A stretch of 64,000 nucleotides of DNA from Ramlibacter terrae (GTDB lineage Bacteria > Pseudomonadota > Gammaproteobacteria > Burkholderiales > Burkholderiaceae_C). Under the pieces are notes generated by a model that saw only the letters and a program-made list of their open reading frames with translations, had not been told where the DNA came from and did not search any database. The position numbers and the translations under genes were made by a program. The stretch is from contig CP053418.1 of NCBI GenBank assembly GCA_013127575.1, forward strand, positions 3,162,001 through 3,226,000, read 5' to 3'. Positions 1 to 64,000 of this stretch are shown in pieces; the first letter of the stretch is position 1, and every line of letters starts with the position of its first letter.

Positions 1-1802
1 TGTTCAGCATGCACTCGCTGGAAGCGACGATCACCTTGGGCCCCTTGGCCTTGGTGGTCAGCGCTTCGCGCAGCGTGTCGCGCATCTGCTCCAGGCTGTA
101 GGTGTTGCTGACGGTGCGCACCCAGTCGACGCCGACGCCGCGCACAGCCTTCTCGATCGGGTGGTTGGTGGCGCGGATCGGGTTGGCCGCCTTCGACGAC
201 AGCAGGTCCTGCCCGCCGGTGGCCGCCGAATAGCCGTTGTCGATCACCACCAGCACGTTGTCGGTCTGGTTGAACACGGCGTTGCCGACGCCGCTGGTCA
301 GGCCGTTGTGCCAGAAACCGCCGTCGCCCATGATGGACAGCGTGCGCTTGCCGGTCTCGGTGGTGTTCAGCGCCGCCGCGCCGGCCCAGCCCGAGCCGTA
401 GCCCATCGTGGTGGCGCCGATGTTGAAAGGCGGCAGGATCGAGAACAGGTGGCAGCCGATGTCGCAGCTGACGTGGTGCGGGCCCAGCTCGCGTTCGATC
501 AGCTTGATCGCGGTGAAGATGGGCCGCTCGGGGCAACCGGTGCAGAACGACGGCGGGCGGCCATGCACTGGCTGGCCGCGTCACGGATGGCGATGGCGTT
601 CGGGTTGCCTTCCAGCAGCGCGGGCGCAGGCGCGGGACGCGCGGCGGCGGGCAGCTCGCGTCCCTCCAGCCACTGCGGCGCGTAGCGGCGGATGAAGCCG
701 GCGACGCCCTTGAGCACGACGCCACCGGTGTACTCGCCCGCCATCGGCAGGAAGTCCTTGCCGTGGACCCCGGTCTGCACGTCGGCCTTGCGCAGGATGG
801 CGTGCACCGCCTGCTCGATGAAGTCGGGCTGGCCCTCTTCCACCAGCAGGATGCCGCGCTTGCCGGCGCAAAAGCGCGTGAACTCCGCATCGACCAGCGG
901 GTAGGTGACGTTCAGCACGTACAGCGGGACGCGCGAGTTGCCGAAGGCGTCCGCCAGCCCGAGCAGTTCGAGCGCGCGCAGCACGCCGTTGTACATGCCG
1001 CCCTGCAGCACGATGCCGAAATCCTGCGCACCTTCGGCGAAGAACTCGTTGAGCCCGCGCTCTGGATGAAGCGCACGGCCGCCGGCCAGCGTTGCGCGAT
1101 CTTCTCCTGCTCGTGCAGGTAGGTCGAAGGCGGCAGCGCGATGCGTTCGGTGTCGCGGCGCGGCTGCTCGATCGCATCCTTCAAGGTGAATTCGGCGCGC
1201 TTGTTGGCCTTGGCGGTGAAGCTGCCGTGCACGTGGCATGCGCGGATGCGCAGCTCCAGCATCACCGGCGTGCGGCTCGCTTCCGACAGCTCGAAGGCCT
1301 GCTCCACCGCCGCGACGATGCTGGGCAGGTTGGGCCGCGGGTCCAGCAGCCACACCTGCGACTTCATCGCGAAGGCGTGCGAACGCTCCTGCATGATGCT
1401 GGAGCCCTCACCGTAGTCCTCGCCGACGATCAGCAGCGCGCCGCCGGTGACGCCGCCCGACGCCAGGTTGGCGAGCGCATCCGAGGCGACGTTGGTGCCG
1501 ACGGTCGACTTGAAGGTGACCGCGCCGCGCAACGGATAGTTGACCGAGGCCGCGAGCGTTGCCGTGGCGGTCGCTTCCGAGGCGCTGTGCTCGAAGCGGA
1601 CGCCCAGCTCCTTGAGGATGTCGTTGGCGTCCGCCAGCACGTCCATCAGGTGCGAGATCGGCGCGCCACGGTAGCCGGCGACGTACGAGACGCCCGACTG
1701 CAGCAGCGCTTTGGTCACCGCGAGGATGCCCTCGCCGTGGAACTGTTCGCCCTCACCCAGGCGCAGCTTGGTGACTTCGGCGGCAAAGGAACGTTCGGCC
1801 AT
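1..1802 (-). CDS. iorA: Indolepyruvate ferredoxin oxidoreductase, TPP-binding subunit (partial)
   Basis: Thiamine-diphosphate 2-oxoacid oxidoreductase of the indolepyruvate type, which oxidatively decarboxylates arylpyruvates formed from aromatic amino acids and passes electrons to ferredoxin. From the Met at 1802 the N-terminal half shows a pyruvate-oxidoreductase fold (YRGAPISHLMDVL, then SASEATATATLAASVNYP). Further on come a cysteine pair in CTGCPERP near 535 and the TPP/Mg-binding stretch GDGGFWHNGLTSGVGN near 300-350. Two frame breaks, near 1062 and 570, both sit where a CCAGG would restore the frame. The gene continues beyond the left edge, so a fused gamma subunit cannot be judged. 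It is divergent from the LysR gene at 1895, a likely local regulator. Family assignment is firm; substrate is by family only. Confidence 0.85.
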
Positions 1803-1894
1803 GGCGGCGCCAATCTACGCAAGCCGCGGGCATTTGGCGAATGGATTGTGTGGATGGCCTACATTCACGGCATCCATGATCCGGGACAACCCTG

Positions 1895-2826
1895 ATGAAC
1901 TTCCGGCAACTCGATCTCAACCTGCTGCGGGTCCTCGCCGCCATCCACCGCACCGGCTCGGTGACCGCCGCCGCCAAGACCTTGTCGCTCTCGCAATCGG
2001 CCACCAGCAACGCGCTGGCGCGGCTGCGGCGCTTCTTCGGCGACGACCTGTTCGTGCGGTCGCCGGCGGGGCTGCAGCGCACCCGGCTGTGCGAGCAGGT
2101 GGCGCCCGGCGTGCTGGCGCAGCTGCGTTCGCTGGAGGCGCTGGTCACCGGGCTTGACGACTTCGACCCGTTGCGCAGCGACACCACGTGGCGGCTGTCG
2201 CTGTCCGACTGGGCGAGATGCTGTTCCTGCCCGGGCTCGCAGCGGCGCTGCGCGAGCAGGCGCCGCTCACGCGGATTTCCAACATCTCGGTGGCCGCCGC
2301 GGACGTGGCGACGGCGCTGGAGACGCGCGAGATCGACTGCGCCATCGGCATCCTGCAGCCGCGCCACCGCGGCGTGCAGGCCGAGCTGCTGTTCCGGGAA
2401 CCGTACGTGGCGATCTCCGCCGCCGGCTGGCGGCCTGCAAACGGCCGCGCCGGCGCCTCACTGACGCGCGCGCAGCTCGCCACGGCGTCGCTGGTGCTGG
2501 CCTCTCCCACGGCCACCTTCCACAGCAGCGTCGAGCAGATGCTGGTCGGCATGAAGCTGGCCGACCGCATCATGCTGCGCGGCCGCCACTTCGGCGCCCT
2601 GCCCGACGTGGTGACCAGCACCGACCTGGTGGCCATCGTGCCGTCGATGTATGCGGCCGCACTGGCGCAGCGCGACGTCCGCGTCTGGAAGCTGCCGGAC
2701 GCGCCGCTCTACGACGTGCGGCTGGTCTGGCACGCGAGCACGGCGCGCGACCCGGCGCAGCAGTGGCTGCGGGCGCTGCTGCACCGGCTGTTCCGTCGGC
2801 CGGTCAGTCGAGGAGTTGGTGTTTGA
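1895..2826 (+). CDS. LysR-family transcriptional regulator
   Basis: DNA-binding regulator. It opens MNFRQLDLNLLRVLAAIHRT, followed by the LysR winged helix (AAAKTLSLSQSATSNALARL, residues about 20-40) and FVRSPAGLQRT, the usual end of the helix-turn-helix region. The effector-binding half resumes after one frame break near 2211: GACTGGGCGAG lacks one G compared with the expected SDWGEMLFLP. It is transcribed away from iorA with 92 bp between the starts, the standard arrangement for a LysR regulator and its target. Its 3' end overlaps the oppositely oriented response-regulator gene by 23 bp. The effector is unknown. Confidence 0.88.
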
Positions 2827-3526
2827 GCGCGTAGTAGGTCAAGTCGCTGTTGCTGCGCGCCTGCAGCTTCGCCATCAACCGCGCGCGGTAGGTGCTGACG
2901 GTCTTGGCACTCAGCGACAGGTCGCTCGCGACCTCGGCCGCGCTCTTGCCCTGCGCCAGCTTGAGGAACACCTGCAGTTCGCGCGGCGAAGCTGTTCGTG
3001 CAGGCCGCGCGTCGGCGGCGTGATCACTGGGTGGCCAGCAGTTCGGCGACCGCCGGCGTGATGTACCGGCTGCCCTGCGCCACGCGGCGGATGGCGAGCA
3101 CGATCTCGCCGGGGTCGCAGGCCTTGTTGAGGTAGCCGCTGGCGCCGTTGCGGATCAGCGGCACGGCGTACTGCTGCTCCGGGTAGCCCGACAGGATCAG
3201 CACGCCCACGTGCGGCGCCTTGGCCTTGATCATCGTCAGCGCATCGATCCCGCTCTGGCCGGGCATGTCGAGGTCGAGCAGCAGGATGTCGAGGGCTTGC
3301 GTGCGCACCAGGTCGATGGCGTCGCGCCCGCATGCGGCCTCCGCCACCACCTGCATGCCGTCCTGCTCGTCGAGCCAGGCCCTCAGCGCGGTGCGCGTGA
3401 TCGGGTGGTCGTCGGCGATGCCGATGCGGATCGCGCGCAAGCGCAGCTGCTCCCTGGACGCGTCTTGCTCCAGCTCGGTGGCAGGACTGGTACGAGTTGC
3501 ACGGCGTACTCTTGCTTGCGGGCCAT
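2804..3526 (-). CDS. NarL/FixJ-type two-component response regulator
   Basis: Receiver plus LuxR-type DNA-binding domain. The receiver shows the acidic pair in IGIADDHPITRTAL, the phospho-acceptor Asp in DILLLDLDMPG and the conserved Lys in ASGYLNKACD. The C-terminal helix-turn-helix follows as SPRELQVFLKLAQGKS, then AKTVSTYRARLMAKL, ending KHQLLD. Two frame breaks, near 3491 and 3025, are each explained by a lost G in a CCAGG. Repair of the first makes the ATG at 3526 (MARKQEYAV) the start rather than the ATG at 3542. No histidine kinase lies next to it, so it is an orphan regulator here. The tail overlaps the 3' end of the LysR gene on the opposite strand. Confidence 0.85.
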
Positions 3527-3639
3527 GACGGCCCGTTGACAAAGTAAGCCGCTGCAGAGTCTGGCGTTGTAGTTGCGCTCCTACGCGGCCGTAGGAAGTC
3601 GCTTTAACACTTTGCCCTCCAATCGGCCGGGCCCGACCG

Positions 3640-4925
3640 TCACTCCGCGCCGAACAGCAAATCGGGCAGGAACATGACCACCTCGGGCACGAAGATCAGG
3701 AGCAGCGTGACGGCCGACACGGCGATCAGGAACGGCAGCGATTCGCGCGTGTACTCGCCGATCGGGCACTTGAGGATCTGGCACACCACGAACATGGCCC
3801 CGCCCACCGGCGGCGTGAAGTTGCCGATGGTCGCGGCGATGATGAACACGAGGCCGAAGTGCACCGGGTCGACGCCGACCTTCGTGACCAGCGGCAGGAA
3901 GATCGGCGTGAGCATGATGATCAGCACCGCGCCGTCCATGAAGGTGCCGGCCGCGAGGATCATCAGCACGATCAGCACCAGGATCAGGTCGGGGTCTTCC
4001 GTGATGCCCAGCACGCCGGCAGAGATCACTTCGGGAATGCGCTCGAACACGACGCCGTAGCCGAAGATGGCGGACAGGGCGAGCAGGAACATGACGGCGC
4101 CGATGTCCACCAGGCTGCCCTCGAGCGCCTCGCGGATCCCGCGCAGCTTGAGCTGGCGGTACACGAAGACCCCGATCGCAGCCGCATAGACGACGGCGAA
4201 GGCGCCGATCTCGGACGGCGTGAACACGCCCATGCGCAAGCCGAACAGGAGGATGACCGGGAAGAGGATCGCCCAGATCGCCGCCCGCGAGATGGAGCCG
4301 AGCTCGCGCAGGCTGGGACGCTGCTGCCTTTCCGGCCGGTAGCCGCGCTTGCGGGCGGTGACCGAAATGGTCACCGCGAGCGCCGCCCACAGCAGGAGGC
4401 CCGGGATCACGCCGGCGGCGAACAGGCGCCCGATGGACACCGGCCCACGGTGCCGTACAAGATGAAGCCGATGCCCGGCGGGATGATCGGCGCCATCAGC
4501 GAGCCGAAGGACATCACGCCCGCCGCGTAGCCGCGCGAGAAGCCCCGCTTGAGCATCTCGGCGCCGAGCAGCCGCGAGTTCATGGCGGCGTCGGCGATGC
4601 AGGAGCCGGTGACGCCACTCATCATCGTGGACAGCGCGATCGACACCTGCGCCAGGCCGCCCCACATGCGGCCGGTCAGCGCCGACGCGAGCTTCAGCAG
4701 GTGCGTGGTGATGCCCGAGCTGTTCATCACGTTGCCGGCCGGGATGAACAGCGGCACCGCGAGCAACGCGAAGTTCTGCGTGCCCGTCACGGTGAGCTGC
4801 ACCGGGATGGTCGCCGGCAGTTCGGGATGCTGCAGGAAGAACAGGCAGCCGGAGATGCCGACGGCGAAGGCGATCGGCATGCCGGCCAGCAGCAGCACCG
4901 CGAAGGCGATCAGGACGATCAGCAT
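3640..4925 (-). CDS. dctM: TRAP transporter large membrane subunit (DctM type)
   Basis: Large permease of a tripartite ATP-independent periplasmic transporter, which imports organic acids using a sodium or proton gradient. About 428 residues, almost wholly hydrophobic, with family stretches ALLAVPLFIPAGNVMNSSG, AAMNSRLLGAEMLKRG, MAPIIPPGIGFILYG and NFTPPVGGAMFVVCQ. One frame break near 4440, where CCGG replaces an expected CCAGG (TVGQVSIG). The start ATG overlaps the TGA of the upstream small subunit (ATGA), so the two are translationally coupled. Length matches the family. The substrate cannot be read from sequence. Confidence 0.9.
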
Positions 4926-5418
4926 CAGAGCACGTCCGTGGCCACGTTGACCGCGGCCTTGCCATGCAGCTCGTCGCGCACCTTCAGGAAGGTCGTGACG
5001 AGGAGCATCGCGGCGCCCACCGGGAAGCTCATGGTGACCCACGAGTAGCTCACCTCGGGAATGCCCGGAAGCTGCGCGCCCGGCTGATCCGGGAGAGCCG
5101 GGTGCCCCACCCCGCCACGTAGAGCAGGAACACGGTGATCAGCCCGTAGTTGGCCAGCCGCAGCACCTTCCGCGCGAGCGCCGGCAGGCGGCTGGTGACC
5201 AGTTCGATGGCCATGAGGCTGTTGCGCCGCCACGCGATGTCGGCGCACAGGAAGCAGGCCCGGGCGAACAGCGCGGTGGCGGCGTCGCCGGTCCAGTTGA
5301 GGGGGTAGCCGGCCATCCGCGCTACGCCGCCCACGAAGATCAGGGCCACCATAGCGACCGGGAAGGCCGCTGCCCAAACCGCCTGGACGGCGCAGAAGCG
5401 GCGGTACAACGCTGCCAT
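4925..5418 (-). CDS. dctQ: TRAP transporter small membrane subunit (DctQ type)
   Basis: Small permease subunit that pairs with DctM. About 164 residues with four hydrophobic segments: AVQAVWAAAFPVAMVALIFV near residues 9-28, a second around the RNSLMAIELVTSR loop typical of DctQ, then LITVFLLYVAGWG, and a last one in MSFPVGAAMLLVTTFL. One frame break near 5085. It lies 7 bases downstream of dctP and overlaps dctM by ATGA, so dctP-dctQ-dctM form one leftward operon. Confidence 0.85.
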
Positions 5419-5425
5419 AGGCCGC

Positions 5426-6426
5426 CTACTTCTTGCCGATTTCCCTGTGGACGGCGTTCTTCGCGTCCACCAGCTTCAGCTGCTCGTAGGCCTTTTCGCC
5501 GGCCCGGCGGAACGGCGCCAGTCGATGTTGTCGGCCACCGTCATGCCGCGCGCCTTGAGCTGCTGCTTGACCTCGGCTTCGGACTTCAGGATCTCGCGGC
5601 TGGTTTCCTCGCCGGCCTTGTCGCACTCCTCGACGAGCGCGGCCTGGTAGTCCTTGGGCAGCGTGTCGAACCACTTGCTGCCGACCGCACGGAAGTTGAT
5701 CAGCATGATGTGCCTCGTCTCGGTCGCGTGCTTCAGCACCTCGTAGAAGCGCCCGCCGGGGATGTTGTTGTAGACCAGCTCGACGCCGTCGATGGCCTTC
5801 TGCTGCAGCGCCGGGTACATCTCGCCGAAGGCCATGGCCACCGGCGACGCGCCGAGCGCGCGCACCGACTCCTGCCAGATCGGCGCGGGCGGCGTGCGCA
5901 CCCGCAGGCCCTTGAGGTCTTCGGGCTTGGCGACCGGCTTGTTGGTGAAGAAGTGGCGGTAGCCCTGCACCCAGTTGAAGCACACCACCTTGAGGCCGTG
6001 CTTGCTGGCGAGTTCTTCCTGCCACTTGACGATGCTGGGCGCGCGGCGCAGCTTGGCGACCTCTTCGAGCGTCTCGACGAAGTAGGGACCATTCATCACG
6101 GCGAGCTGCGGCACGTAGTTGCCCAGGCGCGCGGAGTCGGTGTTCTGCCCCGGGTTCGCGCCCTGGCGCATCTGCTCGATGATGTCCTCCTCCTTGCCCA
6201 GCTGCGCGCTGTGGAAGACCTCCATCTTCAGGCCGCCCTTGGTGCGCTCCTCGACGCGCTTGGCCCACTTCTGGAAGCCCTCGTGGTACGGCTCCTTGGG
6301 CCCGAGCACGTGGTTGAACTTGAGCGAATAGGTCTTGGCCGCCTGCGCCTGCGCCGCGGGGTGCGCGACCGCCATGAGCAAGCCCGCGAAGGCCAGCGCG
6401 CCGCGCGTGATCGGAATCCCTCTCAT
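5426..6426 (-). CDS. dctP: TRAP transporter periplasmic binding protein (DctP type)
   Basis: Periplasmic solute-binding protein of the TRAP system. A Sec signal peptide (LAFAGLLMAVAHPAAQAQA, residues about 9-28) precedes the DctP fold: KFNHVLGPKEPYHEGFQKWA, the conserved carboxylate-binding Arg region GLRVRTPPAPIWQESVRALG, and GVELVYNNIPGGRFYE. About 333 residues, normal for the family. One frame break near 5518, where GACTGGCGCC lacks a G (DWAPFRRAG). First gene of dctPQM and divergent from the IclR gene at 6514, which probably controls it. Substrate unknown; carboxylates are usual for the family. Confidence 0.88.
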
Positions 6427-6513
6427 GTCGTCTCCTTGTGCGGGCCTTGCTGGAATGCGGCCGCTGCTGCTAATCTAGCAAATGAAACGCAGAGCGGAGC
6501 AGTGTTGCAGACC

Positions 6514-7290
6514 ATGAAACAAGAGGCCACCGGCAGCGCGACGCACCGTTCGCTGGAACGCGGGCTGTCGATGATCGAACTGCTCGCAACGGCAGGTGCG
6601 CCCATGCCGGCGGCGGAGGTCGCGCGCCGCCTCGGGCTGCACCGCAGCACCGCGCACCACCTGCTGCAGACGCTCGTCTCGCTCGGATGGCTGCACCGGG
6701 AGGAAGAGGCGCGCTGCTATACGCTTTCGCACAAGCCGCACCAGCTCACTGGGCGCAAGTGGAGCGTGGCGCAGCTCGGCGACATGGCGCAGCCGCTGCT
6801 GGAACGCCTGTCGCGCGAGACGGGCGAAGGCAGCAGCCTGGCGGCGTGGGTCGACGGCATCGTGACGATCGCGGCCAAGCGCGAAAGCGACGGGCCGGTG
6901 CGCGTGGTGCAGGATGTAGGCGGGCAGCGGCCGATGTACTGCACGGCAGTGGGCAAGGCCATCGGCGGCTGGCTGTCCCCCGTCGAAGTGCGGGCGGCGC
7001 TGGCGCGCGAGCCGATGCTGCCCCTGACGCCCAAGACCATCACCACCGTGAAGGCCTTCGAGGCGGAGATGCGCCGCATCCGCAACGCCGGCTACGCGAT
7101 CGACGACGAGGAACAGTTCGAAGGCCTGCGCTGCGTGGCGATGCCTGTCTTCTGCCACACCGGCGAAGTCATCGGCTCGATGTGCGTCGTGGGGCCGAAG
7201 CAGCGCATGACGCACCAGAAGCTCGCGGCCGTGCGGGCGCCGCTGGCCGCGCTGGCGCGCGAGATGTCGGCACGGCTCGGACACACCTAG
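6514..7290 (+). CDS. IclR-family transcriptional regulator
   Basis: 258-residue regulator with an N-terminal winged helix (SLERGLSMIELLATAG, then AAEVARRLGLHRSTAHHLLQ, residues about 12-50) and a C-terminal effector domain (MYCTAVGKAIGGWLSP; GYAIDDEEQFEGLRCVAMPV; IGSMCVVGP). The reading frame is intact. The ATG at 6514 is chosen because the helix begins soon after it and the family rarely has a longer leader. Divergent from dctPQM across 87 bp and followed 14 bp later by an SDR gene. The likely role is substrate-responsive control of both units (inference). Confidence 0.9.
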   Translation: MKQEATGSATHRSLERGLSMIELLATAGAPMPAAEVARRLGLHRSTAHHLLQTLVSLGWLHREEEARCYTLSHKPHQLTGRKWSVAQLGDMAQPLLERLSRETGEGSSLAAWVDGIVTIAAKRESDGPVRVVQDVGGQRPMYCTAVGKAIGGWLSPVEVRAALAREPMLPLTPKTITTVKAFEAEMRRIRNAGYAIDDEEQFEGLRCVAMPVFCHTGEVIGSMCVVGPKQRMTHQKLAAVRAPLAALAREMSARLGHT

Positions 7291-7304
7291 ATCAGGAGGA
7301 GACC

Positions 7305-8072
7305 ATGAAACTGGAAAGCAGATTCGGCCTGCGTGGCAAGCAGGCGCTCGTCATCGGCGGCGGCACCGGCATTGGCCGCGCCATCGCGGTGGGCCTCGCG
7401 GAAGCGGGCGCCGACGTGCACTGGCGGGGCGCCGCGCCGACGTGCTGGAAGGCGCCTGCGGGCAGCTGCGGGCCCTCGGCGCCGCGTCGCGCGCCTTTCC
7501 GGTCGACGCCACCGACATGGACGCGCTGCAGGAGTTCGTGGGCAACGTGACCATGTCGGTGGGCGTGCCGGACATCTGGTCAACGCGCAGGGCGTGATGA
7601 GCCTCAAGCCCGCCGAAGACTACGAGCCGGAGGACTACGACCGGATCATGGCGACCAACACCAAGAGCGTGTGGTTCGCCAGCACCGGTTCGGGCGCGGG
7701 ATGCTGTCGCGCGGCAGCGGCTGCGTGATCAGCATCGCTTCGCTGGCGTCGTTCCGGGGCTTCGCGCGCAACGGCATCTACGCCATGAGCAAGCACAGCG
7801 TGGTCGCGATGACCGAAACGCTGGCGTCCGAATGGGGCGGCCGCGGCGTGCGCGTGAACGCGATCGCGCCGGGGTTCTTCATGACCGACCTGAACAAGGA
7901 CTCGATGAGCGACGAGCGCAAGCAGCGCGCGATCTCGCGCGTGCCGATGGGGCGCTTCGGCGACCTCGACGAGCTCGCGGGGGCGGCGATCTACCCTGGC
8001 GTCACCGGCGGCGAAGTACGTGACGGGAGAGACGATCCGGGTGGACGGGGGTTTCTGGCGGCGGGGATGTAG
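7305..8072 (+). CDS. Short-chain dehydrogenase/reductase
   Basis: NAD(P)-dependent oxidoreductase of the classical SDR type. It shows the cofactor motif GGGTGIGRAIAVGLAEAGAD at residues about 19-38, the catalytic region ISIASLASF followed by YAMSKHS (Tyr and Lys of YxxxK), and the C-terminal VRVNAIAPGFFMTDL and KYVTGETIRVDGGF. A strong ribosome-binding site (AGGAGG) lies 6 bp before the ATG. At least four frame breaks, near 7435, 7577, 7700 and 8010; the second and last restore as CCTGG. Probably co-transcribed with the IclR gene. Substrate unknown. Confidence 0.82.
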
Positions 8073-8095
8073 GAGGCGGGAGCGGGCACGGGAGC

Positions 8096-8239
8096 GGGAG
8101 CGGACTTCCGGAACGCAGAGGGCGCAAAGATTACGCAGAATTCGCAGAAGGAAACCGAAAACCTTTTGAAGTTTTCTCCTGACTTTTCTGCGTTTTCTGC
8201 GAATCCTCTGCGCCCTCTGCGTTCCGGAAGTCCGCTCCC
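8096..8239. repeat. 144-bp long inverted repeat, copy 1
   Basis: Imperfect palindrome filling the gap between the SDR gene and the convergent small membrane protein gene. The outer 31 bases of the two arms match perfectly: the left arm starts GGGAGCGGACTTCCGGAACG at 8096 and the right arm ends at 8239. The inner arms diverge but keep alternating CGCAGA/TCTGCG blocks around an AT-rich loop near 8160-8180. A related copy lies at 24931-25042. The transcript could fold into a long hairpin and end transcription from either side. Confidence 0.85.
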
Positions 8240-8244
8240 GATTT

Positions 8245-8550
8245 CTACTTCGGCTCCACGTCCGTCACATCCCCAATAGCCCTGCGCACGCCCGCCGCCT
8301 CGTCGGCGCGCGGCGTGCGGCTGGCGGGCTGCTGCTGCGACTGCGCGCGCCGCATCATCTCTTCGAAGGCGCCGCGCGGCCCCATGCGCACCACGAAGGG
8401 CGTCACGGGCTTGCCGGTGACCGTGTTCCGTGCGGCGCCGAGCAGCCAGATGCACAGCATCAGCACGAAGAAGCAAGCCACGATGCCCGCGAACACGAGG
8501 CCCACGCACACCAGCAGCACGCGGACGAGGAAGGTCAGGAGGGGAGCCAT
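8245..8550 (-). CDS. Small membrane protein of unknown function
   Basis: About 101 residues. One strong hydrophobic stretch (residues about 3-35: FLVRVLLVCVGLVFAGIVAC, then FFVLMLCIWLLG) reads as one or two membrane helices. A hydrophilic tail follows with TPFVVRMGPRGAFEEMMRRA and a Gln/Pro-rich end. Two in-frame Met codons at 8559 and 8550 are possible starts. It lies 8 bases after the ATG-side end of nothing else and ends 24 bases upstream of the clpB stop codon side, on the same strand as clpB. I do not recognise a named family. Confidence 0.6.
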   Translation of the reverse strand: MAPLLTFLVRVLLVCVGLVFAGIVACFFVLMLCIWLLGAARNTVTGKPVTPFVVRMGPRGAFEEMMRRAQSQQQPASRTPRADEAAGVRRAIGDVTDVEPK

Positions 8551-8573
8551 GGCTCCCATTGTGCCGCCCTGCG

Positions 8574-11196
<2,623 letters not shown>

Positions 11197-11239
11197 GGGA
11201 AATACCTCGTTACAGCCCAGATAAGCGTGGTGCCGTGGT

Positions 11240-11246
11240 TTTCAAG
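11240..11246 (-). promoter_or_regulatory. Putative sigma-32 -35 element of clpB
   Basis: Read toward clpB the bases are CTTGAAA within GGCCTTGAAAACC, matching the heat-shock -35 consensus, 44 bases before the clpB start. A convincing CCCCATNT -10 is not visible; CCACGCTTAT follows after 9 bases. The call rests on the -35 match and on clpB being a heat-shock gene. Confidence 0.4.
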
Positions 11247-11294
11247 GCCAGTGTGCGGACCCCCGGCGACGGTGCATGACTAGAATCAACCGCC

Positions 11295-11870
11295 ATGCAG
11301 ATTCACCAGATGTCGGTCACCTACCTGCCCGAGCAGGACCGCATCCTGATGCGCATCAACACCACCGACGGCGAGGAGATGCGCATGTGGCTCACGCGCC
11401 GGCTGATGGTGGGCCTGTGGCCGCTGCTGACCAAGTTGCTGACCGAGCACCTGCTCAAGCTCGAGTCCGCCGGTGCCTCACTTGCGGGCGCGAACCCGGA
11501 ACTCAAGAAGATGCTGGCCGACTTCCGGAAAGAAGAGTTCCTGCAGCACGCCGACTTCGACACGCCCTACAAGGAAGGCCAGGCCGCCCTGCCGCTGGGC
11601 GAAGAGCCGCTGCTGGTGACCGACGTCGACGCCACGCCCCCGGCCAACGGGCCGCTCAAGCTGAACTTCAACGAGCGACCGCCCGCCAACGGCGACGCCA
11701 AGCCGCGCAGCTTCCAGATGGAGATGCAGCCCAAGCTGATGCAGGGCCTGATGCACCTGCTGGACCGGGCCATGCTGCAGTCGCAGTGGCGCGAGCCCTT
11801 CGTGCAGCCCGCGCCCGGCGAGCAGGGCGCGCTCGAGGGCGACGACGGCCGCCCGAAGTACCTGAACTAG
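11295..11870 (+). CDS. Conserved hypothetical protein
   Basis: 191 residues, intact frame, divergent from clpB. The N-terminal part is mixed strand and helix (MSVTYLPEQDRILMRINTTD, EEMRMWLTRRLMVGLWPLL), the middle is acidic and low-complexity (PLGEEPLLVTDVDATPPANG), and the C-terminal part is helical (MQPKLMQGLMHLLDRAMLQ). No signal peptide or membrane segment. A TAGAAT hexamer at 11281-11286 sits 8 bases before the ATG, so the message may have almost no leader. It resembles small proteins seen in other Burkholderiales, but I cannot name a function. Confidence 0.7.
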   Translation: MQIHQMSVTYLPEQDRILMRINTTDGEEMRMWLTRRLMVGLWPLLTKLLTEHLLKLESAGASLAGANPELKKMLADFRKEEFLQHADFDTPYKEGQAALPLGEEPLLVTDVDATPPANGPLKLNFNERPPANGDAKPRSFQMEMQPKLMQGLMHLLDRAMLQSQWREPFVQPAPGEQGALEGDDGRPKYLN

Positions 11871-11976
11871 CGGGCCCCGGCCGCCGCGGGCATACGTCCG
11901 GGTAGGCATGCCAACATGCCGCGCAGGGGGTCGGCAGGGCACAATCGTCCCCAACCGCATCACCGGACCGTTCCAA

Positions 11977-12491
11977 GTGGCAGCACCATCGAAGTCACCC
12001 CCGAGCCTGGCGCGCCTGTACGCGCGGCCGGGGTTCCTGCTGCGCCGGGCCCACCAGATCTCCGCGGCGGTGTTCGAGGATGCCTGCCGCGACTGGGCCT
12101 GACGCCCGCGCAGTTCGGCGTGCTCACGGTGCTGCAGGCCCACCCCGGCCTCGGCCAGTCCAGCCTGGCGCGCGCGCTGGGGTTCGACAAGGTGACGGTG
12201 CTGCGGGTGCTGCGCGGGCTGGAGACGCGCGGGTTCGTCAGCCGTTGCCCGGCGCCGGACAACAAGCGCAACGTCTCGGTGGCGCTCACCCCGGCCGGCG
12301 CCGACCTGCTGCAGGAGGCGCAGAAGCCGGCCGAGCGCGCGTACAAGCGCCTGATGGCGCCGCTGGAGCGGGAGCAGCAGGAGCAGTTGCTCCAGTTGCT
12401 GCAGTTGCTCACCGGCGAGCTCGAGGACGAGGCGCGCGCCGCGTTCGTGCCGCCGGCCCGCGCCACGTCATCTCTGCGTCAGTCCGCCTGA
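11977..12491 (+). CDS. MarR-family transcriptional regulator
   Basis: Winged-helix regulator of about 171 residues. Helices LYARPGFLLRRAHQISAAVF and the DNA-binding part (LTPAQFGVLTVLQAHPG, QSSLARALGFDKVTVLRVLR) are followed by the wing SRCPAPDNKRNVSVALTPAG and C-terminal dimer helices. One frame break near 12097, where GACTGGGCC lacks a G. The GTG at 11977 is taken as start because homology-like sequence begins just after it. It precedes a TctC gene by 24 bp. The ligand is unknown. Confidence 0.8.
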
Positions 12492-12515
12492 GCGGGCTTT
12501 CGCTATGCTTTTGCC

Positions 12516-13489
12516 ATGACTTCCACCTTCCGACCGCTGCGCCGCGCCCTCCTCGCCGGCCTCTTCACCGTCGCCGCCGGCCTGGCGCAGGCCCAGTCCG
12601 GCACGGCCGTGCGCATCCTGGTGGGCTTCCCGCCGGGCGGCGGCTCCGATGCGATCGCCCGCATCCTGGCCGAGAAGATGAAGGACCTACTCGGCATGCC
12701 GGTGGTGGTGGAGAACCGCGCGGGCGCCGGCGGCCAGATCGCCGCGCAGGCCCTGAAGGCGGCGGCCCCCGACGGCCACACCTTCTTCCTGAGCCACGAC
12801 CACTCGATCTCGATCCTGCCGCTGGTGACGAAGAACGCGGGCTTCGACCCGGCGACCGACTTCGTGGCGGTGGCCGGCACGGCCACCTTCGCGAATGCGC
12901 TGGCGCTGTCCGGCGGCACGCCCGCGAAGTCGGTCCCCGAGTACATGGCGTGGGTGCAGGCGAACGGCGGCAAGGACACCATCGGCATCCCCGCGCCCGG
13001 CTCCATCCCCGAGTTCCTCGTCGGCATGGTGGCGACCAAGTACAAGCTCGACCTGCAGGCCGCGCCGTACCGCGGCGGCGCGCCGATGATGGCCGACATG
13101 CTGGGCAACCAGATCCGCTCGGGCGTGGCGGGTGTCCCCGACTTCATCGAGAACCACCGGGCGGGCAAGCTGCGCATCGTGGCCGTGATCGGCGACAAGC
13201 GCCAGGCGATCCTGCCGGACGTACCGACGTTCGCGGAGCTGGGCGTTGCCGGCCTCGAAGACCTGCCCTACTACGGCTTCTTCGCCCCCGCCGGCACGCC
13301 GGCGCCGGTGCTGGAGCGCTTCAACCAGGGCCTGGCGAAGGTGCTGGCCATGCCCGACGTGCGCGAAAAGCTGGTGGCGATGGGCCTGACGGTCGGCTAC
13401 CAGCCTCAGGCGCAGTTCGCGAACCGGGTGAAGACGTACACGCAGACCGGGACCGGATCATCAAGGCGAGCGGGTTCGTGCCGAAATGA
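12516..13489 (+). CDS. Orphan tripartite tricarboxylate (TctC/Bug) binding protein
   Basis: Periplasmic solute-binding protein of the Bug family. Signal peptide LLAGLFTVAAGLAQAQS (residues about 11-28), then the family hallmarks VRILVGFPPGGGSDAIARIL, VVVENRAGAGGQIAAQALK and GTPAPVLERFNQGLAKVL, and the C-terminal IIKASGF. About 324 residues. One frame break near 13452, where CCGGG replaces an expected CCTGG (TQTWDRIIK). No TctA or TctB permease genes are near, so it may serve a distant permease or a sensory role. It follows the MarR gene closely and may be co-transcribed. Confidence 0.87.
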
Positions 13490-13518
13490 CATGGCGCGCG
13501 GCGCCACCGCAATGCCAT

Positions 13519-13594
13519 GTCATCCCCGCGCAGGCGGGGATCCAGTGACGGCGTGAAGACGAAAGCCACGGATTCCCGCCTTCGCGGGAATGAC
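13519..13594. repeat. Paired GTCATYCCCGC palindromic repeats
   Basis: Two short hairpin units face each other in the gap between the convergent tctC and moaE genes. The first, at 13519-13544, contains ATCCCCGCGCAGGCGGGGAT; the second, at 13570-13594, contains ATTCCCGCCTTCGCGGGAAT. The second is the reverse-complement form of the same unit. Units of this kind are common intergenic repeats in Beta- and Gammaproteobacteria. They may fold into transcript hairpins that separate the two genes. Confidence 0.7.
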
Positions 13595-13605
13595 GGTGAC
13601 GGAGC

Positions 13606-14076
13606 CTACCCGTTGCCCGCGGTGATCCCCCACCGCGCCAGCGCCGCGTCGTCCGCCACGCGCGCATCCACCCAACGCTCGCCTTGCGGCGTGCTTTCCT
13701 TCTTCCAGAACGGCGCCTGCGTCTTCAGGTAGTCCATCAGGAATTCGCAGGCCTGGAAGCTCTGGCCGCGGTGCGCCGACGTCACCGCGACGAAGACGAT
13801 CTGGTCGCACACCTGCAGCGGCCCGACCCGGTGGATGACACGGGCCGCGCGGATGTCGAAGCGGCGCAGCGCCTCGTCGATCATCGCCTCGATGGCCTTC
13901 TCGGTCATGCCCGGGTAGTGCTCCAGCTCCATGGCGCTGACGGGGCTGCCGTCGTTGCGGTCGCGCACCGTGCCGATGAAGCTGCACACCGCGCCGACGC
14001 CGCCGTCGCCCGCGCGCAGCGCCGCGATCTCGGCGGCGACGTCGAAGTCGTGCGTCTGGATCGAAACGCGGGCCAT
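13606..14076 (-). CDS. moaE: Molybdopterin synthase catalytic subunit
   Basis: Large subunit of molybdopterin synthase, which inserts two sulfurs into precursor Z to make molybdopterin. 156 residues with intact frame. It shows CSFIGTVRDRND, ELEHYPGMTEKAIEAM, the catalytic-region VIHRVGPLQVCDQIVFVAV and APFWKKES carrying the active-site lysines. It starts 7 bases after the moaD stop and is the last gene of the leftward operon that begins with alaA. Cytoplasmic. Confidence 0.95.
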   Translation of the reverse strand: MARVSIQTHDFDVAAEIAALRAGDGGVGAVCSFIGTVRDRNDGSPVSAMELEHYPGMTEKAIEAMIDEALRRFDIRAARVIHRVGPLQVCDQIVFVAVTSAHRGQSFQACEFLMDYLKTQAPFWKKESTPQGERWVDARVADDAALARWGITAGNG

Positions 14077-14083
14077 GGAAGCC

Positions 14084-14334
14084 TCAGCCGCCGGTGACCG
14101 GCGGAAAGAACGCAACCTCGCAGCCTTCGCGCAGCGCGGCCGATTCGTCGCACATGTCTGGTCGAGCGCCATGCGCACGGCCTTGCCGCGTGCCAACGCG
14201 CGGTCGTAGGGCGCGCCGCGCGCGATCAGCTCGTCGCGCAGCGCACCCAGCGTTTCGCTGGCGGTCTGCAGGGATTCGTTGCCCTGGCCGATCGCTTCAC
14301 GAATCGAGGCGAAGTACCGGATGCGCACGTTCAT
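14084..14334 (-). CDS. moaD: Molybdopterin synthase sulfur-carrier subunit
   Basis: Small ubiquitin-like sulfur carrier, about 83 residues: MNVRIRYFASIREAIGQG at the N terminus and, after repair, VAFFPPVTGG at the C terminus, whose terminal Gly-Gly is thiocarboxylated. One frame break near 14158, where CCAGAC stands for an expected CCAGGAC. Without repair the frame reads on into moaE and looks like a false MoaD-MoaE fusion. Its ATG overlaps the moeA stop (ATGA). Confidence 0.92.
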
Positions 14335-15553
14335 GCCAGCAGCTCCGACAGCGGCAGGAAGGGCACCATGTCGCCGCTCCTGAAGGTGTGCCCGGCCGGC
14401 ACGTCGACCGGCCGTCGGCCCACACGGTGGAAGTCAGCACGCCCGAGCTCTGGTTGGGAAACAGCTCCAGTCCGCCCCGGCCGTCGCGCCGCACGCGGAT
14501 GAATTCGCGGCGGCGGTCCGGCCGCGGCCAGTCGAAGTGCGCGCGCATCTGCATCGCTTCCGGCGTGGCGCGGCTCGCGCCCTGCAGCTTCAGCAGGAAC
14601 GGGCGCACCAGCAGCAGGAAGGTAACGAAGCTCGACACCGGGTTGCCGGGGAGACCGATGAAGTGCGACTCGCCGATGCGGCCATGGGCGAAGGGCTTGC
14701 CCGGCTTCATCGCGATCTGCCAGAGGTCGAGCGTGCCGAGCTGCTGCACGGCCGGCTTGATGTGGTCTTCCTCGCCCACCGACACGCCGCCGCTGGTGAG
14801 GATCAGGTCGTTGCCGGCCGCCGCCTGCCGCAAGGCCTCGACGGTAGCTTCGCGCTGGTCGGGCACGATGCCGAAATCGCGCACCTCGCAGCCGAGGCGC
14901 AGCAGCAGGCTGCGCAGGAAGAAGCGGTTGGAGTTGTAGATGGAACCGGCGGGCATCGCCTCGGGTGCGACGTCGCCCGGCATCACGAGCTCGTCGCCGG
15001 TGGAGAACAGCGCGACGCGCGGCCGCGGCGCGACCTGCAGCCGGTCCATGCCGATGCTGGCGGCGAGACCGAGCGAGGCGGGGCCCGGGCGGTCGCCGCG
15101 CGCCAGCACGACGCTGCCGCGCGTGATGTCTTCGCCGCTGCGCCGGATCCACTGGTTCTTCGAAGGCACGCGGCAGATGCGCACGCGGCCGTCGCCCAGG
15201 TCTTCGGTGTCCTCCTGCATCACGATCGCATCCGCCGCTTCGGGCACGGGCGCGCCGGTGAAGATGCGGGCGGCGGTGCCGGGCTGCAGCGGCTGCGCCG
15301 CGCTGCCGGCGGGAATGCGCTGGCTGACCGGCAGCACCACGCCCTCGTCGGCGATCTCGGCGCTGCGCACCGCGTAGCCGTCCATCGAGCTGTTGTCCTG
15401 CGGCGGCACCTGCAGCGCGGACACCAGGTCTTCGGCCAGCACACGGCCGTCGGCGTCGAAGGTGGAGACGCTCTCGCTGCCGGCCAGCGGACGCGCCGCC
15501 GCCAGCAGGGCCTGCAGGGCGTCGTCGAGGCTGCGCAGCGGGGGACGGTTCAC
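14331..15553 (-). CDS. moeA: Molybdopterin molybdenumtransferase MoeA
   Basis: Inserts molybdate into adenylated molybdopterin. About 407 residues. Family signatures are DNSSMDGYAVRSAEIAD, ARIFTGAPVPEAADAIVMQE, ALFSTGDELVMPG, LILTSGGVSVGEEDHIK and HFIGLPGNPVSSFVTFL. The GTG start (VNRPPLRSLDD) overlaps the TGA of mobB as GTGA, giving translational coupling. One frame break near 14412, where CCGG replaces an expected CCTGG (ADGLVDVPAGHTF). Confidence 0.94.
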
Positions 15554-16082
15554 TCGTACTTCTCCGGGTCGTAGTCGAAGCGGTCCCCATTCTCGACCAG
15601 CCACTGCGCCAGGCCGTCGGGGTCGTTGAGATCCAGCACCGGCCGCAGGGTGTCCATCGGCAGGCGATCGGGACCGTCGGTGGCGATGGCGACGATGAAT
15701 TCGTCCTCGGGGTACATCGCGGGCTTGCCGGCGTCGGGCCGCCAGACCTCGATCTTCAGCAGGTTGCTGGCCTTGAAGCCTTCCACCAGCACCCAGTCGA
15801 CGCCGTCGTACAGTTCGGCGAGGAGATGGTGCACGGTGAGCGTCGCGGGGCGCTCGAACTCGCGCATGAGCGCGAGGCGCCGGTCGGACGCGACGACCAC
15901 CTCGAAGGCGCCGGCTTCGCGGTGCCGCCAGTGTCCTTGCCCGGGCGGTCGATGTCGAAATCGTGGTGCGCGTGCTTGACCACGGACACGCGCAGGCCGC
16001 GCAGCTTCAACGCGGGGATGAGGCGCTCGACCAGCGTGGTCTTGCCGGACCCGGAAAAGCCGGCGAAGCCGATGGCTTTCAT
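15550..16082 (-). CDS. mobB: Molybdopterin-guanine dinucleotide biosynthesis adaptor MobB
   Basis: GTP-binding protein that assists attachment of GMP to the molybdenum cofactor. P-loop GFSGSGKTTLVERL at residues 7-20, then VSVVKHAHHDFDIDRPGKDT, and after repair the hallmark TWRHREAGA followed by WVLVEGFKASNLLKIEVWR. About 177 residues. One frame break near 15930, where CACTGG replaces CACCTGG. The ATG overlaps the thrC stop (ATGA). The molybdate-side genes moaA, moaC and mobA are not in this window. Confidence 0.92.
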
Positions 16083-17487
16083 GCGCAGTGCGCCGCGATG
16101 AAGTCCTTGACCTGGCGCGCGTCGGCGGGCAGCACCGTCACGCGCTTGGGCAGCGCCTCGATGCCGGCGAACTTCGCGGGCCGGTCGGGCTCGCGGCCCA
16201 GCGCCTCGACGATGGTGGCGGCGAACTTGATCGGCAGCGCCGTCTCCAGCACGATCATCGTGACGCCCGCATCGCGGTGCTCGCGCGCCACCTTGAGGCC
16301 GTCGGCGGTGTGCGTATCGATCATGGCGCCGAAGCGCTCGAAGGTGTCGCGGATCGTGGCCAGCCGGTCGGCGTGCGTGCTCTTGCCGGAGACGAAACCG
16401 TACTGCTCGCGGCCGCGCGCGATGTCGCCGGAGAGGTCGAACGCACCCTTGGCGGCCAGTTCCTCGGCGAACAGGTAGCGCAGCTTGGCGCCGTCGCGGC
16501 CCAGCAGGTCGAACACGAAGCGTTCGAAGTTGCTCGCCTTGGAGATGTCCATGGACGGGCTCGATGTCTCGTAGGTGTCCTTGCTGCCGCGCACGCGGTA
16601 CACGCCGGTGCGGAAGAACTCGTCGAGCACGTCGTTCTCGTTGGTGGCCAGCACCAGCCGCGCGATCGGCAGGCCCATCATGCGGGCCACGTGGCCGGCG
16701 CAGATGTTGCCGAAGTTGCCGGACGGCACGGCGAAGGAAACTTTCTCGTCGTTGGACTGCGTCGCCCGGAAGTAGCCGGCGAAGTAGTACACCACCTGCG
16801 CCACCAGGCGCGCCCAGTTGATCGAGTTGACGGTGCCGATGCGGTGCCTGCGCTTGAAGTCGAGGTCGTTCGACACGGCCTTGACGATGTCCGGCAATCG
16901 TCGAACACGCCTTCGATGGCGATGTTGTGGATGTTGGCGTCCTGCAGGCTGAACATCTGCGCCTGCTGGAAAGGGCTCATGCGGCCCTTGGGGGACGTCA
17001 TGAAGACGCGCACGCCTTGCTTGCCGCGCATCGCGTATTCGGCGGCGCTGCCGGTGTCGCCGGAGGTGGCGCCGAGGATGTTCAGTTCCTCGCCACGGCG
17101 CGCCAGTTCGTACTCGAAGAGGTTGCCCAGCAACTGCATCGCCATGTCCTTGAAGGCCGGGGTCGGGCCGTTGGACAGGGCTTCGAGGAAGACGCCCTCT
17201 TCCAGCTTCTTCAGCGGGACGATCTCGCGCGTGCCGAACACTTCCGGCGTGTACGTCTTGCGGCAGATGGCGCGCAGGTCGCCGGCGGGAATGTCGTCGA
17301 TGTAGAGCGAGAGGATCTCGAAGGCCAGGTCGGCGTACGGCAGGCCGCGCCACTTCGCCAGCGTGGCGGCGTCGACCCGCGGATAGCTTTCCGGCAGGTA
17401 CAGGCCGCCGTCGGGCGCAAGGCCTTCCAGCAGGATTTCGCAGAAGCGCTTGCGGTCGGGGTGGCCGCGGGTGGAGATGTACTGCAT
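16079..17487 (-). CDS. thrC: Threonine synthase
   Basis: PLP enzyme converting O-phosphohomoserine to threonine, the last step of the pathway. About 469 residues, the long proteobacterial form. N-terminal MQYISTRGHPDRKRFCEILL, PLP lysine in NGPTPAFKDMAMQLLG, phosphate-binding LGATSGDTGSAAEYAMRG, and SFAVPSGNFGNICAGHVARM. One frame break near 16895, where TGCCGGACATC replaces TGCCAGGACATC (CQDIVKAV). Its start is 8 bases after the hom stop, and its own stop overlaps mobB. Confidence 0.96.
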
Positions 17488-17495
17488 GGGCGGCC

Positions 17496-18818
17496 TCAGG
17501 CCAGTTCTTCCTTGCGGATGCGCGTGATGGGTGCGAGCACCGTGGGCAGCGCCTGCATCTGCGCGATCACTTCGTTCATGGTGCCTTCGCGCACGGCGTG
17601 CGTCAGCAGGATCAGGTCGGTGTGGGTCGAGCCTTCGCCGCCGACCGCCGACGCTTCGCGCTGCAGCATGGCGTCGATGCTGATGCCGGCATTGGCGAGC
17701 AGACTCGCGACCTTCGCCAGCACGCCGGCCGGGTCGGCGACGCGCAGGCGCAGGTAATAGCCGGTGACGACCTCGCTCATCGGCAGGATCGGCTCGGAGC
17801 TCATCTGGTCCGGCTGGAAGGCCAGGTGCGGCACGCGGTGCGCCGCATCGACGGTGTGCAGGCGCGTCACGTCGACCAGGTCGGCGATGACCGCGCTGGC
17901 GGTCGGCTCGCTGCCGGCGCCCTTGCCGTAGTACAGCGTGGTGCCGACGGCGTCGCCCTGCACCACCACCGCGTTCATCGCGCCCTCGACGTTGGCGATC
18001 AGGCGCTTGCTCGGCACCAGGCACGGGTGCACGCGCAGTTCGATGCCCGTGGGCCGGCGCTTGGCGATGCCCAGCAGCTTGATGCGGTAGCCGAGCTGTT
18101 CGGCGTACTCGATGTCCTGCGCGCTGAGCTTGGTGATGCCCTCGACGTAGGCCTTGTCGAACTGCACCGGCACGCCGAACGCGATGGCGCTCATGATCGT
18201 GGCCTTGTGCGCCGCGTCCACGCCTTCGATGTCGAAGGTCGGGTCGGCTTCGGCATAGCCCAGGCGTTGCGCTTCCTTCAGCACCACGTCGAAATCCAGC
18301 CCCTTCTCGCGCATCTCGGAGAGGATGAAGTTGGTGGTGCCGTTGATGATCCCCATGATCCACTGGATGCTGTTGGCCGTGAGGCCTTCGCGCAGCGCCT
18401 TGATGATGGGGATGCCGCCGGCGACCGCCGCCTCGAAGGCGACCATCACGCCCTTCTCGTGGGCGGCGGCGAAGATCTCGGTGCCGTGCACGGCCAGCAG
18501 CGCCTTGTTGGCCGTGACGACGTGCTTGCCGGCGGCAATCGCTTCCATCATCAGCGTGCGGGCGATGCCGTAGCCGCCGATCAGCTCGATCACGATGTCG
18601 ATGTCGGGGTTGGCGATGATCTCGCGGGCGTCGCTGACGACACGGGCAGCGTCACCGACGACGGCCTTGGCGCGGGCGGTGTCGAGGTCCGCGACCATCG
18701 CGATTTCGATGCCGCGGCCGGCCCGCCGCTTGATTTCGGCCTGGTTGCGCTTGAGGACGTTGAAGACGCCGCTGCCGACGGTGCCTATGCCCAGCAGGCC
18801 GACTTGGATGGGTTTCAT
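17496..18818 (-). CDS. hom: Homoserine dehydrogenase
   Basis: NAD(P)-dependent reduction of aspartate semialdehyde to homoserine, the branch point to threonine and methionine. 440 residues, intact frame. Cofactor loop VGLLGIGTVGSGVFNVL, catalytic domain signature IMGIINGTTNFILSEM and EAQRLGYAEADPTFDIEG, and a C-terminal ACT domain (YYLRLRVADPAGVLAKVASL) that normally senses threonine. The ATG overlaps the stop of alaA. Confidence 0.96.
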   Translation of the reverse strand: MKPIQVGLLGIGTVGSGVFNVLKRNQAEIKRRAGRGIEIAMVADLDTARAKAVVGDAARVVSDAREIIANPDIDIVIELIGGYGIARTLMMEAIAAGKHVVTANKALLAVHGTEIFAAAHEKGVMVAFEAAVAGGIPIIKALREGLTANSIQWIMGIINGTTNFILSEMREKGLDFDVVLKEAQRLGYAEADPTFDIEGVDAAHKATIMSAIAFGVPVQFDKAYVEGITKLSAQDIEYAEQLGYRIKLLGIAKRRPTGIELRVHPCLVPSKRLIANVEGAMNAVVVQGDAVGTTLYYGKGAGSEPTASAVIADLVDVTRLHTVDAAHRVPHLAFQPDQMSSEPILPMSEVVTGYYLRLRVADPAGVLAKVASLLANAGISIDAMLQREASAVGGEGSTHTDLILLTHAVREGTMNEVIAQMQALPTVLAPITRIRKEELA

Positions 18819-20041
18819 GAAGAGTGACGTTTTCGGTAAGAGTCCAGGAAGCGGGCGATGCGGCCCACGGCTTCGCGCAGGTCGTCCTCGTGCGGCAGGA
18901 AGACGATGCGGAAGTGGTCCGGCTGCGGCCAGTTGAAGCCGGTGCCCTGCACCAGCATCACGCGGGTTTCCTGCAGCACCTCGAGGAAGAACTGACGGTC
19001 GTCCTGGATCGGGTAGACCTTGGGGTCGAGGCGCGGGAACATGTAGAGCGCGGCCTGCGGCTTGTTGCAGGTGACGCCGGGGATCGCGGTGATCAGCTCG
19101 TAGGCCAGGTCGCGCTGGCGGCGCAGCCGCCCGCCCTCGCCGACCAGCGCGCCGATGCTCTGGAAGCCGCCCAGCGCGGTCTGGATCGCCCACTGCCCCG
19201 GCACGTTGGAGCACAGCCGCATGTTCGAGAGCATGTTCAGGCCCTCGATGTAGTCGGTGGCCCGCTTCTTGTCGCCCGACACCACCATCCAGCCCGCGCG
19301 GTAGCCGCACGAACGGTAGCTCTTCGACAGCGAGTTGAAGGTCAGCGTCAGCACGTCCGTCGACAGGCTGGCGATGGCGGTGTGCTTCACGCCGTCGTAC
19401 AGCACCTTGTCGTAGACCTCGTCCGCGAAGATCACCAGCCCGTGCTGGCGCGCGATCGCGACGATCTCCCGGAGCAGTTCGTCCGAATACAGCGCGCCGG
19501 TGGGGTTGTTCGGGTTGATGACGACGATGCCCTTGGTGGACTTCGTGATCTTCTTGCGCAGGTCGTCGAGGTCGGGCATCCAGCCGTTGGCCTCGTCGCA
19601 CATGTAGTGCACCGGCGTGCCGCCCGACAGCGCGGTGGCTGCGGTCCACAGCGGATAGTCGGGCGTGGGAACCAGCAGTTCGTCGCCCTCGTTGAGCAGC
19701 GCGTTGGTCGACATCGCAATCAGCTCGCTGGCCCCGTTGCCGAGGTACACGTCGTCGAGCGTCACGCCATGGATGCCCTGCTGCTGGGTGTAGTGCATCA
19801 CCGCCTTGCGCGCGGCGAAGATGCCCTTGCTGTCGGAGTAGCCCGCCGAATTCGGCAGGTTGCGGATCATGTCCTGCTGGATCTCTTCGGGCGAATCGAA
19901 GCCGAACGGCGCGAGGTTGCCGATGTTCAGCTTGATGATCTTGTGACCCTCTTCCTCCATCTGGCGCGCGGCGTCCATGATGGGGCCGCGGATGTCGTAG
20001 AGGACGTTGGCCAGCTTGGTGGATTTTTGGACGGTCTTCAA
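18815..20041 (-). CDS. alaA: Alanine-synthesising pyridoxal-phosphate aminotransferase (AlaA/AlaC type)
   Basis: Class I aminotransferase, 408 residues, intact frame, close to the AlaA (YfbQ) type that makes alanine from pyruvate and glutamate. N-terminal IRGPIMDAARQMEEEGHKII, substrate loop PTPDYPLWTAATALSGG, VVINPNNPTGALYS, and the PLP lysine in TFNSLSKSYRSCGYRAGW. It heads the leftward operon into hom, thrC and the molybdopterin genes. A role in supplying amino groups near threonine synthesis is plausible but inferred. Confidence 0.88.
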   Translation of the reverse strand: MKTVQKSTKLANVLYDIRGPIMDAARQMEEEGHKIIKLNIGNLAPFGFDSPEEIQQDMIRNLPNSAGYSDSKGIFAARKAVMHYTQQQGIHGVTLDDVYLGNGASELIAMSTNALLNEGDELLVPTPDYPLWTAATALSGGTPVHYMCDEANGWMPDLDDLRKKITKSTKGIVVINPNNPTGALYSDELLREIVAIARQHGLVIFADEVYDKVLYDGVKHTAIASLSTDVLTLTFNSLSKSYRSCGYRAGWMVVSGDKKRATDYIEGLNMLSNMRLCSNVPGQWAIQTALGGFQSIGALVGEGGRLRRQRDLAYELITAIPGVTCNKPQAALYMFPRLDPKVYPIQDDRQFFLEVLQETRVMLVQGTGFNWPQPDHFRIVFLPHEDDLREAVGRIARFLDSYRKRHSS

Positions 20042-20076
20042 AGCCCCTCCGCAGGCGCTGACGCTGGGTGAAAACC

Positions 20077-20082
20077 TATAAT
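20077..20082 (+). promoter_or_regulatory. -10 hexamer TATAAT upstream of the Mth938-like gene
   Basis: A perfect TATAAT lies in the short gap after the divergent alaA start and 25 bases before the TTG start chosen for the Mth938-like gene. No good -35 hexamer is visible at 16-18 bases upstream. It argues against the GTG at 20068 as the start, because that codon would lie upstream of the promoter. Confidence 0.5.
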
Positions 20083-20106
20083 TTGACCATAAACGGCAGC
20101 GCCAGC

Positions 20107-20481
20107 TTGAAACTCCAGCCCGATCAATCCGACGTCCAGACGATCACCGCCCACGGCCCGGGCTGGATCGGCGTGGGCAACGACAAGATCACGCACAACG
20201 TCGTGATCGCCTCCAACGGCCAGCGCCTCGACTGGGCGGGCTCCTTCGACGCGCTCGGCCCCGAGCACTTCGACATGCTCGCGCAGCTGCAGGTCGAGGT
20301 GGTCATCTTCGGCAGCGGCGCGCGCATCCGCTTCCCCAAGCCGGCCTGGCTGGCGGGGCTGGCCAGCCGCCGCATCGGCGTGGAAACCATGGACACGCCG
20401 GCCGCCTGCCGCACGTACAACATCCTGGCGCAGGAAGGCCGCGAAGTGGCAGTGGCCCTGCTGCTCGAACAGGCTGCCTGA
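20107..20481 (+). CDS. Mth938-like / DUF498 domain protein
   Basis: Small single-domain protein of the Mth938-like family, 124 residues from the TTG start. It shows LQPDQSDVQTITAHGPGWIG, EHFDMLAQLQVEVVIFGSG, ARIRFPKPAWLAGLASR and IGVETMDTPAACRTYNIL. The family is conserved in Proteobacteria, but its biochemical role is not established. The TTG is preferred over GTG 20068 because family members begin at the LKLQPD position and a TATAAT lies between the two candidates. Confidence 0.8.
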   Translation: MKLQPDQSDVQTITAHGPGWIGVGNDKITHNVVIASNGQRLDWAGSFDALGPEHFDMLAQLQVEVVIFGSGARIRFPKPAWLAGLASRRIGVETMDTPAACRTYNILAQEGREVAVALLLEQAA

Positions 20482-20585
20482 CGCCCCCGGGCCGCCATAG
20501 GCTTTTCGCGGTAAAATCTTGTGTTGCGGCAAGGCCCCACGGCTTGCAGCCAACGAGCAAGTACTGTCACCCAGAACACACACCT

Positions 20586-21062
20586 ATGGCGATCGTTGTC
20601 AACAAACCCCTTCCAGAATTCGAAGCGAACGCCACGGGCGGCATCAAGGTCACCAACACGTCCCACCGGGGACAGATCGTGGTCCTGTACTTCTATCCGA
20701 AGGACAACACGCCCGGCTGCACCACCGAAGCCATGCAGTTCCGCGACAAGTACAAGGACTTCGTGAAGGCGGGCGCCGTTGTGTTCGGCGTCTCGCGCGA
20801 CAACATGAAGTCGCACGACGAGTTCAAGGCCAAGCTCGAACTGCCGTTCGAACTGATCGCCGACACCGAAGAAAAGATGTGCCACATGTTCGGCGTGGTC
20901 AAGAACAAGATCATGTACGGCAAGAAGGTCAAGGGCATCGAGCGCAGCACCTTCCTGGTGGGCGCCGACGGCATCCTCAAGCAGGAATGGCGCGGCCTGA
21001 AGGTGCCGGGCCACGTCGACGACGTGCTCAAGGCCGTCAAGCTGCTCAAGAAGGCCGCCTGA
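20586..21062 (+). CDS. bcp: Thiol peroxidase, Bcp/PrxQ type
   Basis: Peroxiredoxin reducing hydroperoxides. 158 residues with intact frame. FYPKDNTPGCTTEAMQFRDK carries the peroxidatic Cys near residue 45. The family's second Cys, normally five residues later, is absent (Ala-Met there), so it is a 1-Cys form unless Cys98 of EKMCHMFG takes part. C-terminal IERSTFLVGADGILKQEW. A TAAAAT hexamer at 20512-20517 may be its -10 box, giving a leader of roughly 65 bases. Cytoplasmic. Confidence 0.92.
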   Translation: MAIVVNKPLPEFEANATGGIKVTNTSHRGQIVVLYFYPKDNTPGCTTEAMQFRDKYKDFVKAGAVVFGVSRDNMKSHDEFKAKLELPFELIADTEEKMCHMFGVVKNKIMYGKKVKGIERSTFLVGADGILKQEWRGLKVPGHVDDVLKAVKLLKKAA

Positions 21063-21191
21063 GTCCCACGGCCGAGCTTGACGTTTCGGCACAACAGGAT
21101 TCAGGCTGACATGGCGGCCGCCGGTGCCGTGTGCATAATGAATTCATGCCGTTGATCCCGACGCACCGCGTCATCACCGTCAGTCCCGAAG

Positions 21192-21222
21192 AAGCCGCCC
21201 GGCCTGCCTGGCGGCTTTTTTG
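21192..21222 (+). terminator. Rho-independent terminator after bcp
   Basis: AAGCCGCC at 21192-21199 pairs with GGCGGCTT at 21210-21217 around a 10-base loop, followed by a T run to 21222. It lies between bcp and the PIN-PhoH gene and should separate them. Confidence 0.8.
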
Positions 21223-21257
21223 TTTCACGTCCACCTCATCCGAGAGCCGTACCGCCC

Positions 21258-22945
21258 ATGCCCCTGCCCCCCGCCCCGACCAAGCGCGCCGCCATGCTTT
21301 CGCCGGAAGCGTTCGACGCCCCGGCCCGTTCGCTGCACAAGGCCGCTCGAAAATCGGAGGCGCCGCCGGAAGATAGCCCGCTGGCCGAGAAGCCGCAGGC
21401 CGACGACGACTTTGATCCCCGCGCGGGCGGCGGCGACGTGCCCGCCGGCCAGTACGCGGGCGACGTGGAATCCTTCCTCGACGAGCCGCAGCCGGCCCGC
21501 AAGCGCGCGGTGAACGTCACCGTGCCGGCGCCCCAGCCGCGCAAGAAGAAGCTGGCGGGGCCGGCCAAGCTGTTCGTGCTGGACACCAACGTGCTGATGC
21601 ACGACCCGATGAGCCTGTTCCGCTTCGAGGAACACGACATCTTCCTGCCGATGATCGTGCTGGAGGAACTCGACGGCCACAAGAAGGGCATGACCGAGGT
21701 GGCGCGCAACGCCCGCCAGGTCAGCCGTTCGCTCGACGCGCTGGCCGGCTCCAAGGGGGCCGACATCACCGGCGGCCTGAAGCTGGACAGCACGGGGCAC
21801 CGCGAGGCGGGCGGCTGCCTGTTCTTCCAGACCATGCCGTTGTCGGCGGGACTGCCGATGGGCCTGCCGCCCGGCAAGGCCGACAACCAGATCCTCTCGG
21901 TGGTGCAGGCGCTGCGCGAGAAGCACGCGCCGCGCGAGGTGGTGCTGGTGTCCAAGGACATCAACATGCGCGTCAAGGCGCGCGCGCTGGGCCTGGCGAC
22001 CGACGACTACCAGAACGACAAGACGCTGGACGACCCGGAGCTGATGTACTCCGGCTCGATGGCCCTGCCGCAGGACTTCTGGACCAAGCACGGCAAGACC
22101 GTGGAGAGCTGGCAGTCGGGCAGCACCACCTTCTACCGCGTGAGCGGCCCGGTGGTCCCCAGCCTGCTGATCAACCAGTTCGTCTACTTCGAGTCGCCCG
22201 GCGAGCCGAGCCTCTACGCGCGCGTGACGGAGATCCGCGGCAAGACCGCGGTGCTCAAGACGCTGCGCGACTTCGGCCACCTGAAGAACGCGGTGTGGGG
22301 CGTTACCACGCGCAATCGCGAACAGAACTACGCGATGAACCTGCTGATGGACCCGGAGATCGACTTCGTGACGCTCACCGGCACGGCCGGCACCGGCAAG
22401 ACGCTGATGGCGCTGGCCGCCGGCCTGACGCAGGTGCTGGACGACCGCCGCTACACCGAGATCATCATGACCCGCGCCACCGTGAGCGTGGGCGAGGACA
22501 TCGGCTTCCTGCCCGGCACGGAGGAAGAGAAGATGGGCCCGTGGATGGGCGCGCTCGACGACAACCTCGAGGTGCTGGGCAAGACCGAAGGCAGCGCCGG
22601 GGAATGGGGCCGTGCCGCGACCAACGAGCTGATCCGCAGCAAGATCAAGATCAAGAGCATGAACTTCATGCGCGGCCGCACGTTCCTGAACAAGTACGTG
22701 ATCATCGACGAGGCGCAGAACCTGACGCCCAAGCAGATGAAGACGCTGATCACCCGGGCCGGCCCGGGCAGCAAGATCGTCTGCATGGGCAACCTGGCGC
22801 AGATCGACACCCCTACCTCACCGAAGGCTCGTCGGGCCTGACCTTCGCGGTCGACAAGTTCAAGGGCTGGCCGCACAGCGGCCACATCACGCTCGCGCGC
22901 GGCGAGCGTTCGCGGCTGGCGGACTTCGCGAGCGAAGTCCTGTAG
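21258..22945 (+). CDS. PIN-PhoH family ATPase
   Basis: Fusion of an N-terminal PIN ribonuclease domain and a C-terminal PhoH ATPase, about 562 residues. A charged low-complexity leader of about 100 residues comes first. The PIN domain begins KLFVLDTNVLMHDPMSLFRF (acidic active-site residue) with PMIVLEELDGHKKG and VVLVSKDINMRVKARALG. PhoH follows with Walker A LTGTAGTGKTLMALAAGL and Walker B KYVIIDEAQNLTPKQMKTL. One frame break near 22812 in a C run (IDTPYLTEGSSGLTF). Probable RNA-processing enzyme; the cellular role is not fixed by sequence. Confidence 0.9.
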
Positions 22946-22948
22946 CGG

Positions 22949-23320
22949 TCAGCCGCGGCGGGCTTGCCCGTCCTCGCAGGGCGGGCAGGCGCTGCGGATG
23001 CTGCGCCCGAGCGGCGTCCAGCGCAGCACCTTCGTCAGGCCCTCGCGGCCGCTGGCGGCGCGCGCCACCAGCGCGGCGGCGGCGAACGAACCGGCGGTGC
23101 GGACGGCCCAATGGCGGTTGGTGCGGGTGTAGTGCCAGACGGCGATGCCGAGGCCGAGCACCAGCCAGTGCTCGCCCGGAAAGCCCTCGCGCTGCTCGTC
23201 GATGCGCTTGATCTTCTGCAGCGTGGGCTCTTCGTCCCCGAGCAGCTCGGTCGGCAGGCTCTCGGTGCCGGGCAGCGGCGTGGCTTCGGCCAGCGTCGCC
23301 ATCATCGTTTCGTCGTTCAT
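22949..23320 (-). CDS. Hypothetical protein
   Basis: 123 residues from the Met at 23320. An acidic N-terminal half (TLAEATPLPGTESLPTELL) leads to IKRIDEQREGFPGEHWLV, a short hydrophobic stretch (LVLGLGIAVWHY, then SFAAAALVARAA) and a Cys pair near the C terminus (ACPPCEDG). It may be weakly membrane-associated. It converges on the PIN-PhoH gene with a 3-base gap. I do not recognise it. Confidence 0.6.
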   Translation of the reverse strand: MNDETMMATLAEATPLPGTESLPTELLGDEEPTLQKIKRIDEQREGFPGEHWLVLGLGIAVWHYTRTNRHWAVRTAGSFAAAALVARAASGREGLTKVLRWTPLGRSIRSACPPCEDGQARRG

Positions 23321-23399
23321 GCTCGTCTCCCGGTGTCCGGGCAACGAGCATCTTACGAATGCCTCAGGCGCTACGTAGGAAAGCAGCCTGACGCATGCA

Positions 23400-24809
23400 T
23401 CAAAAGTCCGAGTTGCCCATCGCCGGGTTCTCGAACTTGGTCAGGTTCTTGATGAAAGCCATCTTCACGGTGCCGGTCGGGCCGTTCCGCTGCTTGCTGA
23501 TGATGATCTCCGACACGCCCGGCTCCTTGGAGTCCTTGTTGTAGTAGTCGTCGCGGTAGATGAACATGATGACGTCGGCGTCCTGCTCGATGGCGCCCGA
23601 CTCGCGCAGGTCGCTCATCATCGGTCGCTTGTCGGTGCGCTGCTCCACGCCGCGCGAGAGCTGCGACAGCGCGATCAGCGGGCAGCCCAGCTCCTTGGCC
23701 AGCATCTTCAGGCCGCGCGAGATCTCGCCGACGGCGGTGGCGCGGTTCTCGTCGGCCATGCCGCCCGACACGCTCATCAGCTGCAGGTAGTCGACCACGA
23801 TCAAACCCAGCTTGCCGCCGCATTGGCGCGCCAGCCGGCGGGCGTTGGCGCGCAGTTCGCTCACCGTGAGGCCGGGCGTCTCGTCGATGTGCAGGGAGAT
23901 GTTGCGCAGCTTCTCGATGGCTTCCGTCAGGCGCGGCCACTCCTCGTCGGTCAGGCGCCCGGTGCGCAGGTGGCCCCTGGTCGATGCGGCCGATCGAGCC
24001 GACGATACGCACCGCGAGCTGCGAGGCGCCCATTTCCATCGAGAACACCGCCACCGGCAGGCCTTCGTTCAGCGCCACGTGCTCGGCGATGTTGATCGCC
24101 AGCGAGGTCTTGCCCATCGACGGCCGCGCGGCGGGATGATCAGGTCGCCGGCCTGCATGCCGGAGGTCATGCGGTCGAAGTCGTAGAAGCCGGTCGGCAC
24201 GCCCGTGATGTCGTTCGGGTTGTCCGCCATCTCCTGCACGCGGTCGAGCAGCTGCACGACCAGCGTGTCCATGCCCTGGAAGCCCTGCTTGTTGCGCGAG
24301 CCCTCCTCGCCGATGTGGAAGATCTTCTGCTCGGCCTCGTCGAGGATGGTCTCGACGGCCTTGCCCTGCGGGTTGAAGGCGGCGGTGGCGATCTCGTCGC
24401 TGGCCGACACCAGCTTGCGCAGGATGCCGCGGTCGCGGACGATCTCGGCGTAGCGCCGGATGTTGGCCGCGCTCGGCACGTACTGCGCCAGCGCGTTCAG
24501 GTACGGCAGGCCGCCGACCTCGTCGGCCTTGCCCAGGTTCTGCAGCTGCTCGAACACCGTGATCACGTCGGCCGGACGGCTGCCGTTGATCAGCGTGGAA
24601 ATCGCCGTGAAGACCAGCTTGTGCTCGTAGCGGTAGAAGTCGCTTTCCTTGAGCACGTCGGCCACGCGGTCCCGTGCCCTGGTTGTCCAGCAGCAGGCCG
24701 CCCAGCACGCTGGATTCGGCCTCGATGGAATGCGGCGGGATGCGCAGCTGCGCGACCGGCGGTCGCCGCGTGGAAATTCGCCGTCGACGGCGCTCAGGAC
24801 TGCGGACAT
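23400..24809 (-). CDS. dnaB: Replicative DNA helicase DnaB
   Basis: Hexameric 5'-3' helicase of the replication fork. About 470 residues. N-terminal part VADVLKESDFYRYEHKLVF and PYLNALAQYVPSAANIRRYA; Walker A RPSMGKTSLAINIAEHVAL; VAVFSMEMGASQLAVRIV; Walker B region KLGLIVVDYLQLMS; then LIALSQLSRGVEQR and the C-terminal EIIISKQRNGPTGTVKMAF. At least four frame breaks, near 24745, 24675, 24130 and 23985; the later three restore as CCAGG or CCTGG sites. It follows the rpsF operon in the same direction, a conserved order. Confidence 0.95.
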
Positions 24810-24930
24810 GGGGGCTGGTTTCTCCTCGATGGAATCATGCGGACGGCCTGTCCGGATGTCCAGTGAAACGCTGTTGTGAACCTGTGGACAAGCCTGCTGT
24901 TACTTGTGGGCAGCTGAATGCGGACAACCA

Positions 24931-25042
24931 GAACGCAGAGGGCGCAAAGGATCCGCAGAAATCGCAAAAGGAATCGAAAACTTTTTGATTTTTTCATTGA
25001 CTTTTCTGCGTCCTCTGCGAATCCTTCGCGCCCTCTGCGTTC
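24931..25042. repeat. 112-bp long inverted repeat, copy 2
   Basis: Related to the copy at 8096-8239. The left arm begins GAACGCAGAGGGCGCAAAGG at 24931; the right arm ends GCGCCCTCTGCGTTC at 25042, and the outer 15 bases pair perfectly. The inner arms keep the CGCAGAA/TTCTGCG blocks and a T-rich loop (CTTTTTGATTTTTTC). It lacks the outermost GGGAGCGGACTTCCG extension of copy 1. It lies downstream of the rplI terminator and upstream of dnaB. Confidence 0.85.
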
Positions 25043-25070
25043 AAGGTATCCGTTCCCGGACTTCGAATTG

Positions 25071-25094
25071 AAAAAGCCGCCCGAAGGCGGCTTT
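25071..25094 (-). terminator. Rho-independent terminator of the rpsF-rplI operon
   Basis: Read leftward, AAAGCCGCC and GGCGGCTTT form a 9-bp stem around a TTCG-type loop, followed by T residues. It begins 22 bases after the rplI stop codon. Confidence 0.85.
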
Positions 25095-25115
25095 CAGCGC
25101 GGAGCGAAGGAAGGC

Positions 25116-25569
25116 TTAAGCCGTCTCGCCCAGCACGGTGACGTTGATCTCGACGAGCACGTCGGTGTGCAGCGAGACCGAGACCGTGCTTTCGCCGGTG
25201 GTCTTGATCGGGCCGTTGGGCATGCGCACTTGCGACTTGGCGACGGGGAAGCCCATCTTGCCGAGTTCTTCGGCGATGTCGTGGTTGGTGACCGAGCCGA
25301 ACAGGCGGCCGTCGACGCCGGCCTTCTGGGTGACCTTGACGGTCTTGCCGGCGAGCTTTTCGCCCCGGGCTTGCGATTCGGCAAGCTTGGCGGCAGCGGC
25401 CTTTTCGAGTTCGACGCGCTTGGCTTCGAATTCGGCCTTGTTGGCGGCGGTGGCGCGGCGGGCGTGGCCCTGCGGGATCAGGAAGTTGCGGGCGTAGCCG
25501 TCCTTCACCTTCACGATCTCGCCCGGGTTGCCCCGGGTTCACCACTTTTTCGAGCAGGATGACTTGCAT
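25116..25569 (-). CDS. rplI: 50S ribosomal protein L9
   Basis: About 150 residues, normal length. N-terminal [11 protein letters not shown] and [19 protein letters not shown], the helical linker [20 protein letters not shown], and the C-terminal domain [17 protein letters not shown]. The frame break near 25535 lies where two NLG repeats are expected: both CCTGG sites read CCCGG, one with an extra G. This cannot be real in an essential-type ribosomal protein. Last gene of the rpsF operon. Confidence 0.96.
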
Positions 25570-25581
25570 GGTGATCGGTCC

Positions 25582-25861
25582 TTAGATGCGGTGCTGGTCG
25601 GAGTACGGCACCGGGGCCGAAGCGCGCGCGCTTGATGGCGGTGTTCAGCTGGCGCTGGTAGATCGCGCGGGTGCCGGTGAGGCGCGCCGGGATGATCTTG
25701 CCGTTTTCGGAGATGAAGTCGCGCAGGGTGTCGACGTCCTTGTAGTCGATTTCCTCGACGCCGGCGACGGTGAAGCGGCAGAAGCGCTTGCGCTTGAACA
25801 GCAGCGACTGTGTGTTGCGCTTCGGACGCTTGTCCTTGTTGAATTTCTTGAACGTGGCCAT
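25582..25861 (-). CDS. rpsR: 30S ribosomal protein S18
   Basis: About 93 residues: [40 protein letters not shown], then the family core [20 protein letters not shown]. The end reads [11 protein letters not shown] after repair of a frame break near 25618, where the expected CTTCCTGGCCC appears as CTTCGGCCC (two bases lost from a CCTGG). It lies between priB (10 bases upstream) and rplI. Confidence 0.96.
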
Positions 25862-25871
25862 GTGGGGACCT

Positions 25872-26166
25872 CTACAAAACTGGTTCTGACAGAAAAGACT
25901 GGATGTGGAGCACCGGGTGCTTGCCGTGCCGCGGCGCGGCGGGAAGCCCGTGAACCGGAAGCCGCTGCCGATGGCCTGCCCGGCCAGCGTCTCGGCGTCG
26001 GTCCCGAAAGCCACCGCACGGATTTCCACCTTGACCTGCCGCTTCTGCCCTGCTTCCGGGCTTCGGACTCGTGTTCGAGCCGCAGGTCGATGGCTGGCAA
26101 TCCGGCCGGCGTGTAGCGCAGGGCCGCAGCCTCCGCGATACGGGCGCTCAGGACCGTCTGGTTCAA
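25872..26166 (-). CDS. priB: Primosomal replication protein N (PriB)
   Basis: Single-strand DNA-binding OB-fold protein that helps restart stalled replication forks. About 98 residues: [40 protein letters not shown], then [19 protein letters not shown] and, after repair, [15 protein letters not shown]. Two frame breaks, near 26043 (CAGG for CCAGG) and 25941 (CCCGCC for CCTGGCC). It sits in its conserved place between rpsF and rpsR. Confidence 0.93.
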
Positions 26167-26167
26167 C

Positions 26168-26533
26168 TTACGACTGGAACTCCGCCTGCTGCTGCTTGCG
26201 CGCTTCTTCGCGCTCGACGGTCTTCATCATGGAAGACGGGCCGGTGTCGGCCTTCTTCTTGACGACGGTCAGGTGGCGCAGCACGGCGTCGTTGAAGCGG
26301 AACGCGTGCTCCAGCTCGCTCATCACGGCCTGGTCGGCCTCGATGTTGATGCACAGGTAGTGCGCCTTGGCGAGCTTGTTGATCTGGTAGGCCAGCTGGC
26401 GGCGGCCCCAGTCTTCGACACGATGCACCTTGCCGTTGCCGGCGGTGATCATGCCCTTGTAGCGCTCCAGCATGGCCGGAACCTGCTCGCTCTGGTCCGG
26501 GTGGATCAGGAGGACGATTTCATAATGACGCAT
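26168..26533 (-). CDS. rpsF: 30S ribosomal protein S6
   Basis: 121 residues, intact frame: [58 protein letters not shown] and a charged tail rich in Glu, Ala, Arg and Gln. First gene of the leftward rpsF-priB-rpsR-rplI operon, ending one base before priB starts. Confidence 0.97.
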
Positions 26534-26640
26534 GGATTCTCCTTACGGATAAAGCCACCCGGCGCGTCGAATGCCGGTGTGGCAAGGCAGAAAAGCCCAC
26601 GATTATAGCCCGTGCGCGGCCGGTCTGCCCACGCGGCGCC

Positions 26641-27132
26641 TCAGCGGGCCCGGAGGACGGCGTCGAGCTCGGCGAACTTTTCGGGGCCGACGGCTTCGCG
26701 GATGCGCGGCGCCAGCGCCACCAGTGCATCGAAATCGGCCGCGCCTTCCACCGCCATGTTGAGGCGGAATCCCTTGAGGCCAAGGCCCGACGTGATCCGC
26801 GTGGCGACCTGGTAGGCCTCGAGGTAGCGCTTGCCGGCGTCGACCGGGACGGCCGGCATGGACGGTGTGGGCGGCTCGGCGGCGGCAGGCGGCTCGGCCG
26901 CGGCAGGCCCCTCCGCCTCGCCGGCGGGCCGCTTCGTGTCGCCCGGGACGTTCAGCACCCGCAGCTGCACCAGGTCTTCGCGGGTGACCCCGAGGGAGGC
27001 CGTGGCCGCCAGCACTTCCTTCTCGCTGCGCCTGCCGTCGCAGAGGATCAGCGCCGCGCGCTGGCGCGGGGTGAGCGCCACCGAGCGGTCCTTCAGGACC
27101 TGTTGCCCGAGCTCCGTCTTGACCAGTGCCAC
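26641..27132 (-). CDS. Hypothetical two-part protein A, paralogue of 30877-31413
   Basis: 163 residues, intact frame. N-terminal block LTPRQRAALILCDGRRSEKE at residues about 20-39 is followed by a helix-rich stretch, an Ala/Pro-rich linker (AEPPAAAEPPTPSMPAVP) and a C-terminal helical block KRYLEAYQVATRITSGLG with PRIREAVGPEKFAELDAV. The protein at 30877 has the same plan and clear similarity in both blocks. No signal peptide or membrane helix. The N-terminal block may be a small winged-helix-like unit. It lies next to a sodium symporter, as does its paralogue. Confidence 0.7.
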   Translation of the reverse strand: MALVKTELGQQVLKDRSVALTPRQRAALILCDGRRSEKEVLAATASLGVTREDLVQLRVLNVPGDTKRPAGEAEGPAAAEPPAAAEPPTPSMPAVPVDAGKRYLEAYQVATRITSGLGLKGFRLNMAVEGAADFDALVALAPRIREAVGPEKFAELDAVLRAR

Positions 27133-27301
27133 GATGCCTCCCTAGAGCGATGGAAATCCAGCATACGTGTTGTTACGGATGGGCTGGTCGTGGCTTACCC
27201 GCAGGCAGCGGACCGGGTGTCAGCAAGACGACAGAAAGCCGCCGCGGCTGGCGCCGGGGCGGCTGCAAGTGCGGCCTGCCGTTGCCGGCAGGCGGGTCGC
27301 G

Positions 27302-29423
27302 TCAGACCGAGCTGGTGCGCATGGCGGTGCCGCGCAGTTCCGGGTAGCGGACGTGTTCCACCAGCTCCGGATCCGCTTGTTGGGCGCCGGGGTCAGCAGG
27401 CTGACGATGATGATCACGGCGAAGCCCAGCGGCACGCCGAACACGCCGGCCGAGATCGGCTGGATGCCGAACCAGATGTTGTCGGCGACCGGCGAGGTGA
27501 CGCCGAACACGCCGCGCATCCACGGCTGGGTCATGATCATGTAGTACAGCGTGATCCCGAGGCCGGAAGCCATGCCGAGCGAGGCGGCGATGCCGGTGGC
27601 GCGCTTCCAGAAGATGCCGAGCACCGGGGCCGGGAAGAACGCCGCCGCCGCGAACGAGAACGCCGCCGAAAACCGGGAACAGGATGTCCGCCGGTTTCTG
27701 CGCCGCCACCCCCGCCGCGGCCAGCGCCACGATCAGCAGCAGGATCTTCGACAGCATCACCCGGCGGGCCGTGGGCGCGTTCGGGTCGATCATCTTGTAG
27801 TACAGGTCGTGGCTCAGCGCGTTGGCGATGGTCAGCAGCAGGCCGTCGGCCGTGGACAGCGCCGCGGCGGGCCGCCGGCCGCCACAGGCCCGAGATGACG
27901 TACGGCAAGCCCCCGATGGCCGGCGTTGCCAGCACCACGATGTCGCCGCCGATCTTCAGCTCGCCCAGCTGCAGGATGCCGTCGCGGTTGACGTCCACCA
28001 CCGACAGCAGCGCCGGGTCGACCTTGTTCCACGCCGTGATCCAGTAGGGCAAGGCATCGAACGAACTCCCCACCACCGCGCTGAACATCTCGTACTTGAC
28101 CAGCACCGCCGTGGCCGGCGCGGTGAAGTACAGCAGGAAGATGAAGAACAGCGACCAGGTGACCGACTGCCGCGCCTCCTTCACGCTGGGCGTGGTGTAG
28201 TAGCGCATCAGGATGTGCGGCAAGGCCGCCGTGCCGACCATCAGGCAGAAGATCAGCGCCAGGAAGTTGCGCCTGGACTCGTTGTAGGCCTTCTGCGCCG
28301 CGGCATCGCCATTGGGGTCGCCGGCGAAGATCGCACCGTGGCGCGGCATGCCCGCGAGCGGCTTGTTGCCGTTGTCGGCCGCCGTCTTGGCGGCGGTCCA
28401 CGCCTTCTTCGCGGCCGCCTCGTCGGCCGGGACGGCGGCGAGTTCCTTGCGGGCGGCGTCCAGCTGCGGCGCCAGCGCATTGGCGGCGGTCAGGTCGGCG
28501 ACCTTCTTCTCCGCTGCGGCGCGATCGGCGGCCGGGGCCGGGCCGGGGTTCTTCAGCTTGGCGTCGAGCGCGGCGCTGCGGTCGGCGAAGACCTTGCGCA
28601 CTTCCAGCTCCTTGGGGTCGCTGGCCAGCTTGTTCTCGAGCGCCGTCACCTTCTCCATCTGGTAGCCGTACACCAGCTGCGGCACCGGGACGCTGGTCTG
28701 CTTGACGGACAGCCAGATCACGGGGATCAGGTAGGCGATGATCAGGATGATGTACTGCGCCACCTGCGTCCACGTGACCGCGCGCATGCCGCCCGGGGAA
28801 CGAGCACACAGGATGCCGCCGAGGCCGAGGAAAATCCCGATCTCGAAGGCCACGCCGGTGAGCCGGCTGGTGATGATGCCCACGCCGTAGATCTGCGCCA
28901 CCACGTAGGTGAACGAGCAGAGGATGGCCGCGACGATGCCGATGAAGCGCGGGACGTTGCCGCCGTAGCGCTCGCCGAGGAAGTCGGGAATGGTGAATTG
29001 CCCGAACTTGCGCAGGTACGGCGCCGGGAAGAACGCCACCAGGCAGTAGCCGCCGGTCCATCCCATGATGAACGCGAGCCCGCTGTAGCCGGTGAGGTAC
29101 AGCGTGCCGGCCATGCCGATGAACGACGCCGCCGACATCCAGTCGGCGCCGGTCGCCATGCCGTTGTAGACGGCAGGCACGCGGCGTCCGGCCACGTAGT
29201 ACTCGTCCGCATCCGTGGTGCGGCTCATGACGCCGATGCCGGCGTACAGGCCGATGGTGGCCAGCAGGAAGATAAAGCCGATCCACTCGCGGTTCAGGCC
29301 CATCTGCTCCAGCACCGCCAGGATCAGGACGAAGGCGATGAAGCCCCCGGTGTAGAAGGAATAGACCTTGTTCAGCTGCTTCTTGAAGGCAGCATTGCTC
29401 TGGGTGCTAATGGTGGTGGCCAT
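27302..29423 (-). CDS. Sodium:solute symporter large subunit 1 (VC_2705-like)
   Basis: Member of the SSS family, VC_2705-like group, about 707 residues. Many membrane helices with family stretches DADEYYVAGRRVPAVYNGMA, GADWMSAASFIGMAGTLYL, SFTYVVAQIYGVGIITSRL and ALSTADGLLLTIANAL. A hydrophilic insert of about 130 residues (about 245-375) is rich in Ala, Lys, Glu and looks coiled-coil. A 12-residue EF-hand-like loop DVNRDGILQLGE follows. At least three frame breaks, near 27875, 27670 and 27345. It starts 3 bases after the DUF4212 small subunit gene. Substrate likely a small organic acid such as acetate, by family only. Confidence 0.85.
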
Positions 29424-29426
29424 GCT

Positions 29427-29684
29427 TCATTCCTCCTCTTGGACGCCGTATTCTGGTCCAGGCGGTTCATGTAGTACGCGTAGTACCCGATGATCGCCAC
29501 GTAGACCACGAGCGCGCCCCTGGGCGCCCATCCAGAAGCTGAAGGGCCAGCCGAAGAAGTTGAAGTTCAGCGAGCGTGCGAAGTAGCCCACGACGAACGT
29601 GACGACGAACCAGATCACCAGCAGGATGCCGGTGATGCGGAGGTTCTTTCGCCAGTACTCGCGGTGCCGGTCGGTCATCTCCAT
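29427..29684 (-). CDS. DUF4212 sodium:solute symporter small subunit
   Basis: About 86 residues: YWRKNLRITGILLVIWFVVT begins helix 1, FGWPFSFWMGAQG joins the helices, and VVYVAIIGYYAYYMNRLDQ is helix 2, the standard plan of the small subunit that accompanies VC_2705-type symporters. Two compensating frame breaks: near 29519 (an extra G after CCAGG) and near 29455 (a lost G, expected LDQKYGVQEEE). It lies directly upstream of the large subunit. Confidence 0.85.
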   Translation of the reverse strand: MEMTDRHREYWRKNLRITGILLVIWFVVTFVVGYFARSLNFNFFGWPFSFWMGAQGRARGLRGDHRVLRVLHEPPGPEYGVQEEE

Positions 29685-29792
29685 GCCTTGTCTCCTTTGC
29701 GGACGTTTCGTCCTTTTCTACGCAGTTGCCATGCGGCCCGCCCCGGGCTCGCGCCGACGGCCTGCAACGGGGCCGCTCCGTTCCAGCGCCGC

Positions 29793-30367
29793 TCAGCCCG
29801 CGGGTTCGACGAGCAAGCCCGTCTCGCGCTGCAGCTGTGCGGCCACTTTCGGTTCGAACCGCTGGAGGTGGCGGATGATCTTCTTCGCCTCCTCCTGCTC
29901 CTGTCGTTCGGCATGCACGCGCGCCAGCTGGTACCAGCCGAACGGGCTCATGGGTTGCAGTTGCGTGTTGCGCTTGAGGGCGGCGATGGCCTCTTCGGAC
30001 CGGCCCAGGCGGATCAGCACGAGCCCGAGGCCGTACCAGGCGCGATCGAGCTTGGGCGACAGTTCGGTGGCGCGGCGCAGGGCCTCGCCGGCGCGCTCGT
30101 ACTCGCCGGTCTCTTCGAGCAGGAAGCCGTAGTTGAACCAGTAGGCGCCCTCGCCCGGACAGACGTGCAGCAGCTGTTCCATCGTCCGCAGGGCGCCGGC
30201 GCGATCGCCGGCCTGCGCCTGCAGGTGCGCCTTGCTCGCCATGGCGTACGCGTCGCCCGGGAAAGCGGCCAGCATCTGCTCGAAGACACCCATGGCCTGC
30301 CCGCGGCGGCCCAGCACCAGCAGCGCCATGGCGCGCGCCTTGAAGCCCGGTAGCGCAGGCGGCTCAC
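29793..30367 (-). CDS. Tetratricopeptide-repeat protein
   Basis: About 191 residues made largely of TPR units: AMGVFEQMLAAFPGDAYAMA, AGALRTMEQLLHVCPGEGAY, RAGEALRRATELSPKLDRAW and EAIAALKRNTQLQPMSPFGW. It is a protein-interaction scaffold with no signal peptide. The start is taken as GTG at 30367 (VSRLRY), which overlaps the stop of the upstream gene as GTGA; a frame break near 30345 separates it from the in-frame Met at 30329. Its position between two symporter genes suggests a linked function, unproven. Confidence 0.75.
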
Positions 30368-30660
30368 TTGCACAGGTGCACCCCGATCTGCACGCACATG
30401 TCGATCTTGGTGATGGTCACCACGATCCACAGGAAGGCCAGGAGGAGGAAGGCCACCATCGGCAGGTGGCGGTCGATGACGACGCGCGGGGTGATGAAGC
30501 GGGCGCCGCGCACCGGGGGACGGGTGACGACGTCGAACAGCTGCCACACGAGGTTCTGCTCGCGCTTGGCCCCGGCGAGCAGGCCGAGAACCCACTGCGC
30601 GGCCAGCGCCATGAGCGCGATTTCGGCCAACAGCTTCAGGACATTCACCACCATCAGCAC
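30364..30660 (-). CDS. Small inner-membrane protein
   Basis: 98 residues, intact frame. Two hydrophobic helices: LLAEIALMALAAQWVLGLLA near residues 9-28 and LPMVAFLLLAFLWIVVTITK near 66-85. Between them is a soluble loop (KREQNLVWQLFDVVTRPPVR, FITPRV). The loop would lie on one side of the membrane. It overlaps the TPR gene downstream. I know it as a conserved unknown type in Burkholderiales; no function assigned. Confidence 0.65.
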   Translation of the reverse strand: MLMVVNVLKLLAEIALMALAAQWVLGLLAGAKREQNLVWQLFDVVTRPPVRGARFITPRVVIDRHLPMVAFLLLAFLWIVVTITKIDMCVQIGVHLCK

Positions 30661-30876
30661 GGTGTCTCCTTGCGTCTCGTCTCCCCGGACCCATGGTTCG
30701 CAGCGCCACTTACGCCGGTCTTACATCCGTGGCGCCGCAGCCTCATTCCTTCCTAGGGATTACCCGGCGCAGGCATGCGCAATCTCCCTATCCGAACTAG
30801 TCCTGATGGGCCTGCAACGCGGCTGGGGGCATACTGGAACGCACTGGCGAAAGGCGCGTCAGGCACTGGAGGTGCC

Positions 30877-31413
30877 GTGTTGGACAGGACTGCCATCTAT
30901 CACAAGTCGGCCAAGGGGGCGGAGGCGATCGCCACCCGCAATGCCGCCCTCAGCCCCAAGCAGCGTTCGATGCTGATCCTGATCAACGGCAAGCGGCCGA
31001 TCAGCGAACTGGCGGCCCTCGGGCAGGGCCTCGGCGAACCCGAACACCTGATCGAGCAGCTGGCCGACGACGGCTTCATCGAAACCGCGAGCCCCACCGC
31101 CAATGCGCCCACCGAGCCGGCCCCGTTGATGCCGGCCTCGGGGCCGGAGCGTTCGGCTGGCCCGCCCTCCCGCCCGCCGCTGGGGCCGACGGAACTGGCG
31201 GTGCCGCTGCCGCAGGCCAAGCGCTTCGCGGTGCGCCGCCTGAACGACATGCTGGGCCCCACTGCGCAGGACATGTGCATCCGCATCGAGGCCGCCCGCA
31301 CGCCGCAGGAATTTCGCGCGGCGATCCGCCGCACCGAAACCATCCTGCGCGAAGTGGTCGGGCCGCAGCTCGCGCAGCAGTTCACCTCCGACGTGGAGAA
31401 CCAGCGCTCCTGA
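30877..31413 (+). CDS. Hypothetical two-part protein B, paralogue of 26641-27132
   Basis: 178 residues from the GTG at 30877 (VLDRTAIYHKSAKG); a longer form from the ATG at 30775 is possible. N-terminal block ALSPKQRSMLILINGKRPIS matches protein A, then LGEPEHLIEQLADDGFIET, a Pro/Ala linker (PTEPAPLMPASGPERSA), and a C-terminal block KRFAVRRLNDMLG with TILREVVGPQLAQQFTSD. No membrane segment. It converges on symporter 2 with a 9-base gap. Possibly regulatory, by analogy with its paired placement. Confidence 0.7.
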   Translation: MLDRTAIYHKSAKGAEAIATRNAALSPKQRSMLILINGKRPISELAALGQGLGEPEHLIEQLADDGFIETASPTANAPTEPAPLMPASGPERSAGPPSRPPLGPTELAVPLPQAKRFAVRRLNDMLGPTAQDMCIRIEAARTPQEFRAAIRRTETILREVVGPQLAQQFTSDVENQRS

Positions 31414-31422
31414 GCGCGCTCG

Positions 31423-33482
31423 TCAGCGCGCCGCGCGCCCGCGCGTGGCCAGGCTGACGGCGATGGCCGCCACCAGGCCCGCCGCCACGCCGAACACCCC
31501 CGACGTCGGCCGGCAGCAGCCCGAACCACAGCGTCTGCGGCGTGGTGGCGCCGAACGCGGCCCGCAGCCCGGGCGCGTTCAGCAGCATGTAGCCCACGGT
31601 CGTCGCCAGGCCCGCGGCCATGCCCGCCACCGCGCCGGCCCGGTTGGCGCCGCGCCAGAAGATCCCCAGTACCATCGCCGGCACGAACGCCGCCGCGGCC
31701 AGCGAGAACGAGGCGGCCACCAGCGGCAGGATGTCGGCGGGCTTGAGCGATGCCACCAGCGCGGCCACCAGCGCCACGCCCATGAGCGCGAACTTGGACA
31801 GGATCACGCGCTGTTCGGCCGTGGCCGTCTGGCCGGCTTCGTGGCTGTACATGTCGCGCACCATCGCATTGCTGATCGTGAGCAGCAGGCCGTCGGCGGT
31901 GGACAGCGCCGCCGCCAGGCCGCCGGCCGCGACCAGTCCGGACACCACGTAAGGCATGCCGCCGATCTCCGGCGTGGCCAGCATGATGATGTCGGCACCG
32001 AGCCGGATCTCGCCGAACTGCACCAGGCCGTCGCCGTTGACGTCGCTCACCGAGATCAGCGACGGGTCGACCTTCGCCCACTGCAGGATCCAGTTGGGCA
32101 GCGTGGCGAAGCTGCTGCCCACCAGGTCCTGCATCACCTCGAACTTCACCAGCACCGCCAGCGCCGGCACGCTCAGGTACAGCAGCACGATGAAGAACAG
32201 CGCCCACGCCACCGAGCGGCGGGCGTCGGCCACGGTGCGGGTGGTGTAGAACCGCGTGAGCAGGTGCGGCAGGCCGGCCGTGCCCACCATCAGGCAGAAC
32301 ACCGGGGCGGGAAGTTGGCGCGCGAGTCGCTGAAGGCCTGCCGCTCCTGCGGCGTGCCGTCGGGGTCGCCGGCGAAGGGCCGCCCGTGCGGAGCCAGCCC
32401 GCCGAGCGGCAGCGCGCGATCGCGGCTTTCGTTCATCGCGCGGGTCCACAGCTCCCGGGCCGCGGCGACGTCGCGGGGCAGCGCCGACAGCTCGCGGTGG
32501 GCCGCCACGATGCGGGCCGAATCGGCGTTCTCCGCCTTCAGCCGGCGGATGCGCTCCTGCACGGCGGCGCGCTCGCGGCGCAGCGCCACCTCGGGTTCGG
32601 CGAGCCGGGACTGGTAACGGTCGGCGCGGCGCAGGAATTCGGCCTGCACCTCTTTTTCGGCCGGCGATTCCATCAGCTTCTTCTCGAGCTCGCCGATCTT
32701 GCGCAGTTGCTCGCCATACACCAGCGGGGCCATCGGGTTGCCCAGCTGCTTGTACGCAAGCCACGAGACGGGGATCAGGAACGCCAGCAGCAGGATCACG
32801 TACTGCGCCACACGGGTCCGGTGATGGCGCGCATGCCGCCCAGGAACGAGCAGAGCAGCACCCCGCCGAGCCCGAGCAGGATGCCGATCTCGAACTGCAC
32901 GCCGGTCAGGCGCGACGCGATCAGGCCGATGCCGTAGATCTGCGCGACGACGTAGGTGAAGGAACAGAGGATGGCCGCCATCGCCGCCAGCAGGCGCGGC
33001 CAGCGTCCGCCGTAGCGGTGCTGGAAGTAGTCGGGCACCGTGTACAGGCCCGGGCTGCGCAGGTACGGCGCGACCAGCAGCGCCACCAGGCAGAAGCCGC
33101 CCGTCCATCCGAGCACGAAGGCGAGCCCGCCCGGCTGCGCGCCGGCGCCGGTGAAGCCTTGCAGGTAGAGGCCTCCGGGCAGGCTGATGAACGAAGCCGC
33201 GCTCATCCAGTCGGCGGCGGCCGCCATGCCGTTGTAGAACGGCGGGATGCGGCGGCCGGCGACGTAGTACTCCTCGGCGTCCGTGGTGCGGCCGTAGATG
33301 CCGATGGCGGCATAGACCATCACCGTGGAGAACAGGAAGATCGGCCCGAGCCACTGGCGCGAAAGGCCCGCGCGCTCCGCGAACGCCATGGCGCCGAGCG
33401 CGGCGCACAGGCCGAGCACATACAGCGACAGGATGCGCGCGAGCCGCGCCTTGTACGCGGCGTACTGGGGATCTTCGACCAT
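31423..33482 (-). CDS. Sodium:solute symporter large subunit 2 (VC_2705-like)
   Basis: Paralogue of the symporter at 27302, about 687 residues. Shared stretches: DAEEYYVAGRRIPPFYNGMA, AADWMSAASFISLPGGLYL, SFTYVVAQIYGIGLIASRL, FCLMVGTAGLPHLLTRFYT and ALSTADGLLLTISNAMVRDM. The soluble insert (about 245-375) is again coiled-coil-like (VQERIRRLKAENADSARIV). The EF-hand-like loop DVNGDGLVQFGE is kept. Three frame breaks, near 32815 (CCGG for CCTGG, TWTRVAQ), 32305 and 31505. No DUF4212 gene is attached to this copy, so it may share the subunit of copy 1. Confidence 0.83.
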
Positions 33483-33576
33483 GCTGGGGGACAGCCTCCT
33501 CGTCGGCAGCGATGATCGCATCGCCGCCGGGCTGCCACCTACAGGGTATGCGACTAGGCGCGCGCGCCCCTGATCT

Positions 33577-34566
33577 TCAGTCCAGGCTGAAGCCCGAAGC
33601 GCGGATGATCGGTCCCCACTTCGCAGCGCCCTGCGTGGTCATGCGCGTGACTTCGTCCGGGCTGGTCGCCATCGGCTGCAGGCCCATGGAACGGAACTTC
33701 TCCTGCACGTCCGGCATGGCGAGCACCTGCCGCACGGCCTGGTTCCATTGCTGGATGGCCGCCGCGCTCGTCTTCGGCGGGGCGTACATCGCGTAGAAGC
33801 CCGTGCCCACGCCGTCGGGGAAGCCCAGCTCCACGAAGGTCGGCACTTCCGGCAGTTGCGGCATGCGGTTCTCGGACGAGACGGCCACGACGCGGATGCG
33901 CCCGCCACGGTGATGCTCGATCAGGTCGCCGGCGGAACTGATGCCGGCGGAGATCTGGCCGCCGGCCGGGTTCGTCACGATGGGCGCGGTGCCGAGGAAC
34001 GGCGCGTGCACCATGTCGACCCCGATGCTCTTGCCGATCAACAGGCCGAAGAAGTGGGGCGGGCTGCCCGGCGCCGGCGACCCGAAGCTGGCTTTCGTCG
34101 GATTGGCCTTGGCCCACTGCACGTACTCGGCGAAGGTCGCCACCTTGGGGTCGGAACCGACGGCGAGCGCGAACGGGAACTGCACCAGCAGCGAAACCGG
34201 CACGTAGTCCTTCGCCGGGTCATAGGTCAGCTTCTTGAAGACGATGGGGGCCGTCGTCGAGATGGTCTCGGGCGCGATCATCATCACCGAACCGTCGGCC
34301 GGTGCGTTCTTGATCGACTCCACCACGAGCCGCCCGCCGGCGCCGGGCTTGTTCTCGACGATCACCGTGCGCTTGAGGACGCCCTGCAGCTTGTCGGCCA
34401 TCAGGCGCGCAATGATGTCCGCCGAACCACCGGGCGGGAAGCCGACCAGCAACCGGGCGGTGGACTCGGTCTGCGCGGCGGCGAAGCCCGCGGAGGCGCA
34501 GAGCACGACGCCTGCGCACAGGCGCAGCACGCCGCGGCGGAAGAGGGAGGCGGAAGCAGAAGCCAT
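33577..34566 (-). CDS. Orphan TctC/Bug-type binding protein
   Basis: Periplasmic solute-binding protein, 329 residues, intact frame. Signal peptide LRLCAGVVLCASAGFAAAQT (residues about 13-32), then ARLLVGFPPGGSADIIARLM, VIVENKPGAGGRLVVESIK, SFGSPAPGSPPHFFGLLIG and GPIIRASGFSLD. No TctAB permease nearby. It is transcribed from its own promoter at 34604-34638, which carries the 16-base element shared with the monooxygenase and aldehyde dehydrogenase promoters. It probably captures the substrate of this catabolic region. Confidence 0.9.
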   Translation of the reverse strand: MASASASLFRRGVLRLCAGVVLCASAGFAAAQTESTARLLVGFPPGGSADIIARLMADKLQGVLKRTVIVENKPGAGGRLVVESIKNAPADGSVMMIAPETISTTAPIVFKKLTYDPAKDYVPVSLLVQFPFALAVGSDPKVATFAEYVQWAKANPTKASFGSPAPGSPPHFFGLLIGKSIGVDMVHAPFLGTAPIVTNPAGGQISAGISSAGDLIEHHRGGRIRVVAVSSENRMPQLPEVPTFVELGFPDGVGTGFYAMYAPPKTSAAAIQQWNQAVRQVLAMPDVQEKFRSMGLQPMATSPDEVTRMTTQGAAKWGPIIRASGFSLD

Positions 34567-34603
34567 GGCTGAATTTCTCTGGACGGTTCGGGGCTGGAAC
34601 CCC

Positions 34604-34638
34604 ATTCAAGCGCCAACTTGTTTTCTTGTCAACGATTT
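34604..34638 (-). promoter_or_regulatory. Regulated promoter 1 (tctC), with operator
   Basis: Read leftward: TTGACA (34627-34632), 17-base spacer, TTGAAT (34604-34609). The -35 is embedded in GTTGACAAGAAAACAA, matching the consensus GTTGACAANRAAACAA. About 31 bases of leader to the tctC ATG. The element overlaps the stop codon of the upstream monooxygenase gene. Confidence 0.75.
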
Positions 34639-36288
34639 AAACCCGTGCGCGCGCCGCGCACCAACGCGGTGAGCGCACCAACATCGGGAGGCAGGCGATC
34701 GCCGCGCCACGCGACGTGCTGGTCGGGCCGGGAGAGCAGCAGCGCGTGCCGGAACGCCGCCGGCTTCTCGCCCGGCGGGACGTCGACGATGCGCAGCGGC
34801 ATGCCGGCGTCGGCGGCGGCGCGCACCAGCGGCAAGACGTCCACCGCGGGATCGAAGCGCAGCAGCGCGTGGTCGTCCCCCATCGCGTCATAGAGCGAGC
34901 GGCCGTCCGCCATCCAGAAATGCGGCGTGCGGCACCCGGGCACGGTGGAAACCGTGAACTCGTCCATCCCGTAGGGCGGCTGCGCCTCGCCGTCGTAGGC
35001 GATCAGCGGCGAGCGGTCGTAGAAGTAGCCGAAGTTGAGCCCGCCGCAGCAGTACTGCTTCACGTTCAGCTCGTACAGGCGCTTGCCGAGCGCATCGCGC
35101 GTGGCCTGCCCTGCCGGCGTGTCGTCCTCGATGTCGGCGGGCACCTGCGTGCGGTGCCTGTTCATTGCCACCGCGTGGTCCATCGCGAAACGCGAGACCT
35201 GGTCGGTGATCGGTTGCCGCTCCGCCTCGTAGGCACCGAGCGCCGCTTCGGTCGCCCAACCCTTGATGCGGCCCGCCAGCAGCCACGCGAGGTCGGCGGC
35301 GTCCGCGATGCCTGCGTTCATGCCGTAGCCCGCCATCGGGATCCAGATGTGCGACGCGTCGCCGCAGATGAACACGCGGCGATCGCGGAAGCGGTCCGCC
35401 ACCAGCCTTCGGCCGAACCAGTCCTCTTTGGAAATCACCTCGTACTGGAAGTCGGGGCCGACGCCCAGCATCTGCCGGATTGCCCAGTCGCGGTCCACCG
35501 AGTCGAACTCCGGCTCGTCGTCGCGCAGGTAGTTGTGCAGCAGCCAGGTCTCGCGGCCGTCGATGGCGAAGACCACGCCGCTGCGGCGCGGATTCAGCAG
35601 GATCGCGCCCCACGCGGGACCGCTGCCCTCCACCGCGGGCAAGCCCGGCGCGCGGATGTAGGTGGACTGCACGCGTGCGACCACGTCGGTGCCCGGAACT
35701 TCGCACCGATGGCCTTGCGCACCGCCGAACGGCCGCCATCGCAACCGACCGGTAGTCGCACGCGAACCGCACCGTCTCCTGCGTGTCGAGGTCGGTGCCG
35801 GAGGCGTCGACGCCGCCGTCATCTTGCGTGAACCCGTCGATGCGCATCCGGTTGACGATAGTGATCCCTTCCATCGCTTCCGCATGCGCGAACAGGATCG
35901 GCTCCATGAACAGCTGGTTGATGCGGTGCGGCGGCTCGGGCGTCGGCCAGTCGGTGTCGGGCCCGCCGTGCGTGGTGAAGCGATGCTTGCGCGCAGGGAT
36001 CGGGATCCGCGCGATCTCGGTTCCCGCGAAGGTCGTGCGGTACACGACGTCGTGCGGAAAGTCCTCGGGCAGCCCCGCATCGCGCAGCTTCCCCGCCACG
36101 CCGAGCCGCCGGAAGATCTCCATCGACCGCGCCGAGATGTGGTTGCACTTCACGCTCGGCGGCTCGGCGCGCTGCCGCAATTCCGCCACCGTCACCTGCA
36201 CGCCGCGGCGCGCCGGGTCCATGGCGAGGGTGAGACCGACCGGTCCGGCGCCGACGATCAGCACACGGGTTCGCACCGTTGCACGCAA
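34629..36288 (-). CDS. FAD-dependent aromatic monooxygenase 1 (TfdB/MhpA type)
   Basis: Group A flavoprotein hydroxylase, about 553 residues. FAD-binding VLIVGAGPVGLTLAMDPARR near the N terminus, EPPSVKCNHISARSMEIFRR, then after repair DYLVGCDGG, and the second FAD motif ICGDASHIWIPMAGYGMNAG. Such enzymes hydroxylate phenolic rings with NAD(P)H and O2. Frame breaks near 35748 (CCGG for CCTGG) and 35700. The TTG at 36288 is favoured by an upstream GGAGG seven bases away; the start is not certain. The protein is a paralogue of the one at 46322. Divergent from the GGT-like gene. Confidence 0.85.
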
Positions 36289-36332
36289 GGCATATCCTCC
36301 AGCGAAGCCGCGCGACATGGCGGCGCCGGTGC

Positions 36333-36367
36333 ATTGGAGCCCCAGATTGTTTCTTTGTCAACGAGTT
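36333..36367 (-). promoter_or_regulatory. Regulated promoter 2 (monooxygenase 1), with operator
   Basis: Read leftward: TTGACA (36356-36361), 17-base spacer, TCCAAT (36333-36338). The -35 is embedded in GTTGACAAAGAAACAA, the shared element. It lies between the divergent monooxygenase and GGT-like genes, so a bound repressor could also affect the GGT-like gene. Confidence 0.75.
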
Positions 36368-36414
36368 GAGATATGATCTTCCGCATCGATGGTTCACCGA
36401 AGCGGGAGGCGTCC

Positions 36415-38008
36415 ATGGCCGTGGCGTTCGACTGGAAGTTTCCGTACCCCGCGCGCAAGCTGCCGGTGCTGGCGCGCAACCTCGCCGCCACCACGCAGCC
36501 GCTCGCGGCGCAGGCCGGCGCGCGGATGCTGCTGCAGGGCGGGAACGCGGTCGATGCCGCCGTCGCGACCGCGATCACGCTGACCGTGGTCGAACCGATC
36601 ATGAACGGCATCGGCGGCGACCTGTACGCCATGGTCTGGGACGGGGGCAAGCTGCACGGCCTGAACTCGACCGGCGAGTCGCCGGCCGCGTGGACGCCGG
36701 AACGTTTCTCGAACTACGCCAGCATGCCTATGAAAGGCTGGGACAGCGTCACCGTCCCGGGCGGCGTCGCCGGCTGGAAGGCGCTTTCGGACAAGTTCGG
36801 CAAGCTGCCCTTCGCCACCCTCTTCGAACCGGCGATCGCGTACGCCCGCGACGGCTTCCCTGGTGTCGCCTTTCGTGGCGAGCGTGTGGGAAGAGCTGGC
36901 GGGCATGGTGTCCGACCAGCCCGGCTTCGCGCAGGCCTTCCTGCGCGACGGCCGTCCGCCGGCACCCGGCCAGCTCTGGCGCAACCCGGAGCAGGCCGAC
37001 ACCTTGCAGAGCATCGCCGAGAGCGGCACCGACTCTTTCTACCGCGGTGCGCTGGCCGAGGCCATCGTCGACTTCGCCCGCCGCACCGGCGGCTGCATGG
37101 TGCTCGACGACCTCGCGCGGCACGCGGTGGAATGGGTGGAGCCGATCGGGCAGGACTACCGCGGCACCACGCTGCACGAGATCCCGCCCAACGGCCAGGG
37201 CATCGGCGCACTGATGGCGCTGGGCATCCTCGAACAGTTCGACGTGCGGGCGATGAAGCTCGACAGCCCCGAGGCGTACCACGTCATGGTCGAAGCCATC
37301 AAGCTGGCCTTCGCGGACCTCTACGAGCACGTCGGGGACCCGCGCGGCATGCGCCTGTCCACGGCCGACCTTCTCTCCCCGAGTACCTGAAGCAGCGCGC
37401 CCGCCTGATCGACATGCGCCATGCCGCCACGCCGCGCCCCGGTGCGCCGGCGCAGCGCGGCACGGTCTACCTCACGACGGCCGATGCCTCCGGGATGATG
37501 GTGTCGCTGATCCAGTCGAACTACTGGGCCTTCGGCTCGGGCCTGGTGGTGCCGGGAACCGGCATCTCGCTGCACAATCGCGGCGCCAACTTTTCACTGG
37601 TGCTGGGCACGTCAACGCGGTCGGGCCGCGCAGGAAGCCGCTGCACACGATCATCCCCGGCTTCGTCACGCAGGCCGGCGCGCCGGTGATGTCGTTCGGC
37701 GTCATGGGCGGCTCCATGCAGGCGCAAGGCCACCTGCAGATGATGAGCCGACTCGTCGACTTCGGCCAGAACCCGCAGGCGATGAGCGATGCACCGCGCT
37801 TCTGGTGGAGGCGCAGAGCGACATGCTCAGCGTGGAGGAGCACCTGCCGGGCGCGGTGCTCGAAGGCCTGCGGCAGCGCGGCCACAAGGTCGAAGTCGCG
37901 CCCACCGGGCACCTGAAGTTCGGCGCCACCCAGATCATCCACAAGCTGGCGGACGGCTACCTCGGCGTATCGGACAGCCGGCGCGACGGGCAGGCCGCGG
38001 GCTTCTAG
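36415..38008 (+). CDS. Gamma-glutamyltransferase-like enzyme (YwrD type, cytoplasmic)
   Basis: N-terminal nucleophile hydrolase of the gamma-glutamyltransferase family, about 531 residues. GARMLLQGGNAVDAAVATAI and EPIMNGIGGDLYAMVWDG open the large subunit. The nucleophile Thr is the T of RGTVYLTTADASGMMVS; Val-Tyr follows where classical enzymes have Thr-His. Then GANFSLVLG and MSFGVMGGSMQAQGHLQMM. There is no signal peptide, unlike periplasmic GGT. The start at 36415 has GGGAGG six bases upstream. Four frame breaks, near 36862, 37375, 37612 and 37802; the first and last restore as CCTGG. It may remove or transfer gamma-glutamyl groups on pathway intermediates (inference). Confidence 0.85.
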
Positions 38009-38556
38009 GCGCCCTCGCCCTTGAGGTCCTGGCTGCGCTTCATCAGCTTGTCCAAGATGATGTCGAGCAACTGGTGCTCGTGGTCGTCCAGCGCCTCGAG
38101 GAACCAGGCCTCGCGGGCCGCCATCTCGGGCAGCATTTCCGAGCACATCTTCTCGCCCTTGGGCGCGAGCGACAGGATCAGCTTGCGGCCGTCGGTGGGA
38201 TCGTCGATGGGGTCGATCATGCCGAGGTCGACCAGGCGGCGCTGCGCCCGCGAGACGCGCGCCTTGTCCATGCTGGTGCGCTCGACGACCTCGTTGAAGA
38301 CGAGGTCCCCGTAGGAGTAGAGCGCCATCAGGATGCGCCACTCCGGGATCTGCAGGTTGAAGCGCTGTTCGAACAGCTTGCCGATCGACTGCGAGACGCG
38401 GTTCGCCACCACGGAGAGCTTGTACGGGATGAAGTCGTCGAGCTTGCCCATCGGGCCCAGCGTGGGCCGGCGCACCGTCACGCGCTTGGGCGCGGCCGTC
38501 GTCGCGCGCTTCTTCGCCGCCGGACGCTTCTTGACTGGGGTCGAACTCGTTGCCAT
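38005..38556 (-). CDS. MarR-family transcriptional regulator, probable regulator of the catabolic region
   Basis: 183 residues, intact frame. A basic, Ala/Lys-rich leader (KKRPAAKKRATTAAPKRVTV) precedes the winged helix: QRFNLQIPEWRILMALYSYG, VVERTSMDKARVSRAQRRLV and the wing DPIDDPTDGRKLILSLAPKG. The Lys-rich leader is unusual for the family and may add non-specific DNA contact. Convergent with the GGT-like gene (4-base overlap) and divergent from the aldehyde dehydrogenase operon. The shared palindromic element at 38616-38636 lies upstream of both, as expected for an autoregulated repressor. Confidence 0.87.
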   Translation of the reverse strand: MATSSTPVKKRPAAKKRATTAAPKRVTVRRPTLGPMGKLDDFIPYKLSVVANRVSQSIGKLFEQRFNLQIPEWRILMALYSYGDLVFNEVVERTSMDKARVSRAQRRLVDLGMIDPIDDPTDGRKLILSLAPKGEKMCSEMLPEMAAREAWFLEALDDHEHQLLDIILDKLMKRSQDLKGEGA

Positions 38557-38615
38557 CTTCTCTCCGCCGGGAGTGCGATGCTAACAGTGCCGCACCACGG
38601 CCCGAACACGTTGGC

Positions 38616-38650
38616 TTTTTGTTGACAACGAAACAAGTTATTCGCAGAAT
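38616..38650 (+). promoter_or_regulatory. Regulated promoter 3 (aldehyde dehydrogenase operon), with operator
   Basis: TTGACA (38622-38627), 17-base spacer, CAGAAT (38645-38650), with the -35 inside GTTGACAACGAAACAA. The centre is near-palindromic (TTTTGTTG A CAACGAAA). Transcription would begin at or next to the ATG at 38657, so the operon mRNA may be leaderless; no Shine-Dalgarno sequence is visible. Confidence 0.75.
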
Positions 38651-38656
38651 GGGCCC

Positions 38657-40088
38657 ATGTCCTACCCCTCCCTCAGCCTGTACATGGACGGCCGCTGGAT
38701 CGCGCGCACCGATGCAGGCACCCTGCCCGTCCTGAACCCCGCCGACGGGTCGGTGCTGGGGCAGTTGCCGATCGCCGGGCCGGCCGAGATCGAGGCGGCC
38801 ACGGCGGCGGCGGCGCGCGGTTTCGGGACCTGGTCGCGCACCCTGCCGCTGGACCGCTTTCGCGTGCTCGCACGCGCCAGTGCCCTGATGCGCGAACGCG
38901 CGCCGGCCATCGCCCGCATCCTCACGCTGGAACAAGGCAAGCCGCTGGTGGAGGCCCTGCGCGAGGTGACCCTCTCCGCCGACATCATCGACTTCGGCGG
39001 AAGAAGCGAAGCGGCTGGCCGACCGCGGCGTGCCGCCGCGCTTGCCCAACGTGCTGAGCCAGACCGTGCAGCGGGTACCGGTGGGTCCGGTGGCGGCCTT
39101 CACGCCCCGGAACTTCCCGGCCAACCTGCCTTCGCGCAAGCTCGGTGGCGCGCTCGCCGCCGGCTGCAGCGTGGTGATCAAGCCGGCCGAGGAGACGCCG
39201 GGCACCTGCATGGAGATCGTCCGCGCGTTCGAGGACGCCGGCCTTCCTGCGGGCGTGCTGAACATGGTCTGCGGCAATCCGGCGCAGATCTCGGAGACTC
39301 TGATCGCCGACCGCCGCATCGCCAAGGTTTCCTTCACCGGCTCCACCGCCGTCGGCCGCATGCTCGGCGAGCAGGCAGCGCGCCACCTGAAGCGCTACAC
39401 CGCCGAACTCGGCGGCCATGCCCCCGTGATCGTCTGTGCCGACGCCGATCCGGAAGCCATCGCCGCGCTGAGCGTCACGGCCAAGTACCGGGGCGCCGGC
39501 GGTCTGCGCGTCGCCGATCCGCTTCCTGGTGCACGCCAGCCTCTACGAACGCTTTCGGGATGCGTTCGTGGCCGGGACCATCGCGCTCAAGTCCGGTGAC
39601 GGACGCGAGGACGGCGTGCAGGTCGGTCCCCTGATCGCCGAACGCCGTATCGAGGAGATGCAGCGCTTCGTCGACGATGCCGTCGCCCACGGCGCGCGCC
39701 TGCTGTGCGGCGGCCAGCGGCTGGACCGGCCCGGATGCTTCTACGCACCCACGGTGCTGGAGGGGCGCCCGCCGCGGCGCGCGTGCAGCGTGAAGAACCC
39801 TTCGGCCCGATCGCCCTGCTCGACACCTTCGAAGATCTCGACGATGCCATCGCCCGGGCCAATGCCCTGCCCTACGGACTGGCGGCTTATGCATTCACCC
39901 GCGACCTCGCGACCTCGCACAAGCTCTCGCGCGGCCTGCGCGCCGGCATGGTCGGCATCAACCACTTCGGCGTGTCGCAGCCGGAGACGCCGTTCGGCGG
40001 CGTGGGCGACAGCGGCAGCGGTTCCGAAAGCGGCCTCGAGGGGCTGCTCGGCTACACCGAGGTCAAGTTCGTGAGCGTGGCCGCATGA
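38657..40088 (+). CDS. NAD(P)-dependent aldehyde dehydrogenase
   Basis: About 477 residues. SLYMDGRWIARTDAG and PVLNPADGSVLGQLPIAGPA at the N terminus, VAAFTPRNFPANLP (Arg where most members have Trp), SVVIKPAEETPGTCMEIVR, SFTGSTAVGRMLGEQAA and ELGGHAPVIV (catalytic Glu). The catalytic Cys sits in VCASPIRFLV at about 39505, which reads only after repair of a break just before it (expected GQVCAS). Other breaks near 39000 and 39770. The C-terminal SGSGSESGLEGLLGYTEVK is typical. First gene of a seven-gene operon. Probably oxidises an aldehyde made by the downstream aminotransferases. Confidence 0.88.
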
Positions 40089-40783
40089 GGGACGACGTCC
40101 TGCGCCACGGCGCCACCACGCCGCGCGGCCTGCTCCTGGACTTCGGCGCCGTGATCAGCGTGTCGCTCTTCGAGCGGCACCGCGACACCGAGGAAACGCT
40201 GGGCCTGCCGCGCGACTCGCTGCGCTGGATGGGACCGCTGGCACCGGAAACCGACGCGCTCTGGCAGGCCATGCAGCGTGACGAGATCAGCGAGCGCGAG
40301 TACTGGGCGCGGCGGGCGCGCGAGCTGGGGGAAGCCGTCGGCGAACCCGGCTGGGACATGCTGGCGATGCTCACGCGCGTGCGGCACACCGACCCCAACG
40401 CGGTGGTGCGGCCGGGCATGAAGCGCCTGATCCGCCGGGCGCACGCGCTCGGCATCCGCGTTTCGATCCTGTCGAACGAGCTCGAACTGTTCTACGGCAA
40501 GGAGTTCCTCGCGCGCATGGACGTGCTGCGCGACATCGACGGCATCGTCGATGCCAGCCACACCAAGATCCTGAAACCGGATCCGCGCGCCTACGCCATG
40601 GCCATCGACATGATGCGGATGAAGCCGCACGAGATCCTGTTCGTCGACGACCAGTTCCGCAACATCGCCGGCGGCGTCAAGGCCGGCCTGCAGGTGCATT
40701 ACTTCGACCTGCGCGACGTGCCCGGCCAGCTGGCCGCGATCGAAGCGCGCCTCGACCCCAGCGACAAAGGACCCCTGACATGA
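40085..40783 (+). CDS. HAD-superfamily hydrolase
   Basis: 232 residues, intact frame, HAD subfamily I with an alpha-helical cap. Motif I is LLLDFGAVIS: the nucleophile Asp is kept but the second Asp of the phosphatase DxD is Gly. Motif II ILSNE, motif III Lys in ILKPDPRAYAMAI, motif IV ILFVDDQFRNI. Cytoplasmic. Coupled by ATGA overlaps to the genes on both sides. Substrate unknown; the DFG form argues for weak or altered phosphatase activity. Confidence 0.85.
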   Translation: MRDDVLRHGATTPRGLLLDFGAVISVSLFERHRDTEETLGLPRDSLRWMGPLAPETDALWQAMQRDEISEREYWARRARELGEAVGEPGWDMLAMLTRVRHTDPNAVVRPGMKRLIRRAHALGIRVSILSNELELFYGKEFLARMDVLRDIDGIVDASHTKILKPDPRAYAMAIDMMRMKPHEILFVDDQFRNIAGGVKAGLQVHYFDLRDVPGQLAAIEARLDPSDKGPLT

Positions 40784-42150
40784 CCAAGATGACCGTGGAG
40801 CAGCTCAAGGCCGCCAATGCGCGCTCCCTCTGGCACCCGATGGCGCACCCGAAGGCGATGCGCGACACGCCGCCGGACATCATCGTGCGCGGCGAAGGCA
40901 GCTGGATCTGGGACGTCGATGGGCACAAGATGATCGACGGCGTCGGCGGCCTGTGGAGCGCGAACCTCGGCTTCGGCCGGCGCGAAGTGCGCGATGCCAT
41001 CGTCGAACAGCTCGACGAGCTGGCGTTCTACAACATCTTCCGCGGCACCACCCACTCCCGCGCGATCGAGCTCTCGGACCGGCTGGTACGCCTGATGGCG
41101 CAGGACGGCGTCGGCTCGGTCTTCTTCAGCAACGGCGGTTCGGACGCAGTGGAGAGCGCGCTCAAGCTGGCGCGCCAGTACTGGAAGATCCGGGGCCGGG
41201 CCGACCGCAGCAAGTTCATCGCGCTGCGCCGGGGCTACCACGGCGTGCACTTCGGCGGCATGAGCGTCAACGGCAACACCAACTTCCGCCGCAACTACGA
41301 GCCGCTGCTGCCCGGCTGCTTCCACGTCGACACGCCGTGGCTGTACCGCAACCCGTACACCGAAGACCCGGTGCGGCTGGGAGAGATCTGCGCCGAGCTG
41401 CTGGAGCGCGAGATCGTGTTCCGGGGCCGGACACCGTCGCCGCCTTCATCGCCGAGCCGGTGCAGGGCGCGGGCGGGGTCATCGTGCCGCCGCCGAACTA
41501 CTGGCCCCTGGTGCGCAGGATCTGCGACAAGTACGGCGTGCTGCTGATCGCCGACGAGGTTGTCACCGGCTTCGGCCGCACCGGCCACCTGTTCGGCACG
41601 CGCCTGTGGGACGTGAAGGCGGACATGTGGTGCCCTGGCCAAGGGCATCTCCTCGGGTTATGTGCCCCCGGGCGCCACCGCGATCTCGGCGAAGATGGGC
41701 GAGGTGTTCTCCGCCAGCGACTCCGCGTTCGCCGCGGTTTCGCACGGCTACACCTACAGCGCGCACCCGGTGGCGGCCGCCGCGGCACTGGCAACACTGG
41801 ACGTGCTGGAGAAGGAAGACATCCTCGGCAACGTGCGCACGCAGGGGACCTACCTGCTCGAGCGCCTGCAGGCGCTCGGCCAGCGTTCGCCGCTGATCGG
41901 CGACGTGCGCGGCACCGGCCTGATGGTCGCCATCGAAATGGTCGCCGACAAGAAGACCAAGGCGGCGTTCGGCCGCGGCGCCAAGGAAGTGACCGAAGTG
42001 GCCCGCGAGGCCTACCGCCTCGGCGCGATGGTGCGCACCTCGGGACCGAACATCATCCTGTCGCCGGCACTGACCATCAGCCGCGCCGAGATCGACGTGC
42101 TGTGCGACGCGCTCGACGCCGCCTTCGCCAAGGTGGGCGGCGGGAAATGA
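40780..42150 (+). CDS. Class III aminotransferase 1 (omega-amino acid type)
   Basis: PLP-dependent transaminase, about 456 residues, acting on terminal amino groups. LWHPMAHPKAM, the loop WDVDGHKMIDGVGGLWSANL, FSNGGSDAVESALKLARQYW, RRGYHGVHFGGMSVNG, PLP-phosphate Asp in LLIADEVVTGFGRTG and the Schiff-base Lys in LAKGISSGYVPPGA. Frame breaks near 41430 and 41638 (the second an extra C at CCTGG). Resembles beta-alanine/pyruvate and related transaminases. Coupled to the next gene by ATGA. Confidence 0.87.
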
Positions 42151-43524
42151 TCGGCACGGACCCGCGCCGCACGCAGGCGTTGCTGGACCACGAGCTGGCC
42201 GCGTTCGCGCGGCTGCACCCGAAGTCGCGCGCCAGCTTCTCGCAGGGACAGGATCATTACCTGTACGGCGCGCCCTCGCACTGGATGCGTCGCTGGGCGG
42301 GCGGCTTCCCGCTGTCGGTGCAGGCGGCGCACGGCGCGCGCCTGACTTGCGTGGACGGCATCGACTACGTCGACTTCTGCCTCGGCGACACCGGCGGCAT
42401 GTGCGGGCACGGCCACCCGGCGATCGCACGCGCCGTCGCCGAGCAGCTTTCGCGCGGGGCGACGCTGATGCTGCCGACGCCCGATGCGGCATGGGTCGGC
42501 GAGGAGCTGGCCGGGCGCTTCGGCCTGCCCTACTGGGGCTTCACCACGTCCGCCAGCGACGCGAACCGCGCCGTGGTGCGCATGGCGCGCATGGTGACGG
42601 GCCGCGAGAAGGTGCTGGTCTTCAACGGCTGCTACCACGGGTCCGTCGAGGAAGCGCACGTCGCGCTGGCCGAAGGCGGCGGCATGGAGATGCGCAACGG
42701 CATCCACGCGAATGCGGTCGACCATGCCCGAGTCTCCGGGGTGATCGAGTTCAACGACGTGGACGCGCTCGAGGCGGCGCTGGCGCCGGGCGACGTCGCC
42801 TGCGTGCTGGCCGAGCCCTTCATGACCAACTACGGGATGATCACGCCCGCGCCCGGCTTTCTGGACGCGCTGCGCGAGATCACACGCCGCACCGGCACGT
42901 TGCTGGTGCTGGACGAAACGCACACCTTCTCGTCCGGCCCGGGCGGCTACACCGGGCGGCACGGCTTGCAGCCGGACTTCTTCGTGGTCGGCAAGGCGGT
43001 CGGCGGGGGTGTCCCGGTCGGCCTTTATGGCGTGAGCGCTGAAGTGGCCGAACGCATGTGGCGCGTCGTGCCCAAGGTCAAGCCGACCGAAGTCCGCCAG
43101 AGCGCGCACGGGTTTCGGCGGCACGCTCGCCGGCAGCGCGCTGCAGGTGGCGGCGGTGCGCGTGGTGCTCGCCGAGGTGCTCACCGATGCGGCTTTCGCA
43201 CGGATGATCGCGCTGGCCGAAGACCGGCGCCGCGCGCGCGGCAAGTCATCGCCTCGCATGGCCTGCCCCGGGTACGTGGAGCAGGTCGGCGCCCGCGTCG
43301 AGACGATGTACGCGCCGGAAGCACCGCACAACGCAGGCGACGTGCGGCGCGGCCGCGACGGCGTGCTCGAGTCGCTGCTGCACGTCTACTTCATGAACCG
43401 CGGCGTGCTGATCACGCCCTTCCACAGCATGCTGCTGATGTGCCCCGCGACGCAGCCGGGCGATACGGAACGCTATCTGGCCGTGCTCGAAGCCTTCTGC
43501 GGCGAGCTGGCCGCGTCGCGATGA
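42147..43524 (+). CDS. Class III aminotransferase 2 (glutamate-1-semialdehyde-like)
   Basis: PLP enzyme related to HemL, about 460 residues. VDGIDYVDFCLGDTGGMCGH, FTTSASDANRAVVRMARMV, VFNGCYHGSVEEAHVALAEG, Asp in LLVLDETHTFSSGPGGYTG and the PLP lysine in VVGKAVGGGVPVGLYG. Frame breaks near 43110 and 43225. Its place in a catabolic operon makes a role in haem synthesis unlikely. A second aminotransferase next to the first suggests two amino-transfer or isomerisation steps. Coupled to neighbours by ATGA at each end. Confidence 0.84.
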
Positions 43525-44309
43525 CGCCCTTCCGCCTCGACGGCAAGGCGGCGCTGGTCACCGGCGCCGGTCGCGGGATCGGCGCCGCGATCGCAACCCG
43601 GCTGGCCGAAGCCGGCGCGCAGGTGTTGCTGGCGAACCGGTCCATGGGCGTCGCGCAGGAACTCGCCGCCTCGCTGGCTCTCCGCGGGCTCGCCGCACGG
43701 GCGGCTCCTTTCGACGCGACGGAAGACGGCTGCCGCGCGGCCGTCGGCGCCACGCTGCAAGCGTTCGGCCGCCTGGACATCCTCGTGCACAACGCCGGCG
43801 GCTGCCCGTGGTCGCCGCTGGAGACGCTCACCGGCGACGTGCTGGAACAGACCCTCGCCCTGAACCTCAAGAGCTGCTTCTGGCTCACGCAGGCGGCGCT
43901 GCCGGCGCTGCGGCGCGACGGCGGACGGATCGTGATCACTTCGTCGGTGACGGGGCCGCGCGTGGCCATGCGCGACGCCACCCACTACGCCGCGGCGAAG
44001 GCGGGCGTCAACGGCTTCATCCGTTCGGCCGCGCTGGAACTCGCGCCGCATCGCATCACCGTCAACGGCGTCGAGCCCGGCTTCGTGGCCAAGGACCGCG
44101 GGCGACTGAGCGAGCCGGCGCGCAAGGAACGCCTCGTGCGCTACATCCCGCTGGGCACCGCGGGCGCACCGGACGACATTGCGTTCGCGATGCTGTACTT
44201 CGCCAGCGACCAGGCGCGATGGGTCACGGGACAGACGATCGTGGTCGACGGCGGCATGACCCTGCCCGAGTCCGGCCGGGTGATGGAGGAAACATGGGAC
44301 GACGCATGA
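43521..44309 (+). CDS. Short-chain dehydrogenase/reductase
   Basis: 262 residues, intact frame. Cofactor motif ALVTGAGRGIGAAIATRLAE near residues 11-30, HNAGG, catalytic Ser in IVITSSVTG and YAAAKAGVNGFIRSAALELA (Tyr and Lys), C-terminal RITVNGVEPGFVAKDRGRL and TGQTIVVDGGMTLPES. NAD(P)-dependent; substrate unknown. In the coupled catabolic operon. Confidence 0.9.
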   Translation: MTPFRLDGKAALVTGAGRGIGAAIATRLAEAGAQVLLANRSMGVAQELAASLALRGLAARAAPFDATEDGCRAAVGATLQAFGRLDILVHNAGGCPWSPLETLTGDVLEQTLALNLKSCFWLTQAALPALRRDGGRIVITSSVTGPRVAMRDATHYAAAKAGVNGFIRSAALELAPHRITVNGVEPGFVAKDRGRLSEPARKERLVRYIPLGTAGAPDDIAFAMLYFASDQARWVTGQTIVVDGGMTLPESGRVMEETWDDA

Positions 44310-45546
44310 ACGAAGCGCACGGCATCCTGCTGGTGGGCACGGTCGATACCAAGGCCGACGAGCTGCTGTACATGAAGGGCTGCATCGAGGCGGGCGGCGG
44401 CCACGCCATCGTCATGGATGTCGGCGTGCTGGGCGAGCCGGCGTTCCCGCCCGACGTCACCAAGCACGACGTCGCGCGCGCCGCCGGCACCGACATCGAC
44501 GCGATCGCCGCGCTGGGCGACGAGAACGCGGCCATGACGAAGATGGCCGAAGGCGCCGTGCGCGTCGCGCGCGACCTGCATGCGCAAGGGCGCGTGCAGG
44601 GCGTCCTTGCTCTGGGTGGCACCATGGGCACCGACCCGGCGCTCGACGTCACAGCGGCGCTGCCACTCGGATTGCCCAAGTTCGTGGTGTCCACGGTCGC
44701 CTTCTCGCACCTGATCCCGCCGGAGCGGCTGGCGCCCGACCTGATGATGATCCTGTGGGCCGGCGGTCTCTACGGCCTGAACGGCATCTGCCGCTCGATC
44801 TGGGGCAGGCGGCGGGCGCGGTGCTCGGCGCCTGCCGCACCGTCGAACAACCGTCCAGCGCCCGCCCGGTGGTGGCGATGACCTCGCTGGGCAAGAGCTG
44901 CCTCGGCTACATGGTGACCCTCAAGCCGGAACTCGAACGCAGAGGCTACGAGGTGGCGGTATTCCACTGCACCGGCATGGGCGGACGGGCCATGGAATCG
45001 CTTGCGGCCCGGGGGCGGTTCGTCGCCGTGCTGGACCTGTGCCTGCAGGAAGTCGGCAACGAAACCCACGGTTCCATCGTCACCTCGGGCGCCGACCGGC
45101 TCGAGGCCGCCGGCAGGCGCGGCATTCCGCAGATCGTCGCGCCGGGCGGGCTCGACATGATCGACATGCAGTCATGGCGGCCCGTGCCGGCCGTGTACGC
45201 GGAGCGGCCGCATCACGCGCACAACCGGCTGATCGCGTCGGTGCTGATGAACGCCGAGGAACGCCGCGCCGCCGCGTGCGCCGTGACCGGCAAGCTCGCC
45301 AAGGCCACCGGACCCGTGGCGTTCGTGCTGCCCACGGGCGGCATCGAAGCGTGGGACCGGCCCGGCGAACCCCTGAACGATCCGGCCGGCCTGGCGGCCT
45401 TCTGCAGCGAGATGCGCAGCACGATGCCGCCGTCTGTGCGCTTCGAGGAGATCGACGCCCACATCAACGACGCCGCCTTCGGCGACGCCGTGCTGCGGAT
45501 CTTCGACGACTGGGTGGCGGCCGGCCACATTCCGCCGGGGGCGTGA
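44294..45546 (+). CDS. Tm-1-like ATP-binding (UPF0261) protein
   Basis: About 417 residues, the full two-part family length. ILLVGTVDTKADELLYMKGC and GGGHAIVMDVGVLG start the N-terminal part; VLALGGTMGTDPALDVTAAL and KFVVSTVAFSHLIPPE follow; the second part has VVAMTSLGKSCLGYMVTLKP, VFHCTGMGGRAMESLAARG and FVLPTGGIEAWDRPGEPLND. The family includes the tomato Tm-1 resistance protein; the bacterial function is not known. One frame break near 44803 (CTGG for CCTGG). The ATG at 44294 has GGAGG four bases upstream; the ATG at 44306 overlaps the previous stop. Confidence 0.85.
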
Positions 45547-46315
45547 TGCGCGATCGGATCGTCCTCGTGACGGGCGCGTCGGGCGGCATCGGCGCCGCCG
45601 TGGTGGAGCGCCGGCGGCCGAAGGCGCGATCGTGCTCGCGTTCGACCGCGATGCCGCGCGGCTGGCCGCGCTGTGTTCCCGCACCGGCGCCGCGGCTGTT
45701 GTCGGCGACGTGACCGTACAGCAGGACGTCGACCGTGCCATGGCCGCGACCACTGCGCGAGGCGGTCTCCACACCGGTCAACGCGGCGGGCGTCGTGGCG
45801 GCGGACGAACCCTCCGAGGTCGAGGATGCAACGTGGGAGCGCATGCTGGCCGTCAACCTGACCGGCACGATGCGCATGTGCCGCGGCGCGATCCCGTTGC
45901 TGCGCGCGGCTGGCGGCGGCAGCATCGTGAACGTCGCCTCGGTCGCCGCGTTCAACGCCACGCCGGGCAGCGCCAGCTATGCTCCCAGCAAGGCTGGCGT
46001 GGTGGCATACACACCCGAGGGATCGCGCTGACGCATGGCGGCGACGGGATCCGCGCGAATTGCGTGTGCCCCGGCTGGACACGCACGCCGATGGCCGACG
46101 CCGAAATGGACGAGGCCGCGGCGCGCGGCGGCAGCACGCGTGAGCAGGAATACGCCGCCGTCGCCGGGCGCCTTGCACTGGGCCGCCTGGCGGAGGCCGC
46201 GGAGATCGCGGCCTGCGTGCGTTTCCTCGCCAGCGACGACGCATCGTTCGTGACCGGCGCCACCCTCGTGGCGGACGGCGGCGGACGCATCCCGGCGAGT
46301 GCGCGCGCGCACTGA
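45546..46315 (+). CDS. Short-chain dehydrogenase/reductase
   Basis: About 256 residues. VLVTGASGGIGAAVVER cofactor motif, NAAGV, Ser in IVNVASVAAF, YAPSKAGVVAYT (catalytic Tyr and Lys), GDGIRANCVCPGWTRTPM and SFVTGATLVADGGGRIPA. Three frame breaks, near 45612 and 45775 (both lost bases in CCTGG) and 46020. Last gene of the rightward operon; its ATG overlaps the stop of the Tm-1-like gene. It converges on the second monooxygenase. Confidence 0.82.
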
Positions 46316-46321
46316 GGCTGG

Positions 46322-47974
46322 TCAGGCCGCCGCTGCAGGCGCCCCGCGCATCCGCTCCACCAGCGCCGCCACATCCTTCGGCACCCGGTCGCCGCGCCAC
46401 GCCACGTGCTGGTCGTCGCGGCACAGCACCAGCTTGTGCCGGTAGGCGGCAGGGAGCTGCTCGCCTTCGATATCGACGACGGTCAGCGGAACCTCGCGGC
46501 GCGCGCGGCGGCCAGCAAGGGCGCGATGTCGACTTCGCGATCGAGGCGCAGCAGTGTGTAGCCCGGCCGAACGCGTCGTAGAGCGAGCGCCCGTCGGCCA
46601 GCCAGAAATGCGGCACGCGGCAGCCCGGCACGGTCGACTCGGTGAAGTCACCCATCGAATAAGGCGGCGGCGCTTCGCCGTCCGCCACGATGATGGGCGA
46701 ACCGTCGTAGTAGTAGCCGAAGTTGAGGCCGGCGCAGCAGAACTGCTGCACGTTCAGCTCATACGCCTCGCGCCCCACTTCCTCGCGAGCCCGGCGTCCC
46801 GCTTCGTCCTCGGCCTCGATGTTCGGCGGCACGGCCCGGCGCGCCTTGATCATCTTGGCGGCATGGTCCATCGCGAAGTTCGACACCTGCATCGTGATCG
46901 GCTGGCGCTCCGCTTCGTAGGCGTCGAGGATGGCGTCATCGCCCCAGCCCTGCAGGCGGGCGCCGAGCAGCCACGAGAGGTTGAGCGCGTCGGCGATGCC
47001 CGCATTCATCCCGTAGCCTGCGTACGGAACCCACAGGTGCGCGGCGTCGCCGGCCACGAACACGTTGCGGTCGCGGAACCGGTCCGCCACCAGCCGGCGG
47101 CCGACCCAGTCTTCCTTGCTGATCACCTCGTACGCGAAGTCGTCGCCGACGCCGAGGATCTGCCGGATCGACCAGTCGCGGTCCACCGTGTCGAACTCCG
47201 GTTCGTCGGGGTTCAGGTGGTTGTGCACCAGCCGGGTTTCCTTGCCGTCAATGGCGAACACGGTGCCGCAGCGCCGCGGATTGACGGAGTAGCAGCACCA
47301 CGCGGGCGCGCCGGGAATGCGCTCGCGCAGTTGCGGCGCGCGGATGTACGTGGACTGCACGCGCTGGATCACCGGCGTGCCTTCCAGCTTGGCGCCGATC
47401 GCCTTGCGCACCATGGAGCTGCCGCCGTCGCAGCCCACCAGGTAGCGGCAGCGGATGGTGATCTCGCTGCCACTCTCGAGGTCGATCGCCTTCGCTTCCA
47501 CCCCATGCGCGTGCTGCTCGAAGCCGGTCACCTGCGTGCGGTTCAACAGCGTCACGCCCGGCAGGCCCGCGGTGTGTTCCAGCAGGATCGGTTCGAGGTA
47601 GATCTGGTTGATGCGGTGCGGCGGCTCCGGCGTCGGCCACCAGTGTCCGGACCCTCTTTCGACGTGTACCGCTCGGCACGCCCCGGGATCGGGATGCGCG
47701 TGAGTTCGGCGCCGCAGACGCTGGTGCGGAACACGACGTCGTTCGGGTAGTCGGCAGGCAGGCCCGCATGGCGCAGCTTCTGCGCCACGCCGAGCGTCCG
47801 GAAGCGCTCCATCGTGCGCGCCGCGACGTGGTTGCACTTGACGCTCGGGGGTTCGGCATAGCGCCGGATCTCGGCGATCACCACCCGGGCGCCGCGCGCC
47901 TGCAGGTCCATGGCCGTGGTCAGGCCGACCGGGCCGGCGCCGACGACCAGCACGTCGGCTTCATGCAATGTCAT
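46322..47974 (-). CDS. FAD-dependent aromatic monooxygenase 2 (TfdB/MhpA type)
   Basis: About 551 residues, paralogue of the protein at 34629. VLVVGAGPVGLTTAMDLQAR, EPPSVKCNHVAARTMERFRT, CRYLVGCDGGSSMVRKAIGA, VQSTYIRAPQLRERIPG, and FVAGDAAHLWVPYAGYGMNA. Frame breaks near 47645 (CTGG for CCTGG), 46560 and 46503. The ATG overlaps the stop of the upstream tctC gene as ATGA, so binding protein and hydroxylase are co-translated. It probably hydroxylates a related aromatic substrate. Confidence 0.86.
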
Positions 47975-48957
47975 TGGTCGATCTTGATGTTGGCGGTGCG
48001 GATCACCTTCGCCCACTTCTGCGTCTCGGCGCGGATGTAGGCATCGAAGGCTTCGGGCGTGGTCGGCGCCGGCTCGACGCCGAGGTTGCGCATGCTGGCC
48101 TTGATCTGCTCGTTGTTGAGGGCGGCGGTGATCTCCGCGTTCACCTTGCTGACGATGGCGGCGGGCGTGCCCGCGGGCGCGACCACGCCGAACCATCCGG
48201 TCGAGTCGTAGCCGGCCGGGCCGGCTTCGGATGCGGTCGGCACGTCGGGCAACTGCGGCAGGCGCTGCGGGCTGGTCACCGCGTACGCGATCAGTTTGCC
48301 CGCCTTGATGTGCTGCAGCGCGGCCGGCAGGTCCACCACGCCGAGCGGCACGGTGCCGGCCAGGACGTCGAGCGCCGCCGGGCCCGAACCCTTGTACGGC
48401 ACTTCCACCATCTTCACGTTGGCCATCTGCGCGAACAGCGCCGCCGACAGGTGCATGGCCGTGCCGTTGCCGCCATGCGCGATGGAGAACTTGCCGGGCT
48501 GCGCCTTCGCCTGCTCGATCAGCTCCTTCTGCGTCTTCGCCGTCATCGACGGATGGCCGACGATCACGAACGGGATCGCCGCGAGCATGCTGACCGGCTT
48601 GAGGTCCTTCAGCGGGTCGAACGGCATCTGCGCGTAGAGGCTGCTGTTGGCCGACAGCGCGCCGGCCGCGCCGACGCCCATCGTGTAGCCGTCCGGCGCG
48701 GCCTTCGCGACGATGGCCAGGCCGATGTTGCCGCCGGCGCCGGGGCGGTTGTCCACCACGACCTGCTGGCCCAGCTTCTCGTTCAGCCGCGGCACCAGCA
48801 TGCGCACGACGGCATCGGCGCTGCCACCCGGCGGGAAGGTCACCACCATGCGGATCGGTTGCTTCGGGAAGTCCGAGGGCGCCTGCGCGCCCGCCGCGGC
48901 CGCGAAGCCGGCCAGCAGCAGGGCCGCGACGACGGTGCGGCGGTTCGTGTTGTTCAT
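47971..48957 (-). CDS. Orphan TctC/Bug-type binding protein, coupled to monooxygenase 2
   Basis: 328 residues, intact frame. Signal peptide VVAALLLAGFAAAAGAQAPS (residues about 9-28), then IRMVVTFPPGGSADAVVRML, VVVDNRPGAGGNIGLAIVAK, FSIAHGGNGTAMHLSAALFA and FGVVAPAGTPAAIVSKVN. AGGAGA lies just before the ATG. Translationally coupled to the downstream monooxygenase, and divergent from a LysR gene across 84 bp. Confidence 0.9.
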   Translation of the reverse strand: MNNTNRRTVVAALLLAGFAAAAGAQAPSDFPKQPIRMVVTFPPGGSADAVVRMLVPRLNEKLGQQVVVDNRPGAGGNIGLAIVAKAAPDGYTMGVGAAGALSANSSLYAQMPFDPLKDLKPVSMLAAIPFVIVGHPSMTAKTQKELIEQAKAQPGKFSIAHGGNGTAMHLSAALFAQMANVKMVEVPYKGSGPAALDVLAGTVPLGVVDLPAALQHIKAGKLIAYAVTSPQRLPQLPDVPTASEAGPAGYDSTGWFGVVAPAGTPAAIVSKVNAEITAALNNEQIKASMRNLGVEPAPTTPEAFDAYIRAETQKWAKVIRTANIKIDQ

Positions 48958-48999
48958 GGCTTGTCTCCTGTTCACCGCATTGAACCGCGGGCGCATTCA

Positions 49000-49012
49000 T
49001 TCGTAAATCGAA
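49000..49012. promoter_or_regulatory. Possible LysR-type operator
   Basis: TTCGTAAATCGAA is a short inverted repeat of the T-N11-A kind in the 84-bp gap between the divergent tctC and LysR genes, 30 bases before the LysR ATG. Position fits autoregulation and activation of the tctC-monooxygenase pair. Supported only by symmetry and position. Confidence 0.4.
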
Positions 49013-49041
49013 GAATTGCGAAGCATCTATGATGATCCGTC

Positions 49042-49940
49042 ATGAATCACCGGGCCTTCACCCCCAACCTGCGCCAGTTGCGCGCCTTCCGCGCCGTGTA
49101 CCACCTGCGCAAGCTCAGCGCCGCGGCCGAACAGCTCTCGCTCACGCAGTCCGCCGTCAGCGTGCTGATCCGCCAGCTGGAAGAAGGACTCGGCACGCGC
49201 CTGTTCGACCGCACCACGCGCTCGCTGCGGCCGACGTCGGCGGCGACGGAGGCCCGGCCATCGCCGAACGGGTACTGCGCGACGTCGATTCGCTCGGCGC
49301 CGGACTGCGCGACTGGGCGCGCTGCGGCGCGGCCGCGTCTGCATCGCCATCACGCCGACGCTGGGCGAGATCCTGCTGCCGCCGGTGGTCCGGCGCTTCA
49401 CGCAACAGCATCCGGAGATCCACGTCGTGATCGACGACTGCTCGCCCGACCAGTTCGTCTCGCGCGTGGCCGGCGAGCACGTCGACTTCGGCATCGGCAG
49501 CCCGGAACGCGCCGCGGCCGACGTCGATACGCGCAAGCTGCGCGCAGACACGCTGGCGCTGGTGTGCCGCGACGACCATCCGCTCGCCAAGCGGCGGCAG
49601 GTGCGCTGGGCCGACGGCCGGGCACCCGCTGATCACGGTGCGCCCGGGCTACGGCATCCGTCCGCTCATCGACGGCGCGGCGGCGCAGGCCGGCGTGCAG
49701 CTCGACGTGGTGAACGACGTCAGCTTCCTGTCCACGGCGCTGTGGATGGCCGGCGTCGGGCTGGGCGCCGCCGTGATGCCGTCGGCTTACGTCCGGCGTG
49801 ACCAGCACCCGGCGCTCGCGGTGCGCAAGCTGCACGCCCCGGTGGTGTCGCGCGACATCTCGGTGATCACGAAGCGCGGCCGCTCGATGTCGGCCGCCGC
49901 CAGCGCTTTCCTGGAAGTGCTGGACGCGGAGCCCGGCTGA
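49042..49940 (+). CDS. LysR-family transcriptional regulator
   Basis: About 299 residues. NLRQLRAFRAVYHLRKLSAA, EQLSLTQSAVSVLIRQLEEG and LFDRTTRSLRPTSA form the DNA-binding region; the effector domain shows VCIAITPTLGEILLPPVVRR and FLSTALWMAGVGLGAAVMPS. Frame breaks near 49252 (CCCGG for CCCTGG), 49325 and 49620. Divergent from the tctC-monooxygenase 2 pair and probably its activator. Confidence 0.83.
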
Positions 49941-49943
49941 CGC

Positions 49944-52348
<2,405 letters not shown>

Positions 52349-52501
52349 GGGAAGACTCCAGAAGTTGAAACCGGGTCTGCGCTCGGGCGCATGGCGACCG
52401 TGCCCGCCGCTGGGCTTTGTCGTTGTTCTTCGGGGCTGCGGCGTGGCATGGCGCTGGGAATTCGGATAATGGGCGCGATTGTAGGCGTCGCCCATCACAC
52501 C

Positions 52502-53331
52502 ATGCACACCCGAACGGTCTTCTTCGTCTCCGACGGCACCGGCATCACCGCCGAGACCTTCGGCAATGCCATCCTGGCCCAGTTCGAGTTCAAGCCGCGC
52601 CACGTGCGGCTGCCGTTCGTGGAAACGGTCGACAAGGCGCACCAGGTGGTGCGGCAGGTCAACCATACGGCCGAGATCGAGGGACGCCGGCCCGTGGTGT
52701 TCACGACGCTCGTCAACGTCGAGGTGCTTCAGATCATCGAGGAAGGCTGCAAGGCGATGGTGCTCGACATGTTCGGCACCTTCGTGCGGCCGCTGGAGAT
52801 CGAGCTCGGCATGAAGTCGAGCCACCGTGTCGGCCGCTTCTCGGACGTGAGCAAGAGCCGGGCGTACCACGACCGGATCGAGGCGATCAACTTCAGCCTG
52901 GCGCACGACGACGGGCAGAGCAACCGCGACCCGGAGCAGGCCGACGTGATCCTGGTGGGCGTCAGCCGCAGCGGCAAGACGCCGACCTCGCTGTACTGGC
53001 GATGCAGTACGGCCTGAAGGCGGCGAACTACCCGCTCATCCCGGAAGACTTCGACCGGCGCCAGCTGCCGCCCGCCCTGACCCAGCACCGCAAGAAGATC
53101 TTCGGCCTCACGATCCTCCCCGAACGGCTGAGCGAAATCCGCAATGAACGGCGGCCGAACTCGAAGTACGCCGCGCTCGACAATTGCCGGCACGAGGTGG
53201 CCGAAGCCGAGGCCATGATGCGGCGCGAGGGCATCCGGTGGCTGTCGACCACCACCAAGTCGATCGAGGAAATCGCCACCACCATCCTCCAGAAATCCGG
53301 CCCGAGCGCCTCGAATACTGATCACCAATAG
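52502..53331 (+). CDS. ppsR: Phosphoenolpyruvate synthase regulatory protein
   Basis: Bifunctional serine/threonine kinase and Pi-dependent pyrophosphorylase that switches PEP synthase off and on (DUF299). About 276 residues: [21 protein letters not shown]-loop [20 protein letters not shown] (after repair) and [20 protein letters not shown]. One frame break at about 52998, TACTGG for TACCTGG. Divergent from its target ppsA, the usual arrangement. Confidence 0.95.
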
Positions 53332-53443
53332 CCAGACCCAATGGAATGGATTGCCTCTATTCATTGGATCAATCGGCCCCGAGCCCTTACGCTATCCCCT
53401 GTCGCCAACGAGTTCCCACCACCAACAACCTGAAGGAATGTCC

Positions 53444-54006
53444 ATGTCCCTGATCAACACCCAAGTCCAGCCGTTCAAGACCGAAGCCTTCCACAACGGC
53501 AAGTTCGTCCCGGTCAGCGACGAGACGCTGAAGGGCAAGTGGTCCGTGCTGATCTTCATGCCGGCCGCGTTCACCTTCAACTGCCCGACCGAAGTCGAAG
53601 ACGCGGCCGACAACTACGCCGAGTTCCAGAAGCTGGGCGCCGAGGTCTACATCGTCACGACCGACACGCACTTCTCGCACAAGGTGTGGCACGAGACCTC
53701 GCCGGCCGTCGGCAAGGCCAAGTTCCCGCTGGTGGGCGACCCGACCCACGCGCTGACCAACGCCTTCGGCGTGCACATCCCGGAAGAAGGCCGGCCCTGC
53801 GCGGCACCTTCATCATCAACCCGGAAGGCACGATCAAGACGATGGAAGTGCACTCCAACGAGATCGCCCGCGACGTGAAGGAAACGCTGCGCAAGCTGAA
53901 GGCCGCCCAGTACACCGCCGCCCACCCGGGTGAAGTGTGCCCCGCCAAGTGGAATGAAGGCGCCAAGACGATCGCTCCGTCGCTCGACCTGGTCGGCAAG
54001 ATCTAA
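53444..54006 (+). CDS. ahpC: Alkyl hydroperoxide reductase peroxidase subunit
   Basis: Two-Cys peroxiredoxin, about 187 residues. Peroxidatic Cys in AAFTFNCPTEVEDAADNY, VYIVTTDTHFSHKVWHE, and the resolving Cys in HPGEVCPAKWNEGAKTI. One frame break near 53795: GGCCGGCCC for GGCCTGGCCC (EEGLALRGTF). The ATG at 53444 is chosen since GAAGGA lies six bases upstream; the ATG at 53438 abuts it. Followed by a terminator and ahpF. Confidence 0.95.
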
Positions 54007-54029
54007 GCACCGCCCGCCTCCGCGAAGAA

Positions 54030-54061
54030 GGGCCCGGCGGCTTGCCCCGGGCCCTTTTTTC
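54030..54061 (+). terminator. Rho-independent terminator between ahpC and ahpF
   Basis: GGGCCCGG (54030-54037) pairs perfectly with CCGGGCCC (54047-54054), followed by seven T. It allows more ahpC than ahpF message. Confidence 0.85.
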
Positions 54062-54093
54062 TCCCGAATCGCAGTCCAGAACAAGGAACCAAG

Positions 54094-55637
54094 ATGCTCG
54101 ACACCCAGATGAAGGCGCAACTGAGCGCCTACCTGCAACGCATTTCGCAGCCGGTGGAGATCGTCGCCTCCCTCGACGACACGCCCGCTTCGGCGGAGAT
54201 GCGCGACCTGCTGAAGGACATCGCGGAGGCCTCGCCGCTGATGAAGGTGAGCGAGACGACCGGCGGCCCGCACCGCACGCCCTCCTTCTCGATCAACCGC
54301 CCCGGCGAGAACCACGGCCCGCGCTTCGCCGGCCTGCCGATGGGCCACGAGTTCACCTCGCTGGTGCTGGCGCTGCTGCAGGTCGGCGGCTACCCGCCCA
54401 AGGTGGAACAGGCGATCCTCGACCAGATCAAGGCGCTGGACGGCGACTTCGAGTTCGAGGTGTACGTCTCGCTCACCTGCCACAACTGCCCGGACGTGGT
54501 GCAGGCGCTGAACCTGATGGCGATCCAGAACCCGCGCATCAAGACCACGATGGTCGAGGGCGGGATCTTCCGAGGACGAGATCAAGGAACGCGAGATCAT
54601 GGGCGTGCCCACGGTCTTCCTCAACGGCACCATGTTCGGCAACGGCCGCATGGGCCTCGAGGAGATCCTCGCCAAGATCGACACCTCGGGCGTGGAGCGC
54701 GAGGCGAAGAAGATCGCCGCCAAGGAACCGTTCGACGTGCTGATCGTCGGCGGCGGCCCGGCCGGCGCCGCGGCGGCCGTGTATGCGGCGCGCAAGGGCA
54801 TCCGCACGGGCGTGGCGTCCGAGCGCTTCGGCGGCCGGTGCTCGACACGCTGGGCATCGAGAACTTCATCTCCGTCAAGGAGACCGAAGGCCCGCGCTTC
54901 GCGGCGGCGCTCGAGGAGCACGTGCGCACCTACGACGTCGACATCATGAACCTGCAGCGCGCCAAGGCGCTGGTGCCGGGCGAGCTGATCGAGGTGCAGC
55001 TGGAAAGCGGCGCCTCGCTCAAGGCGAAGTCGGTGATCATCTCCACCGGCGCGCGCTGGCGCAACATCAACGTACCCGGCGAGCAGGAGTTCAAGAACAA
55101 GGGCGTGGCCTACTGCCCGCACTGCGACGGCCCGCTGTTCAAGGGCAAGCGCGTGGCGGTGATCGGCGGCGGCAACTCCGGCGTCGAAGCGGCGATCGAC
55201 CTCGCGGGCATCGTGGGGCACGTGACGCTGGTGGAGTTCGACACGAAGCTGCGCGCCGACGAAGTGCTGCAGCGCAAGCTGCGCAGCCTGCCCAACGTGA
55301 CGGTGCTGACCAATGCGCAGACCACCGAGATCACCGGCGACCAGAAGGTCAACGGCCACGGTCTACAAGGACCGCGCGAGCGGCGAGTCGCACCGCGTCG
55401 ACCTCGGAGGGCGTGTTCATCCAGATCGGCCTGGTGCCCAACACCGAGTGGCTCAAGGGCTCGATGGAGCTGACGAAGTTCGGCGAGATCGTGGTCGGCC
55501 CGCGCGGCGAGACCTCGGTGCCGGGCGTGTTCGCGGCCGGTGACTGCACGACGGTTCCGTTCAAGCAGATCATCATCGCCGCCGGCGACGGCGCGAAGGC
55601 CGCGCTGGGTGCTTTCGACCACCTGATCCGGCAGTAA
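54094..55637 (+). CDS. ahpF: Alkyl hydroperoxide reductase flavoprotein subunit
   Basis: NADH-dependent FAD disulfide reductase that recharges AhpC. About 515 residues. The N-terminal tandem thioredoxin fold has the CxxC in [16 protein letters not shown] motif [20 protein letters not shown]; redox-active [18 protein letters not shown] motif [20 protein letters not shown]-terminal [17 protein letters not shown]. Frame breaks near 54573, 54837 (GGCCGG for GGCCAGG), 55361 and 55405. Confidence 0.95.
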
Positions 55638-55671
55638 GCGCGCTCGCGAAACACGAACGCTTCTCAGGCGC

Positions 55672-55698
55672 AAACGCAGGCTTCGGCCTGCGTTTTTC
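55672..55698 (+). terminator. Rho-independent terminator after ahpF
   Basis: CGCAGGC and GCCTGCG form a 7-bp stem on a TTCG loop (55675-55692), followed by five T. It separates ahpF from the bacterioferritin gene. Confidence 0.85.
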
Positions 55699-55756
55699 TT
55701 TGGCCTGCGCACAGCGAAACTGCGAGACAATCCCCGCAACAAGAACCCCAGAGAGC

Positions 55757-56242
55757 ATGAAGAAAATGCAAGGCGATCCGCAAGTCATCCAGCACCTCCA
55801 GGCCCAGCTTCGCAACGAGCTGACCGCGACCAACCAGTACTTCCTGCACTACCGGATCCTCAAGCACTGGGGCTTCGACAAGCTCGCCAAGAAGGAATAC
55901 GAAGAGTCGATCGGCGAGATGAGGCACGCCGACAAGCTGATGGAACGCATCCTGTTCCTCGACGGCCTGCCGAACCTGCAGGACCTCGGCAAGCTGATGA
56001 TCGGCGAGGACGTGCCCGAGATCCTCGAATGCGACCTCAAGAGCGAGCGCGGCGCGCAGGCGGCGGTCAAGGAAGGCATCGCCTACTGCGAAACCGCGCG
56101 CGACTACATCTCGCGCGAGATCCTGGAGCGCATCCTCGAAGACACCGAGGAGCACATCGACTACCTCGAGACGCAGATCGACCTGGTCGCCAAGGTCGGC
56201 ATCCAGAATTACCTGCAGTCGATGATGGGCGAGCCGGAGTAA
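55757..56242 (+). CDS. bfr: Bacterioferritin
   Basis: Haem-containing iron-storage protein of the ferritin-like fold, 161 residues, intact frame. [20 protein letters not shown] carries the first ferroxidase Glu; [20 protein letters not shown] carries Glu, His and the haem-ligand Met; [20 protein letters not shown] carries the second Glu/His set. All ferroxidase ligands look present. It stands just before the iron-uptake locus, with a Fur box between, so storage and uptake lie side by side. Confidence 0.96.
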
Positions 56243-56262
56243 TTCCGGCCATCCCTGTACTG

Positions 56263-56281
56263 GATGGGAATCATTCTCATC
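56263..56281 (+). promoter_or_regulatory. Putative Fur box
   Basis: GATGGGAATCATTCTCATC keeps the GAATCATTCTCAT core of Fur operators seen before siderophore receptor genes in Proteobacteria (12 of 13 matches to GAGAATCATTCTC). It lies 21 bases after bfr and about 73 bases before the small membrane protein gene that leads the iron operon. Confidence 0.68.
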
Positions 56282-56353
56282 TGATACACTTCTTTCCGTC
56301 GCAAGCGAACACCCCCGTGGTGGAGCCAGCCATGTACCGAGCTGAACTCCGCC

Positions 56354-56580
56354 ATGCACCCCTCTTCCCGCCCCTCCGCTGATTCCGCACGCCTGCGCCT
56401 CTGGGCTGGCCCGCCGCGCTCGGCTTCCTGACCGCCACCGGCCTGGTCAGCGCGCTCGTGTCCGAACACTGGGGCGACTGGTGGTCGTGGATCGCGCTCG
56501 GCGTCCCCACCGCGGTCATGGGCTGGTACGGCCTGCGGCGCGCGCCCGCTTCCCCCACCTCCCGAGAACAACAACGATGA
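56354..56580 (+). CDS. Small membrane protein upstream of the siderophore receptor
   Basis: About 75 residues after repair of one frame break near 56402, so it is easily missed. N-terminal MHPSSRPSADSARLRLW, then two hydrophobic helices, PAALGFLTATGLVSALV and WSWIALGVPTAVMGWYG, and a short tail ending REQQR. The TGA overlaps the ATG of the TonB receptor (ATGA). Small proteins of this kind often accompany TonB receptors and PepSY proteins in Burkholderiales. Function unknown. Confidence 0.72.
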
Positions 56581-58696
56581 ACCTGCGTCCCACGCCGGTG
56601 GCCCCGGCCGCCCTGCTCGCATTGCAACTGCCCGCCATCGCACAGACGACTGCCGCCGAGGGAACGCTGGCGCCGGTGACCGTGCGCTCCAGCGCCGACG
56701 CCTCGGCGCAAGGCCTCTCCCCCGCCTATCCCGGCGGGCAGGTCGCGCGCGGCGGCCGCGCCGGCGTGCTCGGCACGCGCGACACCATGGAGACGCCGTT
56801 CTCCATCACCAGCTACACCAACGAGCTGATCCAGACCGGCAGGCGCGCAGCGTCGGCGAAGTGCTGCAGAACGCGCCCAACGTGCGGCTGGCGCGCGGCT
56901 TCGGCAACTTCCGGGAGGCGTACTTCATCCGCGGCTTCGTCCTGAGCTCCGACGACACTGCCTACAACGGCCTCTACAGCCTGCTGCCGCGCCAGTACAT
57001 CGCCACCGAACTGTTCGAACGCGTGGAAGTGCTGCGCGGCGCGTCGGCCTTCCTCAACGGCGCCAACCCCGGCGGCGGCGGCCTCGGCGGGGCGATCAAC
57101 CTGCTGCCCAAGCGCGCGCCGAACGAGCCGTTGAACCGCGTGACGGCCGGCATCGACAGCGGCGGCCAGGGCATCGTCTCGGCCGACATCGCGCGCCGCT
57201 TCGGCCCCGACGGTTCCACCGGCATCCGCGTCAACGTGGCGCACCGCAGCGGCGGCACGGCCGTCGACGACGAGAAGGCCGAGCTGAACCTGGCTTCCGT
57301 CGGGCTCGACTGGCGCAGCCGCGACGTCCGCGTCTCCGGCGACATCGGCTGGCAGGACAACCGCCTGAAGCGCACGCGGCCGAACGTCTCGCTCGGCGCG
57401 ACCACCGTGCCGTCGGCGCCCGACGCGTCGGCCAACTTCGCGCAGCCCCTGGACCTATTCCAACGAACGCGACCTGTTCGGCACGCTGCGCGCCGAATGG
57501 GACATCACGCCGTCGGTGACGGCGTGGGGCGCCTACGGCCTGCGCCGCGGCGAAGAGGCCAACTCGCTGGCCGTGCTGACCGTCACCAACGGCGCCACCG
57601 GCGACGGCAACCAGTTCCGCTTCGACAACGGCCGCGAAGACACCGTCGACACCGGCGAAGTCGGCATCCGCTGGAAGGGCCGCACCGGCTCGGTCGGGCA
57701 CGAGGTGGTGGCCGCCGCCAGCGCCTTCCGCGGCAGGAGCGACACCGCGTTCTCCTTCGGGGGCTTCCTTGCGACCAACCTGTACAACCCGGCTTTCTAT
57801 CCAGCCCCGGCCGTGGCGCCGATGGGCCCGCTGGCGCGCACGACCGACACCGACCTCACCAGCTTCACGCTCGCCGACACGCTCTCGCTGCTCGACGACC
57901 GCCTGCTGGTGACGCTCGGCGTGCGGCACCAGAAGATGGACATCACCAGCTTCGGCGCCGCCTACGACGGGGCCGCACCAGCCCGGCCGCCGGCGTGGTG
58001 TGAGGCGAGCAAGCAGGTGTCGCTGTACGCGAACTACATCGAAGGCCTGACCAAGGGCGACGTCGCGCCCATCGGCACCGTCAATGCCGGGCAGCAACTG
58101 CAGCCGTACGTGGCCAAGCAGAAAGAGCTGGGCGTCAAGTTCGACGGCGGCCGCATCGGCGGCAGCGCGGCGTTGTTCTCCATCACCCGGCAGCGCGGCT
58201 TCGTGAATGCGGCGAACGTCCTCACCGCCGCCGGTGAAGACCGGCACGACGGCGTCGAGCTCGACGTCTTCGGCCAGCCCACGCGCGACCTGCGCCTGCT
58301 GGGCGGCGCCACGTGGATCGATGCGAAGCAGCGCCAGACCGGCGCCGCCGCCACGGACGGCCGGCGCCTCATCGGCGTGCCGCGCTTCCAGGCGACGATG
58401 GGCGCGGAGTGGGAAGTGCGCGCCCTGTCGGGCCTGGCGCTCGACGCGCGCGTCGTGCACACCGGCGCCAGCTACGCCGACGCCGTCAACACGCAGCGCG
58501 TTCCGGGCTGGACCCGCGTGGACGCGGGCGCGCGCTACTGGTCGACGCGGCCGGCAAGCCCGTCACGCTGCGCCTGCGCGTGGACAACCTGTTCGACCGC
58601 AACTACTGGGCGTCGTCGGGCGGCTTCGCCGGCGCCGGCTACCTGGTGGTCGGCGCGCCGCGCACGGTCAGCCTGAGCGCCAGCGTCGACTTCTGA
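56577..58696 (+). CDS. TonB-dependent siderophore receptor
   Basis: Outer-membrane gated channel for ferric siderophores, about 706 residues. Signal peptide PAALLALQLPAIAQT; plug domain TRDTMETPFSITSYTNELIQ, VGEVLQNAPNVRLARG, ERVEVLRGASAFLNGANPGG and GGAINLLPKRAP; beta-barrel to the end LRLRVDNLFDRNYWAS with the terminal aromatic SLSASVDF. Breaks near 56840, 57450, 57975 and 58545, the first, second and last in CCAGG/CCTGG. Siderophore unknown; plug and barrel are normal, with no N-terminal signalling domain seen. Confidence 0.9.
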
Positions 58697-58722
58697 ACGC
58701 ACGCGAATCGAGGAGATCGCCC

Positions 58723-59863
58723 ATGCTGACGCAACGCGCACTCAAGACGGAGCTGGCTGCACAAGTGGAGCAGCCTGGTCTGCACCGTGTTCATGCTGCT
58801 GCTGTGCCTGACCGGCCTGCCACTGATCTTCCACCACGAGATCGGGCACCTGCTCGGCACCGAGGTCGAGGCGCCGAAGATGCCGGAAGGCACGCCGCGC
58901 GTGACGCTCGACGCCGCGCTGCAGAAGGCGCGCGACCTGCACCCCGACCGCGTGGTGCAGTTCGCCTCGCACGACGAGGAAAGCACCGACATCTGGTTCG
59001 TCACCATGACGCCGACGCCGGAGCCGACCGACGACTTCCGCTCGGTCGCCGTCGACGCGCGGACCGGCGCCGTGCTGGCGCAGCCGCGCTTCGACGAAGG
59101 CTTCATGTACGTCATGTTCAAGCTGCACGTCGACCTGTTCGCGGGCCTGGCGGGCAAGCTGTTCCCTGGGCTTCATGGGCCTGCTGCTGCTGGTGGCCAT
59201 CGTCTCCGGCGTGGTGCTCTACGCGCCGTTCATGCGCAAGCTGGCTTTCGGCGACGTGCGCCGGGATCGCTCGACGCGCGTCAAGTGGCTCGACCTGCAC
59301 AACCTGCTGGGCATCGTCACGCTGGTGTGGGCCTTCGTCGTCGGCGCCACCGGCATGATCAACACCGGGCGGACCTCGTCATCAAGTACTGGCAGCACGA
59401 CCAGCTCAGCGCCTTGCTGGCGCCGTACGCGGGCCAGCCGCTGGTGCCGGTGGCCGAACGCGCGCCGATGCAGCGCACCTACGAAGCGGCGATCGCGAAG
59501 GCGCCGGGCATGCGGCTGTCGTTCATCGCGTTCCCGGGCACCGCCTTCTCCAGCCCGCACCACGTCACCTACTTCCTGCGCGGCGACCAGCCGCTCACGT
59601 CGAAGCTGCTGCAGCCGGTGCTGGTGGACGCGCGCACCGCCGAGGTGACGGCCGCGCCGGAACTGCCGTGGTACCTCACGGCCCTGCTGATCTCGCAGCC
59701 CCTCCACTTCGGCGACTATGCGGGCCTGCCGATGCAGATCCTGTGGGCGCTGCTCGACATCGCTACCATCGTGGTGCTGGGCAGCGGCCTCTACCTGTGG
59801 CTGCGGCGCCGGGCGCCGCGCACGCTGGCCGACGAGGCCGGCGCGTTGGCCGCTCCCTCCTGA
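58723..59863 (+). CDS. PepSY-associated inner-membrane protein
   Basis: About 380 residues. Helix 1 LVCTVFMLLLCLTGLPLIF with HHEIGHLLG after it, a periplasmic PepSY-like part (VTLDAALQKARDLHPDRVVQ, SVAVDARTGAVLAQPRF), GLLLLVAIVSGVVLYAPFMR, LDLHNLLGIVTLVWAFVVGA, and the last helix IVVLGSGLYLWLRRRAPR. GAGGAG precedes the ATG. Breaks near 58750, 59167 (an extra C at CCTGG) and 59370. Such proteins are thought to reduce or release siderophore iron at the inner membrane. Ten bases upstream of the imelysin gene. Confidence 0.85.
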
Positions 59864-59873
59864 GGTCTTGCGC

Positions 59874-61069
59874 ATGAACATGAAGGTTTCTCCCCTGCTG
59901 CTGGCCGTCGTGCTGGGCCTGTCGGCCACGCTGGCGCCGTCGGGCGCCGCGGCCCAGAGCTGCGGCCGCCAAACCGGCAGCGCCGGCCTACGCGCCGGTG
60001 GCGGCGCAGTACGCCGCGCTGGTGCACGCCAACTACGAAGACACGCTCGCCGCGCGCGCGCGCTGCAGCAGGCGGTCGACGCCTTTACCAAGGCGCCTTC
60101 GCAGGCGGGGCTGGAGAACGCGCGCAAGGCCTGGCTCGCCGCGCGCGAGTTCTACGGCCAGACGGAGGCTTTCCGCTTCTACGGCGGCCCCATCGACGAC
60201 GACCACGGGCCCGAAGGCCGGCTCAACGCCCGGCCGATGGACGAGTCGTATGTCGACGCGGTGCAGGGCCAGCCCACGGCCGGCACGGTCAACGACCGCA
60301 AGATCGCGATCACGGCCGGGGAGCCTGTCGGCGCTGAACGAGCGCGGCGGCGAGGAGAACATCGCCACCGGCTGGCACGCGATTGAGTTCATGCTGTGGG
60401 GCCGGGACCTGTACGCCGACGGCCCCGGCCGCCGCAGCGCCGACGACTTCACCGACGGCAAGGGCAAGAACGCCGACCGCCGCCGCCAGTACCTCACCGT
60501 CATCACGCAGCTGCTGGTGGACGACCTCGGCACTGGTGAAGGCGTGGGCGCCGGGCGCGAAGAACAACTACCGCGCCCGCTTCGAGAAGGGCGGGCGCGA
60601 ATCGATCCGCCGCATGCTGGTGGGCCTCGGCTCGCTGTCGCGCGGCGAACTGGCCGGCGAGCGCCTCGAGGTCGCGCTCAACAGCCAGGACCAGGAAGAC
60701 GAGCACTCCTGCTTCTCCGACAACACGCACCGCGACGCCGCGACCAACGCGCTGGGCATCGAGAACGTCTGGCTCGGCCGCTACAAGCGCGCGGACGGCA
60801 GCGTGCTGCAGGGCGCCTCGCTGCGTGAACTGGTCGCGGCAACCGACCCGGCGCTGGCCGAGCGCGTGACGAAGCAGGTGGCCGCCTCGGTCGCCGCGAC
60901 GGCTGCGATCCAGGCGCCTTTCGACCGCGAGATCACCGGCGGCCGGGATGCCCCCGGCCGCGTGCGCGTCCAGAAGGCGATCGACAGCCTGACGCAGCAG
61001 AGCAAGGACTTCGTCGCGGCAGCGACCGCCATCGGCATCACGCGCCTGACGCTAGTGCAAGCCAAGTGA
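59874..61069 (+). CDS. Imelysin-family periplasmic protein 1
   Basis: About 398 residues. Signal peptide LLLAVVLGLSATLAPSGAAA. Imelysin fold: FTKAPSQAGLENARKAWLAA, EAFRFYGGPIDDDHGPEGRL and the metal-binding GxHxxE in GWHAIEFMLWG near residue 170. Then LNSQDQEDEHSCFSDNTHRD and AIDSLTQQSKDFVAAATAIG. Breaks near 59965, 60060, 60325 and 60537. The family (IrpA/IcmP-like) is iron-linked. It starts the four-gene module also known around Pseudomonas PA4370-PA4373. Confidence 0.85.
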
Positions 61070-61071
61070 CG

Positions 61072-62491
61072 ATGGGACGACTGCGCTGGCTGCTGTTGCC
61101 GGCGGCCGCCGCGGTGGCCTTGGGCTGGGCCGCCGCGCCCGCAGCGAACGACGACGCCGAGCGCGCCGGCGGCGCCACCACCGTGTTCGCCACCGGCAAG
61201 AACGCCTTCTCCTTTCCCGCCGCCAACCTCGACGACGCGGAACGGACGCGCTTCGTCATCGGCAACTCCTTCTTCAAGCGCAACTGGGTGCAGGCGCCGG
61301 CATCCACCACGGCGCGCGACGGGCTCGGCCCGCACTTCATCGCGCGCTCGTGCGGCGGCTGCCACACCCTCGACGGCCGCGGCGAGCCGCCGCAGATCCG
61401 CAACCGCATCAACACCGAACAGCCGCTCGGGCTGCTGCTGCGCCTGTCGATCCCCGGCACGACCGACCCGCGCGCCGGCGTGCGTCCGGAGCCGGTGTAC
61501 GGCGACCAGTTGAACAACGCGGCGATCCGCGGCGTCAAGCCGGAAGGCGAAGTCGTCATTCGCGAGACGCCGGTGCGCGGCCGCTTCGCCGACGGCACGC
61601 CGTACGTCCTGCGCAAGCCTTCGTACAGCGTGCGCAACCCCGGCTACGGCCCGCTGCACCCGCAGGTGCTGGTGAGCCCGCGCGTGGCGCCGCAGATCAT
61701 CGGCATGGGCCTGCTGGAGGCGATCCCCGAAGCAGAGATCCTCGCCAACGCGCGCACGCAAGCCGCCGCGCCCGGCCCGGTCAAGGGCACGCCCAACCGC
61801 GTCTGGGACGGCATCGCCAAGCGCGAGATGGTCGGCCGCTTCGGGTGGAAGGCCAACGTGGCCACCGTCGCGCACCAGACGACCGCAGCGTTCCTCGGCG
61901 ACATCGGCATCACCTCGCCGGTGTTCTCGCACGAGCTGTGCACCGAGGCGCAGAAGGACTGCCGCGACGCCCCGCGCGGCGCGCAGGGCCAGGCGCCCGA
62001 GATCGACCAGAAGACGCTGGACGACGTCACCTTCTACAGCGCCACCGTGGCGGTGCCGGCGCGCCGGGGCGCCAACGACGCGCAGGTGCTCGCCGGCCAG
62101 AAGCTGTTCGCGCAGGCGCAGTGCGCCGCCTGCCACCGGCCCAGCTACGTCACGGCCGAAGGCCCGTTCCCGCGCCTCACCAGCAAGGCGCTTTCGGGAC
62201 AGCGCATCCACCCGTACACCGACCTGCTGCTGCACGACATGGGCGAAGGCGGCCGACGGCCGGCCCGACTTCCTCGCCAACGGCCGCCAGTGGCGCACGC
62301 CGCCGCTCTGGGGCATCGGGCTGCTGCGCGACGTCAACGGCCACCAGAAGCTGCTGCACGACGGCCGCGCCGACGGCGTGCTGGAAGCCATCCTCTGGCA
62401 TGGCGGCGAGGCGCAGGCCAGCCGCGATGCCGTGCTGCGGTTCGGCAAGGCCGAGCGCGATGCGCTGGTCCGCTTCGTGGAGTCGCTATGA
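61072..62491 (+). CDS. Di-haem cytochrome (DUF1111, thiol oxidoreductase-like)
   Basis: About 473 residues, signal peptide LRWLLLPAAAAVALGWAAAP. Two c-type haem sites: SCGGCH near residue 93-98 and QCAACH near 350-355. Between them KPSYSVRNPGYGPLHPQVLV and EMVGRFGWKANVATVAHQTT. Periplasmic electron carrier or oxidoreductase; related to MauG/cytochrome peroxidase-like proteins. One frame break near 62255 (GGCGGCC for GGCCTGGCC). The GTG at 61066 overlaps the previous stop; the ATG at 61072 is the other candidate start. Confidence 0.87.
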
Positions 62492-63512
62492 AATCCATCC
62501 TGTTCTCGCTGCTGCTGTCCGTCGGCGCGGGCGGAGCGCTCGCGCAGTCCGCCGTGCCCTTCTACACCGCCGAACACTTCATGGCGGGCGTGCACCGGCA
62601 CTGGTACGCGCCGCGCGCCGCCACTTTCCGCGACGAAGCGGACACGCTGGCCAGCGCCACCACCCGCCTGTGCAATGCCGCGGATGCACCCGAACCGGCG
62701 CTGCGCGATGCCCGGGCTCGCTGGCAGTCGACGATGCGGGCCTGGGACACGCTGGCAGCCGTCGCCGTCGGGCCGCTGCTGCAGCGCCGGTCGCTGCGCC
62801 AGATCGATTTCCAGCCGACGCGGCCGGAGCTGATCGCGCGCGCCATCCGCAGCGCGCCAGCCGACCTTCAGGCGCTGGAGCGCGTGGGCACGCCGGCCAA
62901 GGGCCTGCCGGCGCTGGAATGGCTGCTGTGGACGCAGCCGGTGGCGCCCGGCACGCCCGCGTGTCGCTATGCCGGCTTGCTCGCGCAGGAGGTCGCGGCG
63001 GAAGCGACCGCGTTGGCGAAGGCGTTCGAAGCGCTGGCCGCCAAGCCGCCCGAGGACGAGGCCGCATCGTCGGCCATGGCCGAAGTGCTGAACCAGTGGG
63101 TAGGTGGACTCGAGCGGCTGCGCTGGGCGCGCATCGAGCGGCCGCTCAAGAGCGCGCAAGGCAAGCCGCCGGCCTTTCCGCGCGCGGCGAGCGGCAGCAG
63201 CCGCCAGAGCTGGGATGCGACCGGCAAGGACTGGCCGCGCTCGGCGCCGCCGCGGGCGCGCCGCCCGCGCCGGGCGCGGGGCTGGTGCCGCTGGAAACCT
63301 ACCTGCGCGGCCGCGGCCTCAATCCGCTGGCGAACAAGCTGGCCGGCGCTTCGCGCGCAGCCGGCAAGGCGCTCGGCCGCACCGACCCGGCGCGATCCGC
63401 GTCGCTGCAGCCCGCGACCAAGGCGCTCGGCGCGCTGCAACGGCTGGCCGAAGCCGAACTGGCGCCGGCGCTCGACGTGCAGATCGGTTTCTCCGACAGC
63501 GATGGCGACTGA
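62488..63512 (+). CDS. Imelysin-family periplasmic protein 2, divergent active motif
   Basis: About 341 residues. Signal peptide ILFSLLLSVGAGGALAQSAV. Imelysin-like helices FYTAEHFMAGVHRHWYAPRA and ARARWQSTMRAWDTLAAVAV, and KGLPALEWLLWTQPVAPGTP, which aligns with the GxHxxE site of imelysin 1 but has Pro where the His should be. One frame break near 63260. ATG overlaps the di-haem stop (ATGA); its end overlaps the DUF1513 gene by 11 bases. Confidence 0.82.
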
Positions 63513-64000
63513 CCTGCAACGCCGCGCGCTGCTCGCGGCGCTCGCGGCCGCCGGCATCTCGCCCGCATGGGCGCTTGCGGCGCCACCGCCCGCTTTCGCA
63601 TCTACCGGGAAACACCCGACGGCGAGCGCCACGTCGGCCTGATCGCGCGCCGCGGCAGTGCCTGGCACGTGCGCCACCAGCTCGCGCTGCCGACACGCGG
63701 CCACGGCCTGCTGGCGCGCCCCGGTGGCGAGCTGCTGGCCGTCGCGCGCCGTCCCGGCGACTGGCTGCTGCGGTGGCAGCCCGCCACGGGCGCCACGCAG
63801 TGGCAATGGAACGAGCCGGACCGCGCGTTCAACGGCCACGTCGTCGCCAGCGCCGACGGCCGCCGGCTCTACACGACCGAGACCGATCTCGAAACCGGCG
63901 CCGGCCTGGTCGGCGTGCGCGACGCGGCTTCGCTCGAAAAGACGGCCGAATGGCGCACCGGCGGCATGGACCCGCACGAGCTGCTGCTGGACGCGGACGG
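63502..64000 (+). CDS. DUF1513 protein (partial)
   Basis: Start of a DUF1513 beta-propeller-like periplasmic protein, cut by the window edge. MATDLQRRALLAALAAAGIS looks like a short twin-arginine export signal. After a frame break near 63597 come FRIYRETPDGERHVGLIARR, HQLALPTRGHGLLARPGGEL and FNGHVVASADGRRLYTTETD. It completes the imelysin, di-haem, imelysin, DUF1513 order. Function unknown; presumably it acts with the upstream periplasmic proteins in iron handling. Confidence 0.82.

Follow-up and report, generated by a model that had tools for sequence, protein, structure and literature searches.

A conserved 18-bp element enclosing the -35 box at three promoters of one gene cluster is the predicted operator of its MarR-family regulator

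Three promoters within a 64-kb window (the whole stretch of DNA that was analysed, 64,000 nucleotides) carry exact copies of an 18-bp conserved unit, TYGTTGACAANNAAACRA, which encloses the -35 hexamer TTGACA. As the element is found together with this regulator gene in related bacteria too, it is very probably the binding site of the MarR-family protein encoded in the cluster (38005-38556). We give a probability of roughly 85% to the reading that the element is the operator of this MarR, which would cover the -35 box, repress the cluster promoters and be released by a ligand. Computation supplies the evidence: sites that are rare and conserved, a constant arrangement of the promoter elements and a joint occurrence with MarR.

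Results

The genes of the cluster are the following, in coordinates of the window.

33577..34566, minus strand: tctC, receptor of a tripartite tricarboxylate transporter (ORF 33577-34605 matches Pfam TctC at E 1.2e-50; predicted ATG start at 34566)
34629..36318, minus strand: FAD-dependent monooxygenase in two overlapping frames (ORFs 34888-36318, which matches Pfam FAD_binding_3 at E 2.4e-23, and 34629-36080)
36415..38008, plus strand: ggt, gamma-glutamyltranspeptidase, in several frames (Pfam G_glu_transpept, E 8.3e-60; predicted start at 36415)
38005..38556, minus strand: marR, predicted regulator of the element (Pfam MarR_2, E 3.4e-12; co-occurrence with the element)
38657..40085, plus strand: aldehyde dehydrogenase (ALDH), first gene of the operon, in several frames (Pfam Aldedh, E 3.4e-19; tblastn with the L027 and L028 ALDH)
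40085..40783, plus strand: HAD-family hydrolase (Pfam Hydrolase, E 1.4e-14)
40780..46321, plus strand: remaining operon with class III aminotransferase, PRK07046-type transaminase, SDR, UPF0261 and SDR (homology, tblastn of L027/L028 proteins)

The tctC start at 34566, proposed in the first-pass annotation, fits better than that at 34605 of the longest ORF and yields a translation beginning with MASASASLF, while ggt was recovered as five tblastn pieces with 63-86% identity to the ggt of a related locus, L037. Several genes of the remaining operon (40780..46321) lie in more than one frame. The marR product has a winged helix-turn-helix MarR domain (PF12802 at 46.8 bits, cut-off 27; PF01047 at 29.7 bits, cut-off 24.6), and its nearest solved relative is PDB 2FA5, a MarR/EmrR-type regulator whose likeness, drawn from sequence alone, covers residues 37-173 of the window protein (phmmer E 6.2e-24). 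An order-level search of 399 genomes, mostly of other families, returned no MarR at E 1e-30 except the window's own, and a plasmid search returned four records, all below 60% identity.

The element and the -10 boxes that go with it are located as follows.

34618..34635, minus strand: site W1, TCGTTGACAAGAAAACAA, exact match; -35 TTGACA at 34632-34627
34604..34609, minus strand: tctC promoter, -10 box TTGAAT, 17 bases from the -35 box (the best -10-like hexamer when spacers of 15-19 are compared)
36347..36364, minus strand: site W2, TCGTTGACAAAGAAACAA, exact match; between the monooxygenase gene (minus) and ggt (plus)
36333..36338, minus strand: monooxygenase promoter, -10 box TCCAAT, 17 bases from the -35 box (weak, with a score of 1.1)
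38619..38636, plus strand: site W3, TTGTTGACAACGAAACAA, exact match; between marR (minus) and ALDH (plus); -35 TTGACA at 38622-38627
38645..38650, plus strand: ALDH promoter, -10 box CAGAAT, 17 bases from the -35 box

A 16-base element with 14 of 16 positions identical had been reported at these promoters. The three copies are real and the identity is confirmed by exact matches to GTTGACAANRAAACAA at 34618-34633 (minus), 36347-36362 (minus) and 38621-38636 (plus), but the length had to be corrected, as the conserved element starts two bases earlier and spans 18 bp. W2 is at the same time upstream of ggt, which diverges on the plus strand, a neighbourhood absent from the earlier description.

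In the whole genome (5,277,406 bases), the 16-mer (positions 9 and 10 set to N) matches exactly at three places, those of the window, and, with up to two mismatches allowed, at only three more, each with two mismatches. The 18-mer has three copies without mismatch, all in the cluster, and five other places with two mismatches, and GTTGACAANNAAACAA occurs exactly three times in 5.28 Mb, in each case inside about 4 kb of the window. A random frequency genome-wide, which the first-pass annotation had named as speaking against its reading, is excluded by these counts. Within the window, four matches were found with up to three mismatches allowed, a number reached by none of 100 dinucleotide shuffles (mean 0.31, largest 3).

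When the 300-bp regions preceding marR in eight relatives were searched blindly for shared k-mers, with the window left out, the best 12- to 18-mers were the element. A matrix built from the sites of these eight relatives ranks the window sites first with scores of 35.2, 29.4 and 25.1, with the next best place in the 64-kb window at 18.4 and a maximum of 18.3 in 10 Mb of first-order random sequence on one strand. Together with the genome-wide counts, this window-free matrix rules out a chance origin of the three copies. One candidate, TTTGTTGACAACGAT, differs from the inner palindrome described below at a single position; it lies near 20592, within or next to ORF 20544-21062, and, with just 11.4 from the same matrix, was not counted.

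It is extremely improbable that the copies result from recent duplication or belong to a short mobile repeat and are devoid of regulatory meaning: they do lie within 4 kb, and, as tctC and ggt adjoin each other in L037, W1 and W2 could have arisen when the monooxygenase gene was inserted there, but by eye no relation is apparent between the sequences flanking W1, W2 and W3 outside the element, and in other genera orthologous genes are preceded by orthologous copies. Duplication of one site is in itself compatible with operator function.

The promoter geometry is as had been claimed, with TTGACA of the element as the -35 box followed by a 17-base spacer and the -10 hexamers listed above. With the scoring weights applied to the -10 box, the best -10-like hexamer among spacers of 15-19 lies at 17 in all 16 promoter-oriented sites scored, so that a sigma-70 promoter with its -35 box inside the putative operator and its -10 box at about 17 bp is found at 16 of 16. 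The -10 boxes are weak. Three copies outside the 16 scored (L007b, L038b and L081) have by eye no such -35/17/-10 arrangement.

TTGACA being the sigma-70 consensus at a fixed spacing to the -10 box, the shared sequence could in principle be nothing more than a strong -35 box and the A-rich spacer behind it, hence a promoter and no operator. This is highly improbable, and the conservation on both sides of the hexamer rules it out: conservation spans two bases before and ten bases after TTGACA and then drops, from which it follows that the element is more than a -35 box. Equally against a bare promoter, the 18-mer is found at just three places in 5.28 Mb, and L038b, the marR-facing copy, keeps both arms with TTGCTA in place of TTGACA.

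Conservation upstream of orthologous genes, the comparison called for in the first-pass annotation, was found in relatives and likewise favours that reading. The exact 18-mer is present in six of 399 sampled family genomes, namely in 5/5 with a close MarR orthologue, two of which (G107 and G340) represent one genus, versus 1/394 without (G064); none of the 399 contains the reversed pattern. The earlier proposal that the element is tied to the MarR of the cluster is supported by this co-occurrence. The lone copy in G064 is probably chance, because in this genome places with up to two mismatches do not exceed the reversed control (13 versus 17). In the 398 other family genomes the 16-mer has seven exact matches, distributed over six genomes, of which three lie in the orthologous cluster (two in G174, one in G340).

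At the loci of the other close MarR orthologues (63-77% identity) the element is present in nine of nine, although the presence of MarR at these loci is by construction, as MarR was the query, and the independent count is that of the sampled genomes. At eight of the nine the element is located upstream of and divergent from marR, so that, as in the window, the site lies in a promoter region shared with the regulator gene. The exception is L037, which has no element between marR and its divergent gene; its copy is located 1.7 kb away from marR, in the interval that separates tctC from ggt.

That the element is instead the site of an activator or another regulator encoded elsewhere, with marR a bystander in the cluster, is improbable. 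Binding of MarR to the element is a prediction from sequence, and the enzyme genes and marR are nearly always together, which leaves room for such a regulator; the element nevertheless tracks MarR among the sampled genomes and stands directly upstream of marR in eight of nine relatives. An activator site placed over a perfect -35 box would be unusual, which counts against an activator in particular. G329 bears on both sides of the question. There the ALDH-aminotransferase-UPF0261 cluster recurs, accompanied by a MarR of just 43% identity, and ALDH has no element upstream, an enzyme cluster without close MarR and without element speaking against a separate regulator; on the other hand, the recognition-helix stretch of its MarR is almost the same as that of the window MarR, and the genome contains no exact site, the best place having one mismatch. 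HAD orthologues of at least 63% identity occur only in MarR-bearing genomes (4/4; 299 genomes searched), so that regulator and enzyme cluster are separated by G329 alone. HAD matches were obtained in 16 genomes in all, and as the 12 others, at 40-53%, look like paralogues, HAD does not decisively separate MarR from the enzyme cluster.

The description of the regulon as local stands for the host genome, where all three exact sites lie in one cluster; in relatives, a wider range of genes carries the element. In L037, the element, with no mismatch to the 18-mer, precedes a tctC 67.7% identical to that of the window and also adjoins ggt, as W2 does. It is further found before an ABC transporter operon in G174, before ALDH on another contig in G429, with one mismatch before a DUF1329 gene in G107 and G340, and with one mismatch before HAD on another contig in G840, where the best orientation reads away from the gene. 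One relative keeps the element promoter after loss of its ALDH gene. The assemblies of G429, G340 and G840 are fragmented, and additional good sites are found there on contigs other than that of the cluster.

Overlapping inverted repeats are contained in the site, an outer one, TYGTT-N8-AACRA, and an inner one, TTNGTTGNCAACNAA, the latter with 0-2 mismatches in the copies listed. The nearly palindromic centre reported for the third site is recovered, as TTTGTTGACAACGAA fits the inner repeat with no mismatch. The outer dyad is favoured by L038b, the inner dyad by L007b and the DUF1329 sites. To search for more targets with the weaker pattern of the outer arms, the centre being left free, is useless because the nine further one-mismatch places that it has in the genome are about as many as in the reversed control. 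As a speculation, doubtful as it stands, the 18-bp unit might be a portable operator-promoter cassette of three half-sites (TYGTT, AACGA and AACRA) forming two overlapping dyads, to which one MarR might bind in two registers, centred on the -35 box or shifted into the spacer, with graded repression as the outcome; such a cassette would stay with the pathway genes as these are scattered, lost or newly recruited across genera.

Discussion

The predicted circuit is of a well known, ordinary kind with good comparative support. A MarR dimer would bind the 18-bp site and, because the -35 TTGACA is part of it, is proposed to keep sigma-70 RNA polymerase off the promoters of tctC, of monooxygenase/ggt and of ALDH-HAD-aminotransferase. 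A compound of the encoded pathway, judging by the enzymes of the cluster probably an amine, an aldehyde or a derived acid, would release MarR and uptake and catabolism would be switched on together, while marR itself may be controlled through the divergent W3.

With these results, an uncharacterised MarR subfamily gains a predicted operator of high specificity together with a target gene list. The predicted operator makes the ligand, and hence the substrate of the transaminase/ALDH/UPF0261/GGT cluster, searchable by a simple reporter. The element also provides a putative case of an operator fused to the -35 box that is retained even as the genes it precedes change.

A limited search of open-access papers found nothing on this element. 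Related systems are nevertheless described. HmgS, in the available part of its description, governs a MarR regulon for tyrosine degradation predicted by comparative genomics (PMC5343134) and resembles the window system in that a MarR regulon of small size was deduced from sites conserved close to the genes concerned; it differs in pathway and in host range (Alteromonadales and Pseudoalteromonadales). Local MarR-family repressors, HucR among them, have the regulator gene divergent from the controlled operon, as far as the accessible portion of the source reports (PMC5487221). Common to these and the window system are a winged helix-turn-helix MarR protein, a divergent gene and, in the window as a predicted binding site, a palindromic site in the promoter, and by analogy repression through interference with RNA polymerase would be the expected mode here. 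Unlike the HucR-type systems as that portion presents them, the site in the window is common to several promoters and has the -35 hexamer itself within it.

The element at three promoters

The 16-mer GTTGACAANRAAACAA has three exact matches in the window (G000:C1:3162001-3226000 of a one-contig genome of 5,277,406 bases) and no fourth exact copy genome-wide, the closest other places differing by two mismatches. TTGACA is followed in each copy by 17 bases and then by TTGAAT, TCCAAT and CAGAAT, respectively, which confirms the first-pass annotation of three promoters with TTGACA as the -35 box. The second site stands before ggt, too.

Element copies and neighbouring genes
34618-34633 (-): element copy W1, promoter of tctC (-)
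36347-36362 (-): element copy W2, between the FAD monooxygenase gene (-) and ggt (+)
38005-38556 (-): marR, encoding P0001, the predicted regulator; divergent from the ALDH operon
38621-38636 (+): element copy W3, between marR and ALDH
Operon divergent from marR: ALDH - HAD hydrolase - class III aminotransferase - PRK07046-type transaminase - SDR - UPF0261 - SDR

Compared with relatives, the monooxygenase, ggt, ALDH, transaminase, UPF0261 and SDR genes are broken across at least two frames (window 34629-46321), likely owing to an assembly with many small indels; completeness of this one-contig genome is listed as 63.72.

Conservation with the close MarR

Relatives were sought with P0001 as query, which gave five loci in named genomes, five close and three distant (39-41%) loci in 399 sampled family genomes and, among 60 genomes of the genus, two besides the window's own, one of which has the gene divided between two contigs. 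After merging of duplicates (L008=L028; L011=L037, 100% identical, from Ramlibacter sp. WS9, G418, same genus as the window), nine close orthologues besides the window were retained (L007, L008, L009, L010, L011, L027, L029, L030 and L038), with 63-77% identity in the alignment. The scan of related genomes proposed in the first-pass annotation found the element at all nine loci with at most one mismatch to the 16-mer, in eight of them upstream of marR in divergent orientation and in L037 between tctC and ggt, where the tctC behind it is 67.7% identical to that of the window. None was present at three or fewer mismatches in the three distant MarR loci fetched.

In L037, tctC and ggt adjoin around one element; in the window (34566-36415) the monooxygenase gene and two elements lie between them, as if this gene had been inserted and the site duplicated. 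For the monooxygenase, the only relatives were weak matches in two distant loci, so its promoter has no orthologue for comparison.

Whether the element accompanies the regulator or the enzymes is indicated by genome G329, where ALDH (63%), UPF0261, ggt and an aminotransferase matching piecewise at 64-77% are all present, but the MarR reaches only 43% identity. It lacks the element upstream of ALDH (best, five mismatches in 2.4 kb) and any exact 18-mer genome-wide; the element thus goes with the close MarR, not with the enzymes. The recognition-helix stretch of the G329 MarR is nearly identical to that of the close MarRs, which counts against a simple code.

The 18-mer TYGTTGACAANNAAACRA occurs exactly in 6 of 399 family genomes, namely all five with a close MarR and G064, and its reversed pattern in none of the 399; G064 is also abundant in near-matches to the reversed pattern. 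Together with the three-copy limit in the window's own genome, this speaks against an occurrence at random frequency. The chance of six random genomes including all five is about 7e-11 (by hand), a figure that is too small because of relatedness (G107 and G340 belong to one genus). With the window excluded, the k-mers best common to the 300-bp marR upstream regions of eight relatives were GTTGACAACGAAAC and its overlaps, and a matrix from these relatives' sites ranked the window sites as the top three in 64 kb (35.2, 29.4 and 25.1). The next-best place scored 18.4; one strand of first-order random sequence, 10 Mb long, yielded at most 18.3.

Further genes behind the element

A second copy with one mismatch to the 18-mer precedes an ABC transporter operon in G174. 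On contigs other than that of marR, the element precedes ALDH in G429 (70% identical to the L027 ALDH) and, with one mismatch, a HAD gene in G840; these relatives' assemblies are fragmented and do not give distances between contigs. A 1-mismatch element precedes a DUF1329 gene in G107 and G340; in G107, DUF1302 and MMPL genes come next, neighbours that hint at a hydrophobic substrate.

Loci with the element at DUF1329
L078, 1673-8952: element between a second ALDH and the DUF1329 gene, DUF1302 and MMPL transporter genes next
L079, 4264-6933: element between a second ALDH and the DUF1329 gene

ALDH was not found at L007 (2100-2500) or L010 (7540-7945), where the element is followed by roughly 20 codons that, by eye, look like a remnant of the ALDH N-terminus, and then by HAD and aminotransferase genes.

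Promoter geometry and symmetry

When spacers of 15 to 19 were compared, the best -10-like hexamer lay at spacer 17 in 16/16 promoter-oriented copies, which include three near-identical pairs (L008/L009, L029/L030, L078/L079). Across them columns 26, 29 and 30, the -10, are prominent, though unused in site choice, and conservation covers TTGACA with two bases before and ten after it, the flanks not being conserved. Outside this count, the arrangement is not apparent by eye in L081 and the second copies L007b and L038b. The window ALDH ATG lies further downstream in L027; in the window only 6 bases separate it from the predicted -10 (38645-38657), so the transcript may be leaderless.

The arms TYGTT and AACRA mirror each other, the single degenerate base included. 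W3 and most relatives carry a second, inner dyad, TTYGTTG-A-CAACRAA, in complete form; in W1, W2, L037, L029 and L030 it is degraded. L038b (3514-3531, +), which faces marR, keeps both outer arms with TTGCTA in place of TTGACA; the predicted operator is here separated from the -35 box, and possibly serves marR itself. In L007b (2535-2550, -), a tandem copy that precedes the main site by 44 bases, the inner palindrome is intact and the right arm broken, and the DUF1329 sites likewise keep the inner dyad with a changed right arm. On balance we lean towards the outer dyad, without claiming it.

Proposed regulation

A MarR dimer on the predicted site would cover the -35 box, on which these promoters, with their weak -10 boxes, should depend; repression would then be released by a pathway compound, the usual mode of the MarR family as described in PMC5487221. 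An amine-type substrate is suggested by ALDH, ggt and two transaminases of class III, whose closest relatives of solved structure are 5LH9 and 5YKR. The comparison with relatives leaves the local MarR regulon proposed at first pass, with the element as predicted operator, well supported; on this reading, the locus would add a new local regulon to a kind already known for MarR proteins.
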